From contig BPHB01000002.1 of the NCBI GenBank assembly GCA_026003335.1, forward strand, positions 496,001 to 560,000: DNA of 64,000 bases, in the 5' to 3' direction. The notes beneath the pieces are model-generated. The model saw only the letters and a list, made by a program, of their open reading frames with translations. It made no database searches and was not told the origin of the DNA. The stretch comes from Chitinophagales bacterium. Its GTDB lineage: Bacteria; Bacteroidota; Bacteroidia; Chitinophagales; CAIOSU01. The position numbers and the translations under genes were made by a program. Positions 1 to 64,000 of this stretch are shown here, piece by piece (within the stretch, counting starts at the first letter, position 1; each line of letters begins with the position of its first letter).

Positions 1-1576
1 AGGGATCTCCGAAATTCCACTCGCGCCAAACAATCTGATTGGATGGAGATGAGGAGCTGCAATCACTAAAGTTTACTGTCAAGGGAGCACATCCCTGATT
101 AGGGGTCATCTGCATACAAACAACTGTAGGCGGAAGCGTGACATAATTGTTTTTTACTATTCTGCGGGTACAGCCGGAGTCACTGGTAACTTCCAGCGTC
201 ACATTAAAAGAGCCCGTAGCCGTATAGGTATGAGAGGGATGCATGAGGTTTGAGCCCGGGCTGCCATCACCGAAATTCCAGGCATAGCTGACAATATTCG
301 GGCTGCCCGGTAGAGCTGTAAAATCCACTGTAAAGGGAGCCAGACAGTTGGTCAGCGTGTCTCCAACAAAATCGGCAGACGGCAAAGGATTGATGCATAC
401 GGCCCGCGGAATGGTTATGGCATCTGTACAGGTACCGTTGCTAATGGTGAGGGTAACATTATAACAACCCGGATTGGTGTACACATGCACAGGGTTGACA
501 GCAGATGAGGGGGGGGTGCCATCTCCAAAATTCCAGGTTCGGGTGTAACTACCTCCTGATGAAACAGAGGCATCAAAAAACTGCACCGGGCTGCCCGCAC
601 AGGCAAAAGGTTGCGTAGTGTAGAAATCTGCTTTTAGCTTTTCTACATTGATGTATTGGTTACGTGTAACTGTGGTGGTTTCATTGCAGTCAGTATCGGT
701 TACTATCAGCGTGACGGTATAGCTACCCAGGCTGTCATAAACATGAGACGGATTGCGCAGGGAAGAACTATCCCCGTCACCGAAATACCATTTATAGTCC
801 AGAGCATTGCCCGGAGCGCTGACAACGTTACTGGTAAAGTTTACCGTAAAGGGTGTATCACATACCTGTGTTGTGCTTGCCGTAAAGCTGGCTACCGGAG
901 GTCGATCAATGCAAATGAGGTTTTGATATGTGCGGGATGCCGTACAGCCCCTGCAGCTTTCAGCGAGCACCGTCACCGTAAAACAATTTTGGTTGGGCAG
1001 AAGACTGAATGTGTGGGAAAACGGAGTAGTAGCCTGAGGGCCTTGTAGATCCAGAATTCTTCCATCTCCGAAGTCAGGTCGTACCCGGCATATCCCATCC
1101 GGGGAGGTGATGTTATTGGTGAATGTTACCGTAAGCGGGTTACACCCTGAAGTCAGGCTGGGCGTAATATCAATGGTAGGAGGTGCATACACCGTAAGGG
1201 TATCGCAAACGGTGGTGTAGTTAATACCATCCGCTGTAATGGTCAGGCAGGGAACATAGGTACCCGGCTCAAAATACCCATAAACCGGGTTTTTGATATT
1301 GAGAGTGTTGGGGGTCAGAGGGGGCTTGGGATGATCAAAGTTCCAGAGATGAGAGTTGTAGGGAGAGTTAACCTGCGATATGGGCATGCCATTACAGGTG
1401 GATATATCTGTAAATTGAATGATCATATTCGGCACGCAGCCTTCATTTACCACGACTCCGCCAAGAGTAGTCATCCTGAAGCCAATGGTATCTCCCGGAG
1501 CACAAGGTTGCGCCCATACCTGATTCACCACATACATGGTAAAAATTCCGGTTAGTATGTAATGCCTCATCCCCAT
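1..1576 (-). CDS. Secreted PKD-repeat surface protein, N-terminal part (cut by window edge)
   Basis: The minus strand is open from an ATG at 1576 (or the in-frame ATG at 1570) to the window edge, about 525 codons with no stop. The N-terminus MGMRHYILTGIF...VWAQ looks like a signal peptide. At least five PKD-type motifs follow (WYFGDGD, WNFGDGT, WNFGDGS, WNFGDP and one DFGDGR), each with the usual aromatic-F-G-D core and a later HTY/HVY strand. PKD arrays in this phylum belong to large exported adhesins or enzymes, usually sent out by the type IX secretion system. The C-terminal sorting domain that would prove this lies outside the window. No catalytic domain is visible. The 277 bp upstream (1577-1853) are A/T-rich and hold no gene. 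Confidence 0.85.
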   Translation of the reverse strand, partial: MGMRHYILTGIFTMYVVNQVWAQPCAPGDTIGFRMTTLGGVVVNEGCVPNMIIQFTDISTCNGMPISQVNSPYNSHLWNFDHPKPPLTPNTLNIKNPVYGYFEPGTYVPCLTITADGINYTTVCDTLTVYAPPTIDITPSLTSGCNPLTVTFTNNITSPDGICRVRPDFGDGRILDLQGPQATTPFSHTFSLLPNQNCFTVTVLAESCRGCTASRTYQNLICIDRPPVASFTASTTQVCDTPFTVNFTSNVVSAPGNALDYKWYFGDGDSSSLRNPSHVYDSLGSYTVTLIVTDTDCNETTTVTRNQYINVEKLKADFYTTQPFACAGSPVQFFDASVSSGGSYTRTWNFGDGTPPSSAVNPVHVYTNPGCYNVTLTISNGTCTDAITIPRAVCINPLPSADFVGDTLTNCLAPFTVDFTALPGSPNIVSYAWNFGDGSPGSNLMHPSHTYTATGSFNVTLEVTSDSGCTRRIVKNNYVTLPPTVVCMQMTPNQGCAPLTVNFSDCSSSSPSNQIVWREWNFGDP

Positions 1577-1853
1577 CGGACAGCCAACGTTATTATAATC
1601 CTTTTCAGTATTTGTCAGTTTACACCCGTTCCTCGCGATTTTGATTATTCTCTTTTTGTTTAAACAACCTAAGCTATTTCACCTAAAATAAAATTAGGAA
1701 TCTTAAATACTCTATCCTAAACAAAAGACTAAAACAACGATGTAGAGGTTGATCAATAAACGAAGGATTAAAACAGGGAAGAGGCTTTATTTTCATAGTA
1801 CATAAAGATAGGTGAAAAAGTCAAGAAAAACCTGCACAACGGCCTGAGTGGTA

Positions 1854-3320
1854 TCAGTCAAAACCCAGAATACTCAGCATGGTATCGGGCTTTTGCTCTT
1901 CGGCAAAAACCCTGCTTTCCAGCTGCCCGTCTTCCCTGCGGCTCACAAGCACGTGACGGGGCGAAGGGATAAGGCAATGTTTAATGCCCCCATAGCCGCT
2001 TAATTCATCCTGATAGGCTCCTGTGTTGAAGAAGCCCAGATATAGCGGCCCGTTTTCATTTTTGGGCAGAAAGACCTGATTAATATGCATTTCTGCTGTA
2101 TAATAGTCTGATATATCGCAGCTGATGCCGCCAATATTTACGCGTTGACACTCTTTATCCCAGTTGTTGATCGGCAACATAATGAAGCGCTGATTAATGC
2201 CCCAGATATCCGGCAGGGTAGTCATCAGTGATCCGTTCAGCATATACCATAGTTCCTGATCATTCTGCAACTTTTCGCCCATCACCTTAAATATTACAAT
2301 GCCGCTTTCGCCAACGGTGAAGTTTCCAAACTCAGTGAAAATATCCGGTTCGGGTACCCGGGCATTTTTACAGGCCTTTTTGATATGCCGGATGATTTCA
2401 TCAATCATGTATTGATAGTCAAAATCAAAGCCCAGAGAATATTTAATAGGCAGGCCCCCTCCTATATTCAGAAACTTCAGATCCGGATTTACTTTCCGCA
2501 GATCGCAATACATCTTAATAGCCTTGTTCAGCTCGGTCCAATAGTAGGTGTTGTCCCGGATGCCTGTGTTGATAAAGAAATGCAGCATCTCCAGTCTGAA
2601 CTTCGGATGATTGCGCAGCCGCGTTCTATAAAATTCTATTACATCTTTATAACGGATCCCAAGCCGGGAAGTGTAAAACTCAAAGTTGGGTTCTTCCTCG
2701 GCCGCCAGCCGGATGCCGATACTGCAGGGCTGGTCCAGATGCTGTTCATAGTAGTCCAGCTCGGCCTTGTTGTCCAAAACGGGAATAAATCTGGAATACC
2801 CTTTCTGAATATACTGTACAATTTTCTGCTGATAATCTTCGGTTTTAAAGCCATTGCTGATGACATACTTATTCTGCGATACTTTTCCGCGGGCAATAAG
2901 CCGCCCAATCAGATCAATATCAAATGAAGAGGAAGTCTCCAGGTGAATATCATTTTTCAGCGCTTCATCAAAAACAAAGGAAAAGTGATTGGCTTTGGTG
3001 CAATAAGCATAATGATAACTACCCACATACTGGTGTTTGGCCATGGCATTTCGGAACAGCTCTTTGGCCCGTTGAATCTGCATGCTTATTTTGGGCAGAT
3101 AGGTAAGCCGAAGAGGGGAGCCATATTTTTCAACCAGGTCCATGAGGCATATCTCATAAAACCATAGTTTGTTGTCCACAACTTTAAATCCGTCCTGCGG
3201 AAAGTAGAAGGTTTGTTCAATTAGGTCAATGTAACGATTGGTAAATTCCTGCTGTGCAGTGGAGCCGTTCGGGGCCGAATTCACTTTGCTTTCGGTAGTG
3301 TTTTGCAATTCAGTAGTCAA
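1854..3320 (-). CDS. speA: Arginine decarboxylase-like PLP enzyme (alanine-racemase fold)
   Basis: This 488-residue protein belongs to the fold-type III PLP decarboxylases and most resembles the biosynthetic arginine decarboxylases of Bacteroidota, which make agmatine for polyamine synthesis. The PLP lysine is expected in the YAYCTKANHF segment (about residue 109). A glycine-rich phosphate loop (LNIGGGLP) and the active-site stretch GFFNTGAYQDEL follow in the expected order. The start is a TTG: an in-frame stop lies 18 bases upstream and the first in-frame ATG comes only near residue 60. A TACATTTG promoter element lies at 3346-3353 on the same strand. Diaminopimelate or another amino-acid decarboxylase is the alternative assignment. 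Confidence 0.8.
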   Translation of the reverse strand: MTTELQNTTESKVNSAPNGSTAQQEFTNRYIDLIEQTFYFPQDGFKVVDNKLWFYEICLMDLVEKYGSPLRLTYLPKISMQIQRAKELFRNAMAKHQYVGSYHYAYCTKANHFSFVFDEALKNDIHLETSSSFDIDLIGRLIARGKVSQNKYVISNGFKTEDYQQKIVQYIQKGYSRFIPVLDNKAELDYYEQHLDQPCSIGIRLAAEEEPNFEFYTSRLGIRYKDVIEFYRTRLRNHPKFRLEMLHFFINTGIRDNTYYWTELNKAIKMYCDLRKVNPDLKFLNIGGGLPIKYSLGFDFDYQYMIDEIIRHIKKACKNARVPEPDIFTEFGNFTVGESGIVIFKVMGEKLQNDQELWYMLNGSLMTTLPDIWGINQRFIMLPINNWDKECQRVNIGGISCDISDYYTAEMHINQVFLPKNENGPLYLGFFNTGAYQDELSGYGGIKHCLIPSPRHVLVSRREDGQLESRVFAEEQKPDTMLSILGFD

Positions 3321-3345
3321 CTTGCATAAAATTATTTAATGCGTG

Positions 3346-3353
3346 CAAATGTA
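3346..3353 (-). promoter_or_regulatory. -7 element of the speA promoter
   Basis: TACATTTG on the minus strand matches the Bacteroidota TAnnTTTG consensus exactly and lies 26 bases before the TTG start of speA, predicting a very short leader. It sits one base from the oppositely oriented argS element. Confidence 0.5.
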
Positions 3354-3354
3354 A

Positions 3355-3362
3355 TAACTTTG
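3355..3362 (+). promoter_or_regulatory. -7 element of the argS promoter
   Basis: TAACTTTG matches TAnnTTTG exactly and lies 65 bases before the preferred argS start at 3428. No good -33 TTTG is seen at 19 bases (the sequence there is TTAT). Confidence 0.5.
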
Positions 3363-3427
3363 AAGCCTTCTGAAAGTTTTTGCTTTCAACTTTTTCAATC
3401 CCGAAAAAATTCCTTCTTTACCAAAAA

Positions 3428-5200
3428 ATGTATTTCATCAACCAAATTGAGCAGGCCGTTGCTACCGCCATCCGCGATATTTACCAGACGCATCTGCATC
3501 CGGATCAAATTACTATCAACATTACTCCGCAGGGCTACCGAGGCGATTTTAGTGTGGTTACTTTTCCTCTGGGAAAACTTCTCAGGCAGCCCCCGGAGGA
3601 CATAGCCCGGCAAATAGGCGAATATCTGATGGCGAATCTTGAAATCATTCACTCCTTTGAAGTCATAAAAGGGTTCCTGAATCTGCAGTTAAAAGAATCG
3701 CCATGGCTGATTTTTCTTAAAGAACACTTTAAAAACCAGGAATACGGCAAAGGCCAATCCTCAGCCAGAATAGTGATTGAATACTGCGGTCCGAATACCA
3801 ATAAGCCTCTTCACCTGGGCCATGTGCGCAATATGTTGTTGGGACACTCCCTGTCCAACATCCTGAAATGGAACGGCAATACAGTCTTCCGGGTAAATAT
3901 GTACAATGACAGGGGTATTGCCATATGCAAGTCCATGGTGGCTTGGATAAAAAGCTCCGACCGTAAAACGCCCGAATCCTCCGGTCAAAAAGGCGACCAC
4001 CTCGTGGGCGAATATTATGTCCGGTTTGAAAAACAATATAAAGCTGAAGTCGATGCCCTAATGCAGAAGGGTATGCCGGAGGGAGAAGCCAGGCACCAAG
4101 CTCCCATCCTGCTGGAAGCACAGGAAATGCTCCGCAAATGGGAAGCCGGTGATTCTGATACCCTGCGCCTCTGGCAACAAATGAATGCCTGGGTTTATGC
4201 CGGTTTTGAAGCAACTTATCAGCGCATAGGGGTTGAATTTGACAAGCATTATTACGAATCCCAAACCTATCTGCTGGGGAAACAATTGGTAATGGAAGGG
4301 CTGGAAAAAAATGTATTTTACCGAAAGCCTGATGGCTCCGTCTGGGTTGATCTTACGGATAAAGGACTGGATGAAAAAGTGCTGTTACGCAAAGACGGCA
4401 CTTCCGTCTACCTCACACAGGATTTAGGTACAGCCCAGCTACGCTATGATGATTTTCATATGGACCAGTCCATCTACGTAGTGGCCAATGAACAGGATTA
4501 TCATTTTAAAGCGCTCAAGTGCACCCTGGAAAAACTCGGCAAGCCGTATGCACAGGGTATTTATCACCTGAGCTATGGCATGGTTGACCTGCCGAGCGGC
4601 AGGATGAAATCGCGTGAAGGAACTGTGGTGGATGCCGATGACCTGCTGGATGAGCTGTTTGCCACTGCTGAAAAACACACCCTTGAGCTGGGAAAAATTG
4701 AGGAATTCACAGAGGAAGAGGCCCGTAAGCTGTTTCGCAAAATCGGTCTGGGCGCCCTGAAATTTTTTATCCTCAAGGTAGACCCCAGGAAACGTATGCT
4801 CTTTCATCCCGATGAATCTATTGACTTCCACGGCCACACCGGACCTTTTGTTCAATACACACATGCACGCATCCATTCCGTGCTGCGCAAAGCCGAGCAG
4901 GACGCCATTACCGTTCCGGATGTGTATACTATCCAGCCAGTGGAACGCGAACTGCTTATACATCTGCATCAGTTCCCCTCCACCATCCGGGAGGCAGCCG
5001 GCTCCTACTCCCCCGCTTTGGTTGCCAATTATGTATATATTCTTGCGAAAACCTTCAATAAGTTTTACACCGACTATTCTATTCTGAACGCGGAAAGCGA
5101 GGAGGCACGGCACTTCCGGCTGGCCTTATCGGTGTTTACTGCACGTGTGATAAAAGATGCCCTGCACCTTCTCGGCATTGAAGCACCTGAAAAAATGTAA
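3428..5200 (+). CDS. argS: Arginyl-tRNA synthetase
   Basis: This class I aminoacyl-tRNA synthetase charges tRNA-Arg. With the ATG at 3428 it has 590 residues, normal for the family. Reading from the ATG at 3380 would add 16 residues with no family counterpart. The N-terminal additional domain (residues about 1-100) is followed by the HIGH signature as HLGH at residues 129-132, within GPNTNKPLHLGHVRN. A KMSKS-like MKSREG follows GRM near residue 395, and the C-terminus is a DALR-type anticodon-binding domain with FVQYTHARIHS. It is divergent from speA, and the WG-repeat gene follows after 6 bp, so the two may be co-transcribed. Confidence 0.95.
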   Translation: MYFINQIEQAVATAIRDIYQTHLHPDQITINITPQGYRGDFSVVTFPLGKLLRQPPEDIARQIGEYLMANLEIIHSFEVIKGFLNLQLKESPWLIFLKEHFKNQEYGKGQSSARIVIEYCGPNTNKPLHLGHVRNMLLGHSLSNILKWNGNTVFRVNMYNDRGIAICKSMVAWIKSSDRKTPESSGQKGDHLVGEYYVRFEKQYKAEVDALMQKGMPEGEARHQAPILLEAQEMLRKWEAGDSDTLRLWQQMNAWVYAGFEATYQRIGVEFDKHYYESQTYLLGKQLVMEGLEKNVFYRKPDGSVWVDLTDKGLDEKVLLRKDGTSVYLTQDLGTAQLRYDDFHMDQSIYVVANEQDYHFKALKCTLEKLGKPYAQGIYHLSYGMVDLPSGRMKSREGTVVDADDLLDELFATAEKHTLELGKIEEFTEEEARKLFRKIGLGALKFFILKVDPRKRMLFHPDESIDFHGHTGPFVQYTHARIHSVLRKAEQDAITVPDVYTIQPVERELLIHLHQFPSTIREAAGSYSPALVANYVYILAKTFNKFYTDYSILNAESEEARHFRLALSVFTARVIKDALHLLGIEAPEKM

Positions 5201-5206
5201 CATGTC

Positions 5207-6361
5207 ATGAACAGACATCTGCTGCTGTTGGTTATACTAATTCGGATGTATATATGCACCGCTCAAACGCATATGCTCATCCCCTACCGGGAGAGTGATC
5301 TGTGGGGGTTTGCCGATCGCTCGATGCGTGTGGTAATACCTCCGCAATACGACCTGGTGCAACCTTTTTACGATCATCTGGCTGCAGTAAAAAAAGACGG
5401 CAAAATGGGATACATAGATACATCCGGCAACGCAGCGGTGCCTCTCATTTACGACCGTGCCGGAAATTTTGTAAACGGCTTTGCCCTTGTTGAATCGTCA
5501 AAAAAATGGGGCATCCTCAACAAGCGCGGAGAAGAAATAACTCCTTTAAAATACGATGGCATAGGGCAGTTTTATGAAGATATGGCCATTATTGTTCTGA
5601 AGAATAAATGGGGGTATATTGACAAGTTCGGCCGAGAGGTTGTGCCCCCGATTTATGATGAAGCCAGTCGTTTCAGCAATGGCCTGGCGGCTGTAGCAAA
5701 AAATGAAAAATGGGGATTCATCAACGCAAAAGGGGAAGAGGTTATTCCGCTCCAATATGAAATTGTTGCCGACTTTAACGAAGGGCTTGCAGCAGCACGC
5801 CAAGACGGGCGTTGGGGTTTCATTGACCTCAAGGGCCGCGTGGTTGTTCCGTTTAAATACAGTGGGGTTTCAACCTTTAGCGAGGGGTTGGCAGCTGCCC
5901 GCTATAATGGGAAAGTGGGCTTCATTACTCGCACAGGAGCCCATGCCGTTCCCTTTAAATATGACGGGGCCAATAGCTTTTCGGAAGGCAAGGCTGTAGT
6001 GCAGATTGACCAGCTTTTCGGATTCATCAATACGAAGGGAAAGCTCATCACCCCGCTGAAATATCAGGTGGCCTTTGATTTTTCTGAAGGCCGGGCTATT
6101 GTAGTACTGGGCACACCTGCACTGCTGGATGAATCAGGCGAAGAAACTCCTCTTTACTTTGACAGAGTGCGAAATTTTAAAGAAGGATTGGCTGCCGTGG
6201 AAAAGAATGGCTTGTGGGGCTATATCAACAAAGAAGGTGACCTTGTTATACCTCTAAAGTATGCAGAAGCAGACAACTTTCTGGAAGGCATTGCTGTAGT
6301 AAACCATAAAGGAAAATACGGTTATATTGACAAACAGGGACGCGAATTTTTTAAAGATTAA
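5207..6361 (+). CDS. WG-repeat (KWG) exported protein
   Basis: The 384-residue protein has a hydrophobic signal sequence (MNRHLLLLVILI...AQT) followed by about a dozen tandem repeats of roughly 24 residues. Each has a core of the kind KWGYIDKFGREVVPPIYDEA followed by FSNGLAAV. This is the WG/KWG beta-repeat seen in many Bacteroidota and Leptospira envelope proteins. The repeats are expected to fold as short beta-hairpin units, and their molecular role is unknown. It starts 6 bp after argS but is unlikely to share its function. No lipobox cysteine is seen near the signal end, so periplasmic or secreted location is inferred. Confidence 0.85.
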   Translation: MNRHLLLLVILIRMYICTAQTHMLIPYRESDLWGFADRSMRVVIPPQYDLVQPFYDHLAAVKKDGKMGYIDTSGNAAVPLIYDRAGNFVNGFALVESSKKWGILNKRGEEITPLKYDGIGQFYEDMAIIVLKNKWGYIDKFGREVVPPIYDEASRFSNGLAAVAKNEKWGFINAKGEEVIPLQYEIVADFNEGLAAARQDGRWGFIDLKGRVVVPFKYSGVSTFSEGLAAARYNGKVGFITRTGAHAVPFKYDGANSFSEGKAVVQIDQLFGFINTKGKLITPLKYQVAFDFSEGRAIVVLGTPALLDESGEETPLYFDRVRNFKEGLAAVEKNGLWGYINKEGDLVIPLKYAEADNFLEGIAVVNHKGKYGYIDKQGREFFKD

Positions 6362-6454
6362 CCTCCTTTTACATTTGCTATTGCCATATTCATCTCCTCC
6401 CTGTCCTCCTTCCACTTGCGCCAGGCTCTTGTGTTTTGGGCAACTCAGCATGTG

Positions 6455-6462
6455 TATCTTTG
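6455..6462 (+). promoter_or_regulatory. -7 promoter element before queD
   Basis: TATCTTTG matches TAnnTTTG exactly and lies 23 bases before the TTG start of the pterin synthase gene. A TTTTG lies upstream but at 16 rather than 19 bases. Confidence 0.45.
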
Positions 6463-6484
6463 CAGGGAATAAAAATTTCCCGTC

Positions 6485-6892
6485 TTGGTATACCTTACCC
6501 GAAAAGAACATTTCAATGCTGCCCACCGGCTAAGACGTGACGACTGGTCTGAAGAAAAAAACCAGCTGGTGTTCGGAAAATGTGCTAATAAAAACTGGCA
6601 CGGACATAACTACGACCTTTATGTCACCGTGAAAGGCGAACCCGACCCTGAAACCGGTTTCATCATCAATGCCAAAGAACTAAGCCGCATCATACGGGAA
6701 AAAATTATTGACCAGCTTGACCATAAAAATCTGGATCTGGACGTGCCCTTTATGAAAGGGAAATTCACTTCCACTGAAAACCTGGTCAAAGAAATATGGC
6801 GTCAGCTTGAACCGCATTTAACAGGCTGCCGCCTGCACTGCATCAAATTGCAGGAAACTGATACTATCTGGTGTGAATACTACGGAGAATAA
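6485..6892 (+). CDS. queD: 6-pyruvoyl-tetrahydropterin synthase / QueD family
   Basis: The 135-residue protein has the full T-fold pterin synthase signature. The zinc histidines are in FNAAHRL and WHGHNYDL, the catalytic cysteine is in [14 protein letters not shown], and a C-terminal glutamate is in [12 protein letters not shown]. It should convert 7,8-dihydroneopterin triphosphate to 6-carboxy- or 6-pyruvoyl-tetrahydropterin, for queuosine or biopterin synthesis. The start must be TTG at 6485: a stop lies in frame at 6470-6472 and there is no ATG or GTG between. The next gene encodes GTP cyclohydrolase I, which makes its substrate, so the pair forms a pathway operon. Sequence alone does not separate QueD from biopterin-type PTPS. 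Confidence 0.88.
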
Positions 6893-6938
6893 ATGTTCAC
6901 TGCAAAAAACAGTATCCGCTCACTTTAATCATTTGATC

Positions 6939-7565
6939 ATGCAAGAAGAAGACGACCTGAATTATGAAATCCACTACCGGCAGGAAAACCTCTTTAGCCC
7001 GGAAAAAACGCGCATGCTTGCTGACCTCTATTACAAGATTATTGAAGGGCTCGGTGACAACCCCAACCGCGAAGGCTTACTGAAAACCCCTGAACGTGTA
7101 GCCAAAGCCATGCAGTTTCTTACACAGGGTTACGCGTCTGATCCTTATGAAATCCTGCGCTCGGCTGTCTTTAATGAAGGCCATAGTGAAATGGTTATTG
7201 TCAAGGATATTGAGCTCTACTCCATGTGTGAACACCACATGTTGCCTTTCTACGGACGTGCCCACATAGCCTATATTCCCAACGGCAAAATCGTTGGCCT
7301 GAGCAAAATCCCCAGAGTGGTGGATATTTTTGCCCGAAGACTGCAGCTGCAGGAGCGGCTGACGGCTCAGATACGGGACTGTATTCAGGAAACCCTGAAG
7401 CCATTGGGCGTGGCCGTTGTCATTGAAGCCAACCATTTGTGTATGATGATGCGTGGAGTACAGAAACAAAACTCTGTCACGACCACTTCTGCTTTTGTTG
7501 GTGAATTTGAAAAGCAGGCAACACGGGATGAATTCATTAATTTAATTTCTGCCCAATTAAGCTGA
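6939..7565 (+). CDS. folE: GTP cyclohydrolase I
   Basis: FolE converts GTP to 7,8-dihydroneopterin triphosphate, the first step of folate and queuosine synthesis. The family core is complete: [17 protein letters not shown], the zinc-binding [14 protein letters not shown], the GLSKIPR segment, and the second zinc cysteine in [12 protein letters not shown] prefer the ATG at 6939 ([10 protein letters not shown], 208 residues). An in-frame ATG at 6873 would overlap queD by 20 bp and add 22 residues with no family match. It is the second gene of a queD-folE-fabD run. Confidence 0.94.
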
Positions 7566-7574
7566 TTTGCGCCT

Positions 7575-8453
7575 ATGCATGCCTACCTTTTCCCCGGTCA
7601 AGGAAGCCAGTTTGCCGGCATGGCCAAAGATCTTTATACACAGCAACCCGCTGTGCGGCAGCTGCTTGACCGTGCGGATTCCCTTCTGGGATTCTGCATC
7701 ACCCGCATTATGTTCGAGGGACCAGAAGAGCAGCTCAAAGAAACAGTCGTCACCCAACCTGCAGTTTTTCTGCACTCTATGGCGCTGCTGCACGTGGCTG
7801 GTAATCAATTTAAGCCGGATATGGTAGCCGGTCATTCCCTGGGCGAATTTTCAGCGCTGGTAGCCAGCCGCGTGCTGACCTTTGAAGATGGTCTGCGCCT
7901 GGTGCAGAGGCGGGCTCAGGCTATGCAAGAAGCCTGCTCAATGGTGCCTTCCACCATGGCCGCCATCGTAGGCCTTGAGGATGCCGTTGTAGAGCAGATT
8001 TGTGCGGCCTTTGAAGACGTCATTCCTGCCAACTATAACTGTCCCGGCCAGGTGGTAATTTCCGGTTCAGTGGAAGGCGTAGAAAAAGCCAGCATCCGGT
8101 TTAAAGAGGCGGGTGCCCGTATGGTGATACCGCTGAAAGTAGCCGGAGCCTTTCATTCTCCCTTCATGGAGCCGGCACGTAAAAAGTTGGAACAGGCTAT
8201 CCGCGATACACCTTTCAGTAAGGCTATTTGTCCGGTTTATCAGAATGTGGATGCGCTGCCGCATATTGATCCACAAGATATCCGTGACAACCTCATTCGC
8301 CAGCTTACGGCCCCGGTGTATTGGACCCAAACCATTCGTAATATGCTGCAACACGGAGCTACCTCATTTACTGAAGTAGGGCCCGGTAAAGTATTGCAGG
8401 GATTGGTGAAAAAAGTGGATCCTACTGCACAAACTGCATCTTTTCAAAGCTGA
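7575..8453 (+). CDS. fabD: Malonyl-CoA:ACP transacylase
   Basis: FabD moves malonyl from CoA to acyl carrier protein to feed fatty acid synthesis. The 292-residue protein has LFPGQGSQ at the N-terminus, the nucleophile motif GHSLGEF with Ser88, the second catalytic histidine in AGAFHSPFM (about residue 197), and the C-terminal FTEVGPGKVLQGL. It follows folE after 9 bp. Its last 10 bp overlap the end of the convergent glutathione peroxidase gene. Confidence 0.95.
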   Translation: MHAYLFPGQGSQFAGMAKDLYTQQPAVRQLLDRADSLLGFCITRIMFEGPEEQLKETVVTQPAVFLHSMALLHVAGNQFKPDMVAGHSLGEFSALVASRVLTFEDGLRLVQRRAQAMQEACSMVPSTMAAIVGLEDAVVEQICAAFEDVIPANYNCPGQVVISGSVEGVEKASIRFKEAGARMVIPLKVAGAFHSPFMEPARKKLEQAIRDTPFSKAICPVYQNVDALPHIDPQDIRDNLIRQLTAPVYWTQTIRNMLQHGATSFTEVGPGKVLQGLVKKVDPTAQTASFQS

Positions 8454-9016
8454 TCGGTTATCTCCTTACTCAATGGGTTTACGGCTGAGGAGTAAAACTT
8501 AAGCAAACGTCCGTCTTCACTGATGAGATATTTACAAAAGTTCCATGTTGGAGCCTGGTCATTCCAGCCGTTTAACTCTTTGGTGGTAAGCCAGCGATAA
8601 AGCTCATGCATGTCTTTGCCTTTGACGGATATTTTAGCAAACATCGGAAAGGTCACTCCATAGTTTTTCTGACAAAAGGCCTTTATTTCTTTTTCACTGC
8701 CGGGCTCCTGTCCTCCGAAGTTATTTGCCGGAAAGCCCAGCACTACTACCTTGTCAGCATATTTGTCATACAGAGCCTGTAAGTCGGCATACTGCGGGGT
8801 AAATCCGCATTCAGAAGCCACATTGACAATAAGCATTTTCTTGCCTTTGTACTGCGCCAGAGTAGTTTGCTCTCCATCAATGGTGGTTACCGGAATATCA
8901 TAGATTGATTTCATTTCTTTTACATTTTGATTTATCACGCTTTCATCGGGCCGTGATTTGATGGTTTTACAACCTATCCACAGCCACGTAAACAAAAAAA
9001 ACAAGAGGAATTGCAT
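8444..9016 (-). CDS. Glutathione peroxidase family lipoprotein
   Basis: The 190-residue protein begins with a hydrophobic segment ending in LWIGC, a likely lipobox, so it is probably anchored in the envelope. The peroxidase core has the catalytic Cys70 in NVASECGFTPQY, the glutamine in FPANNFGGQEPG and the tryptophan in APTWNFCKY. A cysteine in place of selenocysteine is the common bacterial form, and such enzymes usually take electrons from thioredoxin. The 3' end overlaps fabD by 10 bp. Confidence 0.88.
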   Translation of the reverse strand: MQFLLFFLFTWLWIGCKTIKSRPDESVINQNVKEMKSIYDIPVTTIDGEQTTLAQYKGKKMLIVNVASECGFTPQYADLQALYDKYADKVVVLGFPANNFGGQEPGSEKEIKAFCQKNYGVTFPMFAKISVKGKDMHELYRWLTTKELNGWNDQAPTWNFCKYLISEDGRLLKFYSSAVNPLSKEITDQL

Positions 9017-9101
9017 TGTGATTTTTTTGACTAAAACAAATTTACAACAATAAAGTTTTACCCCGCCTCAGAACCAGGTTTGCAGAAATTTGCGAATATG
9101 C

Positions 9102-9443
9102 CTAAACCGAAAGAGCCTTACCCTGATCATTCTGCTCCTGCAGGGTCCAACTGCCGGTAAGTTTTATCTCCAGCCATGCTTTACCGGACTTGCGATAAAT
9201 GCGGGCTGACAACCCGAAAATTTTACGGAATGCCCGGTCAAGGTCGGCAACGGTTGTGGAGGAATCTATGACGATACTTCCCGTGCGGAATCCATTATAT
9301 TGGCCAAAAGAATTCGTGCGGGATATTTCATTGCTAGCAGACAGCTCCAGGGGGCAAAATTCAATTTTTAAAAAAGGAAACTGCTCCTGAAACGCCTCTT
9401 GAACCGCACCAATGAGCGAATCTTCATTAACCACTATCGGCAT
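9102..9443 (-). CDS. Conserved hypothetical protein, 113 aa
   Basis: A small soluble protein with no signal peptide or membrane segment. The C-terminal half (FGLSARIYRKSGKAWLEIKLTGSWTLQEQNDQG) recalls a family of small Bacteroidota proteins of unknown function that I recognise by pattern only. The N-terminal half has alternating hydrophobic residues compatible with an alpha/beta fold. It lies between the peroxidase and the response regulator on the same strand. Confidence 0.6.
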   Translation of the reverse strand: MPIVVNEDSLIGAVQEAFQEQFPFLKIEFCPLELSASNEISRTNSFGQYNGFRTGSIVIDSSTTVADLDRAFRKIFGLSARIYRKSGKAWLEIKLTGSWTLQEQNDQGKALSV

Positions 9444-9515
9444 GCAGGCAAAGCTATAACCAGCTGCAATGAAAGGATATGATTTTTGTCATCCCTGGCA
9501 GATTGCTGCGGATAA

Positions 9516-10577
9516 TCAGTTGCGCATCCGCAGCAACTTGTCATAGTTGCGGATAATGATGGCTTTGTCTTCAATATCTATGAGTCCTTCGCTTTTGAAA
9601 TCGCTAAGCGTACGTATGAGGCTTTCCTTGGCTGTACCCACAATGCTGGCCAGGTCTTCCCGCAGGACGCGCATGGAGAAGGGCTGGTTTTGCTCTTTGT
9701 AGCGGTCATGCAGCTTAACCAAGGCTTCTGCCACCCGCTTTCTGACTGAATTATAAGCGAGCCTCACGAGCTGGTCTTCCAGTTCGGCTACATTGTTGCA
9801 CAGCATTTTGATAAATTTCTTTGAAACCTCAGCATTATTGAACACCAGAGCATAAAACTGGTTTCCGGGAATAAACATGACCTCGCTTTCTTCCAGTGCA
9901 GCAGCCGATTCGGCATAGCGCCCATTTTCCAGCAGGGCATGATAACCAAAAAATTCACCGGCTTTGACCAGAGCAAGGATAAATTCTCTGCCCTCTTCAT
10001 GGGTTTTATAAATTTTTACCTTGCCTTTGTTTAAGAAGTAAATTCCTTTTGCATAGGAGCCTTCTTTATAAATGACCTCCTTTTTGGCAAAGCTTTTCAC
10101 TTCTTGTTCCTCAGCAAGTTTTTTTAAATCCTCAAAGCCATGGGCACTACGGATAAAATCGGTGAGTCCGGCAATATCGCGTGTAAATTCCTTTTTCAGC
10201 AAATCATTCTTTCTCAGGCGGGTTTCCACAGCATTCAGCAATTCAATATCGTCAAAAGGCTTTGTCAGGTAATCATCGGCCCCCAACTCCATACCTCTGC
10301 GCATATCGCTGCGCTCGGCCTTGGCCGTGAGAAAAATAAAAGGTATGCCTGCTGTTTTGCTGTTTTTGGAAAGCAGATGCAGCACGCCATATCCATCCAG
10401 TTCGGGCATCATGATATCGCAGATAATCAAGTCTGGCAGATGCCGTTGTGCTGCTTCCACACCTTCTTTTCCGTTTTTTGCAGTAATCACTTCGTAATTG
10501 GCAAGCTCCAGTATCTCTGCGGTGTTTTCTCTCATATCCGTGTTGTCTTCTATGAGCAGTATCTTCTTCATCTTCAT
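9516..10577 (-). CDS. Response regulator with receiver, cyclic-nucleotide-binding-like and Crp-type HTH domains
   Basis: The 353-residue protein joins a CheY-like receiver (residues about 4-120, phosphoacceptor Asp54 in IICDIMMPELDG, conserved lysine in DDYLTKPF) to a cNMP-binding-like beta-barrel (about 150-260, FLNKGKVKIYKTHEEGRE) and a C-terminal Crp/Fnr winged helix (MRVLREDLASIVGTAKESLIRTLSDFKSEG). It should bind DNA in response to phosphorylation. The barrel has no obvious cAMP-binding arginine/serine pair, so ligand binding is uncertain. The sensor kinase gene lies 34 bp upstream in the same direction and is the likely partner. Confidence 0.9.
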   Translation of the reverse strand: MKMKKILLIEDNTDMRENTAEILELANYEVITAKNGKEGVEAAQRHLPDLIICDIMMPELDGYGVLHLLSKNSKTAGIPFIFLTAKAERSDMRRGMELGADDYLTKPFDDIELLNAVETRLRKNDLLKKEFTRDIAGLTDFIRSAHGFEDLKKLAEEQEVKSFAKKEVIYKEGSYAKGIYFLNKGKVKIYKTHEEGREFILALVKAGEFFGYHALLENGRYAESAAALEESEVMFIPGNQFYALVFNNAEVSKKFIKMLCNNVAELEDQLVRLAYNSVRKRVAEALVKLHDRYKEQNQPFSMRVLREDLASIVGTAKESLIRTLSDFKSEGLIDIEDKAIIIRNYDKLLRMRN

Positions 10578-10611
10578 GCGGTTTTACCTCATGGTAATCA
10601 GGTTGAATTTA

Positions 10612-11808
10612 CTAATTATCGTGAGGTTGATTCTTAAAAATTATTGTGAAAACAGTCCCCTTATTTTCTTCACTCTCAAAAGCGATGCGTCCGCCCATCA
10701 ATTCCACATACTTCATCACGATATTCAACCCCAGTCCTGTGCCTTGTATGTTCATGGCGTTTCTGCCGCGGAAAAATCGTTCAAAAAGGTGCTTCTGGTC
10801 TTCCTTTGAAATGCCGATACCATGATCCCTGACACTCAGTGTTATCTCTGAATCAGTTGCATCCGATAAAACCTCAATGCTTTTTCCGGCTTCCGAAAAT
10901 TTTATCGCGTTGGAAATCAGGTTAAACAGAATATTCTTGAGTATTTTTTTATCTAAATATGCAGAAGCAGGTCCACGGTGTTGATAGGTAATCTTCTGTC
11001 CTTCTTTAGCCAGCGGTTCAATTTCATTGACCACGGATGCAACGAACTGCCTGATATCTAACTTCTCTTTTCTGCATTCCACTTTGCCTTCTTCCAGCCT
11101 GCTGAGCGAAAGAAAGTCATTGAGTATATCGGTGAGGTTTGTGATAGCTGATTTAATTTTTGAGATATGATGCTGCTGACGCTCAAAATTTCCCCTGCGC
11201 CCATGGGCCTCAATCAACGATACCGATGAAAGAATCGTTGCCAGCGGAGTTCTGAATTCATGGGAGGCCATAGATACAAAACGTGACTTTAGTTCGTTCA
11301 GCTCCCGCTCTTTCTCCAGAGCCTTATTCAGCTCATTCTTGGTTTTTTCCAGCTCATCAATGGCTTCTTCCAGAATAAGTGTTCTGCGCCTCACCTGATT
11401 TTCCAGCTCCTGGGAATAATTTTTCAGCTTTTCTTCAGCGCTTTTCCGCTGCGTAATATCCACAATAAATGCAATCACAAATAAACCCTCCGGGGTTGTA
11501 TAAGGACTCAGACTCACTTCCACCGGAAATTCATCGCCCTTTTTCTTCAAGCCATATAGTTCAATATTGGCTCCCATGCTTCGGGAACGGGGCACCTGAA
11601 CATAGGTTTTCCTATGGGATTTATGCCTTTCTGCAAATCGTGCGGGAATAAGATTTTCCACTTGCTTCCCTATTAGTTCACCTGCATCATAACCAAACAT
11701 GCGCTCTGCACTGGGATTAGCCCTTACAATATTTCCGCCCGCGTCAACTACAATAATGCCTTCGGTGGCATGCTGAAAAATATGTTCACTATCAACAGGA
11801 TGATACAT
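10612..11808 (-). CDS. PAS-domain sensor histidine kinase
   Basis: This is a 398-residue cytoplasmic-type kinase with no membrane segment. A PAS domain covers residues about 5-125 (ATEGIIVVDAGGNIVRANPSAERMFGYDAGEL). A coiled coil of charged residues (about 130-175) leads to the HisKA box MASHEFRTPLATIL, which contains the phosphorylated histidine. The HATPase_c domain follows with N (LISNAIKFS), G1 (VRDHGIGIS), F (LFERFFRG) and G2 (GTGLGLNIV) boxes. It likely senses an internal signal through the PAS domain and phosphorylates the receiver-Crp protein encoded downstream. Confidence 0.93.
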   Translation of the reverse strand: MYHPVDSEHIFQHATEGIIVVDAGGNIVRANPSAERMFGYDAGELIGKQVENLIPARFAERHKSHRKTYVQVPRSRSMGANIELYGLKKKGDEFPVEVSLSPYTTPEGLFVIAFIVDITQRKSAEEKLKNYSQELENQVRRRTLILEEAIDELEKTKNELNKALEKERELNELKSRFVSMASHEFRTPLATILSSVSLIEAHGRRGNFERQQHHISKIKSAITNLTDILNDFLSLSRLEEGKVECRKEKLDIRQFVASVVNEIEPLAKEGQKITYQHRGPASAYLDKKILKNILFNLISNAIKFSEAGKSIEVLSDATDSEITLSVRDHGIGISKEDQKHLFERFFRGRNAMNIQGTGLGLNIVMKYVELMGGRIAFESEENKGTVFTIIFKNQPHDN

Positions 11809-11873
11809 ACCGGAACGGTAAAGTTAACAGTCTGCCTTTGAGGTTCAATACAGTTGTTTGCTCCATTGCCGGT

Positions 11874-11881
11874 TATCTTTG
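11874..11881 (+). promoter_or_regulatory. -7 promoter element before the ABC-F gene
   Basis: TATCTTTG matches TAnnTTTG exactly, with a TTG 17 bases upstream. It lies 12 bases before the preferred ATG at 11894, predicting an almost leaderless transcript. Confidence 0.4.
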
Positions 11882-11893
11882 CACGCAGTTTAT

Positions 11894-13849
11894 ATGATTT
11901 TAGTTTCCAATCTTACCAAGCTTTTTGCCGGTGAAGAATTATTTTCCGGCATTTCATTTTTGATTAATCCGCATGACCGTATCGGGCTGGTGGGGAAAAA
12001 CGGGGCAGGCAAAAGCACACTCATGAAATTAATTGCCGGTTATCTGGAGCCTGACGGGGGCAAGGTGGAAATCAGCGGAGGACGTTCCATCGGCTATCTG
12101 CCGCAAGAGTTGAAAACAGCCCGGAATAAAACCGTCTTTGAAGAAACATTAATGGCCTTTCACGAAACACTGAAAATTGAAAATGAAATCAACCGGATAA
12201 CCCAAGAGCTGGAGGAGCGTAAGGATTATAATTCGGATGCATACCTGCAGTTGCTGGATAAGCTGACCCATTTGCACGACCAGTTTAATCATCTGGATGG
12301 ACAGAACCGGGAGAGCGCAGCGGAGAAAGTACTCAAAGGACTGGGATTTAACCCGTCTGACTTCAGCCGCCCTGTGGCTGAATTCAGCGGTGGATGGCAA
12401 ATGCGCATAGAACTGGCAAAACTGCTGTTACGCATGCCTGATTTGCTCATGCTGGATGAGCCCACCAATCACCTGGATATTGAATCTATTTTATGGCTTG
12501 AGGATTTTCTCAAAAACTATCCGGGAGCTGTATTGCTTGTATCACATGATAAGATGTTTCTTGATCAGGTAACCTCCCGCACCATTGAAATCAGCCTCGG
12601 GAAGATTTACGACTACAAAGCCAACTACTCCAAATACGTTGAGATGCGCAAAGAGCGCTTGGAACAACAACAGAATACTTATCTAAACCAGCAGCGGGAA
12701 ATTGCTCAGGCGGAGCGCTTTATTGAACGCTTCCGCTACAAAGCCAGTAAAGCCCGCCAGGTGCAGTCACGAATAAAAATGCTGGAAAAAATGGAACGTA
12801 TTGCAGTAGACCCAACCGATACCAGCAGACTGCACATTCAGTTCCCTCCGGCTCCAAGGGCCGGCGAAATAGTGCTGGAACTGAAAAACGTCTCCAAAAG
12901 CTATGGCGCACGTGTAGTTTTTAAAAACATACATTTTACCCTTGAACGAGGTGATAAAGTGGCCTTTGTTGGAAAAAATGGGGAAGGGAAATCCACGCTC
13001 GTAAAAATCATTGCCGGGCAAACCGGTTTTGAAGGTTATATGCGTCTGGGACATAATGTCAATCTGGGCTACTATGCCCAGATACAAGACGGGATGCTGA
13101 ACGAAGAACTCACCGTATTAGAAACTATTGAACAGGAGGCCAAAGGAGAATGGTCCAGTATTTTCCGCATCCGCGCTCTGCTGGGAGCTTTTCTCTTTCG
13201 CGATGATGATGTGGATAAAAAGGTAAAAGTGCTTTCCGGAGGAGAAAAATCCAGACTTGCCCTGGCGAGGCTGATGTTGAAACCGGTGAATCTGCTGGTG
13301 CTGGATGAACCTACCAACCATCTGGACATGTCTGCCAAAGAAGTACTCAAGGAGGCACTCCTAAAATATGATGGTACTATCATCATTGTATCCCACGACC
13401 GGGATTTTCTTCAGGGCCTTACTACAAAAACTTATGAATTCAGCAATCAGCGTGTGCAAGAGCACCTCGGTGATATCAGTGACTTTCTCCGTGCCCATCA
13501 TGTAGAGAGTTTCAGAGCCTTTGAGACAGCACAATTAAAACAACCCCATGCGAACTCCACTACGGATAAAACAAAATCGCCCAAAGAAGATTTTCAAAAG
13601 AAAAAGCAGCACGAAAAGCAGCTGCGCAAAATCAATAAACAAATTGAGCAATGCGAAAGCACTATTAACCAGACTGAAGAAGCTATTGCTGAACTGGAGC
13701 AGCAAATGCAGATACCCGGTTTTTTTGATGACCCCCATGGCTCCACAATAGCCACAGAAAAACATGCTTCTCTCAAACAAACCCTGCAGAAACTGCTGAA
13801 CGAATGGGAGCAACTCCATTATGAACGGGATAGACTTATGGGTGATTAA
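11894..13849 (+). CDS. ABC-F family ATP-binding protein
   Basis: Two ABC ATPase domains lie on one chain without membrane segments. Domain 1 has Walker A GKNGAGKST, signature FSGGWQMR and Walker B LLMLDEPTNHLD. Domain 2 has GKNGEGKST, LSGGEKSR and LLVLDEPTNHLD. The linker between them (about residues 250-310) is charged and helical. A C-terminal coiled-coil extension of about 90 residues rich in K, E and Q resembles the DNA- or rRNA-binding tail of the Uup group. ABC-F proteins act on the ribosome rather than in transport. I start at MILVSNLTK (11894), since the 12 residues before it match nothing and the promoter overlaps them. Confidence 0.92.
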   Translation: MILVSNLTKLFAGEELFSGISFLINPHDRIGLVGKNGAGKSTLMKLIAGYLEPDGGKVEISGGRSIGYLPQELKTARNKTVFEETLMAFHETLKIENEINRITQELEERKDYNSDAYLQLLDKLTHLHDQFNHLDGQNRESAAEKVLKGLGFNPSDFSRPVAEFSGGWQMRIELAKLLLRMPDLLMLDEPTNHLDIESILWLEDFLKNYPGAVLLVSHDKMFLDQVTSRTIEISLGKIYDYKANYSKYVEMRKERLEQQQNTYLNQQREIAQAERFIERFRYKASKARQVQSRIKMLEKMERIAVDPTDTSRLHIQFPPAPRAGEIVLELKNVSKSYGARVVFKNIHFTLERGDKVAFVGKNGEGKSTLVKIIAGQTGFEGYMRLGHNVNLGYYAQIQDGMLNEELTVLETIEQEAKGEWSSIFRIRALLGAFLFRDDDVDKKVKVLSGGEKSRLALARLMLKPVNLLVLDEPTNHLDMSAKEVLKEALLKYDGTIIIVSHDRDFLQGLTTKTYEFSNQRVQEHLGDISDFLRAHHVESFRAFETAQLKQPHANSTTDKTKSPKEDFQKKKQHEKQLRKINKQIEQCESTINQTEEAIAELEQQMQIPGFFDDPHGSTIATEKHASLKQTLQKLLNEWEQLHYERDRLMGD

Positions 13850-13860
13850 CTTTATGGAGC

Positions 13861-14910
13861 ATGACTTCCCGATGGAGATTATTTATCGGCCAAAGCCTTG
13901 TTTTTCTTTTTCTTCTTTTAATGGCCGAAGGTGCGTTCCGTCTTGCAGGATATAAGCCTGGCGATTTAAAACCGCGCTGGCTCAACTTCCAGCCTGTTGA
14001 TTCATTGAAAGAATTTTACCCCTGCTTTGTCAACGAAGAGGGCATTCTGGTAGCAAACAAAAACAACTTTGATGGCTCCGGCATTGAAGTAAACAGCGCA
14101 GGATTTCGCAACAAAGAATTTCAATTGATTGACACCAGCAGAAAAAAAATCTTGCTTATTGGCGACAGCTTTACCTGGGGATTGTCGGCCAGCCCGATTG
14201 AAAACTGCTTTGCAGACATCCTGAAGAGGGGAACATCTTTTGAAGTCATCAATCTTGGCATTCCGGGGGCCGATGCTTATCAATACCTTGCTCTGACGCG
14301 CAAGTATGTGCCTCGTTTCCGGCCGGATGCCGTGCTTGTCTTTTTCTTCACGGGCAACGATTTGGTGAAAAAAGAAAGGCAGCTTACTCCCTGTAAGCCC
14401 CTGTACTTTTATACAAATGCCGGAGCTCTGGATACCGAAATTGACGGGCTTTATTTTCCTACCGCCCAGGATGCTTACAATTACATAGTTCATGAAAAAT
14501 ACTATCTCTCCCGTCGGGGCAATCTGTTTGAACAGCTCGCATCAAAAAGCGCGCTCCTGAGCCGCCTCTGGGCAACAAAACTCCGGATACAGGAAAAGCT
14601 AGATTATCATGCATTGTTACATAACCTGAATCTAACCACTTCCGTGCTGCGTGAAATTGTATGGTTTTGTGACTCGCTGCACACGACCGTTTATCTGGTA
14701 GCCATTCCGGAAGTGAAAGAAGCGTCTATGCGCAGACAAGCTTTCCTCAAGCGTTATGTGAAATTGTTTACCGATCCGGTGCTGATGCCATACTGGCGAG
14801 TTCCAGCCAACAGCAGAAAATATTTTAATGATTATCCCGATGCACACCTCAACAACGAGGGACATCGGGCTTATGCCGATTATCTGAAAACTTTACTGGA
14901 CTCCCTTTAA
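13861..14910 (+). CDS. Membrane-anchored SGNH/GDSL-type hydrolase
   Basis: The 349-residue protein has an N-terminal hydrophobic anchor (residues about 8-24). The SGNH blocks follow in order: block I LLIGDSFTWGLS with the serine nucleophile, block III FFTGNDL, and block V DAHLNNEGH with the Asp-His pair. The family includes esterases and O-acetyl transferases or esterases of cell-surface sugars. The substrate cannot be told from sequence. It is convergent with the next gene and overlaps it by 18 bp. Confidence 0.82.
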   Translation: MTSRWRLFIGQSLVFLFLLLMAEGAFRLAGYKPGDLKPRWLNFQPVDSLKEFYPCFVNEEGILVANKNNFDGSGIEVNSAGFRNKEFQLIDTSRKKILLIGDSFTWGLSASPIENCFADILKRGTSFEVINLGIPGADAYQYLALTRKYVPRFRPDAVLVFFFTGNDLVKKERQLTPCKPLYFYTNAGALDTEIDGLYFPTAQDAYNYIVHEKYYLSRRGNLFEQLASKSALLSRLWATKLRIQEKLDYHALLHNLNLTTSVLREIVWFCDSLHTTVYLVAIPEVKEASMRRQAFLKRYVKLFTDPVLMPYWRVPANSRKYFNDYPDAHLNNEGHRAYADYLKTLLDSL

Positions 14911-16686
14911 CTGATTTGCCCGTTGCCGGTAGTAGGCTGCGCGGGCATGATTACCTTTCCCCTGAAAGCCGCTAGCAAGTTTTTCATAAAAAGGTATTAA
15001 CTCCTCCCGCACGTCCGTGCGCTCAAGGTAATCCAGATACTCATCTACAAAAGGAACAGGGTTAGACATCTGAATGTAGTAAAATCCGTTCAATAGTTTT
15101 TTCAGATCTCCGTCTATCTGATAATAACCGGCAAGCAGGCCGGCTTTTGTCGTTAGTGCATCAGGATAGGTAGGATGAATAGCCAGGGCTTTCTGGATAT
15201 ACGGAGTTGCTTCATTAAACAGTCGCAGCTTTTCCTCATTTGATGTGGCTGCAATTCCCTTGCGATACAGCCCGTAACCCATAAAACAATTGGCGCGGGC
15301 ACTATTTCTTGAAACCTTTACATCGGCCTGGTCAAGGGTGAAAGTATCTTTCCAGTCAGGGACACGCATCATGGTTTTGACGCTGAAAACTCCTCCTATT
15401 AAAAGCACAACCCCTAACGATACCACGTGCTTTAATTTCGGATAAGGTATCCACTCAGGAATACGTTCCTTTACTACATAAGCCAGCCAGAAGCAAAAAC
15501 CCAGTGATGGCATATACAGAAACCGCTCATTCATAAACGTGCCTATGGGGAAAAAGATATTTGAAGCAATGGAAAGGGTAGCAACAAAATATAAAACACA
15601 AAAGGCAGCAACTTCCTTTTTTCTGAATCGCAGCAAAGCATAGCCCAACATAACCAAGTAAAGCAGGCATGGTAGGATTGCCCGTATATCATTCCACCGG
15701 ATAAGCGGAATATGATATGGATAATAATCATGCGTAAGCGGATGAGGAAAAAAAAGCAGCTTGACGTACAGTCCCAGTGTGTAAAAAATAGTTGCATATT
15801 TTTCGGCAACAGTAGCCTCCAGAAACGGATTGTTCATCAGGCCTGTAACGGGCTTGCCGCTATCCAGAATATAGCCAACCGCATTATAGCGGATCCATAA
15901 GTAAAGGAGGGAAGCCACTAAGAGAGGCCAGCAGCCACGCATTATCTGCCATAGGTTGCCTTTGCGAAAAAAATAGAGAACAAGGGGAATCACTGCCAGA
16001 AATGTAATCGCATTTTCCTTAGCCAGCAGACCCAGAAAGAAAAAAACGCTGCCAACAAGTACTTGCGTTTTTTGCCTGGACGCATAAAATCTCAAAAACA
16101 TCACCAGCGCCAACAGGGCAAAAAGAAAAGATAAAATCTCATCCCGGCTTTTAATGTTGGCAACCACTTCTGTATGCACAGGATGCACCGCAAAGAAAAC
16201 AGCCGCAATAAAAGGCACACCCGGCATCCATCCGGAAGGTTCGTGGCCGCGCATACATATTACAACATAAGCAAGCAGCACAACAGAAATCGCATAAAGC
16301 AATACATTGATAAAATGACTCACATGCGGGTTCAATCCCAAAAAATGGTATTCCAGCGCAAAAGTGATCAGCGACAAAGGGCGGTAGCGGGCCCCCGCAA
16401 CCAGATCCTGCTGACTGCCGAGATAGCCTGTAAAACTCTCGGTGGTTAAAATTTTCCATACCCCGTCAATCCCGCTTTTGACAAATGCGTTTTCCGTAAT
16501 AACAATTTCGTCATCCAGCACGTAGCCAAACCTGATACTCTGACCGTAGAGAATGAAAGACAAAGCGACCAGAAAGGCAGCTTTAACCCCATGTGTCCAA
16601 TGCCAAATCCTTGTATCTATAATGTCTGTAGATAGATTGGTATCGTGCCTGTTTTTTTTGAATTCCTTAGAGGTTTTTCTTTTCAT
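14893..16686 (-). CDS. Polytopic membrane protein with C-terminal TPR-like region (TMTC/GT-C like)
   Basis: The 597-residue protein has about ten hydrophobic segments. After the first, a loop carries the acidic motif VLDDEIVI and a later ARYRPLSL, in the position of the catalytic loop of GT-C fold glycosyltransferases. The C-terminal 130 residues are hydrophilic and contain helical pairs (ANCFMGYGLYRKG, EATPYIQKALAIHPTYPDALT) of the TPR type. This architecture resembles the TMTC/DUF1736 family of putative O-mannosyltransferases, so a role in glycosylating exported proteins is inferred. The reading frame is intact. Confidence 0.72.
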   Translation of the reverse strand: MKRKTSKEFKKNRHDTNLSTDIIDTRIWHWTHGVKAAFLVALSFILYGQSIRFGYVLDDEIVITENAFVKSGIDGVWKILTTESFTGYLGSQQDLVAGARYRPLSLITFALEYHFLGLNPHVSHFINVLLYAISVVLLAYVVICMRGHEPSGWMPGVPFIAAVFFAVHPVHTEVVANIKSRDEILSFLFALLALVMFLRFYASRQKTQVLVGSVFFFLGLLAKENAITFLAVIPLVLYFFRKGNLWQIMRGCWPLLVASLLYLWIRYNAVGYILDSGKPVTGLMNNPFLEATVAEKYATIFYTLGLYVKLLFFPHPLTHDYYPYHIPLIRWNDIRAILPCLLYLVMLGYALLRFRKKEVAAFCVLYFVATLSIASNIFFPIGTFMNERFLYMPSLGFCFWLAYVVKERIPEWIPYPKLKHVVSLGVVLLIGGVFSVKTMMRVPDWKDTFTLDQADVKVSRNSARANCFMGYGLYRKGIAATSNEEKLRLFNEATPYIQKALAIHPTYPDALTTKAGLLAGYYQIDGDLKKLLNGFYYIQMSNPVPFVDEYLDYLERTDVREELIPFYEKLASGFQGKGNHARAAYYRQRANQLKGVQ

Positions 16687-16826
16687 GACAGTTTCCGGTC
16701 GTAGGCATTAGCATAATTATACATTTCAGTCCTCGTGGCCGCTGCGCGAATAAAATTTAAGGAGAGAATACTTTGAAACGAAAAAATTCTATATTTTTCT
16801 GAATAACCACCTAAAACCCAACAGCC

Positions 16827-18152
16827 ATGAAATCTATTCCCGTTGCCTGCTGCACATGTGCCTTTCTTCTTTTTATGTCTTTTGCTTATGCCCAGGAAAA
16901 AGATATTGCCAAAGTTGATGCATTAATTGCCAAGGCAAAAGAAACCACAGATGCCGCCAAGAAAGCAAGTTTTTATAACAAAGCAGCAGAAATCATTATG
17001 TCCGCCCGGCTGGATAAGTCACAGTATGCCAAAATCGGAGATGCCTATCTGGATGACGGAGATATCACCAATGCCGTAAAATTTTACTCCCGCTGTGACA
17101 AGGAAAGCAAAAATGCCGGTTTAATTAAAGTAGGACATAAAATGATTGAACAGGCTTTTGATGATCCGAAATCCGAATCTAAAACCATCAACAAGGCCTT
17201 GAGTTATTTCTCAAAAGCCGGTGCGGCCAATGAGGGCTATGAGGCAGCCGGAGACGCTTACTATGCCAGAGGAAAGGAATATTATATGAAAGCTGCCGAA
17301 TACTATGCACAGGGCAATGTAACTGCTAAACTTGAAAAAATTGCATCTGAGTTTCTCAATGACAAAAAGCCCGACCTGGCTGCAGAGGTTTATATGACCA
17401 CGGGTACTCCGGAAAGTCTTAAAAAAGCAGGAGACCTTTACTATTCCATAGGTGATTTTTATCATGCCTTTACGGCTTATGAGAAAGCCGGCTATACCGA
17501 GGGGTTAAAAAAATATGCTGACCAGCTTTACAATGCCGGAGAAAAAGCAGATGGCGATGCAATTTATGCCCGCATAGCCGATATGTATGCAGAAAAAAAC
17601 AACAAAGAAGGATTGACAGAGCTTGCAAAAGCCCAGGAGCAACGCGGTTACTACAACATGGCAGCTTCGCTTTATGAGCGGGCCGGAGATACCCAGAGTG
17701 CTGCCCGGGCCAGAGCTTTTGAACTGCTGCTATCGTTTGACCTGCAAAGTGCGCAGACAGCTTTTGAAGCTATTGGCGATGCAGATATGGGCAAGGCTAT
17801 TAAAGCCCATCTCAAGCCCCTGACTTCCCTGAAAGAAGTAGCCGATTATTTTGACGATGTGAAAGCCAACCAACCCTACGTTTCTTTTGAGGAAGATCCG
17901 GTAACCCATAAAAAAACAGCCAACAGCGCAGAAATGGAGTCTTTTAATTCTTACTATCGTGATCTGGCAAACACTATAGTGGACTACTGTTACACCGTTT
18001 CGGATATTGTTCCCAAAATCTCGCATGCCGGCCTGAAAACAGCCATGATGAAAAAATTCAGCCAGTATGGCGCCATCCGTAATATACTGACCGAAGACTT
18101 CGGCAAAAAGCTGCGGAAAGAGGAAGTCACTGCCAAGGACGTCATTCTGTAA
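16827..18152 (+). CDS. Exported TPR-like helical repeat protein
   Basis: The 441-residue protein starts with a signal peptide (CCTCAFLLFMSFAYAQ). The mature part is alpha-helical repeats rich in alanine, tyrosine and lysine, of the kind KAGDLYYSIGDFYHAFTAYEKAG, repeated about every 30-35 residues to residue 310. A non-repeat C-terminal domain of about 130 residues follows. No catalytic motif is visible, so a scaffold or protein-binding role in the periplasm is inferred. Confidence 0.75.
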   Translation: MKSIPVACCTCAFLLFMSFAYAQEKDIAKVDALIAKAKETTDAAKKASFYNKAAEIIMSARLDKSQYAKIGDAYLDDGDITNAVKFYSRCDKESKNAGLIKVGHKMIEQAFDDPKSESKTINKALSYFSKAGAANEGYEAAGDAYYARGKEYYMKAAEYYAQGNVTAKLEKIASEFLNDKKPDLAAEVYMTTGTPESLKKAGDLYYSIGDFYHAFTAYEKAGYTEGLKKYADQLYNAGEKADGDAIYARIADMYAEKNNKEGLTELAKAQEQRGYYNMAASLYERAGDTQSAARARAFELLLSFDLQSAQTAFEAIGDADMGKAIKAHLKPLTSLKEVADYFDDVKANQPYVSFEEDPVTHKKTANSAEMESFNSYYRDLANTIVDYCYTVSDIVPKISHAGLKTAMMKKFSQYGAIRNILTEDFGKKLRKEEVTAKDVIL

Positions 18153-18170
18153 CTATCCCGGAACGCCTGT

Positions 18171-19466
18171 TTAAACGGTATCGTGAATTTCCTTTATTGC
18201 CTTAATAAGCTGCTCCAGCTCGCGCAGTTTTGTATACACATGCGGAGTTACACGCACAGCTTCAAAATCTTTATGCCGGACAACTGTGGTAAAAATTCTA
18301 TATTCATCAAACAGCCTGTGGTGTAATACATCTGCTTTTAAACCCTCTATGGAGAAAGAGCACAACCCGCAGGAAAACTCTTTCTTCAAAGAAGTGTGAA
18401 AGCGCACACGTGGCAGATTCCTGACTGCTTCGGCCCAATAATTCTTCAGATAGCGCAGTCGTGCTTCCTTACGGGCAGCCCCAATACCATTATGGAAATC
18501 TATGGCTTCGTTAATAGCTAACTCAGCCGGAAAAGAGCGCGTTCCCAGATGCTCAAACTTGCTGATTTTGTCGCGCTCTGTATCCGGGCTGCCGAACAAC
18601 GACCATATCTTGCCTATTTTGTCTTTTTTTACATATAACATTCCACAGCCAAAAGGAGCACACAGCCATTTGTGCAGGCTCGTAGCAAAATAATCACAAT
18701 GCAGATCAGGAATTTTAAAGTCCAGATGTGCGAACGCATGCGCCCCATCTACCAAAACTTCTATTCCCAGTTTATGAGCCATATCACAAAGCTCACGAAC
18801 AGGCATAATCTGCCCGGTTGTATAGTTTATATGACAGAAAACCAACAGCCGTGTTTGTGCCGTAATGGCTTTGCGGAAAATATCCACCACTTCCTGCGGA
18901 TTCTCGGCAGGTACCGGCAGGTTCACTTTGCGAATGTGTATGTTATTTCTGCGGGCGCGTTGTTCAAGACCCGCCATCACGGTAGGATAGTCTTGAGTGG
19001 TGGTAAGCACTTCGTCACCTTCCTGCAGATCCATGCCGAAAATGATGGTTTCAGCCGCCTCTGTGGTATTCCTGCATAAAGCAAGCTCCTCGTGTGAACA
19101 TCCGGCCAGTTGTGCAAGTTTTTTGCGAATGTTTTCCCGCTGCCGCGTGAATTCTCCAAAGAGATAAAATGCCGGAGCCTGATTTGCTATACGCGTGTAA
19201 TGCATCAAAGACTCCTGTACCACCAGCGGCTGAGGTGAAACCCCGCCATTATTCAGATTGACAAACTGAGCCCGTGGGCCAAACGCTTGCTGTACATGAA
19301 ACCAAAAGTCCTCATCGGCTGCTGCAGCAGCAAGGCTTCCATGGCTCACGGATGCCATTTGCTTGCGCATCTGCAGAAAATCACAGGAAGAAAACAAGGT
19401 CATAGAAATGCCCCCCAGTGAAATAGCTCCCATGCCGGCAATAAATTTTCTTCGGGAAGTGGACAT
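18171..19466 (-). CDS. Class V aminotransferase-fold PLP enzyme with Tat signal
   Basis: The 431-residue protein opens with a twin-arginine signal (SRRKFIAGMGAISLGG) and a following cysteine (LFSSCDF) that could be lipidated. The remainder is a class V aminotransferase: ELALCRNTTEAAETI binds the PLP phosphate, VLVDGAHAF carries the ring-stacking Asp, and TSLHKWLCAPFGCG holds the PLP lysine. Members include isopenicillin N epimerase-like and cysteine desulfurase-like enzymes. A folded cofactor protein exported by Tat is consistent. The substrate is unknown. Confidence 0.85.
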   Translation of the reverse strand: MSTSRRKFIAGMGAISLGGISMTLFSSCDFLQMRKQMASVSHGSLAAAAADEDFWFHVQQAFGPRAQFVNLNNGGVSPQPLVVQESLMHYTRIANQAPAFYLFGEFTRQRENIRKKLAQLAGCSHEELALCRNTTEAAETIIFGMDLQEGDEVLTTTQDYPTVMAGLEQRARRNNIHIRKVNLPVPAENPQEVVDIFRKAITAQTRLLVFCHINYTTGQIMPVRELCDMAHKLGIEVLVDGAHAFAHLDFKIPDLHCDYFATSLHKWLCAPFGCGMLYVKKDKIGKIWSLFGSPDTERDKISKFEHLGTRSFPAELAINEAIDFHNGIGAARKEARLRYLKNYWAEAVRNLPRVRFHTSLKKEFSCGLCSFSIEGLKADVLHHRLFDEYRIFTTVVRHKDFEAVRVTPHVYTKLRELEQLIKAIKEIHDTV

Positions 19467-19556
19467 GTCTGCGAAGTTAAAAAAACCTTAAACCTGTTTG
19501 GCTTGTTATCATAAGTGTAACAAATACTAAATGCATACGTACCAGAAAGCGCTACA

Positions 19557-20036
19557 ATGAAACCCCAAACACACAAACACTCCCGTAAAGAAAGATTATC
19601 CGTTTCCCGGAAAAATCCGGAACTGGAGCTCTGTCAGCGACTGAATGCAGGTGACTTATCTGCCTTCGTAGAGCTGTCAAGACACTATGCCAAGCTGATT
19701 AAAACCGTGTCAAAAAAATATGAACACCAGGGATTGGCGCTTTCTGAAATCTTACTATACGCCAAAATAGGATTGCTGAAGGCTGCCCATCGCTATGATG
19801 AAAATAAAATGGTCAGCTTCCGGCTTTACGCCATCTGGTGGATGCGTCAGGCCATACTGAAAGCCCTCAGTGAGAAAGCTAAAATTGATGAAATACCTGA
19901 AATACTTATCCTCAATCTGCACGAGATTCTGAACTCTTTTGGCCAGCACAACACTGAAAATGACTGCACCGACATCGCCAACATTGTGGAAAATGAGTTG
20001 AAGGAATTACAGCGGATTAAAAAACGCAACACTTAG
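19557..20036 (+). CDS. Sigma-70-like protein with region 2 only
   Basis: The 159-residue protein resembles region 2 of primary-type sigma factors. NAGDLSAFVELSRHYAKLIKTVSKKYEHQGLAL corresponds to 2.1-2.2 and FRLYAIWWMRQAILKAL to 2.3-2.4. After residue about 110 a sigma factor would continue into regions 3 and 4, but here there are only about 50 residues of unrelated polar sequence and then the stop. The first glutamine-rich and FxxYA positions differ from housekeeping RpoD (FSTYAIWWIRQAI). It could be a decayed sigma paralogue, an intact small regulator that binds core polymerase, or a pseudogene. The frame is clean. Confidence 0.7.
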   Translation: MKPQTHKHSRKERLSVSRKNPELELCQRLNAGDLSAFVELSRHYAKLIKTVSKKYEHQGLALSEILLYAKIGLLKAAHRYDENKMVSFRLYAIWWMRQAILKALSEKAKIDEIPEILILNLHEILNSFGQHNTENDCTDIANIVENELKELQRIKKRNT

Positions 20037-20156
20037 TACAGAAGTCTTCTTATCTGAAATTCTGCACCCCCGCCCCATTGTATTCGTTTAGTTGGTTTGT
20101 ATTCTGAAGAGCTGAAATCATTCAGCTTATTTGTATTTTAAGCTCACGAACAAAGT

Positions 20157-21863
20157 ATGGCTACAGAAAAAACTATCCCAGAACGCGGGCAAGCCCACAT
20201 AGAGACCTATCAGCCGATAGAGCCTGACATTACTAAATGGCCTATTTATCGGCTCAGCGCTTCCCGCTATGAATTCATGGAGGAAGTCAAAAAAATGAGC
20301 GTGCAGCGGCTGCTGGAAAAATCTCCAAACGGTAATCATCTCATAGACGAGCTGGCACGCACCGTTTATCAGGAGCGCATCCGCATCACCCAAAACCCGT
20401 GGAAAGCCGACCCGGCAGATGAATGGGAATTCTGGAGTGATGTACGTAGAAAACTGATCCGCATAACCAGAAATGACCCCCCCAACAAGGAAGAAACACT
20501 TGCCCTGGTGAAAGCCATCGTTTCACGCTATACGCACGAAATTTCCGGAACCTTTGATCCCTCGGTATATGAATTTGCCAGGGTGGCCGTGCCCTTTGGC
20601 ATTTCCAGACTGCTGAATTCTACCATCGGAAGAAATCTGCGCGAACGTTTCAGCCAGCAATTCAGCATCCGTGACCGGGTAGTGCTGAAAGGAGATATTG
20701 CATCCATCCGTGAGCTGGCAAAAAACCATACCCTCGTAATAGTTCCAACCCATATCAGCAACATTGACTCCATCGTCATCGGATGGGCTATTCAGGAGAT
20801 TGGACTACCGGCTTTTATCTATGGAGCAGGACTTAATCTTTTCGGCATTCGCCTGCTGGCTTACTTCATGAATCGGCTGGGCGCCTATAAGGTAGACCGC
20901 AGAAAGAAGAATCAGATTTATCTGGAAACCCTGAAAACGTACTCGGCTCTTGCACTACATCGCGAATGCCACAGCCTGTTTTTCCCCGGAGGCACCCGTT
21001 CACGCTCCGGGGCCATTGAAAGCCGCCTCAAACTGGGCTTACTGGGTACCACGCTGGATGCGCAATACATGAACTACCTTGCCTTCGGCCCCCGCGCCAA
21101 AAAAATTATCATTGTGCCTGTGGTGATGAATTATCATTTTGTACTGGAAGCCCCCAACCTCATTGAAGAACATTTAAAAAAAACAGGGCGTGAATTTTAC
21201 CTCATCGAAAAACCTGATTCGCTTTCTACCTCTTTGCGCATTATAAAGTTTCTGATAAAATTTCTTACCGCCAGTTCAAAGATGTATCTGTATTTCTGCC
21301 CCTGCATGGATCTTTTCGGCAACCGCGTTGAACGCGATGGCACAAGCTATGATGCCCGGGGCAGACCCGTAGACATTAAAGGATATTTTATCTCCGATGA
21401 TAAATTGGTGAATGACCATCAGCGTAATGAAGAATATGTGAAAATGCTGGGAGAAATCATTGTGCAACGCTATCATCAATACAATATCGCCATGACCAGC
21501 CACCTGGTTGCATTTGTGGCTTTTGAGATGATTCAAAAAACCTATAAACGCCTGGATATTTTTGGTTTACTGCGATTACCACCTGAAGATACCGTGCTGC
21601 CCTGGTCATCTTTCCTGCAATCGGCCGAACGGGTGCTTAACCGGTTAAAAGAACTGGAGCGGCAGAATTGCATCAGGCTGACAGAAACCATGCACCAGAG
21701 TCTGGACGTCATTATAAATCGCGGATTAGAGCAGGTAGGGCTCTACCATGATCGCAGACCGCTGGTCAGAAAGCGAAACGGTGATATTATGAGCCCTGAT
21801 TTGAAGCTGCTCTACTTCTATCATAATCGTCTTTTGGGATATAACCTGGAGGCTTATGTCTGA
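20157..21863 (+). CDS. Glycerol-3-phosphate acyltransferase-like protein (PlsB-type)
   Basis: The 568-residue protein contains the lysophospholipid/glycerol-phosphate acyltransferase core. The catalytic block HISNIDS (HxxxxD) follows VIVPT, the glycerol-phosphate-binding block is FFPGGTRSRSG, and block IV lies in IIIVPVVMNY. Both flanks carry long extensions, as in PlsB rather than PlsC. The next gene, gpsA, makes sn-glycerol-3-phosphate and overlaps by 8 bp, so substrate supply and first acylation of phospholipid synthesis appear coupled. Which acyl donor it uses cannot be seen. Confidence 0.82.
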   Translation: MATEKTIPERGQAHIETYQPIEPDITKWPIYRLSASRYEFMEEVKKMSVQRLLEKSPNGNHLIDELARTVYQERIRITQNPWKADPADEWEFWSDVRRKLIRITRNDPPNKEETLALVKAIVSRYTHEISGTFDPSVYEFARVAVPFGISRLLNSTIGRNLRERFSQQFSIRDRVVLKGDIASIRELAKNHTLVIVPTHISNIDSIVIGWAIQEIGLPAFIYGAGLNLFGIRLLAYFMNRLGAYKVDRRKKNQIYLETLKTYSALALHRECHSLFFPGGTRSRSGAIESRLKLGLLGTTLDAQYMNYLAFGPRAKKIIIVPVVMNYHFVLEAPNLIEEHLKKTGREFYLIEKPDSLSTSLRIIKFLIKFLTASSKMYLYFCPCMDLFGNRVERDGTSYDARGRPVDIKGYFISDDKLVNDHQRNEEYVKMLGEIIVQRYHQYNIAMTSHLVAFVAFEMIQKTYKRLDIFGLLRLPPEDTVLPWSSFLQSAERVLNRLKELERQNCIRLTETMHQSLDVIINRGLEQVGLYHDRRPLVRKRNGDIMSPDLKLLYFYHNRLLGYNLEAYV

Positions 21864-22908
21864 AGAGGCTCTTGAAAAAACCATAGGAGTTATCGGAACA
21901 GGCAATTTTGGTATTGCGCTGGCTAATCTTATCGCTGAAAACCACCAGGTGCTGCTGTATGCCAGAAGACCGGAAGTGGTTGATCAGATACTCTCAGAAC
22001 GATTCTATGCAGGGCAAAAGGTAAATGCCTCCATACGTCCAACCCATGATCTTCAGGAAGTGGCAGATACCTGCACGCTTATCTTTCCCACCGTTCCCTC
22101 TGCTTTTTTTGGTGACATGATCAAGAACATTGCCCCCTATCTGCGCCCGGAACATATTCTAATTCATGGCACCAAAGGTTTTAACGTGCGGCTACAGGCT
22201 GGGGAAAGTCTGGAGAACCTATCCACCCTGACACGCGGTCAGATACGTACCATGAGCGAATTGATACGTGAAGAAACACCCGTTTTACGGATTGGATGCA
22301 TCTCCGGCCCTAATCTTGCCATTGAGCTGTCTCAACACCTGCCTGCCGGTACTGTTATCGCAAGCCGTTTCAATGAGGTCATTCGTCTGGGCATTAAAAC
22401 CTTGCGCAGCGAACGCCTGCAGGTTTTTGGCAGCCATGACCTCACGGGCGTTGAGCTGGCTGGGGTATTAAAAAATATTATTGCCATTGGGTCAGGCGCT
22501 GTCACCGGTATGCAACTGGGAGAAAACGCACGAGCCCTTTTTATTACCAGAAGCCTGAGTGAAATTACCCGGCTGGGCATCGCCCTTGGTGGCGATGTTA
22601 AGGCTTTTCTTGGATTGGCAGGCATCGGAGATATTATTGCTACTGCTTCAAGTCCCTACAGCCGCAACTATACGGTGGGCATGCGCCTGGCTCAAGGCGA
22701 ATCGCTGCAGCAGATTATCGCAACCTCTGATGAAGTTGCCGAAGGCATTAATACAGTACGTATATCTAAACTTCTTGCAGACCATTACAAAGTGCGGGCG
22801 CCTATTTTAAACAGCATCTATCGTGTGTTGTTTCACGGTATGTCCACCCGGGAGGCAGTTGAATATTTGATGAAATATCCATTTAAAGGAGACGTGGACT
22901 TTCTTTGA
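21856..22908 (+). CDS. gpsA: NAD(P)H-dependent glycerol-3-phosphate dehydrogenase
   Basis: GpsA reduces dihydroxyacetone phosphate to sn-glycerol-3-phosphate for phospholipids. The 350-residue protein has the Rossmann motif GTGNFGIALA, the substrate region HGTKGF, SGPNLAIE, the catalytic lysine in GVLKNIIAIGSG, and LAGIGDIIATASSPYSRNYTVG. It overlaps the acyltransferase gene by 8 bp, indicating translational coupling. Confidence 0.95.
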   Translation: MSEEALEKTIGVIGTGNFGIALANLIAENHQVLLYARRPEVVDQILSERFYAGQKVNASIRPTHDLQEVADTCTLIFPTVPSAFFGDMIKNIAPYLRPEHILIHGTKGFNVRLQAGESLENLSTLTRGQIRTMSELIREETPVLRIGCISGPNLAIELSQHLPAGTVIASRFNEVIRLGIKTLRSERLQVFGSHDLTGVELAGVLKNIIAIGSGAVTGMQLGENARALFITRSLSEITRLGIALGGDVKAFLGLAGIGDIIATASSPYSRNYTVGMRLAQGESLQQIIATSDEVAEGINTVRISKLLADHYKVRAPILNSIYRVLFHGMSTREAVEYLMKYPFKGDVDFL

Positions 22909-22920
22909 TTAAAACCCGGA

Positions 22921-23556
22921 TCAGATAACTTCTTTTTCACCCAAAAATTTCGGTTGTGTTTGGGTTACATATAAGTCAAGAAGAACCTTCACCCGGGCCA
23001 GTACTTCACGTGCCCGCGTTTTGAGACCTTTCCGCCAGTCCACGTCCTGCGCATTAAACCCCACTGCATCAATATTGAATTTTCTGGCAATGATTATTGC
23101 CCGCTCATTATGAAACTTCTGGGATATGACGGTAAATTGATTTTGTCCGAAAACCTCACGGCAACGCACCACCGAATCCAGGGTGCGAAATCCGGCATAG
23201 TCCAGATGAATCACCTCTGCCGGAACGCCCAGCTTAATCAGCTCCCGCCTCATCTCCCTGGGTTCATTATAACTGACCTGACTGTTATCTCCACTGACAA
23301 TGATGTGACTTATTTTACCAGAATGATACAATGTGGCTGCTGCCTGAATGCGGTAGCGAAAATATGGATTGGGCTTACCATCGTGTAAATAGCGGCTGGT
23401 ACCCAGCACCAATCCTGTTTTGTTATAAGGCAGAAGCTCTATGTCGGAATAAATGCGCGATTTGCTGCCCCAGCTAACCACAGCATCACACAGCACGATT
23501 AACATAACGGCAATAAGGAGCAAGCTCCCTGTAGACCACAGGATTTTTCTGATCAT
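22921..23556 (-). CDS. SanA/YdcF-type DUF218 membrane protein
   Basis: The 211-residue protein has a single N-terminal transmembrane segment (residues about 5-25) and a DUF218 domain: GLVLGTS, a HIIVSGDNS core, EPREMRREL, and TVISQKFHNERA. This matches the SanA branch associated with envelope barrier function and vancomycin sensitivity in enterobacteria. Enzymatic activity is not established for the family. It is convergent with gpsA, 12 bp away. Confidence 0.85.
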   Translation of the reverse strand: MIRKILWSTGSLLLIAVMLIVLCDAVVSWGSKSRIYSDIELLPYNKTGLVLGTSRYLHDGKPNPYFRYRIQAAATLYHSGKISHIIVSGDNSQVSYNEPREMRRELIKLGVPAEVIHLDYAGFRTLDSVVRCREVFGQNQFTVISQKFHNERAIIIARKFNIDAVGFNAQDVDWRKGLKTRAREVLARVKVLLDLYVTQTQPKFLGEKEVI

Positions 23557-23665
23557 CGCAGCCCTTTATTGCAAGTTTACTACTTGCAGGGTTAGCACGT
23601 CAGAGCAGAGGGACACCTTTGGATTGAAACGTTGAAACCTGATGTGTGTTGCTGGATGCGATCTC

Positions 23666-26614
23666 TTACTTTGCTGTTTTAAATGTGTAAGCGACACGCA
23701 GCAGGGCAAGAGGACCCATTTCCGGTGCTCCCGGGAAGGGACTGAAACGGGGTCCGTGGCTGAGCGAATAATTGGGTGAACGGGCATCCCGGGGTCCCAG
23801 AAAAATATTCTGAATATCCAGCGACAATGACACCCCGATTTTATCCGGGAACTTGTAACCCAGCCCCATGCTCAGGGTGTGAACAGGGTTCACACGACCT
23901 ACATAGACGGCTGAGTTGGCAGGGAAGCCCGCCTGCCAGCGATAGGTGAGTCGTCCTGACAAGCCGCTCTTATGTTTGTACTCTGCCGAAGCCGCTAACT
24001 TATTTTTCGGAGCATTTAAAGCCACATACCCTCCTTGAGCTCCTTCCAGGGGAATACTGTCTCGCGTAACATAGGAATAGGAGAAACCTACATTAAAATT
24101 TTCGGTCACGAAAAAATTCAGCGCCAGGTCCATTCCCCCTACATCAATAGTCCCCAGATTGCGATATACCAGAATGATATCCGGGCCTACCTTTTCGTTT
24201 TCCGGTGTTACCGAACCCATAGGTATAAGACCGAAAGCTCCTTTGATGATATTCCGCACTTCATCATAGGCAGTTCCGTTAGGAACTCCGCTGCCATAGT
24301 CAGGATTGCCATCGAGCAGGGGCGCTATGAGGGCATCGGCCACAGCAACATTGTCATACAACAGTCCACCCGGTGCATCAGGACCCAAGGCTGCATCCAG
24401 CTCCTCAGGGTCAAACATGACGCTACCGGTTGAATTAGTAAGGGGACTGATGTAGTTGCTGATGCGGGTATAATAAAAGTCCGCTGTAATAAACAGGCGG
24501 TCAAAGAGAATACCTTTATACCCCAGCTCCCATGTTTGTGTAACCTGATTGTCAATGCCGGGAAAATCTTTGAATGAGGCTAAGTCAACCTTGCTTTGTT
24601 TAAAGTCACCTGTTTCACTGAGCTTGACCAGATCAACCAGAGTATGGCTGACGTTGGCTATGGTGCCCGTATCTCCTCCAATGCCTCTAAGCAGGCCTTT
24701 TACCAGTCCGTCTACCAATGGCTTTACCGATGCAGGAGCCTGCTCTTTGAGTCCTCCAGCTATAATAGCCACTACGCTATCAAAATAGATGGCATTGTAG
24801 GATTTGTCGTTAACCGGCCTCCACTGCATATCCTCAGGACTGATGAACCAGGGATTGGGGTCGCCTGGCTCAAAATGATACTGGTATCCATCGGGATTGC
24901 CAATGCCACGGGCGCGGATACCGTTGGGAATAAACACGTTTGCCAGATCCAGTGAAAAGTTGAGCGTGGTGGGAGGCGAAAAGGCGCGGTTGTATGTCGC
25001 CCTCAAAGTGTGGCGGGAAGTGGGTTTATATACCAGCGCGGCCCTGGGCGAAATGAACACACCATCAATCTTATTATGCCAGTCCACCCGCGCTGCAGCC
25101 ACCAGCGATAACTTTTTAATGATATCCCACTCTCCCTGCAAATAACCACCTACCTGATAGACGTTGTCTTCGTTTTCAAAGCGGCCGTTTATGGTGCCTT
25201 CGGTTTCAGGAACGGTCAACAGTGCATCCATCCCGTAAATCAGATTCAGGCTTTCAACAGGGCGTATGCTGTGCTGAAGGGTTACTACATGCAGCTTTGA
25301 TTTGTCCACGAGCAGTTGTACTTCATGAGGCGGTGGATCTCCGGATACTTGGGGGATAAGATAGGTCTCGCCTGCATTGCTTGCATTGATGAAGTACTGA
25401 AAATGCAGCTTTTTCCAGCGAAACCGCAACTGGCCGTTATAATAGGTCCAGTTTCTTACCTGGGCTGCCCCCAGGCCGGTAAGCTCAATACCGGAAGCAT
25501 GACTCAACCCTCCGGAGAGAATCAGCTCGATATCTTTGTTAAAGCGATAGTCAAACCGTAGGTCGGCATCATATTTCTCAGTAGAAAAATCGCGATCAAA
25601 GGGCTTACGCGCAATGGTAGTGTCTTCCTGAAACACTTCACCAAACTTGGCCGAGCCGAATATAAGCGTGTCCCCCACTTTAGGTTCTCTGGGATCATAA
25701 TAGCGCCAGTCATATCCGCCATAATAGCGTCCGGAAATTTTATATCCGAATTTTTCCCCTGCTTTTCCGGAGATGCGCAATTCATCTCCCCAGATACCCC
25801 TTTGGATGAGCGACTTGCCTTCATCGTAAGATTTGCCGGTGGCGGGGTTAATATCTCCTCCCATTACCCTGGTACCGATTGTAGAGGCGTGCGTGATTTC
25901 AAATTTTCTTCCATCCAGAGGTGATTTGGTAAAAATGGCAATAACTCCATCGGCAGCATTGGGTCCATAAAGGGCAGACCCCGGACCGCGCACCACTTCA
26001 ACCCGTTCAATATCATAATTGCTCGTAGGCACCAGCTGGTAAGCATTTACCCGCAGTGAGGGTACACTGGCAATACGATTGTCAATAATATTCAGCACGG
26101 AAGTGGAGAAGATATTATTAAAACCCCTGACCACCACATTGGAGGAGTGCACTCCGGTTTTCATGACATCCACACCGGGCACATCTTCCATGTGGTCGGC
26201 AACCGTTATGGCTGGCTTGTTTTCAATCTTCTCGGAGTTCAACACGGTTACGGAAGCCGGGGCATCCAGAATTCTTTCTTCGCTTCGGGATGCGCTCACA
26301 ATAACCGGGTTCAGCCCAATATCCTGCGGTTGCATTACAATATTAATGGTGGTTTCATCTTTCCCTATACTGACTTCCAGATCCTGATAGCCCACATATT
26401 TAAATACAAGGGTTGTACTGCCTTCTGGCATAGTGATGGAAAAGCGTCCATCCAGGTCAGTTACCGTTCCTGCGGAAGTCCCTTGTACCAGCACGTTCAC
26501 ACTGGGTAAGGCTTCTTTCGTATCCGAAGCAGTCACTACCCCGCTCACGGTTTTTTGCGCATAGGCATATCCCGTGATGAAGGACAAAAGGAGAATAAAA
26601 ACATTTTTAGCCAT
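23666..26614 (-). CDS. TonB-dependent outer membrane receptor
   Basis: The 982-residue protein starts with a signal peptide (ILLLSFITGYAYAQ). A carboxypeptidase-regulatory-like domain follows at residues about 20-105 (VSGVVTASDTKEALPSVNVLVQG), then a plug (about 115-235, SASRSEERILDAPASVTV, VVRGPGSALYGPNAADGVIAI) and a 22-strand-type barrel ending in the aromatic-alternating LALLRVAYTFKTAK. The ligand is not evident, and no SusD partner is adjacent, so a siderophore, cobalamin or peptide substrate is as likely as glycan. Confidence 0.92.
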   Translation of the reverse strand: MAKNVFILLLSFITGYAYAQKTVSGVVTASDTKEALPSVNVLVQGTSAGTVTDLDGRFSITMPEGSTTLVFKYVGYQDLEVSIGKDETTINIVMQPQDIGLNPVIVSASRSEERILDAPASVTVLNSEKIENKPAITVADHMEDVPGVDVMKTGVHSSNVVVRGFNNIFSTSVLNIIDNRIASVPSLRVNAYQLVPTSNYDIERVEVVRGPGSALYGPNAADGVIAIFTKSPLDGRKFEITHASTIGTRVMGGDINPATGKSYDEGKSLIQRGIWGDELRISGKAGEKFGYKISGRYYGGYDWRYYDPREPKVGDTLIFGSAKFGEVFQEDTTIARKPFDRDFSTEKYDADLRFDYRFNKDIELILSGGLSHASGIELTGLGAAQVRNWTYYNGQLRFRWKKLHFQYFINASNAGETYLIPQVSGDPPPHEVQLLVDKSKLHVVTLQHSIRPVESLNLIYGMDALLTVPETEGTINGRFENEDNVYQVGGYLQGEWDIIKKLSLVAAARVDWHNKIDGVFISPRAALVYKPTSRHTLRATYNRAFSPPTTLNFSLDLANVFIPNGIRARGIGNPDGYQYHFEPGDPNPWFISPEDMQWRPVNDKSYNAIYFDSVVAIIAGGLKEQAPASVKPLVDGLVKGLLRGIGGDTGTIANVSHTLVDLVKLSETGDFKQSKVDLASFKDFPGIDNQVTQTWELGYKGILFDRLFITADFYYTRISNYISPLTNSTGSVMFDPEELDAALGPDAPGGLLYDNVAVADALIAPLLDGNPDYGSGVPNGTAYDEVRNIIKGAFGLIPMGSVTPENEKVGPDIILVYRNLGTIDVGGMDLALNFFVTENFNVGFSYSYVTRDSIPLEGAQGGYVALNAPKNKLAASAEYKHKSGLSGRLTYRWQAGFPANSAVYVGRVNPVHTLSMGLGYKFPDKIGVSLSLDIQNIFLGPRDARSPNYSLSHGPRFSPFPGAPEMGPLALLRVAYTFKTAK

Positions 26615-26938
26615 AGACTTATAGAATTTAGGGATTTAAGGTAAAAATTTTTGTTTAAACCTCTGCTCCTGTTTTATGTAATTGTTTTCCTGCCTGATAT
26701 TATTTTTTTCTTTTGTTTTTAAACCCTCAGAAACCCCGGGGTAGCGCTCCAGGGTTTTACTGCAACGGAGTAATCAAGCAAAATCCTTCAATTGTCTTTT
26801 CTGACATGTGGCATCTTGCTTATAGAAATAAGAGGCTTTGCCTGTAGCATACTCCAGCATTCCACTTTCAAAACCAAAGTAAAAAATGGCCTGGAAAAGC
26901 CTTCCAGGGGTCGTGCTAAATTTTTATATTCAGGATGC
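26615..26938 (+). other. Intergenic region between divergent TonB receptor and comEC genes
   Basis: These 324 bases are A/T-rich near the receptor gene (homopolymer runs of T at 26700-26725), with no convincing gene. An open frame continues 49 codons upstream of the comEC start but has no family match. No perfect TAnnTTTG was found on the receptor strand; TACCTTAA is the nearest. Confidence 0.4.
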
Positions 26939-29047
26939 ATGATTTCCTTTTTAAGGGAGATTGCATTTGTACGGATTATTATTCCTTTTGCAGCCGGAAT
27001 AGCAGGATACGCGCTGCGGTTTTATCCTGTGTCCATTTGGCTTGTGTTTTACAGCCTTATTCTGGCATCAGCTCTTTTTGTTATACTTAACTATTATCGC
27101 CCTTTAAGAAACAGCATTCGGTTACGGTGGGTTAGCGGAATACTTGTTTCGCTGATATTTTTTTTGGCGGGGTACATTGTATGTTTTTCTAAAACTGAAA
27201 TCAATCACGGGCATCATTTCAGTGGCTTCACAACCCATGCCTCCAAAGTGCTCTTGCAGCTTTCGGAGCCGCTTTCGGAAAAAAACAAAAGCTATAAAAC
27301 CCTGGCAAAAGTAAAGCTCATTGCTTTTCAGGATACGCTGCTGCCGGTTACGGGAACAGTTATTGTGTATTTCAGAAAAGACAGCCTTTCAAAGCAGCTC
27401 CAATATGGCGACCGCATATGGGTAACAAACAGATTTTCCGCCCTGCCCTCTCCGAAAAATCCCCACGAATTTAATTACAAGCGCTTCATGACTTTCAGGC
27501 AGGTGCACCATCAGATTTTTCTTCGTTCCGAAGACTGGCTTCTCTCAGAAACCAAAGGAGGGCAGGCTTGGTATGCGGCAATCCTTTCTCTGAGGCAATA
27601 TCTCATAGAGGTGTTGGGGCAACATATCCGCAACGCTGATGCGCTGGCTGTGGCCAGCTCACTCATTTTAGGCATGCGCGAGAAACTGGATGATGAATTG
27701 ATAAGAGCCTACTCCAGTTCCGGAGCCATGCATGTTCTTGCGGTATCCGGATTGCATGTAGGCATTATTTACACCCTTATTTCCTGGCTTCTGAAATTTC
27801 TGGATCATTACAAAAAGTCAAGGGTTGTTAAGTCAACTCTGATTATAATGGTAATATGGCTTTATGCACTAGTTACCGGATTGTCCCCTTCAGTAATGAG
27901 AGCCTCCATGATGTTTACGCTGGTGGCTGTAGGCAAAAACATGCTGCGGATAACCAATATATATAACATTCTGGCAGGGTCAGCATTTATTTTGCTCCTA
28001 TATAATCCTTATTTCATCATGGAGGTGGGATTTCAGCTTTCCTACCTTGCTGTGCTGGGCATAGTACTCCTGCATCCCAGGATTTATCCATTGTTGTATT
28101 TACCAAACTGGCTGGCTGATAAAATATGGATGCTTACCAGCGTGTCCGTAGCTGCACAAATAGCTACTTTTCCACTGGGGCTTCTTTATTACTATCAGTT
28201 CCCGGTATACTTTCTGGTTTCCAATTTATTTGTCATTCCGCTTTCCACCCTTATACTCTTCTTGGGAGTAGCCCTTTTTTGCCTGCACTGGTTGCCTTAT
28301 GCCGGAGAAATTACCGGTTGGCTGCTGAACCTCTCTTTGGAAGGCATGAATGCAGTTGTTCGTTATATTGATTCGCTGCCCTATTCCCTGCTGCAGGGAA
28401 TAGCCATTGGCATAGCCGAAACCTGGATTATCTATTTGATTATAGCATGCATTATTATTTTCTTTTATTTTCATCGAACGGAATTTCTGCTTGCCTCACT
28501 CAGCATGCTTACACTGCTACTGGTAATAAATACAGCCGGGCAATGGCGGGCACTGCAACAGAGTAAGCTGGTTGTTTACAGCATTCCCCGCACTACAGCG
28601 ATTGACTTTATCAGTGGCAATCGTCATTTTTTTATTGCCGACAGCAGCCTGCTTAGGGATAAAGAACGGATGCTGTTTCATGTCAAGCATAACTGGTGGA
28701 ACAACCGCTTGCGTTTACCAGTGACCTCGTTTTCAGATAATCAAAGTCGGTCCTTTCTCAAAAAACACGAAAATTATCTGCTGTTTCATCATACGCGCAT
28801 CTTGGTTATCGATGATACCTATCAATTGCCGGACAGCAAAGGGCGACTTCTGTTGGACTATATTATTCTGACCAAAGATCCCAACGTGCACATCCGGGAT
28901 CTGTCGGAAAAATTTTCTTTCCAGGTACTGATATTTGATGGTTCCAATTCTCGGAGGAAAGTCAGGCTCTGGCTCCGGCAGTGCGAAGCTCTGGGTATTC
29001 CTTGTTATGATGTAGCTTCAAAAGGAGCCTTCATTGCACTGATTTGA
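26939..29047 (+). CDS. comEC: ComEC/Rec2-family DNA uptake channel
   Basis: ComEC carries single-stranded DNA across the inner membrane during natural transformation. From the ATG at 26939 (MISFLREIAFVRI) it has 702 residues. An N-terminal membrane pair and DUF4131-like domain are followed by the competence domain with the signature AMHVLAVSGLHVG and GLSPSVMRASMM, and then a run of transmembrane helices to residue about 560. The C-terminal 140 residues do not show the HxHxDH metallo-beta-lactamase motif of longer ComECs, so a separate nuclease would be needed. The upstream 49 in-frame codons are left out. Confidence 0.88.
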   Translation: MISFLREIAFVRIIIPFAAGIAGYALRFYPVSIWLVFYSLILASALFVILNYYRPLRNSIRLRWVSGILVSLIFFLAGYIVCFSKTEINHGHHFSGFTTHASKVLLQLSEPLSEKNKSYKTLAKVKLIAFQDTLLPVTGTVIVYFRKDSLSKQLQYGDRIWVTNRFSALPSPKNPHEFNYKRFMTFRQVHHQIFLRSEDWLLSETKGGQAWYAAILSLRQYLIEVLGQHIRNADALAVASSLILGMREKLDDELIRAYSSSGAMHVLAVSGLHVGIIYTLISWLLKFLDHYKKSRVVKSTLIIMVIWLYALVTGLSPSVMRASMMFTLVAVGKNMLRITNIYNILAGSAFILLLYNPYFIMEVGFQLSYLAVLGIVLLHPRIYPLLYLPNWLADKIWMLTSVSVAAQIATFPLGLLYYYQFPVYFLVSNLFVIPLSTLILFLGVALFCLHWLPYAGEITGWLLNLSLEGMNAVVRYIDSLPYSLLQGIAIGIAETWIIYLIIACIIIFFYFHRTEFLLASLSMLTLLLVINTAGQWRALQQSKLVVYSIPRTTAIDFISGNRHFFIADSSLLRDKERMLFHVKHNWWNNRLRLPVTSFSDNQSRSFLKKHENYLLFHHTRILVIDDTYQLPDSKGRLLLDYIILTKDPNVHIRDLSEKFSFQVLIFDGSNSRRKVRLWLRQCEALGIPCYDVASKGAFIALI

Positions 29048-29080
29048 AAACAATTGGTTTTTGTCTATATATTCGTTTGC

Positions 29081-30178
29081 ATGAAAATAGGCCGGAAACA
29101 TTACCGTACCATATGGGTGCACCCGGATGATCCTACGGTGATTCAGGTTATTGACCAGCGCATGCTACCCCATGAGTTTCACATTCGCGATCTGAGACAT
29201 CCCCATGATTTTGTGCATGCAATAAAAGACATGGTTGTGCGGGGGGCCCCCTTGATTGGCATTACCGCTGCTTACGGATTGTATTCGGCCCTGTTGCATT
29301 CCCACGCCGGTAATGCACAACAGAACCTGCAGGCCGCATATGAGCAGCTTCTTACCACCAGGCCCACTGCCAGCAATTTGAAATGGGCATTAAAAAAACA
29401 AATGCTTGCCATTGCCGAGGGGAAAAACCTGGGAGAAAAAGTGCGTATTGCCCTGGAGCATGCGAATCAAATGGCAGAGGAAGATATAGAGGCATGCAAA
29501 AAGATTGGCCGTCATGGTCTGAAAATTATTGAACAAATAAGCATGAGAAAAAACGGTGAACCTGTACATATCCTCACGCACTGCAATGCTGGGTGGCTGG
29601 CCACAGTGGACTACGGCACGGCTACCGCACCAATTTATATGGCTCACGATAAAGGCATAAAGGTGCACGTATGGGTGAGTGAAACCCGTCCGCGCAATCA
29701 GGGTTCAAGCCTGACGGCCTATGAGTTACTGGAACAGGGTGTGCCGCATACAGTAGTGGTAGACAATGCATGTGGGCACCTGATGCAACGCGGTTGGGTT
29801 GACCTCTGCCTGGTAGGCTCCGATCGTACGACCTCTGCGGGAGATGTGTGTAACAAAATAGGCACTTATCTGAAAGCCCTTGCAGCCTATGAAAACAAAA
29901 TACCCTTTTATGCTGCTGTACCATCGTCCAGTATTGACTGGGAAATAACAGACATGACCCAAATACCGATAGAAGAACGCAGTGAAACGGAGGTGAAACA
30001 CATACAGGGATTTGACGGGAAAAGAATAGTTTCGGTTCTGCTTACCCCTTCACACAGCAAGGCCCTCAACTACGGTTTTGATGTTACCCCGGCACGGTTT
30101 ATCACCGGTCTTATTACCGAGCGTGGTATTTGCAAACCTGGCCGGAAGGAACTTTCCATGCTCTTTTTCGACACCTGA
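29081..30178 (+). CDS. mtnA: S-methyl-5-thioribose-1-phosphate isomerase
   Basis: MtnA converts methylthioribose-1-phosphate to the ribulose form in methionine salvage. Family motifs are all present: VVRGAPLIGITAAYG, THCNAGWLATVDYGTA with the catalytic cysteine (Cys168) and VGSDRTTSAGDVCNKIGTY with the catalytic aspartate (Asp248). A C-terminal FDVTPARFITGLITERGI follows. Starting at MKIGRKHYRT (29081) gives 365 residues, the family length. Translation from 29054 would only add nine residues. It follows comEC closely, with no functional link. Confidence 0.94.
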   Translation: MKIGRKHYRTIWVHPDDPTVIQVIDQRMLPHEFHIRDLRHPHDFVHAIKDMVVRGAPLIGITAAYGLYSALLHSHAGNAQQNLQAAYEQLLTTRPTASNLKWALKKQMLAIAEGKNLGEKVRIALEHANQMAEEDIEACKKIGRHGLKIIEQISMRKNGEPVHILTHCNAGWLATVDYGTATAPIYMAHDKGIKVHVWVSETRPRNQGSSLTAYELLEQGVPHTVVVDNACGHLMQRGWVDLCLVGSDRTTSAGDVCNKIGTYLKALAAYENKIPFYAAVPSSSIDWEITDMTQIPIEERSETEVKHIQGFDGKRIVSVLLTPSHSKALNYGFDVTPARFITGLITERGICKPGRKELSMLFFDT

Positions 30179-30222
30179 AAGCAGTATGCTGACAGAAAAG
30201 GAGCTCGCTTTTTTATGCTGTA

Positions 30223-31404
30223 TCAGCTGCCAAAAATTTCAGCCAGTTTTTTCTCCAGTGCTTCCCCGCGCAGGTTACGGGCAACAATACGCCCATCGCG
30301 GTCTATAAGAAAGGTTTGCGGAATAGAGGAAACTTCATAAAGCTTTGCCACCGGCTCCTGCCAGTACATTAGATTACTCCCGTGATTTTTCCACTTCAGA
30401 TTGTCTTGTTTAATCGCTTCCACCCAGCGCTGCATGTCGCGGTCAAGAGACACGCTGAAGATATCAAAACCTTTGGCATGGTACTTATCATATAATCTCA
30501 CCAGATTAGGATTTTCTATACGGCACGGACGACACCAGGAAGCCCAGAAATCCAGCAATACCACCTTGCCCCGGGTGGAGGAAAGCTTGATCTTTTTTCC
30601 CTCTGGCGTTTTAAGTTCAAAATCCGGGGCAATACTTCCTATCGCCAAGCGGAGGGACGATTCCACACGTTGTTTCAAATCGGCAACATAGCCTGATTGC
30701 GGCAGTTCCTTTTCGGCACGGGCAATAAACTCCCTCAGATAATCGGCATTTTCTTCTGCATTGAGGAGGCTTGCAGCAAAAACAGCAGAGAGCCTGTGGG
30801 TGGCAGTGTCAGCATAGCTACGGATATAACGCTGCGCTTCTTCGTACCGACTCTGATATTGTTGCTGCAGGTTGATCATCTGCTGCAGATTGCCCGAAAA
30901 CCTTGCCTGCTGCTGCTGCTGATAAAGTTGATTAAGGGCAAACTGATTCTCCCCCGCCCGGATGATGAAATCAGCAAATGAACGAGTTTCCGGTGACCCC
31001 TCTACCTTAAAATGGTAGATGTCACTGGCATCAGCTTCAAAATTTACTTTACCGCCATCCAGCACCAGAAGCCAGTTTACACTCGGGTTCAGGCGAATAA
31101 GAAAAATACCCTTTTCGGGTAGTTTCCCTTTCACCTGAAATGAGCCGTCTGGCCCGGTAGTAAAGGTGGTTATGGTTTGCGGGGCGCGGTTAATGAAATA
31201 TTGATCCAGGGAGAGAGTATTATTTTCTGCACCTTTAACTTTTCCGGTAATGATAAACTCCCCCTCTGCAACAGAGGCAGTACTGCCGCCTGAAACTTTT
31301 TTTCCATCAGCGGATCCGGCTGATGTACTGTTTTCTGATTGAGAAGTGTTTGCTGCACAAGCGCCCAAAAGAAAAATAATGAGCATTTTACCAAAATGTT
31401 TCAT
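30223..31404 (-). CDS. TlpA-like thioredoxin lipoprotein with N-terminal DUF4369-like domain
   Basis: The 393-residue protein has a lipobox signal (IIFLLGACAANTS). Residues about 50-150 form a beta-rich DUF4369-like region (FIITGKVKGAENNTLSLDQY). A glutamine-rich helical linker covers about 160-240. A TlpA/ResA thioredoxin domain follows from about 255 with the active site WASWCRPCRIENPNLV (CxxC) and the cis-proline segment SSIPQTFLIDRDG. It likely acts as a membrane-attached periplasmic disulfide reductase. Its start overlaps the gatB stop by 4 bp, so it is probably translated from the gatB message. Confidence 0.88.
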   Translation of the reverse strand: MKHFGKMLIIFLLGACAANTSQSENSTSAGSADGKKVSGGSTASVAEGEFIITGKVKGAENNTLSLDQYFINRAPQTITTFTTGPDGSFQVKGKLPEKGIFLIRLNPSVNWLLVLDGGKVNFEADASDIYHFKVEGSPETRSFADFIIRAGENQFALNQLYQQQQQARFSGNLQQMINLQQQYQSRYEEAQRYIRSYADTATHRLSAVFAASLLNAEENADYLREFIARAEKELPQSGYVADLKQRVESSLRLAIGSIAPDFELKTPEGKKIKLSSTRGKVVLLDFWASWCRPCRIENPNLVRLYDKYHAKGFDIFSVSLDRDMQRWVEAIKQDNLKWKNHGSNLMYWQEPVAKLYEVSSIPQTFLIDRDGRIVARNLRGEALEKKLAEIFGS

Positions 31405-32864
31405 ATTGCTTTTTTATTGATTAACGTTTTGGTCAGAATTTGATTTGTAAGTCTGGGATCCAGTTTGCCTCCTGAAGCCTTCATAATTTCTCCCATAAAA
31501 AAAGTTGTCAAACCCTTTTTACCATTATGAAACTGTTTCACCTTTTCAGGATAGGATTCTACTACCTGGGTAACATAACGTTGTATAGTTGCAACATCTG
31601 AATTCTGAAACAAGTTTAGTTTAACAACAATATTTCTGGGCTCTGCCGCCGGATTGGCAATCATTTCTTCAAAAACAGCAGAAACAGCCGCAGAGTGACT
31701 CACTTCCCCACGTGAAATCATATCAATAAGCGCGGCAAGCTGACGTGGTTTTATCGGAAATGACTCCATGGATACATTGTTTTGATTGAGCCAGGCCCTC
31801 ACGGTACCCAGCATCCAGTTGGCTGCAACCTGCGCCTCTGAGGTGTATTTCATTATTTCCAAAAAGTAATCAGCCACCCGCTTATCTTCAGTCAATCCCA
31901 TTACATCGGTTGTGCCGAGTGCATATTGCGCGTGTAACCGTTGTGCCAACTGGAAAGGAAGCTCAGGTAAACTATTCATGACTTGATTTTTCATTTCCAT
32001 GGTTATTGGCACGGGGGGAAGATCGGGCTCCGGGAAATAACGATAATCCTCGGCTTCTTCCTTGCTGCGCAGCACAAAGGTAGAGCCTTTTTCAGCATGG
32101 TAACCCCGTGTATGTGATTGTACAGGTTTGCCTGATTCCAGCAATTGAATCTGCCGAAACACTTCTGACTGAATAGCTTTTTTCAGAAACCTAAGGGAGT
32201 TGAGGTTTTTTACCTCCACTTTGGTGCCCATGCCTTTGTCCTCCTTCCGTTTCACAGAAATATTGGCATCACACCGCATACTGCCCTCTTCCATATTACC
32301 ATCGCAGACATCCAGGTAACGCACCAGTTTTCTTAGTTCATAGAGAAAATGCCAGGCTTCATCGGGATGATGCAAATCGGGTTCGGTGACAATTTCCAGC
32401 AATGGCGTTCCGGCACGGTTGAGGTCAATGAGGGAATAATTTTCATCCTGGTCGTGGATGCTTTTGCCGGCATCTTCTTCCAGGTGAATGCGGTTGAGCC
32501 TGATCTTTTTGGTATATGTTCCTGTATCTATCGGGATAAATCCGCCCGAACACACCGGAGCATGCAGCTGAGAAATCTGATAGCCCCTGGGCAGATCAGG
32601 ATAGAAATAATGTTTTCTTTCAAAACGTACTTCGGAGGCAATATCACTCTGACAGGCCATTCCCAGGGCGATGGCTCTCAGGATAGCTTTCTCATTCAAA
32701 AAAGGAAGTGTACCCGGATGAGCTAGGGTAACGGCATCTACATTGGTATTCGGTGCACTGGCAAAATGATTAGGCGCGTTGCTAAAAAGCTTGCTATCGG
32801 TCAGAAGGCGTACATGCACTTCCAGTCCAATGGTAACCTCATATTTTTCGTGAATGCTTTCCAT
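31401..32864 (-). CDS. gatB: Aspartyl/glutamyl-tRNA amidotransferase subunit B
   Basis: GatB, in the GatCAB complex, phosphorylates and transamidates misacylated Glu-tRNA-Gln or Asp-tRNA-Asn. The 487-residue protein has the signature EVTIGLEVHVRLLTDSKLF, then HYFYPDLPRGYQISQ, DLNRAGTPLLEIVTEPD, EGSMRCDANIS, EVKNLNSLRFLKKAI and the C-terminal YqeY-like tail domain ending MKASGGKLDPRLTNQIL. alaS lies upstream after 9 bp, and the TlpA-like gene downstream overlaps by 4 bp. Confidence 0.96.
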   Translation of the reverse strand: MESIHEKYEVTIGLEVHVRLLTDSKLFSNAPNHFASAPNTNVDAVTLAHPGTLPFLNEKAILRAIALGMACQSDIASEVRFERKHYFYPDLPRGYQISQLHAPVCSGGFIPIDTGTYTKKIRLNRIHLEEDAGKSIHDQDENYSLIDLNRAGTPLLEIVTEPDLHHPDEAWHFLYELRKLVRYLDVCDGNMEEGSMRCDANISVKRKEDKGMGTKVEVKNLNSLRFLKKAIQSEVFRQIQLLESGKPVQSHTRGYHAEKGSTFVLRSKEEAEDYRYFPEPDLPPVPITMEMKNQVMNSLPELPFQLAQRLHAQYALGTTDVMGLTEDKRVADYFLEIMKYTSEAQVAANWMLGTVRAWLNQNNVSMESFPIKPRQLAALIDMISRGEVSHSAAVSAVFEEMIANPAAEPRNIVVKLNLFQNSDVATIQRYVTQVVESYPEKVKQFHNGKKGLTTFFMGEIMKASGGKLDPRLTNQILTKTLINKKAI

Positions 32865-32873
32865 GTCATGCCA

Positions 32874-35513
32874 TCAGGGTTCAGCTGTGTTTTCAGCCCG
32901 GGCCGCAATCCATTCTTCAGCTTTTTGCAGGGCCAGCGGTAAGCCCTCTGCATAATTTCCGCCTGCAGTAGCGTAAAATGGCTGCCCCCCGCCTCCACCG
33001 TGAATTTCCTTTGCGAGCTCCCTCACAATTGTTCCGGCATGAAGGTTCTTTTCCTTGACCAGTTGGTCATCAATCATGATAGTCAGCAACGGTTTACCGT
33101 TAACCCTTGCCCCCAGCACGAGAAAAAGGTTTTTCACTTCATTTTTAAGCTGAAAGGAAAGTTGTTTAATAGCATCGGCTGAATTCAGATTCACAATACC
33201 GCTGATGAAACTGATGCCGTTTATATGGCGAATGTTTTTCTTGAGATTTTGCTTTAGGCCTTCTGTAAGTGCGGCCCGCATTTTTTCTATTTCCTTTGTA
33301 AGCTGCTGATTCTGGCTAACCAGATGCTCTACTCCGGCCACAGGGTCAGGATTTTTCACCAGAGCTTCAATTTTTTTCAGCGCAGCCAGTTTCTTGTTGA
33401 TAAACTCCAGAGCACGGGCACCTGTAAGAGCTTCAATACGTCTGATACCAGCAGCTACGGCACTTTCGGAAATGATTTTAAAAACACCAATTTGTCCCGT
33501 TGCTCTCACGTGTGTTCCTCCGCAAAGTTCAATGGACGAACCAAAGCGAATCACCCTTACGGTATCACCATATTTTTCGCCAAATAACGCTTTAGCTCCC
33601 ATTTTGCGGGCATCCGCCAGAGGAACCTGACGTTTTTCATCCAGAGGGATATTCTGACGTATTTTTTCATTCACCAGACTTTCAATTTCCCGGAGCTGCT
33701 CATCAGTTACTTTGCCGAAGTGCGAAAAATCAAAACGCAGATAGTCCGGGTGCACAAGCGATCCCCGCTGTTCAGCATGACTGCCCAGAACAATTTGCAG
33801 CGCCTCATGCAACAGGTGTGTAGCTGAGTGATTCAGTACGGCAGCCTCCCGTCTGTGGCGATTTACGACAGCGAGAAATTCCCGTTCGGGTTGGCGGGGC
33901 AGGCGCCCGGCATAATGCAGAATAAGCTCATTTTCTCTTTTCGTATCCAGGATTTCCACCTTTTCATCTCCGGCTATGATGTAACCGGTATCCCCTACCT
34001 GCCCACCTCCTTCGGCATAGAACGGTGTGCGGTCAAAAACAAGCTGATAAAGCTCTTTATCGCCTATCTTAATCCTGCGGTATCGGGTTATGCGGACGGG
34101 CGCCTCCAAACAGTCATAACCTAAAAACTCCGTCTTGGGGGAATCTGTCAGAATGATCCAGTCCCCTGCCTCGCGGGCCGTGGCCTTTCTTGAACGTTCT
34201 TTCTGCTCATTGAGATGGCGCTGAAAATCTTCCAAATCCACAGAAAACTGATTTTCGCGCGCGATAAGACTCGTTAAATCAACGGGAAACCCATAGGTGT
34301 CAAACAGCTCAAAGGCAAGTGCTCCGGGGATTTGTCTTGTTTTTTTTTCTTTTTCAATGAATGCCATCAGCCGGGCAATGCCTTTTTCCAGCGTGCGCAA
34401 AAAATTTTCCTCTTCTTCTTTGATTACAGTGGTGATGAGGTGTTGCTGCGTTTTCAATTCGGGAAACTGCTCGCCCATCACCTCGGCCAACACCGGAAGG
34501 AGTTTATAAATGAAAGCTTGCTGCTGACCAAGGTAGTTGAATCCGTAGCGCACTGCTCTGCGCAGGATTCTGCGCACTACGTATCCGCTTCCTTCGCGGT
34601 CGGGGAGCTGACCATCGGCAATCGTAAATGCAACAGCACGTATATGATCAGCAATCACACGAAGGGCAACATCTGTTTTAGGGTCTGTGCCATACACATG
34701 GCCGGTGAGCTCCCCTGCTGTTTTTATAAGGGGCTGAAAAATATCTGTATCGTATGTAGATTTTTTGTTTTGCAAAACCATGCAGAGGCGTTCAAAACCC
34801 ATTCCGGTGTCAATATGGCGAGCAGGAAGAGTTTCAAGGCTGCCATCAGCCTTTCGGTTAAATTGAATGAAAACCAGATTCCATATTTCAATAACCTGAG
34901 GGTGTCCCTGATTGACCAGAGATATTCCCGGCACTGCCTTTCTTTCCTGCGGGCTGCGGATATCCACATGGATTTCCGAGCATGGGCCACAGGGACCCGT
35001 ATCCCCCATCTCCCAGAAATTATCTTTTTTTGAAAAGCGCAGTATGCGTGTCTTGTCCAGATAGTTCAGCCAATAGCTTTCGGCCTCTTCATCGGGGTTG
35101 AGGTTTTCCTCCGGACTACCCCCAAAAACAGTCACATACAATTGGTCAGGGTCAATACGATACACTTTTGTAAGCAACTCCCAGGCCCAAGCAATTGCCT
35201 CCCGCTTAAAATAATCTCCGAATGACCAGTTGCCCAACATTTCAAACATGGTATGGTGGTAGGTATCCAGGCCCACCTCTTCCAGATCGTTGTGTTTGCC
35301 GGAAACACGGAGACATTTCTGAGTATCGGCCACGCGCAGGGCTGGCGGCTGGCGATTACCCAGAAAAACATCCTTAAACTGGTTCATGCCGGCATTAGTA
35401 AACATAAGCGTAGGATCATCTTTGACCACGATGGGAGCTGAAGGAACAATGAGATGGCCCTGCTGTTTAAAATAGTTCAGGAATGTGTTTCTAATATCCC
35501 TTGAGGAAAACAT
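32874..35513 (-). CDS. alaS: Alanyl-tRNA synthetase
   Basis: AlaS charges tRNA-Ala and edits Ser/Gly mischarging. The 879-residue protein has the class II catalytic domain (IRNTFLNYFKQQGH, FTNAGMNQFKDVFLG, HHTMFEMLGNWSFGDYFK), the editing domain zinc site NHSATHLLHEAL with CGGTHVRATGQ, and the C-Ala domain with HGGGGGQPFYATAGG. Length is normal. It begins the alaS-gatB-TlpA run and is divergent from the M23 peptidase gene. Confidence 0.97.
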   Translation of the reverse strand: MFSSRDIRNTFLNYFKQQGHLIVPSAPIVVKDDPTLMFTNAGMNQFKDVFLGNRQPPALRVADTQKCLRVSGKHNDLEEVGLDTYHHTMFEMLGNWSFGDYFKREAIAWAWELLTKVYRIDPDQLYVTVFGGSPEENLNPDEEAESYWLNYLDKTRILRFSKKDNFWEMGDTGPCGPCSEIHVDIRSPQERKAVPGISLVNQGHPQVIEIWNLVFIQFNRKADGSLETLPARHIDTGMGFERLCMVLQNKKSTYDTDIFQPLIKTAGELTGHVYGTDPKTDVALRVIADHIRAVAFTIADGQLPDREGSGYVVRRILRRAVRYGFNYLGQQQAFIYKLLPVLAEVMGEQFPELKTQQHLITTVIKEEEENFLRTLEKGIARLMAFIEKEKKTRQIPGALAFELFDTYGFPVDLTSLIARENQFSVDLEDFQRHLNEQKERSRKATAREAGDWIILTDSPKTEFLGYDCLEAPVRITRYRRIKIGDKELYQLVFDRTPFYAEGGGQVGDTGYIIAGDEKVEILDTKRENELILHYAGRLPRQPEREFLAVVNRHRREAAVLNHSATHLLHEALQIVLGSHAEQRGSLVHPDYLRFDFSHFGKVTDEQLREIESLVNEKIRQNIPLDEKRQVPLADARKMGAKALFGEKYGDTVRVIRFGSSIELCGGTHVRATGQIGVFKIISESAVAAGIRRIEALTGARALEFINKKLAALKKIEALVKNPDPVAGVEHLVSQNQQLTKEIEKMRAALTEGLKQNLKKNIRHINGISFISGIVNLNSADAIKQLSFQLKNEVKNLFLVLGARVNGKPLLTIMIDDQLVKEKNLHAGTIVRELAKEIHGGGGGQPFYATAGGNYAEGLPLALQKAEEWIAARAENTAEP

Positions 35514-35619
35514 ACCGTTAAAATGTTAACAAGGCTGGTTTGTAATTGAAAAGTCTGTTCTTAAATTTGAATTTCACAAAATGAATTTCGCAAAAGCTGA
35601 CATGCAAATTTAATTTTTA

Positions 35620-36594
35620 ATGCCCAGCAAAAAGGCAAGATATTACTATAATTCCCATACCTTAAGATATGAGCCCGTAAAGGTTACTCTCAAACAACGG
35701 CTCATCAGGTGGTTTGGGCAAGGAGCTGCCACGCTTACTCTTGCCGGCATTGTTTTGCTCGTTGCCTATTACACCATTGATTCGCCTAAAGAAAAGCAGC
35801 TCAAACGGGAAATAGAACGCATGAAGTTTGAGTATGAGCTTATCAATCAGAAACTGAACAACTTTGAAAAAATCATGCAGGGCCTTCAGGACCGCGATGA
35901 TAATATCTACAGGGTCATATTTGAAGCCGAACCTATTCCCACCAGTGTGCGTCAGGCAGGTACCGGGGGAAGCAACAAATATCAGGACCTTGAATTTTAC
36001 GAAAATGCAGACCTGATGATTTCCACTCAAAGGCGCCTGGACAAGTTGAGCAAGCAGTTGTATATACAGTCTAAATCTTATGATGAGCTTCACCGGATGA
36101 TTAAAGCCAAAACGGAAATGCTTGCCGCCATACCTGCCATCCAACCCATTGCCAATAAAGACCTTAAACGCATTGCCTCAGGCTTTGGCTATCGCATACA
36201 CCCTATATATAAAACCACGCGCATGCATACCGGTTTGGATTTCACTGCTCCTATAGGAACCGAAATCTACTGCACCGGTGACGGAGTAATAGCAGAATTG
36301 AATGAAGGCAAAGGTTATGGCCGTCACGTCATAGTTGATCACGGCTTTGGCTATCAGACGGTCTATGCCCATATGAAAGACATCTTTGTAAAAAAAGGTC
36401 AGAAAGTCAGAAGAGGTGATGTGCTCGGAACAGTGGGTAATAGCGGGCTTTCCACGGCTCCACACCTGCACTATGAAGTTGTAAAGAACGGACGCAAGGT
36501 GGACCCTATAAATTATTTCTACAACGACCTGACTCCGGAGGAGTATGAACGGGTTGTTGAACTGGCATCCAGACATAATCAATCCTTTGATTAA
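35620..36594 (+). CDS. M23-family (LytM) peptidase with membrane anchor
   Basis: The 324-residue protein has an N-terminal cytoplasmic tail, one transmembrane helix (residues about 34-52), a long coiled coil (about 55-160) and a LytM domain (about 180-300). The zinc ligands are visible in RMHTGLDFT (His and Asp) and HLHYEV, with the intermediate histidine in TVYAHM. It should cleave peptidoglycan cross-links or regulate an amidase, as NlpD/EnvC do. All metal residues are present, so it looks catalytically competent. Confidence 0.92.
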   Translation: MPSKKARYYYNSHTLRYEPVKVTLKQRLIRWFGQGAATLTLAGIVLLVAYYTIDSPKEKQLKREIERMKFEYELINQKLNNFEKIMQGLQDRDDNIYRVIFEAEPIPTSVRQAGTGGSNKYQDLEFYENADLMISTQRRLDKLSKQLYIQSKSYDELHRMIKAKTEMLAAIPAIQPIANKDLKRIASGFGYRIHPIYKTTRMHTGLDFTAPIGTEIYCTGDGVIAELNEGKGYGRHVIVDHGFGYQTVYAHMKDIFVKKGQKVRRGDVLGTVGNSGLSTAPHLHYEVVKNGRKVDPINYFYNDLTPEEYERVVELASRHNQSFD

Positions 36595-36610
36595 TAAAAC
36601 ATCTAATCAA

Positions 36611-36946
36611 TTGGCGTATAAGGAATTTGAAGTAACCAAGCTGTATTATTCCATAGGTGAGGTTGCGGAGATGTTTAATGTATCTACTTCGCTCATTCGT
36701 TTCTGGGAAAGCGAGTTTGATATTCTGAAGCCTAAAAAGAACCGCAAGGGCAACCGTCTTTTTACGGAAGCAGATATCAAAAATTTGCGGCTTATCTATC
36801 ATCTGGTCAAGGAGAGAGGTTTCACCCTGGAGGGGGCAAAGAAAAAACTCAGGGAGAACAAATCCGATGCAATCAATCAGCTTGAAATTATTGAGTCGCT
36901 GAAAAAAGTACGCTCTTTTCTGATTGAGTTGAAAGAAAACCTTTGA
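36611..36946 (+). CDS. MerR-family transcriptional regulator
   Basis: A MerR winged helix with YYSIGEVAEMFNVSTSLIRFWESEFDILKPKKNRKGNRLFTEADI is followed by a helical dimerisation region (LVKERGFTLEGAKKKL). No metal-binding cysteines are present. The domain begins directly after the TTG at 36611 (reading M/LAYKEFEVTKLYYS), which I take as start. An in-frame ATG at 36545 would overlap the peptidase gene by 50 bp and add 22 residues of unmatched sequence. The ligand is unknown, and linkage with the peptidase is by position only. Confidence 0.85.
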   Translation: MAYKEFEVTKLYYSIGEVAEMFNVSTSLIRFWESEFDILKPKKNRKGNRLFTEADIKNLRLIYHLVKERGFTLEGAKKKLRENKSDAINQLEIIESLKKVRSFLIELKENL

Positions 36947-36971
36947 TTACGATTTATCACATTCTGGCAAC

Positions 36972-38633
36972 TTAAAACCACCATCCGCGATACGGAATAT
37001 TGAGTCTGAGCCCCACTCCCCCATAAAACTGCACCTGATTTTCGGCCGGATTGTCGCTGCGGAGTTTGCGCATCACCAGATTAAAATCTACAAACAGCCG
37101 GTGCACCGGCTCATAAGTAAGCAAGAAATCAAACAGCGTGATATGGTGCTTCACGCCCTGAGCCACTGTATTATCGTATTCCTGATAATTCGGGCGGCCT
37201 TTGGCATCCACATAAGGCCTCAGAGGGTTTTCTCCGTAGTTGCTTGTTGCGCTACTCATTCCTTTTTGTGCATACATCACCAGGGCGCGAGCAGTAAAAC
37301 GCCTGATAAATTGATAGCGTAAGAGAAACAACGTCTCCCAGAAGTTGGAACCCAGCGGATGTGCCAGCGGCTGATTGTAATGCGTATAGGTTGTTACCGA
37401 ATCATGATGGCTGTAAGTATAGGGCCTTACCCAGTTAAACTCAAACTGAAAATCAAGATGACTGACCGTAAACATGTCAGCATATTTCAACCCGCCCTGC
37501 AATCCCACTTTATTACCCCACCATCCGTTGAATTTTCTTATCTGGCTGAGATTAAACTCATCCAGTAACACCTGTCCGTAGAGCTGGAGGGCGCGTACTA
37601 TGTTTGCCTTAAAATCTAATCCAATGACAGAATTGTCTGAGCTTCCCAGCCCTTGCTCCACCGAGCGGTAAAAAATAACGGGATTCAGATATTGCAACTC
37701 CAGGGCATCATAAACCACAGATTCAAAGAAGCCAACATCCAGCCAGTGTACAATGTTGTAGTTGAGATGATGAAAAACAGCATACTTCTTAGGCAATGTA
37801 CGATCAGGACCCCGGTCATAGGTGGCAATCATCTCGGTGTAGAGATTTGTATAAGTAATCCTCCAGACGGAAGTCTGCAGCTTCAGAAAGAAATAATTCG
37901 CGGCATAGTCAGACAGAAAAAGCGAGCGGATGCCATTTCCAAAAAAATGTTTACCATGACCCAAAGAAATGTCAATGTGCCGCAAGGCATTGAAAACAAT
38001 ATACCCCTGGGTGGTAAAGTAATCCACTCCCGTTGTGCGGAATTCTTTATAAAAAGCCTCACCCGGAACAGCCTCCTCCTGCAGAATGCGTTCTTTCACA
38101 TAATCCATATTGCGCATCTGATTATCGGCTACATACACATAAAAGCCCAGCCGCTTCAGAATATATCCCCTCAGCTCTACACCACGGGTATTTACAAACT
38201 GTAACTCCTTTGCCTCCTTTTGACCACCCAACTGAAAATGCAGTACCGGATTCAGCTTCAGAATAAAGCTGCGGGTATTTACCGCCAGAAAACTGGAAGG
38301 CTCAGGGTAGAAAATCCTCCAGAAAGGTCTTTTGCTTTTTATGACTGTGTCTTCCAGCCATTCGCTGGTTTCCAGATACAACCGGGAAAGATCTGACTCA
38401 AACCGAGCATTGCCTTGAATGTTGGCATTTCTGACAGCCTGCGCATAGGCAGCAGTCTTCTTTCTGCTGTAAGGTTTTACTGCAGTGGAAAAAACCGGCA
38501 ATACTTTTCCGTACCTGATGTTCAGACGGTCAATTACCGTATATTCCTCCGAATTCAGGGGAATACCCACCCCCTGCGGCAGAGCCTGCCCCATAACCAG
38601 AACGAGCATCCACAATACAACCGGCTTTTTCAC
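36972..38633 (-). CDS. Outer membrane beta-barrel protein, Wzi/RemB-like
   Basis: The 553-residue protein has a signal peptide (GTG start; VVLWMLVLVMGQALPQG) and then many amphipathic strands with alternating aromatic residues, ending in the typical outer membrane terminus LRLNIPYRGWWF. The organisation recalls capsule-assembly Wzi proteins and the related RemB gliding-motility proteins of Bacteroidota (SLGHGKHFFGNGIRSLFLSDYAANYFFLKLQT). The surface role is inferred from that resemblance. No gliding or capsule genes are adjacent. Confidence 0.7.
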   Translation of the reverse strand: MKKPVVLWMLVLVMGQALPQGVGIPLNSEEYTVIDRLNIRYGKVLPVFSTAVKPYSRKKTAAYAQAVRNANIQGNARFESDLSRLYLETSEWLEDTVIKSKRPFWRIFYPEPSSFLAVNTRSFILKLNPVLHFQLGGQKEAKELQFVNTRGVELRGYILKRLGFYVYVADNQMRNMDYVKERILQEEAVPGEAFYKEFRTTGVDYFTTQGYIVFNALRHIDISLGHGKHFFGNGIRSLFLSDYAANYFFLKLQTSVWRITYTNLYTEMIATYDRGPDRTLPKKYAVFHHLNYNIVHWLDVGFFESVVYDALELQYLNPVIFYRSVEQGLGSSDNSVIGLDFKANIVRALQLYGQVLLDEFNLSQIRKFNGWWGNKVGLQGGLKYADMFTVSHLDFQFEFNWVRPYTYSHHDSVTTYTHYNQPLAHPLGSNFWETLFLLRYQFIRRFTARALVMYAQKGMSSATSNYGENPLRPYVDAKGRPNYQEYDNTVAQGVKHHITLFDFLLTYEPVHRLFVDFNLVMRKLRSDNPAENQVQFYGGVGLRLNIPYRGWWF

Positions 38634-38881
38634 AAACAGCAGAATTACGTGAAGGCAGTTTAACGGAATTCCATTACAAGTTATCCCAAAAATAAAAATC
38701 TGCGCTTATCTGTGTCATCTGCGGGAGAAATTTCACGCTGATTCTTCTGACCTTTGCAGAATGGATTGCCACACCATCTTGCCCTGAGAGCATTTTTGAG
38801 TCAGGTCCTAATTAAAAACAGGTTGTGCAAATAAATAGAAACGTGATTCATCCGGCTTTGCGAACTTAGCTGGAAAAACAC

Positions 38882-39874
38882 ATGCCAAAAATAAAGAAAA
38901 TAGGGGTGTTTACTTCTGGCGGAGATGCCCCGGGCATGAATGCCGCTATCCGCGCAGTAGTGCGCACAGCAAGATATTACAAATTAGAAGTTGCAGGTAT
39001 TTTACGCGGATATGAAGGTATGATTGAAGGGGAATTTGTTCCCCTGAAAGCCCGTTCGGTAAGCAACATCATACAACGGGGCGGCACAATTCTGAAAGCT
39101 GGCCGCAGCAAACGTTTTCTTGAAAAGAAATGGCGCAGGCAGGCCTATGAAAATCTTAAAAAAGAAAATATTGAAGGGGTGGTAGCCATTGGTGGTGACG
39201 GCACCTTTAAGGGAGCGCTGGTTTTTTCCAATGAGTTCAACATCCCCTTCATCGGCATGCCGGGCACCATTGATAATGATCTCTATGGCACAGACTTTAC
39301 CATAGGCTATGACACCGCCATCAATACGGCCGTGGACGCTATTGATAAAATCCGCGATACGGCTGACTCGCATGACCGATGCTTCTTTGTGGAAGTGATG
39401 GGACGCGATGCCGGATTTATCGCATTGCGCAGTGGAATTGCCAGCGGAGCCGAAGCCATTCTTATTCCTGAAAGGAAAACAAAAATCAGCGAACTCATTA
39501 CACTGCTGAAAAACGGCAAGCAGCGTGGCAAAACCTCCAACATTGTGGTAGTTGCTGAAGGTGATGATGCAGGACACGCTTTTAACATTGCTGACCTTGT
39601 AAAACAAAAACTCAAAGACTTTGATATCCGGGTAGTCGTGCTGGGGCATCTGCAGCGGGGTGGAAGCCCCACGTGCATGGATCGTATTCTGGCCAGCAGA
39701 CTTGGCGTTGCAGCCGTGGAAGCCCTCATGGACGGAAAGAAGAACATCATGGTAGGCGTGCAGGGCGGTAAAATTGCTTATGTGCCTTTTGAAAAAGCCA
39801 CCAAACACCACCAGGAAGTAGATCCCTACTTGCTGCGCATTGCCAACCTGCTTTCTCACCCGGCCAGTAAATAA
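38882..39874 (+). CDS. pfkA: ATP-dependent 6-phosphofructokinase
   Basis: PfkA phosphorylates fructose-6-phosphate in glycolysis. The 330-residue protein has FTSGGDAPGMNAAIRAVVR (ATP loop), GGDGTFKGA, GMPGTIDNDLYGTDFTIGYDTA with the catalytic aspartate, VEVMGRDAGFIAL and VVLGHLQRGGSPTCMDR. The GGDGT sequence at the ATP site indicates an ATP- rather than pyrophosphate-dependent enzyme. Dihydroorotase follows after 15 bp. Confidence 0.96.
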   Translation: MPKIKKIGVFTSGGDAPGMNAAIRAVVRTARYYKLEVAGILRGYEGMIEGEFVPLKARSVSNIIQRGGTILKAGRSKRFLEKKWRRQAYENLKKENIEGVVAIGGDGTFKGALVFSNEFNIPFIGMPGTIDNDLYGTDFTIGYDTAINTAVDAIDKIRDTADSHDRCFFVEVMGRDAGFIALRSGIASGAEAILIPERKTKISELITLLKNGKQRGKTSNIVVVAEGDDAGHAFNIADLVKQKLKDFDIRVVVLGHLQRGGSPTCMDRILASRLGVAAVEALMDGKKNIMVGVQGGKIAYVPFEKATKHHQEVDPYLLRIANLLSHPASK

Positions 39875-39889
39875 CTTATCTATTCACCT

Positions 39890-41230
39890 ATGCCGCGTTA
39901 CCTAATTAAAGATGCACTGATTGTCAATGAAGGGAAAACCTTCCGGGGCGATGTGCTCATAAAAGAAGATACCATAGAGAAAATCGGAGAAGGCATCAAC
40001 CCTGTCGGGGCATTTCAGGAGGTGCGTGCTGCAGGCTTATTGCTTTTTCCCGGTGTCATTGATGATCAGGTGCATTTCCGTGAACCCGGGCTTACCCATA
40101 AAGGCGAGATATACACGGAAGCGCGGGCTGCTGTTGCCGGAGGTATCACCTCTTACATGGAGATGCCCAATACCGTTCCCCCGGCTGTTACGCAGCAGCT
40201 GCTGGAAGAAAAATATCAGCGTGCCGCAGGCGTATCACTTGCGAATTACTCTTTTTATATGGGCACATCCAATGACAACTATGATGAAGTCATGAAAACA
40301 GATCTAAAAAAGGTGTGCGGCCTGAAAATATTCATGGGTTCTTCTACCGGCAACATGCTTGTGGATGATGAAGCTGTTTTGGAAAAAATTTTTGCAAACT
40401 TTCCGGGGTTGATTGCCACCCACTGCGAAGATGAGCCGACCATTAAAAAAAATGCAGAAGCCTTTCGCCTTAAATACGGGGAAGATATGCCCATGCAATA
40501 TCATCCTGCCCTTCGCAGTGCTGAGGCCTGCTATCTGTCCTCTGCAAAAGCCATCGCCCTTGCAAAACAACACGCTACCCGTCTGCATGTTCTCCATATC
40601 TCTACTGCCCGCGAGGTGGAATTATTTGACAACGGCATTCACTTGGCTAAAAAAAGGATTACCGCAGAGGCATGTATTCATCATCTCTGGTTCAATGAAA
40701 GCGACTACGCACGAAAAGGCAAGTTTATCAAATGGAACCCGGCCATTAAATCTGCTGCTGATCAGGAAGCTGTTTTTCAGGGCGTCATAAACGGCCGCAT
40801 TGATGTGGTAGCCACCGATCATGCCCCCCACACCATTGAAGAAAAACAACGTCCATACTTTCAGGCTCCCTCCGGAGGTCCGCTGGTGCAACACAGCCTG
40901 GTGGCCATGCTGGAATTTTATCACCAGAAAAAAATAACTCTGGAGCAGATAGCCGAGAAGATGTGTCATAACCCGGCCATTCTATTTCGTATACACAGGC
41001 GGGGATTCATTCGCGAGGGGTACTATGCAGATCTGGTGCTGGTGGACCCTCATGACCCCTGGGAAGTAAACAGGGAAAATATCCTGTATAAATGCCGATG
41101 GTCTCCTTTTGAAGGGCAAATTTTTCGCTCCCGCGTTACGCACACCTTTGTGAATGGCCATCTGGCGTATACACGGGGCCGCCTGGATGAAACCCGTAAG
41201 GGTATGAGACTGGCATTTATGCCTGAATGA
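39890..41230 (+). CDS. pyrC: Dihydroorotase
   Basis: The 446-residue amidohydrolase closes carbamoyl-aspartate to dihydroorotate in pyrimidine synthesis. The metal and substrate motifs are present: DDQVHFREPGLTHKGE (HxH-type metal pair region), EMPNTVPP, the lysine in GLKIFMGSSTG, ATHCEDE, LHVLHISTARE and VATDHAPHTIEEK. This set fits the class I type found in Bacteroidota. pfkA lies just upstream on the same strand. Its 3' end faces rimM, 12 bp away. Confidence 0.92.
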   Translation: MPRYLIKDALIVNEGKTFRGDVLIKEDTIEKIGEGINPVGAFQEVRAAGLLLFPGVIDDQVHFREPGLTHKGEIYTEARAAVAGGITSYMEMPNTVPPAVTQQLLEEKYQRAAGVSLANYSFYMGTSNDNYDEVMKTDLKKVCGLKIFMGSSTGNMLVDDEAVLEKIFANFPGLIATHCEDEPTIKKNAEAFRLKYGEDMPMQYHPALRSAEACYLSSAKAIALAKQHATRLHVLHISTAREVELFDNGIHLAKKRITAEACIHHLWFNESDYARKGKFIKWNPAIKSAADQEAVFQGVINGRIDVVATDHAPHTIEEKQRPYFQAPSGGPLVQHSLVAMLEFYHQKKITLEQIAEKMCHNPAILFRIHRRGFIREGYYADLVLVDPHDPWEVNRENILYKCRWSPFEGQIFRSRVTHTFVNGHLAYTRGRLDETRKGMRLAFMPE

Positions 41231-41242
41231 TGTTCCTCCCAC

Positions 41243-41770
41243 CTATAAGTCAAGCATGCCTTCAGGCAACTGCAGGGTTATCGTTTTTTCTTCCTTGTCT
41301 ATCAAAACAATGGTATGCGTATTCAGGGGCAGCAATACTTCTTTTCCAAAATAAATAACGCGAGCCAGGTATTGATGGGGCAACTCATAAATATCCTCAA
41401 TGATTCCAATGGGCTGACGGGCCGTTGTAAAGGCCATAAACCCGATAAGCACGTTATATTCTGTTATTACAGAGGTGTCAAAGCATTCGTCCAGCTGTTT
41501 GAGGGGAACAAATATCCGCATACCGACCAGCCTGCGGGCTTCATCCCGGGTATGGCAATCCTCAAAATGTAGGATATAATCTCCCTTGCCGGTAGGTTCC
41601 AGGCTTTTTAAAAAATACGGGATAGGTTTGTCATCCTTTCCCAGAAAGAGCACCTCCAAAGAGGAAGTTTCTGAAAGGATTAACGGGAAAAAGAGAGATA
41701 CTTTTAATCGGCCTTCTATGCCGTGGGCTTTTTTTATGATTCCTACTTCGGCAAATCTGTGCTGTGTCAT
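41243..41770 (-). CDS. rimM: 16S rRNA processing protein RimM
   Basis: RimM helps mature the 30S subunit head and binds S19. The 175-residue protein has the N-terminal domain (VGIIKKAHGIEGRLKVSLF) and the PRC-barrel (LIGFMAFTTARQPIGIIEDIYELPHQYLARV, VLLPLNTHTIVLIDKEEKTI). It is encoded 27 bp downstream of rpsP on the same strand, the usual ribosome-maturation operon order. Confidence 0.94.
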   Translation of the reverse strand: MTQHRFAEVGIIKKAHGIEGRLKVSLFFPLILSETSSLEVLFLGKDDKPIPYFLKSLEPTGKGDYILHFEDCHTRDEARRLVGMRIFVPLKQLDECFDTSVITEYNVLIGFMAFTTARQPIGIIEDIYELPHQYLARVIYFGKEVLLPLNTHTIVLIDKEEKTITLQLPEGMLDL

Positions 41771-41797
41771 TGCAGTCTGCCGTCAGGCTACGGTTCT

Positions 41798-42421
41798 TTA
41801 TGCCCCTGGAGACTGTGCTTCCCCCGAAGACCGGGGAGCTTCAGACTGTGTATTATCGGCTGCAGGCTTTTCTTCCTGCGGAGTAGATTCCGGGCTGGTC
41901 TGCTGAACCGATGACTCCTGGGCAGCAGGAGCCTCAGTTGTTTCCGCAGCCTGCGGTGCTTCCGGTTCGGAGACCGGCTTGCGGGCAGCCAGCATCGCTT
42001 CTTTTTTCTTTGTTTCTGCTTCTATGAGCACTGCCCGTGTGCGCTTTTCTTTATTCAGTTGTTCTTCACGCTTGCGCCTGACCTGCTCATTGTGGCGCTC
42101 AAGGAACTCCTGATACTTCGCATCGGCCTGTTCCTGTGTAAGCACTCCCTTGGCTACCCCGCGTAGAAGATGTTTTCTGTAGAGAACACCTTTATAGGAA
42201 AGAATAGCGCGGGCCGTATGCGTGGGCTGAGCACCTTTGTTGAGCCACTCCAGTGCCCGTTCACTATTCAGGGTAATGCTGGCCGGAATAGTGGTGGGGT
42301 CGTAAGTACCCAGTCGTTCAATGAAGCGGCCATCACGGGGCGAGCGGGAGTCGGCTACCACAATGGTAAACCACGGGGCCTTCTTTTTGCCGTGGCGTTG
42401 TAGTCTGATTCTAACTGCCAT
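41798..42421 (-). CDS. rpsP: 30S ribosomal protein S16 with long C-terminal extension
   Basis: Residues 1-85 are ordinary S16 (AVRIRLQRHGKKKAPWFTIVVADSRSPRDGRFIERLGTY). The other 120 residues are an extension common in Bacteroidota: first charged and helical (KYQEFLERHNEQVRRKREEQL), then a disordered tail of A, E, P, S and Q. The extension is in frame and ends in a clean stop. A TACCTTTG promoter element lies 28 bases upstream on the same strand, and rimM follows. Confidence 0.95.
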   Translation of the reverse strand: MAVRIRLQRHGKKKAPWFTIVVADSRSPRDGRFIERLGTYDPTTIPASITLNSERALEWLNKGAQPTHTARAILSYKGVLYRKHLLRGVAKGVLTQEQADAKYQEFLERHNEQVRRKREEQLNKEKRTRAVLIEAETKKKEAMLAARKPVSEPEAPQAAETTEAPAAQESSVQQTSPESTPQEEKPAADNTQSEAPRSSGEAQSPGA

Positions 42422-42448
42422 AAGGGGTTTTTATCTTTTTAAGGTGTG

Positions 42449-42456
42449 CAAAGGTA
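42449..42456 (-). promoter_or_regulatory. -7 element of the rpsP promoter
   Basis: TACCTTTG on the minus strand is a perfect TAnnTTTG match 28 bases before rpsP. The same octamer serves the structured RNA upstream. Confidence 0.5.
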
Positions 42457-42494
42457 GGATTTATTCTTCTGAAATGAAAAGAAATACAGCCTTT

Positions 42495-42972
42495 TAAAAA
42501 CAGAAACGGGAACCACCTCCTACGAAGTGATTCCCGTTTCAGCTATAGGAGGACCGTAGTCCTCTTATAGCACCAAGTTCCTAAGCTTCACCTTCCTCCT
42601 GCCTTCCTCTCGTAAAACAGGATTCCGGCTCAAGTCTCGCTTTATCCGTTTTCAGGTTTACCTTGCGGTAAGAGCCTGAAACGTGTGGCTTTGGGTCCGC
42701 TTTCGCGGAATTTAGTCGTTTCACCAGGAGTGAAACTACCCCGGCCACTGTCGGTGAAGGGCTTTCTGCCCGCCCGAAGGCTGTGGCACCAAACTGTACC
42801 GCATATCCGAAGATAGCGATCAGCTCAGAGGGACCTTGTATTGCTGACCTCGGTACAGCCTTATAAAGAACTCCTTCACACCGACCTTTTTCGCGAAACC
42901 AAGCCTTGAAGCATTGACTCAGTCCGTAGAGTGAGTAACCCTTCTCGGCTTGCCTTTTCCCTCACTTGGATA
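42495..42972 (-). ncRNA. Large structured RNA candidate, about 478 nt, class not recognised
   Basis: This is a gene-free minus-strand stretch bounded by a promoter (42976-42983) and a terminator (42496-42540). On the minus strand it is full of exact stems: CTGTACCG (42851-42858) with CGGTACAG (42794-42801); GTTTCAC/GTGAAAC (42718-42736); TCCGC-GAAA-GCGGA (42696-42709); and TTTCAGG/CCTGAAA (42650-42681), enclosing TTACC-GCAA-GGTAA. Further stems are GCCAC/GTGGC (42744-42787) and the 12-base hairpin pair at 42543-42570 closed by TACG. GAAA, GCAA and UUCG loops are typical of ornate structural RNAs. I find no tmRNA tag or CCA end, no RNase P GAGGAAAGUCC core, no SRP or 6S form, and no group II domain V. 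The function is unknown. Confidence 0.6.
42496..42540 (-). terminator. Intrinsic terminator of the structured RNA
   Basis: On the minus strand GAAACGGGAA (42531-42540) pairs with TTCCCGTTTC (42503-42512), extended by TCAC/GGTG inside. It is followed by TGTTTTT. It lies about 75 bases upstream of rpsP and separates the two transcripts. Confidence 0.7.
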
Positions 42973-42975
42973 ACC

Positions 42976-42983
42976 CAAAGGTA
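42976..42983 (-). promoter_or_regulatory. -7 promoter element of the structured RNA
   Basis: TACCTTTG on the minus strand matches TAnnTTTG exactly, and TTGACA starts 24 bases upstream of it (TTG-N21-TACCTTTG). The predicted start is near 42972. Confidence 0.5.
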
Positions 42984-43765
42984 GCATGCCTGAACCCCTG
43001 ATGTCAAGTTTTAAAGGTGATTTTTATGAACAATTTTTACACGTAAATTCCTACGAAATCCACCGGGTGTAAACCAATTATACACAAAAGAAAGCCTGGT
43101 TTTTAACTTCTCACAAAACATCACCCTTTGTGCACATTGAATATGCACTTTTGTGGGAAAACAACACCTCTTATAGTTTCCTCTTACACTCCTGAGGTAT
43201 GTGTAAGCTTACCTTAAACGGCAACGGTTAGGACCAGAAATTTTCAGCCCTTGCCATGCCTCCGATAAGGAAAGCAGGAGGGAAGCGCAAGTGTGTTTCT
43301 TTTCTTAATGGTTGCTTCATAGGCATTGACCTTTCCGGCAAAATCATGCGTGTTTGCCTTGCTACACGCCTGCTTGCCTCTACCGTTAAATTCTCTGACT
43401 TGTTCAGGGGTTTTCAAAGCAGGCATTGATCCAGTTCATCTTCACAAACGGTATTCATAACTCCCATAATCTTGAGGTAAGCTTACATCTGCTCCCCACT
43501 AAACGATTACATACCTGTAGCTTTTATTCTGCATACACTACGCCTCTTTTAATACTTGAATGAGATGAAAACACTTTCTAAGCACTACTTGGCAAACTGC
43601 CTTGTTTATTGCATGCAATATATCCTACAACAAAAGACTGTGACCTATTACCATAGGAGCAGAAGGGAATATCTGCATTCAACCTCCCCTTTTTAATAAT
43701 GCCAGATCACGAACACAAAAAGGACCTACCGTTTTGTTGTCTACCGTATTTTTTTTTAATTAGTC
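42984..43765 (+). other. Gene-poor region between the structured RNA and the DGQHR gene
   Basis: This stretch of 782 bases has no convincing coding gene. A 60-codon minus-strand frame (43244-43426) has no recognisable product. The region holds a GTGCA/TGCAC hairpin near 43134-43152, a 13-bp inverted repeat pair (listed separately) and the palindrome ATTGCATGCAAT near 43609. It is A/T-rich just before the DGQHR gene. Confidence 0.5.
43202..43487. repeat. 286-bp segment bounded by 13-bp perfect inverted repeats
   Basis: TGTAAGCTTACCT at 43202-43214 is repeated exactly, inverted, as AGGTAAGCTTACA at 43475-43487. Each copy contains the palindrome GTAAGCTTAC, so each could also be a protein-binding site. 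The segment could be a small non-autonomous mobile element or a regulatory looping region. No target-site duplication is evident. Confidence 0.45.
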
Positions 43766-44989
43766 ATGGCGACTAAGGGCGATGGCATGACAGGAATACG
43801 GGGTATAAACACTTCCCCGAACATACCATGCCATGAAGTTGCTAACCCCAGAACATCTGATTTTTTAAACAAAAAATATGTAGCTATGCTCTCCACCTGC
43901 ATACGACAAAAAGATTCAGTATTTTATTTTGTTGCTTATCCGGCAGAGGACCTGCTCCGGAAGGTACATTTCATCAGCCGTTATTACGCGGATCACGATA
44001 TCCTGAACCAACAAAAAGAAGTCCCTGCAGATGATGTAGCTGCCTTTATAAAACAAATAGAAAAATCTGATTCCGCCTTTCAACGTGCGGTAAGCAAAAG
44101 GAAAGTGGAAGCCATTAAAAATTTTTATGAAACTGCTATTTCTCAACCCCCCATTCCAGGCACCGTGCTGCTTTTCACGTCCGAAACCTTAAACTTTACC
44201 CCGCTGGGTAATACTCCTACGATGGGCAACCTGGAGGAGCCACAAAGCAAATACCTCATTATTGACGGACAGCATCGCCTTGCCGCTCTTCATTTCTATC
44301 TAAAAACGCATCCGGAAGATTGCAACAATCTGCATGTGCCCTGCATCATATTTGATGGTCGCAGTGATGACTTCGCCACCGAAATGTTTGTCATTATTAA
44401 CTCAACGCCCACCCGTATTAATAAAAGCCACCTGATTGACCTTTATGAAAAAATTTCCTGGACTTCCCCCGATAAAAAGACCGCAGCCCGGGTTACCAAT
44501 ATGCTATACAGTAATGACGATAGTCCCTTACGCTACCGCATCAACCGATTGGGCGGTCGCAGTCAGCAAAAAAAATGGATACTCCAGGCTGAGCTTTTTA
44601 ATGAAGTCCATAAATGGATAGCAAATCAAACTGAAATTAGCCATGGGCAACAAGTTTCCCCATTAGCTCATTATTATTATGAATCATTACGTGATTTTTT
44701 TAAAGCCTGTAAAATCGTATGGGAAGAAACCTGGAATAATGATAACTATATGGTCTGTACCGGGGTAACACTAAAAGCTATGATCCGGGTTTTCGCCAAG
44801 CTAAATGATAAAATTGACGAAACCGTACCGGGTGAACGTATCCGCCAATGGACTGAACTCATTGGTGGATGGAGAACCCTAAAACCGGAATTTAAAAGAG
44901 ATGGATTTTACGAACGATTTGCCGCCAAAGGGCAGGTAGAACGGGTAAAAACCATTCAAAAATTTCTGATGAATAACATAAATAAATAA
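43766..44989 (+). CDS. DGQHR-domain protein (DndB-like) next to the CRISPR locus
   Basis: The 407-residue cytoplasmic protein has the defining motif I-D-G-Q-H-R-L at residues 166-172, followed by AALHFYL. Downstream lie VPCIIFDGRSDDFATEMFVIINSTPTRINKSHL and a helical C-terminal half. The motif is shared by DndB, the phosphorothioation regulator, and other DGQHR proteins, whose fold is related to ParB/sulfiredoxin domains. No dnd or dpd genes are adjacent. Its stop codon touches the tracrRNA terminator, and cas9 starts 114 bp downstream on the same strand. Its relation to the CRISPR system is therefore positional, and a role in defence or DNA-modification sensing is inferred. Confidence 0.75.
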   Translation: MATKGDGMTGIRGINTSPNIPCHEVANPRTSDFLNKKYVAMLSTCIRQKDSVFYFVAYPAEDLLRKVHFISRYYADHDILNQQKEVPADDVAAFIKQIEKSDSAFQRAVSKRKVEAIKNFYETAISQPPIPGTVLLFTSETLNFTPLGNTPTMGNLEEPQSKYLIIDGQHRLAALHFYLKTHPEDCNNLHVPCIIFDGRSDDFATEMFVIINSTPTRINKSHLIDLYEKISWTSPDKKTAARVTNMLYSNDDSPLRYRINRLGGRSQQKKWILQAELFNEVHKWIANQTEISHGQQVSPLAHYYYESLRDFFKACKIVWEETWNNDNYMVCTGVTLKAMIRVFAKLNDKIDETVPGERIRQWTELIGGWRTLKPEFKRDGFYERFAAKGQVERVKTIQKFLMNNINK

Positions 44990-45012
44990 AAAAGCCCCGT
45001 TAAGTACGAGGC
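44988..45012 (-). terminator. Intrinsic terminator of tracrRNA
   Basis: On the minus strand GCCTCG and CGGGGC pair (one G-T) around a 7-base loop and are followed by TTTTTTA. The T-tract overlaps the stop codon of the DGQHR gene. Confidence 0.8.
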
Positions 45013-45069
45013 AAACTTGTTGAGGCAAATCCTCACTACGGAATAATCCTTATTGTGATTTGCTTCAGA
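44988..45069 (-). ncRNA. tracrRNA of the type II CRISPR system
   Basis: The minus strand at 45053-45068 carries an anti-repeat (CTGAAGCAAATCACAA) that pairs with the first 18 bases of the crRNA repeat, GTTGTGATTTGCTTTCAG, with one bulged base. A nexus hairpin (GGATTATTCC), a second hairpin (TGAGG-ATTTG-CCTCA) and a terminator hairpin (GCCTCG/CGGGGC, 44994-45012) with T6 follow. The order and the AAGGATTATTCCG nexus are as in tracrRNAs of Bacteroidota type II-C systems. It is divergent from cas9 and is about 82 nt long. Confidence 0.9.
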
Positions 45070-45072
45070 AAC

Positions 45073-45104
45073 CAAAGCTATAAATTTTTAAAAACTCTTC
45101 CAAA
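45073..45104 (-). promoter_or_regulatory. tracrRNA promoter, overlapping the cas9 start
   Basis: On the minus strand TTTG (45101-45104), 20 bases, then TAGCTTTG (45073-45080) match the Bacteroidota -33/-7 consensus almost perfectly. Transcription should start near 45069, at the anti-repeat. The -33 box shares the A of the cas9 ATG, so tracrRNA and cas9 initiation may interfere. Confidence 0.75.
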
Positions 45105-48100
45105 TGGAAACAAAGAAAATACTTGGACTTGACATTGGCACCAACTCAATTGGAGCAGCCCTCATCGAAATGCCCAAGACAATTGACGACTATGGTAAAG
45201 AAGGCAAAATCTTATGGCTTGGAAGTCGCATTATAATTTTTGACACCGAGTATACTAAGGCATACGAAGTTGGTCAAAACGGAAGTCCTCAGGTAAAAAC
45301 ACCTGCAGCAAATAGAAGGATGAAGCGCGGTTCGCGCAGGCTGAAACATCGTTATAAACTTCGTAGAAGCAGATTAACAACTGTAATGAAGTTAATTGGT
45401 TGGTTAGACGAGACCTACCCTTTGGACAACCCGAGAAGAATTAAGGAAATAACAAAGGAAAATGGAGGAATTTTTTATTTCAGAATGAGTGATTTCCTGC
45501 CTTTCAGTGATGAAACCCTCAGAGAATCTTACAAGGAATTAGGCTACTCTGATGAAGAAATTGAAAAGGTTATTGAAGAAATGGATTACCGTAAAAATCA
45601 CAACGGTAAAAGAAAATATTACGATTTGAACTTGGTTAGCGAAGATTGGATCATCTATTACCTACGCAAAAAAGCCTTAGTAAAAAAAGTAACAACTCAC
45701 GAGATAGCCCGAATATTGTTCATGCTCAATCAGCGCAGAGGATTTAAAAGCAGCAGAAAAGATTTAAAAGATAATGAATTGCTTAGCTACAATGAATTTT
45801 CTGAACTTAAATCAAAAATCGACAGAGGCGAACTTGAAGATTACAAAAATAGTACTGGGCCCGAAAAAAAGACGCGATTTGTTTCATTAACCAAAATAAC
45901 AAAAATTCAGCAAAAGAATGATGAACGCGATAAAACCGGAAAGCTAACTTTTATCATTGAAACAGAAGATCCCAGAGTTCAAGCATGGGAAGTAAAAAGA
46001 AAAGAAAAGCCTGAATGGGAAGGTAAGGAAGTAAAACTTTTGGTAGAACAGAAGATAAACAGGAAAGGAGAGATAAAACAAGACAGTGACCCCAAACTTC
46101 CTAGGGAAGATGATTGGAATCTTTTAATGACAGCTCTAGATAACCAGATTGATGAATCAGGAAAGTTCGTTGGAGAGTTTTTTTGGGACAAATTGGTAGA
46201 GCATGTAAGAAAAAACGAAGTTTATAAGATAAGGCAAAATGTTGTGCGTAGAGAAAAATATCAAAAGGAACTTGAGGCTATTTGGAAAAAGCAGCTTGAA
46301 TTAAGAAAAGAGGAAGGAAACACAGAAGAGCTCTTAAATACCAATAAATTAAAACTAATAGCCGAAGCACTTTATAAAAGTAACCCGGCAAAACAAAAAG
46401 AATTAATTGATAAAGGACTATATCACATCCTTGCAAATGATATTATTTATTACCAACGAGAGCTTAAATCACAGAAAGGCTCCATTTCTGAATGTCGGTA
46501 TGAAAAAAGAATTGGCCGAGAACAAAACGAATATGGCGAATGGGAAAAAACGGGTGTATATGGTTTGAAATGCACCCCTAAGTCAAGTCCTCTTTTCCAA
46601 GAGTTCCGTATCTGGCAAGATATTCACAACATTCGCATTCTTCAACGGGAACGATTGGTGGACGGAATGTTACAAACAGATGTGGACGTCACAAAACAGT
46701 ATCTTGACGATAATAAAAAAGCAGAACTATTTGATTTATTTGATAGTCAAGATGAGGTTACGGAAAAGAGCATTTTTGATACAATAAATAAGCTTACTCC
46801 GGGAGCTAATCTGGACGAAAATCAATATCGTATTAATCTATTCTACAATCGTGAAAAACTCAAGGGTAATGAAACAAAAGAAGAATTCCGAAAAATATTC
46901 CGAAAATTTAATTGGACGGAAGAAGGAAATAAAATTTTAAACGACAAGGAACGCTTTTTTACCCTTTGGCATATTCTTTATTCCATTTCATCTTCTGATC
47001 TTGAAAAATCAAAAAAAGGAATTCAAACAGCACTTAAAAAGCATTTCAGCGAAATGCCTTCTGAAATAATTGCTGAACTTTCATTGATGAAAGAATTTAA
47101 AAAAGAATATGCTGCCTATTCTGCTATGGCCTTAAAGAAACTGCTGGCCCTGATGCGCTGCGGTAAATATTGGAGCTGGGACGTTATCGAAAAAACCGAG
47201 ATTAAATCACCCGATTCACCCATCGATAATCCAAAAAAAATCAAACTTTCCGAACGCATTGACGGAATTATTCAAAACGGATGGGAACGCGACATAAAAG
47301 TAGATAAACGTACCGGTGAACTTATTGAAAAACGTCTGCTTAAAAGCCGGGAACAGTTTTCCGGCTTACCCGTGTGGATGGCCGGATATGTTGTTTACGG
47401 ACGACACAGCGAACGAGAAACTACCGATAAATACACTCCCGAACAAATCCGAAATCTGAATGTGTTAGAACTGGTTAAACCCAACAGTTTGCGCAATCCG
47501 ATTGTGGAGCAGGTGGTAAGGGAGGCTATTCTCATTACCAAAGATATTTGCAACACTTTCGGTCAGCCCGATGAAATCCATATTGAACTTGCCAGAGAAC
47601 TCAAGAAAAATACTGAAGAAAGGCAGAAAATTGCTGAGGCAAATCAAAAAAATCTGGAAGAGAAACTGCGGGCAAAAAAAATACTAAGCGAATTGCTTAA
47701 TGAAAGTTTTGAACATTATGATGAAAATGGTGAATTAATTAAAGAGTCTTTCACGGTTAAACCTAACCCTGATAATCCTTTGGATATCGAAAAATTTAGG
47801 CTTTATAAAAGTTGTGGTCAATTTTCTTTTGATAACAAAGAGAATAAAAACGAAGATCAGATTAAGATAGACGGGTTGTTTCGCGATGGGAAAAAAGAGC
47901 GTATTCCGACCAATACAGAAATCAAAAAATACATCCTTTGGTTAAGTCAGAAATGCTGTTCACCGTACACGGGAAAAATCATACCTTTAAGTAAACTCTT
48001 TGATGAAACATACTACGAAAAAGAACATATCATTCCACAGGCAAGAATGAAAAACGATGCCTTAGATAATCTTGTAATTGCTGAATCAGGAGTAAACAAA

Positions 48101-49990
48101 GCCAAAGGAAACAGACTTGCCAGTCAGTTCATTAAGGAAAGCAATGGAAAATGCACTTATGGTAGTACTACATATACCCTCTTTACATACCAAGAGTATG
48201 TAGCGCATTGTAAAAAAACATTCAAAGGGCGCAAGTTAAAAAATCTATTAGCTACAGAGGTACCTGACGATTTTATAGAGCGCCAAATCAACGACACCCG
48301 GTACATCGGAAAAAAACTGGGTGAATTATTAAACCCATTTGCAAAAAACAAAGATGGCTTGCTGTTTACTATTGGTAGCATTACTTCTGAGCTTAAATCA
48401 CAGTGGGGTCTAAATAAAGTGTGGAAGCAACTGCTTTTACCCAGGTTTAAAAGACTTGAGCTGCTTAACGGTAAAACTTATGTTCATCAAAACCAGCACG
48501 ACCCAAACGATATTGATTTCAATGTTCCGGAAATACCTGACTTTGACAGCAAACGGATTGACCACAGACACCATGCACTCGATGCAATTATTATTGCAGC
48601 CACTACCAGAGAGCATATTCGCTATCTAAATACGTTACATGCCGCTGACAGCAACGAGGAATGGAAGCAATTCCAGCGAACACTCTGTAAAAAGAAAATA
48701 CGTGACTTTTTGCCACCCTGGGAAACCTTTGCTCGTGACGTTAAAGAAAAACTCAGCGAAGTAATAGTAACTTTCAAATCTAATAACCAGATAGTTACCA
48801 GACCATTTAATCGCTACACCAAATGGATTAGAAACCAAGATGGTACCTTGGAAAAAAAATCTGTATTACAAAAACCTAACAAAAATTGGCTTGCTGTACG
48901 AAAATCTCTGTTCAAAGAACCGCAGGGAATTATATGGATTAAAGAAAAGCGAGAGGTTAAGGTAAAAGACGCATTCAAGATCCAAATTGAACGTATGCAA
49001 GTGGAATATGATAGGGAAAAAAGGAAAACGGCATCCTATATCTACGACCAAATTGCTCGTCCCCTGATAAAAGACATTATTGAAAAAACAATGGTAGTAA
49101 ATGGCATCCCGCTCTCCAACACAACTGAATTATTAAAGGCTATCGAAAAAGGATATCTTAACAAAAATAAACAAGGTAAAAATTACCTCATTGGCGGACA
49201 TTTATATGAAAAAATTACCATTGTTGAATTTATTCCTTATAAAGCAAAACGGGTTAAACTGGATAAATCATTTGATGACAAGAAAATCGCCAAAATTCCT
49301 TATGCTGATAAATCAAGAATTCCCTTATTGCTGAAGGAACATTTGAGGGAGAGCGGCTCAAAAGAAGAGGCCTTTTCACTGGAAGGCCTTGAAAAGCTTG
49401 CCAAAAAAAACCAAAACAAGCCCATCCAGACAGTCACAATTATGGACGGTCATTTAAAAGAAGAACACCGAGACAACTTGTTTGGTAATAAATACTTGGA
49501 AACAGATGCCGGAGCTATTGCCTACTTTGTAATTTACGAAAACATTAAAACCAAAGAACGAAACGATATGTTTTCATTGCCTGCCCATAAAGTAGTGGAA
49601 CGAATCAAACAGGGACTACCGGTTGCTGATGCCAGAGAAGGATATAAAACCATTCTGTTACAACCCAATGATCTCGTCTATGTTCCTACCGATGAAGAAT
49701 GGGAAAAGCTTAAACGAGATGAAGAAAATGCAATAGATTGGGGCAACAGAAAAGCAATTACTCAAAGGATTTACAAAGTGGTGAAAAGTACTGGCAAACA
49801 ATGCTTTTTTATACCTTCCTATATTGCCAAATTGATTCTCCCCTATAAAAGTTACGATGACGATAAAAAATTTGGAGAATTAGAAAGTCAGAACTGCTCT
49901 GAAAATGACTTTGAAGGTAAAAATCAAATTAAACAACGCTGCCTAAAAATCCGTGTTGATCGTCTTGGTAATATCCGGCACGTCCAATGA
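45104..49990 (+). CDS. cas9: Cas9 RNA-guided endonuclease, unusually large (1628 aa)
   Basis: Cas9 cuts DNA matched by a crRNA:tracrRNA guide. All nuclease residues appear intact: RuvC-I Asp10 (ILGLDIGTNSIG), RuvC-II Glu828 (IHIELAREL) and RuvC-III His1157/Asp1160 (DHRHHALDAIII). The HNH has His975 (YEKEHIIPQARM), Asn989 and Asn998, with Glu974 in the position of the usual aspartate. The arginine-rich bridge helix is at residues about 67-90. The recognition lobe (about 90-815) and the region after RuvC-III (about 1180-1628) are both long, making the protein far larger than Neisseria-type II-C Cas9. Codon use is A/T-rich. The stop overlaps the cas1 start (ATGA), so the two are coupled. Confidence 0.97.
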   Translation: METKKILGLDIGTNSIGAALIEMPKTIDDYGKEGKILWLGSRIIIFDTEYTKAYEVGQNGSPQVKTPAANRRMKRGSRRLKHRYKLRRSRLTTVMKLIGWLDETYPLDNPRRIKEITKENGGIFYFRMSDFLPFSDETLRESYKELGYSDEEIEKVIEEMDYRKNHNGKRKYYDLNLVSEDWIIYYLRKKALVKKVTTHEIARILFMLNQRRGFKSSRKDLKDNELLSYNEFSELKSKIDRGELEDYKNSTGPEKKTRFVSLTKITKIQQKNDERDKTGKLTFIIETEDPRVQAWEVKRKEKPEWEGKEVKLLVEQKINRKGEIKQDSDPKLPREDDWNLLMTALDNQIDESGKFVGEFFWDKLVEHVRKNEVYKIRQNVVRREKYQKELEAIWKKQLELRKEEGNTEELLNTNKLKLIAEALYKSNPAKQKELIDKGLYHILANDIIYYQRELKSQKGSISECRYEKRIGREQNEYGEWEKTGVYGLKCTPKSSPLFQEFRIWQDIHNIRILQRERLVDGMLQTDVDVTKQYLDDNKKAELFDLFDSQDEVTEKSIFDTINKLTPGANLDENQYRINLFYNREKLKGNETKEEFRKIFRKFNWTEEGNKILNDKERFFTLWHILYSISSSDLEKSKKGIQTALKKHFSEMPSEIIAELSLMKEFKKEYAAYSAMALKKLLALMRCGKYWSWDVIEKTEIKSPDSPIDNPKKIKLSERIDGIIQNGWERDIKVDKRTGELIEKRLLKSREQFSGLPVWMAGYVVYGRHSERETTDKYTPEQIRNLNVLELVKPNSLRNPIVEQVVREAILITKDICNTFGQPDEIHIELARELKKNTEERQKIAEANQKNLEEKLRAKKILSELLNESFEHYDENGELIKESFTVKPNPDNPLDIEKFRLYKSCGQFSFDNKENKNEDQIKIDGLFRDGKKERIPTNTEIKKYILWLSQKCCSPYTGKIIPLSKLFDETYYEKEHIIPQARMKNDALDNLVIAESGVNKAKGNRLASQFIKESNGKCTYGSTTYTLFTYQEYVAHCKKTFKGRKLKNLLATEVPDDFIERQINDTRYIGKKLGELLNPFAKNKDGLLFTIGSITSELKSQWGLNKVWKQLLLPRFKRLELLNGKTYVHQNQHDPNDIDFNVPEIPDFDSKRIDHRHHALDAIIIAATTREHIRYLNTLHAADSNEEWKQFQRTLCKKKIRDFLPPWETFARDVKEKLSEVIVTFKSNNQIVTRPFNRYTKWIRNQDGTLEKKSVLQKPNKNWLAVRKSLFKEPQGIIWIKEKREVKVKDAFKIQIERMQVEYDREKRKTASYIYDQIARPLIKDIIEKTMVVNGIPLSNTTELLKAIEKGYLNKNKQGKNYLIGGHLYEKITIVEFIPYKAKRVKLDKSFDDKKIAKIPYADKSRIPLLLKEHLRESGSKEEAFSLEGLEKLAKKNQNKPIQTVTIMDGHLKEEHRDNLFGNKYLETDAGAIAYFVIYENIKTKERNDMFSLPAHKVVERIKQGLPVADAREGYKTILLQPNDLVYVPTDEEWEKLKRDEENAIDWGNRKAITQRIYKVVKSTGKQCFFIPSYIAKLILPYKSYDDDKKFGELESQNCSENDFEGKNQIKQRCLKIRVDRLGNIRHVQ

Positions 49991-50919
49991 TCAAACGCAC
50001 CCTCTACTTTGGCAATCCTGCCTACCTCAGCACCCGCCTGGAGCAGCTGGTGGTCCGGCTGCCGGAAGCGGAAAAAAACCCCTCCCTTCCTGACCAATTT
50101 AAAAAAGAAGCACAGGCCACCCTACCCATTGAAGATATCGGGGTGATTATACTCGACCACCCGCAAATCATCCTGTCGCAGGCCCTGCTCAGCAAACTGC
50201 TGGAAAATAATGTGGCCGTTATTTCCTGCAACTCCACCCACCATCCTTCCGGTTTAATGCTTAACCTGTCAGGGCACACGCTCCAATCCGAAAGATTTAA
50301 AAAACAAATTGAAGCCACCCAGCCACTCCGCAAGCAGTTGTGGCAGGCCACCGTAAAAGCCAAAATCCGGAACCAGGCCCTGTTGTTGAAGCGATATAAC
50401 CTGCCGGCCGACAACCTTTTGTACTGGGCCCGGCAGGTAACCTCAGGCGATGAGGGGAACCTTGAAGCCAGAGCCGCCACCTACTATTGGAAAACCCTGT
50501 TCCCGGAAATACCCGGGTTTGTGCGTCAGCGCGAAGGCCCACCCCCTAACCACCTGCTCAACTACACCTACGCCATACTGCGCGCCATAGTGGCCCGCAG
50601 CCTGGTGGGTTCCGGCCTTTTGCCCACCCTGGGCATCCACCACCACAACCGGTACAACCACTACTGCCTGGCCGATGACATAATGGAACCCTACCGCCCC
50701 TTTGCCGATGCTCTGGTAAAAGAACTGGTACTGCAGGGAAAAGCTGCAACTCACCTTACCCCCGAAGTAAAAAAACAGTTGATGGGTATAGCCCAAACCG
50801 ATGTGCTGTTTGAAGATGAACGCAGCCCGCTGATGGTAGGTGTACAGCGCACCACTGCATCGCTGGCCCGGTGTTTTGAGGGAACATCCAAGAAACTGCA
50901 ATACCCGCAACTGCCGTAA
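49987..50919 (+). CDS. cas1: Cas1 integrase, type II
   Basis: Cas1, with Cas2, inserts new spacers. The 310-residue protein has the catalytic triad positions Glu160 (EGNLEARAA), a histidine in the run 218-220 (LGIHHHNRYN) and Glu234 (DDIMEPYRP), with spacing as in other type II Cas1 proteins. The start overlaps the cas9 stop by 4 bp. Its sequence is visibly richer in G+C than cas9. Confidence 0.96.
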   Translation: MIKRTLYFGNPAYLSTRLEQLVVRLPEAEKNPSLPDQFKKEAQATLPIEDIGVIILDHPQIILSQALLSKLLENNVAVISCNSTHHPSGLMLNLSGHTLQSERFKKQIEATQPLRKQLWQATVKAKIRNQALLLKRYNLPADNLLYWARQVTSGDEGNLEARAATYYWKTLFPEIPGFVRQREGPPPNHLLNYTYAILRAIVARSLVGSGLLPTLGIHHHNRYNHYCLADDIMEPYRPFADALVKELVLQGKAATHLTPEVKKQLMGIAQTDVLFEDERSPLMVGVQRTTASLARCFEGTSKKLQYPQLP

Positions 50920-50931
50920 TAAAAGGCTTCC

Positions 50932-51261
50932 ATGCGCCTAAACGAATACCGCATTATGTGGATTATGGTTTTATTTGACCTCCCCACCGAAACGAAGAAG
51001 GACAGAAAGAACTATGCTGAATTCCGGAAAAAAATGCTGAAAGACGGGTTCAGCATGTTTCAGTTCAGCGCCTACCTGCGCCCTTGCCCCAGTGCCGAAA
51101 ATGCTGAAGTGCACATTCAACGCATAAAGAAAAACCTGCCCCCTAAAGGGCACGTGGGTATTTTGAAAATTACCGATAAACAGTTCGGAAATATGCTGAT
51201 CTTTTACGGCAAAGAAGAAAAACCAAAGCCTCCCTTTCCGCAGCAGCTTGAGCTGTTCTGA
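50932..51261 (+). CDS. cas2: Cas2, adaptation complex subunit
   Basis: The 109-residue protein has the ferredoxin-like Cas2 core with the metal-site aspartate Asp16 in [15 protein letters not shown], then [22 protein letters not shown]. It lies 12 bp after cas1 and completes the minimal cas9-cas1-cas2 set; no csn2 or cas4 is present. A terminator hairpin overlaps its 3' end. Confidence 0.95.
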
Positions 51262-51278
51262 GAACGGGAGGCTTTTTT
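51226..51278. terminator. Terminator between cas2 and the CRISPR array
   Basis: AAGCCTCCC (51226-51234), inside the end of cas2, pairs with GGGAGGCTT (51266-51274). TTTT follows on the plus strand. On the minus strand the same stem is followed by TGGTTTTTC, so it may stop both the cas operon and leftward array transcripts. Confidence 0.6.
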
Positions 51279-51374
51279 CCGACCGAATGGTCAGTTTTCT
51301 CCTGCGAACGACCGTTTTTCATGCTCCGATTTTTCGGATACAATACTGATAATGAACGAAAAGTATCCTAATGA

Positions 51375-54300
51375 GATGTCAAAGATCGTTCACTGAAAGC
51401 AAATCACAACATGCAAAGGCTCTAAAGTATTATATGATGTCAAAGATCGTTCACTGAAAGCAAATCACAACTAATATATGCAGTATACATGTCTTAAGAT
51501 GTCAAAGATCGTTCACTGAAAGCAAATCACAACCGCCATTATAGAATCTGATATACCCATATGGATGTCAAAGATCGTTCACTGAAAGCAAATCACAACC
51601 CCTTATTAAGCAATTGATTTCGGAAGACAGATGTCAAAGATCGTTCACTGAAAGCAAATCACAACGTACAATCTTTCTTTATTATATCTGTTAAGATGTC
51701 AAAGATCGTTCACTGAAAGCAAATCACAACCCACTCGATGAGGGGGGTGACTATCTACTCTGATGTCAAAGATCGTTCACTGAAAGCAAATCACAACAAT
51801 CATTGGAACTTTGAAAGCCGCGGCCGGGATGTCAAAGATCGTTCACTGAAAGCAAATCACAACAAACAGATATAAACGAAGGCGATAATTATGGATGTCA
51901 AAGATCGTTCACTGAAAGCAAATCACAACATAGTCATGCAGCTTTGCTTTGTACAGCGATGTCAAAGATCGTTCACTGAAAGCAAATCACAACATGAGGA
52001 CAGCGTGGTGGTATTTACGATAAGATGTCAAAGATCGTTCACTGAAAGCAAATCACAACAGATGATGTAAGCTCTCCCCCAGCCGTTTAAGATGTCAAAG
52101 ATCGTTCACTGAAAGCAAATCACAACTGAGTTTAGTATTTGTTATTTTTAATCATGATGTCAAAGATCGTTCACTGAAAGCAAATCACAACTTTAAGAGC
52201 GATTTATACTTGTGACTTATCTGATGTCAAAGATCGTTCACTGAAAGCAAATCACAACAGAAATTGCAAAAGCATATTTAAACGACAGATGTCAAAGATC
52301 GTTCACTGAAAGCAAATCACAACAGATGGACTTGAAATTGAGTGAATTTAAGATGTCAAAGATCGTTCACTGAAAGCAAATCACAACTCCCACCTCCGGC
52401 AGTTGCGCATGACCCGCCGATGTCAAAGATCGTTCACTGAAAGCAAATCACAACCCCCCTCTGCAGTTTGCGGTCTGCACAGGGATGTCAAAGATCGTTC
52501 ACTGAAAGCAAATCACAACCCTTTAGGACATTAATACCTTTCCATGTAGGATGTCAAAGATCGTTCACTGAAAGCAAATCACAACCCAGGCAACGCCTGG
52601 CAATCATACGCATCCGGATGTCAAAGATCGTTCACTGAAAGCAAATCACAACGCAGCTCCAGAAGTTCACCGCAGCTCTGAGATGTCAAAGATCGTTCAC
52701 TGAAAGCAAATCACAACTTGTGCAGTTCGTAGCCCTCAGTGGTTCCAGATGTCAAAGATCGTTCACTGAAAGCAAATCACAACTACAGCCGGAAAGGTGC
52801 TTCGGGTAGGGATGTCAAAGATCGTTCACTGAAAGCAAATCACAACTGATGGTGATGCTGTAGAAATAACATGATGTCAAAGATCGTTCACTGAAAGCAA
52901 ATCACAACAAAAGGGAATAAGCAATTAAAATGAGATGTCAAAGATCGTTCACTGAAAGCAAATCACAACTTATTTTAATCATTCCATAAGTCTTGTTTGG
53001 ATGTCAAAGATCGTTCACTGAAAGCAAATCACAACATATTATTTCAAATATAGTTTTAATATATGATGTCAAAGATCGTTCACTGAAAGCAAATCACAAC
53101 TAATGGCAAGGAATAATATAAAGGAGAGGATGTCAAAGATCGTTCACTGAAAGCAAATCACAACGAAATTAAGGACGCAATAATGAAGCTATAGATGTCA
53201 AAGATCGTTCACTGAAAGCAAATCACAACGCTACTGCATCAATAGCTTCACTCGTTGTAGATGTCAAAGATCGTTCACTGAAAGCAAATCACAACAACAC
53301 TTGCAATAGTGCATTAAGTGTTGCGATGTCAAAGATCGTTCACTGAAAGCAAATCACAACAAGATCTAAGCATATTGAAGTTGTTCAATAGATGTCAAAG
53401 ATCGTTCACTGAAAGCAAATCACAACGAACTGCACTATGGAGTCACTTGGGATCGATGTCAAAGATCGTTCACTGAAAGCAAATCACAACTAAGACAGAT
53501 ATGCATGCACTTAGACTGGATGTCAAAGATCGTTCACTGAAAGCAAATCACAACTGATATATGCCATAATCGCACTCTTAGATGTCAAAGATCGTTCACT
53601 GAAAGCAAATCACAACAGCATATATGGTAATTAATACATTAAGATGTCAAAGATCGTTCACTGAAAGCAAATCACAACTTAAAGCCAATAGATGGTTTGC
53701 TATGCAGATGTCAAAGATCGTTCACTGAAAGCAAATCACAACGATGTCAAGATAAGATATAGAATTTCTGGATGTCAAAGATCGTTCACTGAAAGCAAAT
53801 CACAACAGGCAGAATATTACGCCGATACGCCAGGATGTCAAAGATCGTTCACTGAAAGCAAATCACAACCAACCTGTATGTAAGATACCTTGGCAAGGAT
53901 GTCAAAGATCGTTCACTGAAAGCAAATCACAACATAATCAATGGGGCATAATCCTAGCGAGATGTCAAAGATCGTTCACTGAAAGCAAATCACAACTAAG
54001 CAAACCGGATGATACTGTCCTCAGATGTCAAAGATCGTTCACTGAAAGCAAATCACAACAGACATTGTACAAATTCGCTCATCTATTAGATGTCAAAGAT
54101 CGTTCACTGAAAGCAAATCACAACTCATCTGGCACTTCAATCCTAATAGTAGGATGTCAAAGATCGTTCACTGAAAGCAAATCACAACCATGGTATATGC
54201 TATTCATAATGAGTTGATGTCAAAGATCGTTCACTGAAAGCAAATCACAACTAATGTGCTATCGGAGTGTGCCATACGTTTAGATGTCAAAGATCGTTCA

Positions 54301-54512
54301 CTGAAAGCAAATCACAACTACGATCTTAGTGGCATTGGAATATGCGATGTCAAAGATCGTTCACTGAAAGCAAATCACAACGTGCAGCTGAGCACTAGCC
54401 CCCGCTATGCGATGTCAAAGATCGTTCACTGAAAGCAAATCACAACAGATAATGAAGCAAGGAAAAGGATAAGAAGGATGTCAAAGATCGTTCACTGAAA
54501 GCAAATCACAAC
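51375..54512 (-). CRISPR. CRISPR array, about 49 identical 36-bp repeats
   Basis: The repeat reads on the plus strand GATGTCAAAGATCG...AAATCACAAC (36 bp). I count 49 copies and see no mismatch in any of them. Spacers are 25-31 bp, with the first two next to cas2 the shortest (25 and 26). The tracrRNA pairs with the reverse complement (GTTGTGATTTGC...), so mature crRNAs are read from the minus strand, leftwards. No spacer is obviously duplicated. Two spacers are palindromic (52586-52600 and 53296-53322). Confidence 0.98.
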
Positions 54513-54584
54513 TTAAGAAACGGAGCATGCAAAATAAACTGTGTCAATGGGAGCTGATGTAATCACCCTAAAAAACAGTTTATT
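54513..54584 (-). promoter_or_regulatory. Probable leader side of the array
   Basis: Given leftward crRNA transcription, the A/T-rich 72 bases right of the last repeat are the expected leader. They contain an inverted repeat AATAAACTG (54533-54541)/CAGTTTATT (54576-54584). No perfect promoter octamer is present. Because every repeat is intact, repeat decay does not confirm the polarity. Confidence 0.4.
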
Positions 54585-54857
54585 ATGGAAACCATCCATC
54601 GCGAGGAACTGAAAAAAGAAAGCTCTCTAACAATTCAGAACCGGCAAATCCTTGTCTGGAAACACGGAGCATTTTCCCAATGCTTAATAGAAACCCCGCG
54701 CCACCGCAACAACACTTTTGAGCCGCAGATCATCCGGAAGCGGTACACTCTTGTTGCTGATATTCTGGAAGATACGATCATCGGCCCCTACGGGTGTCCC
54801 CTGAGATTCCGAAACATTTTCAACCGTACTTTGGGGGATTTCCGACCATCAAATTAA
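54585..54857 (+). CDS. Small hypothetical protein, 90 aa
   Basis: An ATG frame directly beyond the array encodes a basic soluble protein (METIHREELKKESSLTIQNRQILVWKHG). It has no signal, no membrane segment and no motif I recognise. It could be a genuine small CRISPR-adjacent gene, a fragment of a larger gene, or chance. No strong promoter or ribosome binding site stands out. Confidence 0.35.
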   Translation: METIHREELKKESSLTIQNRQILVWKHGAFSQCLIETPRHRNNTFEPQIIRKRYTLVADILEDTIIGPYGCPLRFRNIFNRTLGDFRPSN

Positions 54858-54944
54858 GCATTTTTACTTCTGACCCGACCCTGCTGAAATTGGTGTACTT
54901 GGCTACCCGAAAATCTCCAAAAGAAACGACCCCTCCGCTGCGGA

Positions 54945-54992
54945 ACTGAAAGCAAACGTTAGCCCAACTGACTATTTATTTTGAAGATCGTT
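54945..54992 (+). repeat. CRISPR-repeat-like fragments beyond the array
   Basis: ACTGAAAGCAAA (54945-54956) matches 12 consecutive bases of the plus-strand repeat, and AAGATCGTT (54984-54992) matches 9 others, in the same orientation. The spacing is wrong for two intact units. They may be remains of older array ends, or chance. Confidence 0.3.
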
Positions 54993-55114
54993 TGAAGCTG
55001 AAAATGCCCTATCCCACTCCCCGCTTCTCCTTATTTTTTGAGCTTAAAAGAAAATGCCCTACCTTGAGCCCCTACCATTACTATTATTTGTTTACATTAT
55101 TTCAAGCACCAGCC

Positions 55115-55552
55115 ATGCAAACCGCGCAAACCTCACGGACACTTAAACTTCTTGGAATGCTATTATTCTTTTTCGGTTTATTAACCGGCTTTGCTGTTAT
55201 GGCTTTTATCAATCCAAGGCAAGGACTATCTGCCCATCTGGAGGGTGTGATGAACGGAATTTTTCTGGTTGCCACTGGCATAATCTGGCAGGAATTAAAA
55301 CTAACCCCGCGTTTGGCCAAATTGCTTTTCGGCCTGGTGCTGTTTGGCACTTTTGCCAACTGGATATTTACTCTGCTGGGTGCTGTCTGGGGCACTTCCC
55401 GCATGACTCCTATTGCTGGTGCAGGCTACCATGGCACGGGGCTGCAAGAGGCTTTGGTCGCTACTGGCCTCCTTTCGGTTGGTGTGACGATGACGCTTTC
55501 TTTATGCATATTAATTTACGGGCTAAGGGGAAAATGCATGCCTCTTAACTGA
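55115..55552 (+). CDS. Small four-helix membrane protein resembling hydroxylaminobenzene mutase
   Basis: From the ATG at 55115 (MQTAQTSRTLKLLG) the protein has 145 residues and four hydrophobic segments. The pattern FFFGLLTGF, NPRQGLSAHLEGVMNG and a later LGAVWGTSRMTPIAG resembles hydroxylaminobenzene mutases (HabA/HabB), which rearrange hydroxylaminobenzene to 2-aminophenol in nitroarene breakdown. I recognise this by pattern, not by search. The 41 codons before 55115 are in frame but are not membrane-like. No other nitroaromatic genes are near. Confidence 0.6.
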   Translation: MQTAQTSRTLKLLGMLLFFFGLLTGFAVMAFINPRQGLSAHLEGVMNGIFLVATGIIWQELKLTPRLAKLLFGLVLFGTFANWIFTLLGAVWGTSRMTPIAGAGYHGTGLQEALVATGLLSVGVTMTLSLCILIYGLRGKCMPLN

Positions 55553-55624
55553 GCTGCTCATTCCTTCTTTAAAAAGGCTGCGGCCTCGCACTCTCTTTTT
55601 TAGTAGGTTTGCCTTTTGCTTCCC

Positions 55625-56179
55625 ATGTCTCTTTCTAAAAAGATGCACCGGATTACGTTCCTGCTCATCCTTACGGTGGGCATGCTTATGCTGGCAACCG
55701 GCAATGCCGCCCAGCCGATAGTGAGATGGCTATCTTTCAGCGAAGCCGAAGAACTGGCCAGAAAAGAACCCCGGAAATTTTTCGTGGACATGTACACCAA
55801 CTGGTGTGGCTGGTGCAAAAAAATGGATGCCACAACTTTTTCGGATTCCATTATAGCCAACTATCTGAACAAAAAATATTATCCGGTAAAGTTCAATGCA
55901 GAGCAACGTGACACTATTTTCTTTGCCGGAAAGTCTTATACATTTATTGCTACGGGAAACCGGGGATTTCACGAACTGGCAGTGGAATGGGCCGGTGAAA
56001 GACTGAGCTTCCCTACCATTATTTTCCTGGATGAATATGGCAAACTCATTCAGGCCATACCGGGTTACCGGAATGCGCAGGAGTTACATGCTATCCTGGT
56101 GTATTTTGGTGATAATTATTACCGGATGATGAGCTGGGACCAGTTTAAGCAAAGCTACCACTCTCCCTTTCCGCGATAA
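55625..56179 (+). CDS. Exported thioredoxin-fold protein
   Basis: The 184-residue protein has a signal peptide (ITFLLILTVGMLMLATGNA) and a thioredoxin domain with the active site YTNWCGWCKKMD (CxxC) and cis-proline region SFPTIIFLDEYG. It is of the DUF255/thioredoxin-7 type that reduces or forms disulfides in the periplasm. The ATG at 55625 gives a good signal peptide. A perfect TAGGTTTG octamer lies at 55604-55611, close upstream. Confidence 0.85.
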   Translation: MSLSKKMHRITFLLILTVGMLMLATGNAAQPIVRWLSFSEAEELARKEPRKFFVDMYTNWCGWCKKMDATTFSDSIIANYLNKKYYPVKFNAEQRDTIFFAGKSYTFIATGNRGFHELAVEWAGERLSFPTIIFLDEYGKLIQAIPGYRNAQELHAILVYFGDNYYRMMSWDQFKQSYHSPFPR

Positions 56180-56254
56180 GCATGCTCCTGCAACCTGCTG
56201 TGCCAGGGCAACACGAGCAAGGTGCCTTCCATCTGACACTCATTTTTAATTACG

Positions 56255-56262
56255 TAGTTTTG
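56255..56262 (+). promoter_or_regulatory. Promoter of the giant surface protein gene
   Basis: TAGTTTTG matches TAnnTTTG exactly, with TCTG 19 bases upstream in the -33 position. It predicts an untranslated leader of about 86 bases before the ATG at 56352. Confidence 0.5.
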
Positions 56263-56351
56263 CTTAAACGTTCAGTCCGCTTTTTTGGATAGGATATGAT
56301 TTATCCTTACTTTTAAGGAGACACTTTTAAAACAAGCCAATTTTGCACTAA

Positions 56352-59300
56352 ATGATCAATGCCATGCTCAACAAAAAAACACTTTTTTCAGCTCTTCTGG
56401 CCGCCCTGTTTTTGACATTCCATCCTATCAGGAGCTTTGGCCAGACAATTATTAACACGTTTCCTTTTACGGAAACCTTTGACACTTTTCCTGCCTGCGG
56501 TACCACGTGTGCCACAGTGTGCCCGTTGCTGAGCGGATGGACAAATCTCACTATTGACAACACCGATTGGCTGGTAGACGCTAACGGAACACCTTCTTCC
56601 AACACGGGCCCTTCGGCTGACCATACCACCGGCACCGGAAATTATCTCTATGTAGAGGCTTCTTCCTGCCTCAACAATACTGCCGCACTGACCACCCCTT
56701 CACTTGACCTGAGCGGGCTTACCAATTTCCGTATGGAATTCTGGTATCATATGTACGGGCAATCCATGGGTACTCTGCATATTGACGTTTCCAATGATGG
56801 AGGAGTTACTTATACCGATGATGTCATTCCTCCTATTACTGATAACATTGACCTTTGGCAGAAAAAAGTCGTCAACCTGGATGCTTATGCCGGAGATACT
56901 ATTATCATCCGGGTCAGAGGGGTTACGGGCAATGATTTTTACAGTGACATGGCCATTGATGACTTCACATTTTTCTTCCTGCATCCCAATGACGCAGGGG
57001 TTGTAAGTATTGATTCCCCCCTCACACCGCTCACACCCGGTGTACACCCCGTAGCTGTAAGTATAAAAAACTTTGGTACCGACACCCTTACCAGCCTCAC
57101 CGTAGAGTGGAGCGTAAACGGAATACAGCAAGCCCCCTATGTATGGAATGGCACACTGATTTCTGAGCAAGTTATCCAGGGGCTAACCCTGGGTACATAC
57201 AATTTTCCAGCCGGCTTTTCTGTCATCAAAGCCTGGACCGGGCTGCCCAACGGACAACCGGATAATGATCACTCCAATGACACGCTTGAAATTACCACCT
57301 GTACTGCTCTGAACGGAACTTATACCATAGGCGGAGCAACACCGGATTTCACCAGCTTCACCCAGGCCGTCAATGCCCTGGTCAGTTGCGGAATCAGCGG
57401 ACCGGTCATTTTTAACGTTGCCCCCAGTTCGGGTCCTTATGTAGAGCAGATTACTATTCCTGCCATCACCGGTGCCAGCGCAGCGAACACCATCACATTC
57501 AACGGCAACGGGGAAAAAATTACTTTCTCTTCCACTTCCAGCAACGACCGCCATGTGATACTGCTGGATGGTGCCGACTATGTCACCCTGAACAACCTTA
57601 TAATAGATGCTACCGGAGGAGGCACTTACGGATGGGCTGTGAGATTGACAAACAATGCCGATTATAATTCCATTACCAACTGCACAATAATCTCCGAAAC
57701 AGCCTCCACCTCCTCCAACTATGCCGGCATTGTAGCCAGCGGTTCACCCACCTCGGCTACTACTGACGGCAACAACGCCAACTTTACCCTCATAAGCGGC
57801 AATACCATTATTGGCGGATATTATGGTATAACTATGATTGGCAATGGCTCACTGAATATGGCTACCGGTAACATTATTCAAAACAATACGATTCAAGATT
57901 TTTACTATTATGGCATCTATCTGGATGATCAAAATGGAGCAGTGGTTTCCGGCAATGATCTGCAACGGCCCACCCGTACTACCGCAACTACTATTTATAT
58001 GCTGTATCTCTCCGGAGCATCCAGTCAGAACAACCTAATTGAGAAAAACCGCCTGCATACGATTTCCGGCACGAATTCCACCTTCTATGGCATCTACTTC
58101 TCTGGTGCAGACGCCCCGATGGGCATGCCCAACCGCGTCATTAACAATATGATTTATAATCTGCGGCAGTCTGGCAGTATTTATGCCATTTATAACTCCA
58201 GCTCCAATGGCGCCTACTACTATCACAACACCATCATCATTGATGACCCCGTAGCCTCTACCAGCCTTGCCCGCGGGTTTTATCAACTGACCACAGCAAC
58301 GGACATTGAATTCAAAAACAACATTGTGGTAGTAACCCGGGGCGGAACCGGCACCAAACACTGCATCTATATGGGATCTACCACTTCTACCATCATCTCA
58401 GACTATAATGTGTTTATGGTGGATACTGCCGCCCATAATGTGGGCTATTTTGGCGGAAACTTTCAAACCCTTGCCAACTGGCAGACCGCCAACGGCAATG
58501 CATATGATCAGCATTCTGTTTTTGCCGATCCCTTGTTTGTCAACCCGGTATCTGACCCCACACCCACCAGCGCAGATGTGAATAATGTGGGCGACAGCTT
58601 GGGCATAGCGGATGATATTCTTGGCAATCCGCGCAGTCCGGTTACACCAGACCCCGGAGCCATTGAATTCACCCCGCCAACGCTGGACGCTGCCATCAGC
58701 TGGGTAGCTCCGCTGCCCCCTGTTACCACGGGGCCTCAGACTATCACCGTCAATATAGCCAACAGTATTTCATCCATTCCGCCCATCAGCTCTGTTGTGC
58801 TAACCTATTCAGATGGCATTACTCCCGTCACCGAAACTTTCAGCGGGTTGAACATTTTGCCGGGAACGAGTCAGGACCTAAGCTTTTCTACTTCCTACAA
58901 TCTGACTTCCTTGGTTACCCTTCGCGCATGGATTGAGACCGTTAACGGTGCCCCGGATGCTATTAGCTCCAATGATACAACCGCGCCTCAAACTCTTTGC
59001 GCATCCATTGCCGGAGTGTTTACCATTGATGCAGGCTCGCCTGCCTCATCCACTAACTTTCAGACTTTCACTGCTGCAGTGAATGCTTTAATTAACTGCG
59101 GCATAAGCGGTCCTGTAACGTTCAATGTAGTGCCCGGAAGCGGACCATACAATGAACAGATTGCCATTCCGCAAATCATAGGTGCCAGCGCAGCTAACAC
59201 CATCACCTTTAACGGCAACGGAGATACCCTTCAAGCAACAGCTTCTTCTGCCAACAGAGTACTTATCACATTAGACGGAGCTCGCCATATTACCTTTAAC

Positions 59301-62300
59301 AACCTGGTTATCCGCACCCTGGATGCCACCTACGGATGGGGCTTCCTGCTCACCAATCAGGCTGACAGTAATACCATCAATAGTTGTATAATAGACCTGT
59401 CATCGGCTAACGGCTCCACAGGAATTTCTGACTGTAACGGTATTATTGCCTCCACTTCATCAACCAGCTCATCGTCAGGCGGCAATACAGCCAACAATAA
59501 TCAGATAATCAACAATACCATCATCGGAGGCTATTACGGTATTCGCTTAAACGGGGCATCCGCAACCCCTCTGGTGGGAAATGTCATCAGTGGCAATACA
59601 ATACAGGATTTCTATTCAGCAGGAGTGTATTTGCTCTATACGTATCAAAACCGCGTAACCGGTAATGACATCAGCAGGCCGCAAAGAAATTCCGTTTCAT
59701 CCACTACTTATGGCATTTATGCATCCAATGTGAGCGCTACCAGCTTTGAGCGCAACCGGATCCATCATCTCTACGAAAACGCCCTCTCGTTGACCGGAAC
59801 GCTTTATGCCATTTATCTTACAGCCAGCGATCCGGCCATTGGGGAAGAAAACCGTTTCATCAACAATCTCATTTACGGACTGAACAAGTTTATCGGTACG
59901 CTCTATGGCTTTTACAACTCCAGTTCAGACAACGCGCTTTACTACCACAACACCATTTCCCTGGATGACACCTCTGCTGTAACCACAAGCACCACACGGG
60001 GATTTTACCAAATAACTACAGCCACAGGCATTGATTTCCGCAACAATATTATCAGCATTTCGCGGGGTGGCACGGGAGCCAAACACTGCCTCTATTTTTC
60101 TACTACAGGCTCTTCCATTACTTCAAACAACAACGTGCTTTTTATGAATGCCTCCGGAGGGGTTTCCAATCATGTAGGCTACTATGGCGGAGACTTCACC
60201 ACACTGGCTGACTGGCGTACTGCCAACCTCGGGGCCTATGACCAGCAATCTTCCGATGCCAATCCCCAGTACAATAATCCTGCTGCCGGGGATTTTCAGC
60301 CCACCAATAGTGCTATTAACAACCTGGGTACAGGAGTAGGAGTAACCGAAGATATCAACCTCACTCCACGCAACCCATCTTTCCCCGACCCCGGAGCCTA
60401 TGAATTTACACCCGTGGGACTGGATGCGGCTATCACATGGGTTAGTCCCGTGCCTCCGCTCAGTGCAGGGTTGCATCCGGTGAAAGTAAATATCAATAAT
60501 ACACAGACTACTGCCATTACCAGCCTGGACTTGAGCTACACTGACGGTGTTACTACGGTAAGCGAGTCTTTTGATGGCTTGAACATCCCCGCGGGTGGGA
60601 ATCAGGACTTTACATTTTCCACGCCCTATAATCTGACAGGCATTACCAGCATATATGCTTACATTGACAGTGTAAATGGCATGATGGATGATGACCGCTC
60701 CAACGACACCACAAGCGTGCAGACCATCTGTCCGGGATTGTCCGGTACGTTTACCATCAATGCCGGCTCACCGCCAAGTACAACCAATTTCCCGTCTTTC
60801 AGTAGTGCCGTGTCCGCACTGGTAAGTTGCGGCATCACCGGCCCTGTGGTGTTTAATGTTGTGCCCGGAAGTGGGCCCTATACCGAACAAATCAGCATAC
60901 CGCAAATCAGCGGCAGTAGTGCTGTGAATACCATTACTTTCAACGGAAACGGTGAAACCATTGCTTTCTCTTCCAGCAACAACTCAGCTAGACACGTAAT
61001 TGAGCTGAACGGAGCTGATTACATTACGCTAAATAATCTCACCATCAATGCCACCGGAGCCGGCAGCTATGGCTTTGGAATTGTGCTCACCAACGGTGCT
61101 GACAACAATACCATAACCGGATGCACGGTATTGACTAACAACACATCCACCTCCAGCAATTATGCCGGCATAGTTGCAACCGGTTCTGCCTCCTCTGCTA
61201 CCACTGATGGCAATAACGCCAACAACACGCTGATTGCAAATAATACCATCAGTGGCGGCTATTACGGAATCACGCTTATTGGTAATGGTTCTTCAGACAT
61301 GGCTTCCGGCAACCACGTCATCAACAATCAGATCCATGATTTTTATTACTACGGCATATACCTGGATGACCAGCAAGGGGCTCTTGTTTCAGGAAATACT
61401 ATCCAGCGGCCCACCAGAACCACAGCCTCCACAATCTACATGATCTATCTTTCAGGTACAGCCAGCCAGAGCAACTTCATTGAAAAAAATCGTTTGCATA
61501 ACATCTCCGGCAGCAGCACCACCACCTATGGCATAGCATTTTCCAGTGCCGATGCGCCCTCCGGAATGGAAAACAAAGTGGTGAATAATCTGATCTATGA
61601 CCTGCGTACTTCGGGCTCCATCTACGGGATTTACAACAGTGGCTCTGATGGGGCACATTATTACCACAATACTATTTCGCTGGACGATCATACTGCTACA
61701 TCCGGCACAACAAGAGGATTTTACCAACTAACCTCTGCTTCCAATATTGCATTTAAAAACAACATTGTATCGGTTACCCGCAGTGGCAGCGGTACCAAAC
61801 ACTGCATATATCTGAGCACCACTACTTCAACGGTTGCTTCTGACTACAACGTGTTCTATACTGACACCACTACCCAATACATCGGATACTATAATGGCAA
61901 TGTCGCTTCGCTGCCTGCCTGGCAGACTGTCAATGGTGGCATCTATGACCAGCATTCGGTTTTTGCTAATCCGCTTTTCACCAATCCTGCCAGTAACCTT
62001 ACTCCGCTCAATCCGGCAATCAACAACACGGCTACACCGCTGGGCATCACCGAAGATATTTTCGGTACCGCACGCGACACTGTAAATCCGGATGCCGGAG
62101 CTATTGAATTCACACCGGTAACTACCGATGCAGCCGTTGTGGCTGTTGCTAATCCTCAAAGTGACATCTGTGGGGCAGATTCCATCCCTGTAGTCGTAGT
62201 TATTCAAAACCTGGGGACAGATACATTGGGCACCTCCACAATAACGGTATTTCTATCCGGTGCGTTGACAGATACCTTGCAAGGAGTCACCTCCGTCTTG

Positions 62301-64000
62301 CCTTCTCTGCAAAAAGACACTGTTATGGTAGGCACCTTCAGTCTGACACAGGGAGGCAATCTCACCCTCACTGCCATGGTGGCTGCCTCAGGCGATGCAA
62401 ATGCCTCCAATGACACCCTCATCACTCAGGTTACTATTTTTAGAACTCCGGATGCACCTGTGCTTCTCCCCTATAACGACACTATATGCCGCTTTTCTTC
62501 CACTGTCATTTCCGTGATGGCAGATTCTGCATATACCTATGAATGGTATGATGCACCCACAGGTGGCAACAGGTTGTTTACCGGAAGCTCATTTACTACT
62601 CCGGTACTGGATTCATCCCGAACCTATTATGTGGAAGCTACAACCTCGGTGAACTACCGCGTAGGGCCTGTGGACGTGAGCATCGGACCTTCCAGTAATT
62701 TCAACTCACTCAATGTGCAAGGTCTGTATTTTGATGTGTATACCACTATCGTTATAGACTCATTTGCGGTTTACCCGAATGCACCAGGTGATGTGGTAGT
62801 GGAAATATCTACTCCCGACAATCTTACAGTTATTGACACCGTACGGGTGACTGTATCTACAACGGGCCGCACGATGATACCTGTAGGTATTACGGTACAA
62901 CCCGGCAGCTATCGCATTGATGCCAACGGCAGCACTACAGGCGGACTTCTGCGCAACAGCGGTGGTGCTGTTTACCCTTACGAAGTGCCCGGTGTCATGG
63001 CTATAACCGGAAACTCCTTTGATCCTGTTTATTACTACTACTTCTACGACTGGCATATCACGGCACGCGGATGCCCCGGTAGCCGTACCGCTGCCACGGT
63101 ATTTGTAGACACCCTGGATGCCGTTAATCCTTCGCTGAATGCGGTTGTTTCCGGCCGTATGGTAACATTTTCCGATGCCAACTTTGATCCGTCTGCTACC
63201 TACATGCTGAATTTCGGTGACGGCAATCAGGGCAATGCCCCGAATATTGCTTATACATACACAGCGGATGGTACGTATACGGCTTGCCTTACCGCCAGCA
63301 ACTCCTGCAGTACCGATTCCAGCTGCGTGACTCTGACCGTATGTGAAAACCTCGCTGCAGGATTCAGTGTAACCAAAAACGGTTTATCCGCTACGTTTAC
63401 CTATAATGGCAGCGGCACACCGGTGAACTATCTGTGGATCTTTGACGGTATGGACACTTCCACGGCCATGCAGCCGCAATATACATTTGCCGCCGATGGC
63501 ATCTATGATGTTACTCTGATAGTTGAAAATCTCTGTGGTGAGCGTGATTCGTTAACTATTTCCGTTGCAGTGTGTGAACCACTGGATACTGATTTTAACT
63601 TCACAAAAGACACATCCGGACTGACCGTGCAATTTTTCAGTTCAGTAAACGGCAATCCTACCGGCTATTTATGGCAGTTTGGCGATGGTGAAACCTCCAC
63701 TGACACGGATCCCACACATACATATTCCACTGCGGGCAACTATACCGTAGTGCTTACGGTGACCAATGTATGTGGAGAGCTGGATTCCACCGTTAAAACG
63801 GTAGGCGCCTGTGCTCCCATCGTGGCGGAGTTTACCGTGAGAGTGGACAACAACACCACCGTCACCATTACCAACAACTCCTCGGGGAGCGGTCTTGTTT
63901 ACAGCTGGAACTTTGGTGACGGTGCCTCTTCTTCCGAAACTGAGCCAGTACACACCTACTCCACTCCCGGTAATTACACCATAACACTAACAGCCACTGA
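56352..64000 (+). CDS. Giant secreted modular protein with beta-helix, Ig-like and PKD domains (cut by window edge)
   Basis: The frame is open from the ATG at 56352 (or 56364, MLNKKTLFSALLAALF) to the edge, 2549 codons. A signal peptide is followed by a MAM-like domain (FPFTETFDTFPACG, residues about 30-220), an Ig-like spacer, and three tandem modules starting at cysteines encoded at 57300, 58998 and 60729. Each module opens with GTYTI...FTSFTQAVNALVSCGISGP and runs into a right-handed beta-helix of short NNTI-type rungs (SGNTIIGGYYGI, YYYGIYLDD). It ends with DPGAIEFTP and a CARDB-like Ig domain. CHU_C-type Ig and about four PKD domains (LNFGDGN, WQFGDGE, WNFGDGA) follow from about 62440. 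Type IX secretion and adhesion or polysaccharide binding are inferred. No catalytic site is evident. Confidence 0.9.
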   Translation, partial: MINAMLNKKTLFSALLAALFLTFHPIRSFGQTIINTFPFTETFDTFPACGTTCATVCPLLSGWTNLTIDNTDWLVDANGTPSSNTGPSADHTTGTGNYLYVEASSCLNNTAALTTPSLDLSGLTNFRMEFWYHMYGQSMGTLHIDVSNDGGVTYTDDVIPPITDNIDLWQKKVVNLDAYAGDTIIIRVRGVTGNDFYSDMAIDDFTFFFLHPNDAGVVSIDSPLTPLTPGVHPVAVSIKNFGTDTLTSLTVEWSVNGIQQAPYVWNGTLISEQVIQGLTLGTYNFPAGFSVIKAWTGLPNGQPDNDHSNDTLEITTCTALNGTYTIGGATPDFTSFTQAVNALVSCGISGPVIFNVAPSSGPYVEQITIPAITGASAANTITFNGNGEKITFSSTSSNDRHVILLDGADYVTLNNLIIDATGGGTYGWAVRLTNNADYNSITNCTIISETASTSSNYAGIVASGSPTSATTDGNNANFTLISGNTIIGGYYGITMIGNGSLNMATGNIIQNNTIQDFYYYGIYLDDQNGAVVSGNDLQRPTRTTATTIYMLYLSGASSQNNLIEKNRLHTISGTNSTFYGIYFSGADAPMGMPNRVINNMIYNLRQSGSIYAIYNSSSNGAYYYHNTIIIDDPVASTSLARGFYQLTTATDIEFKNNIVVVTRGGTGTKHCIYMGSTTSTIISDYNVFMVDTAAHNVGYFGGNFQTLANWQTANGNAYDQHSVFADPLFVNPVSDPTPTSADVNNVGDSLGIADDILGNPRSPVTPDPGAIEFTPPTLDAAISWVAPLPPVTTGPQTITVNIANSISSIPPISSVVLTYSDGITPVTETFSGLNILPGTSQDLSFSTSYNLTSLVTLRAWIETVNGAPDAISSNDTTAPQTLCASIAGVFTIDAGSPASSTNFQTFTAAVNALINCGISGPVTFNVVPGSGPYNEQIAIPQIIGASAANTITFNGNGDTLQATASSANRVLITLDGARHITFNNLVIRTLDATYGWGFLLTNQADSNTINSCIIDLSSANGSTGISDCNGIIASTSSTSSSSGGNTANNNQIINNTIIGGYYGIRLNGASATPLVGNVISGNTIQDFYSAGVYLLYTYQNRVTGNDISRPQRNSVSSTTYGIYASNVSATSFERNRIHHLYENALSLTGTLYAIYLTASDPAIGEENRFINNLIYGLNKFIGTLYGFYNSSSDNALYYHNTISLDDTSAVTTSTTRGFYQITTATGIDFRNNIISISRGGTGAKHCLYFSTTGSSITSNNNVLFMNASGGVSNHVGYYGGDFTTLADWRTANLGAYDQQSSDANPQYNNPAAGDFQPTNSAINNLGTGVGVTEDINLTPRNPSFPDPGAYEFTPVGLDAAITWVSPVPPLSAGLHPVKVNINNTQTTAITSLDLSYTDGVTTVSESFDGLNIPAGGNQDFTFSTPYNLTGITSIYAYIDSVNGMMDDDRSNDTTSVQTICPGLSGTFTINAGSPPSTTNFPSFSSAVSALVSCGITGPVVFNVVPGSGPYTEQISIPQISGSSAVNTITFNGNGETIAFSSSNNSARHVIELNGADYITLNNLTINATGAGSYGFGIVLTNGADNNTITGCTVLTNNTSTSSNYAGIVATGSASSATTDGNNANNTLIANNTISGGYYGITLIGNGSSDMASGNHVINNQIHDFYYYGIYLDDQQGALVSGNTIQRPTRTTASTIYMIYLSGTASQSNFIEKNRLHNISGSSTTTYGIAFSSADAPSGMENKVVNNLIYDLRTSGSIYGIYNSGSDGAHYYHNTISLDDHTATSGTTRGFYQLTSASNIAFKNNIVSVTRSGSGTKHCIYLSTTTSTVASDYNVFYTDTTTQYIGYYNGNVASLPAWQTVNGGIYDQHSVFANPLFTNPASNLTPLNPAINNTATPLGITEDIFGTARDTVNPDAGAIEFTPVTTDAAVVAVANPQSDICGADSIPVVVVIQNLGTDTLGTSTITVFLSGALTDTLQGVTSVLPSLQKDTVMVGTFSLTQGGNLTLTAMVAASGDANASNDTLITQVTIFRTPDAPVLLPYNDTICRFSSTVISVMADSAYTYEWYDAPTGGNRLFTGSSFTTPVLDSSRTYYVEATTSVNYRVGPVDVSIGPSSNFNSLNVQGLYFDVYTTIVIDSFAVYPNAPGDVVVEISTPDNLTVIDTVRVTVSTTGRTMIPVGITVQPGSYRIDANGSTTGGLLRNSGGAVYPYEVPGVMAITGNSFDPVYYYYFYDWHITARGCPGSRTAATVFVDTLDAVNPSLNAVVSGRMVTFSDANFDPSATYMLNFGDGNQGNAPNIAYTYTADGTYTACLTASNSCSTDSSCVTLTVCENLAAGFSVTKNGLSATFTYNGSGTPVNYLWIFDGMDTSTAMQPQYTFAADGIYDVTLIVENLCGERDSLTISVAVCEPLDTDFNFTKDTSGLTVQFFSSVNGNPTGYLWQFGDGETSTDTDPTHTYSTAGNYTVVLTVTNVCGELDSTVKTVGACAPIVAEFTVRVDNNTTVTITNNSSGSGLVYSWNFGDGASSSETEPVHTYSTPGNYTITLTAT
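57300..62112 (+). repeat. Three tandem coding modules of about 1.7 kb
   Basis: Module starts are 1698 and 1731 bp apart. DNA similarity is visible, for example GGTGCCAGCGCAGC and ACCATCAC near each module start. Modules 1 and 3 share passages (AATGGCAACAACGCCAA-type tract, FYYYGIYLDDQ, SASTIYM) that module 2 lacks. Confidence 0.8.

Follow-up and report, generated by a model that had tools for sequence, protein, structure and literature searches.

A structured noncoding RNA gene of a Chitinophagales bacterium, a likely diverged member of an undescribed family of large RNAs

Known bacterial RNA classes of the size described here are very few (examples being RNase P RNA, tmRNA, OLE, ROOL, GOLLD and HEARO), and every addition to them has opened a field. 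OLE, ROOL and GOLLD are large ornate RNAs of bacteria (PMC12286853), several hundred nt long, multi-branched, capped by stable tetraloops, intergenic and not protein-coding. The new RNA resembles them in all these respects but has a different core, no link to phages or tRNA islands and, as the neighbour of its homologues, a gene encoding a PIN-PhoH protein instead of the oap genes. HEARO and the omega RNAs of IscB and IsrB are likewise ornate, of 300+ nt, and have a gene for an RNA-guided nuclease nearby (here Cas9, by chance), whereas the RNA under study has no Rfam match and no adjoining IscB/IsrB, and its homologues do not adjoin nucleases of that type either. RNase P RNA and tmRNA are alike in size range and in their long-range closing helix; in the same genome, an RNase P-like RNA lies elsewhere, at C1:1793566-1793946 (67 bits with the type-b model, whose Rfam cut-off it does not reach), and the tmRNA at C2:354172-354541. 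As a rule, 6S RNAs are shorter than 200 nt. The 6S-flavo RNA (RF01685) and other noncoding RNAs of Bacteroidota (PMC2864571) share with the new RNA its free-standing nature and long closing helix, and the 6S-flavo model of Rfam gave no match at this RNA.

The PIN-PhoH proteins act on specific RNAs as helicase-nucleases and, in the PhoAT-PhoH2 toxin-antitoxin system of mycobacteria, a small neighbouring partner has been proposed to restrain the PIN-PhoH protein (PMC7390352). This system is comparable to the loci reported here in that a PIN-PhoH helicase-nuclease is accompanied by a small neighbouring partner gene; however, the mycobacterial partner is a protein, whereas here the neighbour, a candidate partner, is an RNA. 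A text search of the literature retrieved no paper tying PhoH to such an RNA.

The window, i.e., the whole stretch of 64,000 nt that was analysed, belongs to Chitinophagales bacterium GCA_026003335.1 (contig BPHB01000002.1, positions 496,001-560,000, forward strand). The features considered are the following, in window coordinates:

43002-43007, minus strand: -33/-35 element TTGACA (sequence; 18-nt spacing to TACCTTTG)
42976-42983, minus strand: -7 element TACCTTTG, of the Bacteroidota type TAnnTTTG (sequence; TAnnTTTG also stands before the homologues)
42496-42975, minus strand: noncoding RNA of about 470-480 nt, from promoter to terminator (fold z score, homologous family with covariation, match to the covariance model R2)
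42955-42969, minus strand: 5' core CCAAGUGAGGGAAAA, in the family CCAAGYGAGRGAUAAAAG (alignment and motif scan)
42964-42969, minus strand: closing helix P1, 5' strand CCAAGU (pairs with 42573-42578, mean probability 0.96)
42900-42952, minus strand: P2 hairpin domain CAAGCC...GGCUUG (pair probabilities 0.98-1.00)
42634-42899, minus strand: variable multibranched domain with UUCG, GAAA and GCAA hairpins and a GUUUCGC/GCGAGAC closing helix (predicted fold)
42590-42629, minus strand: hairpin GCC UCCUGUUU ... AGGCAGGA GGU (pair probabilities 0.86-0.99)
42573-42578, minus strand: closing helix P1, 3' strand ACUUGG (pairs with 42964-42969; part of the conserved 3' core)
42542-42571, minus strand: 3' hairpin GCUAUA-A-GAGGAC-UACG-GUCCUC-C-UAUAGC (predicted fold; its counterpart covaries)
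42496-42540, minus strand: conserved terminator hairpin of 17 bp and T-run (predicted pairs; sequence common to the homologues)
42449-42456, minus strand: second, separate TACCTTTG promoter, that of rpsP (sequence; 3' of the RNA terminator)
44991-45072, minus strand: ordinary tracrRNA of Cas9 (anti-repeat GAAGCAAATCACAA adjoining cas9, terminator-like end ACGGGGCTTTTTT)

The initial annotation had proposed a perfect promoter octamer on the minus strand, a strong terminator and the absence of an open reading frame, and these three claims were confirmed: TACCTTTG is found at 42983-42976 with TTGACA at 43007-43002, the 17 pairs of the terminator are followed by a T-run, and no ORF of at least 60 aa occurs between 42422 and 43243. 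The predicted architecture comprises P1 closing round several domains, followed by a hairpin and the terminator. The 489-nt stretch folds with -204.1 kcal/mol against a mean of -157.3 (sd 7.3) for its shuffled versions (z -6.39; none of 100 shuffles as good), being ~47 kcal/mol more stable than these. The 3' half folds 30.6 kcal/mol more stably than its own shuffles; for 266 control stretches taken from the window, the difference from their shuffles was -0.9 on average (sd 5.2, minimum -17), and all were less extreme than this half. Folded alone, the sub-domain 42646-42750 gave a z of -5.05, and a single-sequence covariance model of it, run over 299 relatives, detected no related copy. The stems include the 8-bp helices GUUUCACU/GGUGAAAC and UCCUGUUU/AGGCAGGA and a 7-bp GUCGGUG/CACCGAC helix, among others, and the loops are UUCG, UACG, GAAA and GCAA. 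Of the earlier claim of at least seven exact stems, one of 8 bp spanning 65 bases, the stems themselves are present but no 8-bp stem spanning exactly 65 bases was found, the nearest element being the 5-bp GUGGC/GCCAC helix at the base of a 64-nt hairpin domain; the GAAA, GCAA and UUCG loops announced with them do appear in the predicted fold. It is almost certain that a structured noncoding RNA has a gene of its own at this locus.

This RNA could not be assigned to a described class. In the whole window, Rfam 15 gave no match at gathering thresholds, and at E <= 10 only noise was obtained, the best match being an Enterococcus sRNA (18.9 bits; cut-off 100), in agreement with the earlier impression of an ornate RNA in no recognised class. 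The covariance models of RNase P RNA and tmRNA had no match at this RNA, those of OLE, ROOL, GOLLD and HEARO matched neither it nor its homologues, and a general Rfam search of the homologues was equally negative. It is concluded that this is a class of large structured noncoding RNA that is new with respect to Rfam 15, although it may have been sighted, unlabelled, among the 224 candidates listed in 2017 (Weinberg).

By BLAST, the RNA matched only itself in 199 relatives and had no match in plasmids, phages and E. coli genomes, and exact 15-18-mer scans of genomic and viral contigs gave matches only in coding sequence. Two matches of 26-33 nt in a BLAST search of a phylum sample were discarded as chance, being located by inspection inside ordinary protein-coding sequence. 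In a class-wide BLAST sample, two 39-nt matches to the terminator (E 2.8e-6 and 5.2e-5) were detected in two genomes of f95 (a working label for a bacterial family other than that of the window), and their flanks contain a full RNA with a 5' end and a closing helix as in the window RNA. With the f95 RNA as query, seven copies of 553-626 nt were retrieved from six f95 genomes, and a copy of 489 nt was found by synteny in G686. A covariance model of the 3' module (R2; 91 positions, eight sequences including G686, the window left out) detected an RNA of 293 nt with 5' and 3' cores in G012 (67.6 bits), one of about 613 nt in G675 (44.9 bits) and, weakly, one in G016 (26.8 bits), which is considered a tentative member; the score of G686 (67.6 bits) was obtained with a model whose training set includes it. 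Over 860 kb, including 40 samples of the window's genome, R2 revealed no further site of comparable score, and none of eight stretches picked by a core-motif scan of viral contigs had the 3' core. The carriers found are mostly draft genomes.

The members of this family measure about 290-630 nt and have in common only their two ends, CCAAGYGAGRGAUAAAAG at the 5' side and AGUCAUAAUAACWGUAACUUGGC at the 3' side, with G686 as the most diverged member at both. The order of the conserved core is promoter, 5' core, P1, 3' AUAAUAACWGUAACUUGG, a covarying hairpin and the terminator, and the interior is highly variable, made up of variable tetraloop-capped hairpins. Since only the two ends are conserved, homologues of such a large RNA can go unseen. 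TAnnTTTG stands before the RNA at the same distance as in the window in all seven f95 copies, G686 and G012, and the -33 region of the homologues contains TTTGG at about the place of the window's TTGACA. An insert of ~30 nt, CGC[A/G]AAGCTTCGGCAGAGCAA, is common to the RNAs of G865a and G763 (L098, L100), where it occupies different hairpins, as if it were mobile between peripheral stems.

Evidence that these molecules act as RNA was provided by covariation. In an alignment of the seven f95 sequences (A2, mean column identity 65%), 44 of the 120 pairs of the consensus structure show compensatory changes on both sides. When a stated structure of 95 pairs including P1 was evaluated on the f95 alignment, 94.6% of the cells were paired and 37 pairs had changed on both sides, compared to 33-48% of cells and 6-11 doubly changed pairs when the 3' partners were slid by 1-3 columns; the observed values were reached in none of 500 shuffles. 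Because this alignment also contributed to the definition of the structure, the slid control is somewhat in its favour; the margin is nonetheless large. P1 is the same helix across f95 with an outer pair that is U-G, C-G or U-A depending on the sequence. With the window RNA included, the hairpin and terminator have 95.4% of cells paired and 10 of 24 pairs doubly changed, and in nine aligned sequences the counterpart of the 3' hairpin changed on both sides in eight of its nine pairs. Homologues and covarying stems, which the initial annotation had named among its checks, were in this way both obtained.

Judged from its sequence, the window RNA is very likely a diverged member of this previously undescribed family. 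R2, built without the window, matches it with 49.7 bits (E 1.2e-9, full length), and the antisense strand, with its palindromic terminator, scores only 27 bits, which indicates that the score is due in part to the terminator, the remainder coming from the adjoining GAAGC..AGGAACUUGG and hairpin. TAnnTTTG precedes the 5' core CCAAGYGAGRGAnAAA by a few nt, a closing helix joins this core to the ACUUGG near the 3' end, and the hairpin and conserved terminator are those recognised by the window-free model. The window has a single occurrence of the motif CAAG[TC][GA]AG[AG]GA..AAA, at the start of the RNA; among the other loci compared, this motif is confined to members of the family and to viral contigs picked for it. 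The AUAAUAAC segment of the 3' core is deleted in the window RNA; as it is mostly deleted in G686 too, it was not used as a defining feature.

Alternatively, the window RNA could be real and structured and yet stand outside the PhoH-linked family, its terminator and short 5' motif representing convergence or a recycled terminator. In this sense, only the core and terminator are in common with the other copies, nhmmer matched the window RNA at its 3' end only, with no recognisable homology in an interior that cannot be aligned, a forced alignment with the homologues gave 41-50% identity, and the terminator, as stated, contributes to the R2 score. Such an origin is nevertheless unlikely: promoter, 5' core, P1, hairpin and terminator agree in order and place, the forward score is well above that of the palindrome alone, and the single core motif of the window coincides with the beginning of the RNA.

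Every copy outside the window (the seven of f95, G686, G675, G012 and the tentative G016) adjoins a gene whose protein has the domains PF13638 and PF02562 (PIN_4-PhoH), in three arrangements. All seven f95 RNAs and that of G686 are divergent from the PIN-PhoH gene, their 5' motif lying upstream of it by about 290-320 nt (by 852 in G763). The RNA of G012, and tentatively that of G016, is on the strand of the gene and comes before it, and the RNA of G675 comes after the gene. G675, G012 and G016 were sought only around PhoH genes, and the f95 set (7/7, related copies), which was found by sequence alone, is consequently the unbiased part of this sample. When the ~10 kb flanking 37 PhoH genes on either side were scanned, no further site of comparable score appeared. 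Within this limited sample the association is strong. The window copy is not beside a PIN-PhoH gene, and the PhoH gene of its own genome (C1:286814) had no RNA match within 10 kb on either side. PIN-PhoH is present in 43 of the 63 genomes examined and the RNA was detected in few, meaning that PhoH does not generally need it.

It could also be argued that what these loci share is a DNA element, such as a replication origin or a DnaA-regulated region beside PhoH, of which the RNA would be a passenger. The kilobase upstream of PIN-PhoH contains TTATNCACA boxes at about five times the density of the surroundings (9 in 53 kb vs 24 in 693 kb), and G012 has three of them just upstream of the RNA promoter (L185 2519-2561). 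Conversely, most f95 copies are devoid of DnaA boxes, the GC skew, as sampled along the window's genome, has near PhoH a change of sign in the direction expected of a terminus, and covariation at the RNA level needs a transcript, all of which makes a passenger RNA improbable.

Altogether, the best explanation, and a likely one, is that of a free-standing structured-RNA gene that is a diverged member of an undescribed large-RNA family with a presumed role in a ribonucleoprotein (RNP). The conserved ends, joined by P1, enclose a conserved purine-rich internal loop beside this helix that may constitute the binding site, and the interior, varying so that the RNA measures from 290 to 630 nt, would be a replaceable scaffold, by analogy with known RNPs. 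The RNA is probably an RNP component acting in trans as a stable scaffold, and the PIN-PhoH protein, in which a hexameric RNA helicase is joined to a PIN ribonuclease, is the leading candidate for its partner. A structured RNA beside this gene may be the cofactor, the substrate or the restraint of its product, which it could regulate or recruit in the manner of an RNA cofactor or decoy. A functional tie between RNA and PIN-PhoH is a tentative proposal for the family as a whole, and a rather unlikely one for the non-adjacent copy of the window; that the new class forms a dedicated RNP with the PIN-PhoH helicase-nuclease in several Bacteroidota lineages is, for the moment, speculative. If this were true, the widespread and poorly understood PIN-PhoH would gain a partner made of RNA, be it a cofactor, a guide, a decoy or an RNA antitoxin. 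The sharp conserved core, the real covariation and a recurring neighbour of known biochemistry make the function directly testable.

Concerning the immediate surroundings of the window copy, the RNA lies directly upstream of rpsP on the same strand and had been viewed as a possible housekeeping RNA next to this gene. Its action as a cis-regulatory leader of rpsP, or of an rpsP-rimM operon, is however most improbable: the strong terminator ends the RNA before the TACCTTTG promoter of rpsP, the homologues are not upstream of rpsP, and neither six genomes of the same family nor others of the order have such an RNA or leader at this place. The defence link that had also been suggested fared no better. 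With cas9 about 2.1 kb away and the RNA divergent from a DGQHR/DndB-like gene, it might have been part of a Cas9/DGQHR island, a role that is highly implausible in view of the separate tracrRNA (44991-45072), of the anti-repeat to the CRISPR repeat, for which the one strong match beyond the array falls at 45072 and not within the RNA, and of the homologous RNAs, which are not at CRISPR loci. A connection with the DGQHR gene itself was rejected, as neither CRISPR nor the RNA adjoins its homologues (58-60% identity, three genomes); these homologues (L061-L063, one genus) are flanked by a metal-transport-like gene set on one side and an asparaginase-like gene on the other. The rpsP and CRISPR neighbours of the window copy look incidental and, given that this copy is not at PhoH and that rpsP in the relatives is without such an RNA, its setting looks like a relocation or insertion.

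Some minor observations were made in the same region and genome. A TTATNCACA-type box, one of only four in the window, is found at 43078-43086, ~70 bp upstream of the TTGACA of the RNA, and DnaA-type TTATNCACA boxes are also present upstream of PIN-PhoH in the window's own genome (L175). Further upstream, at 43202-43487, a segment of 286 bp that is single-copy in the genome (BLAST) has 16-nt inverted ends, TGTAAGCTTACCTTAA and TTGAGGTAAGCTTACA, which are 94% complementary, and it is possibly the remnant of a dead mobile element.
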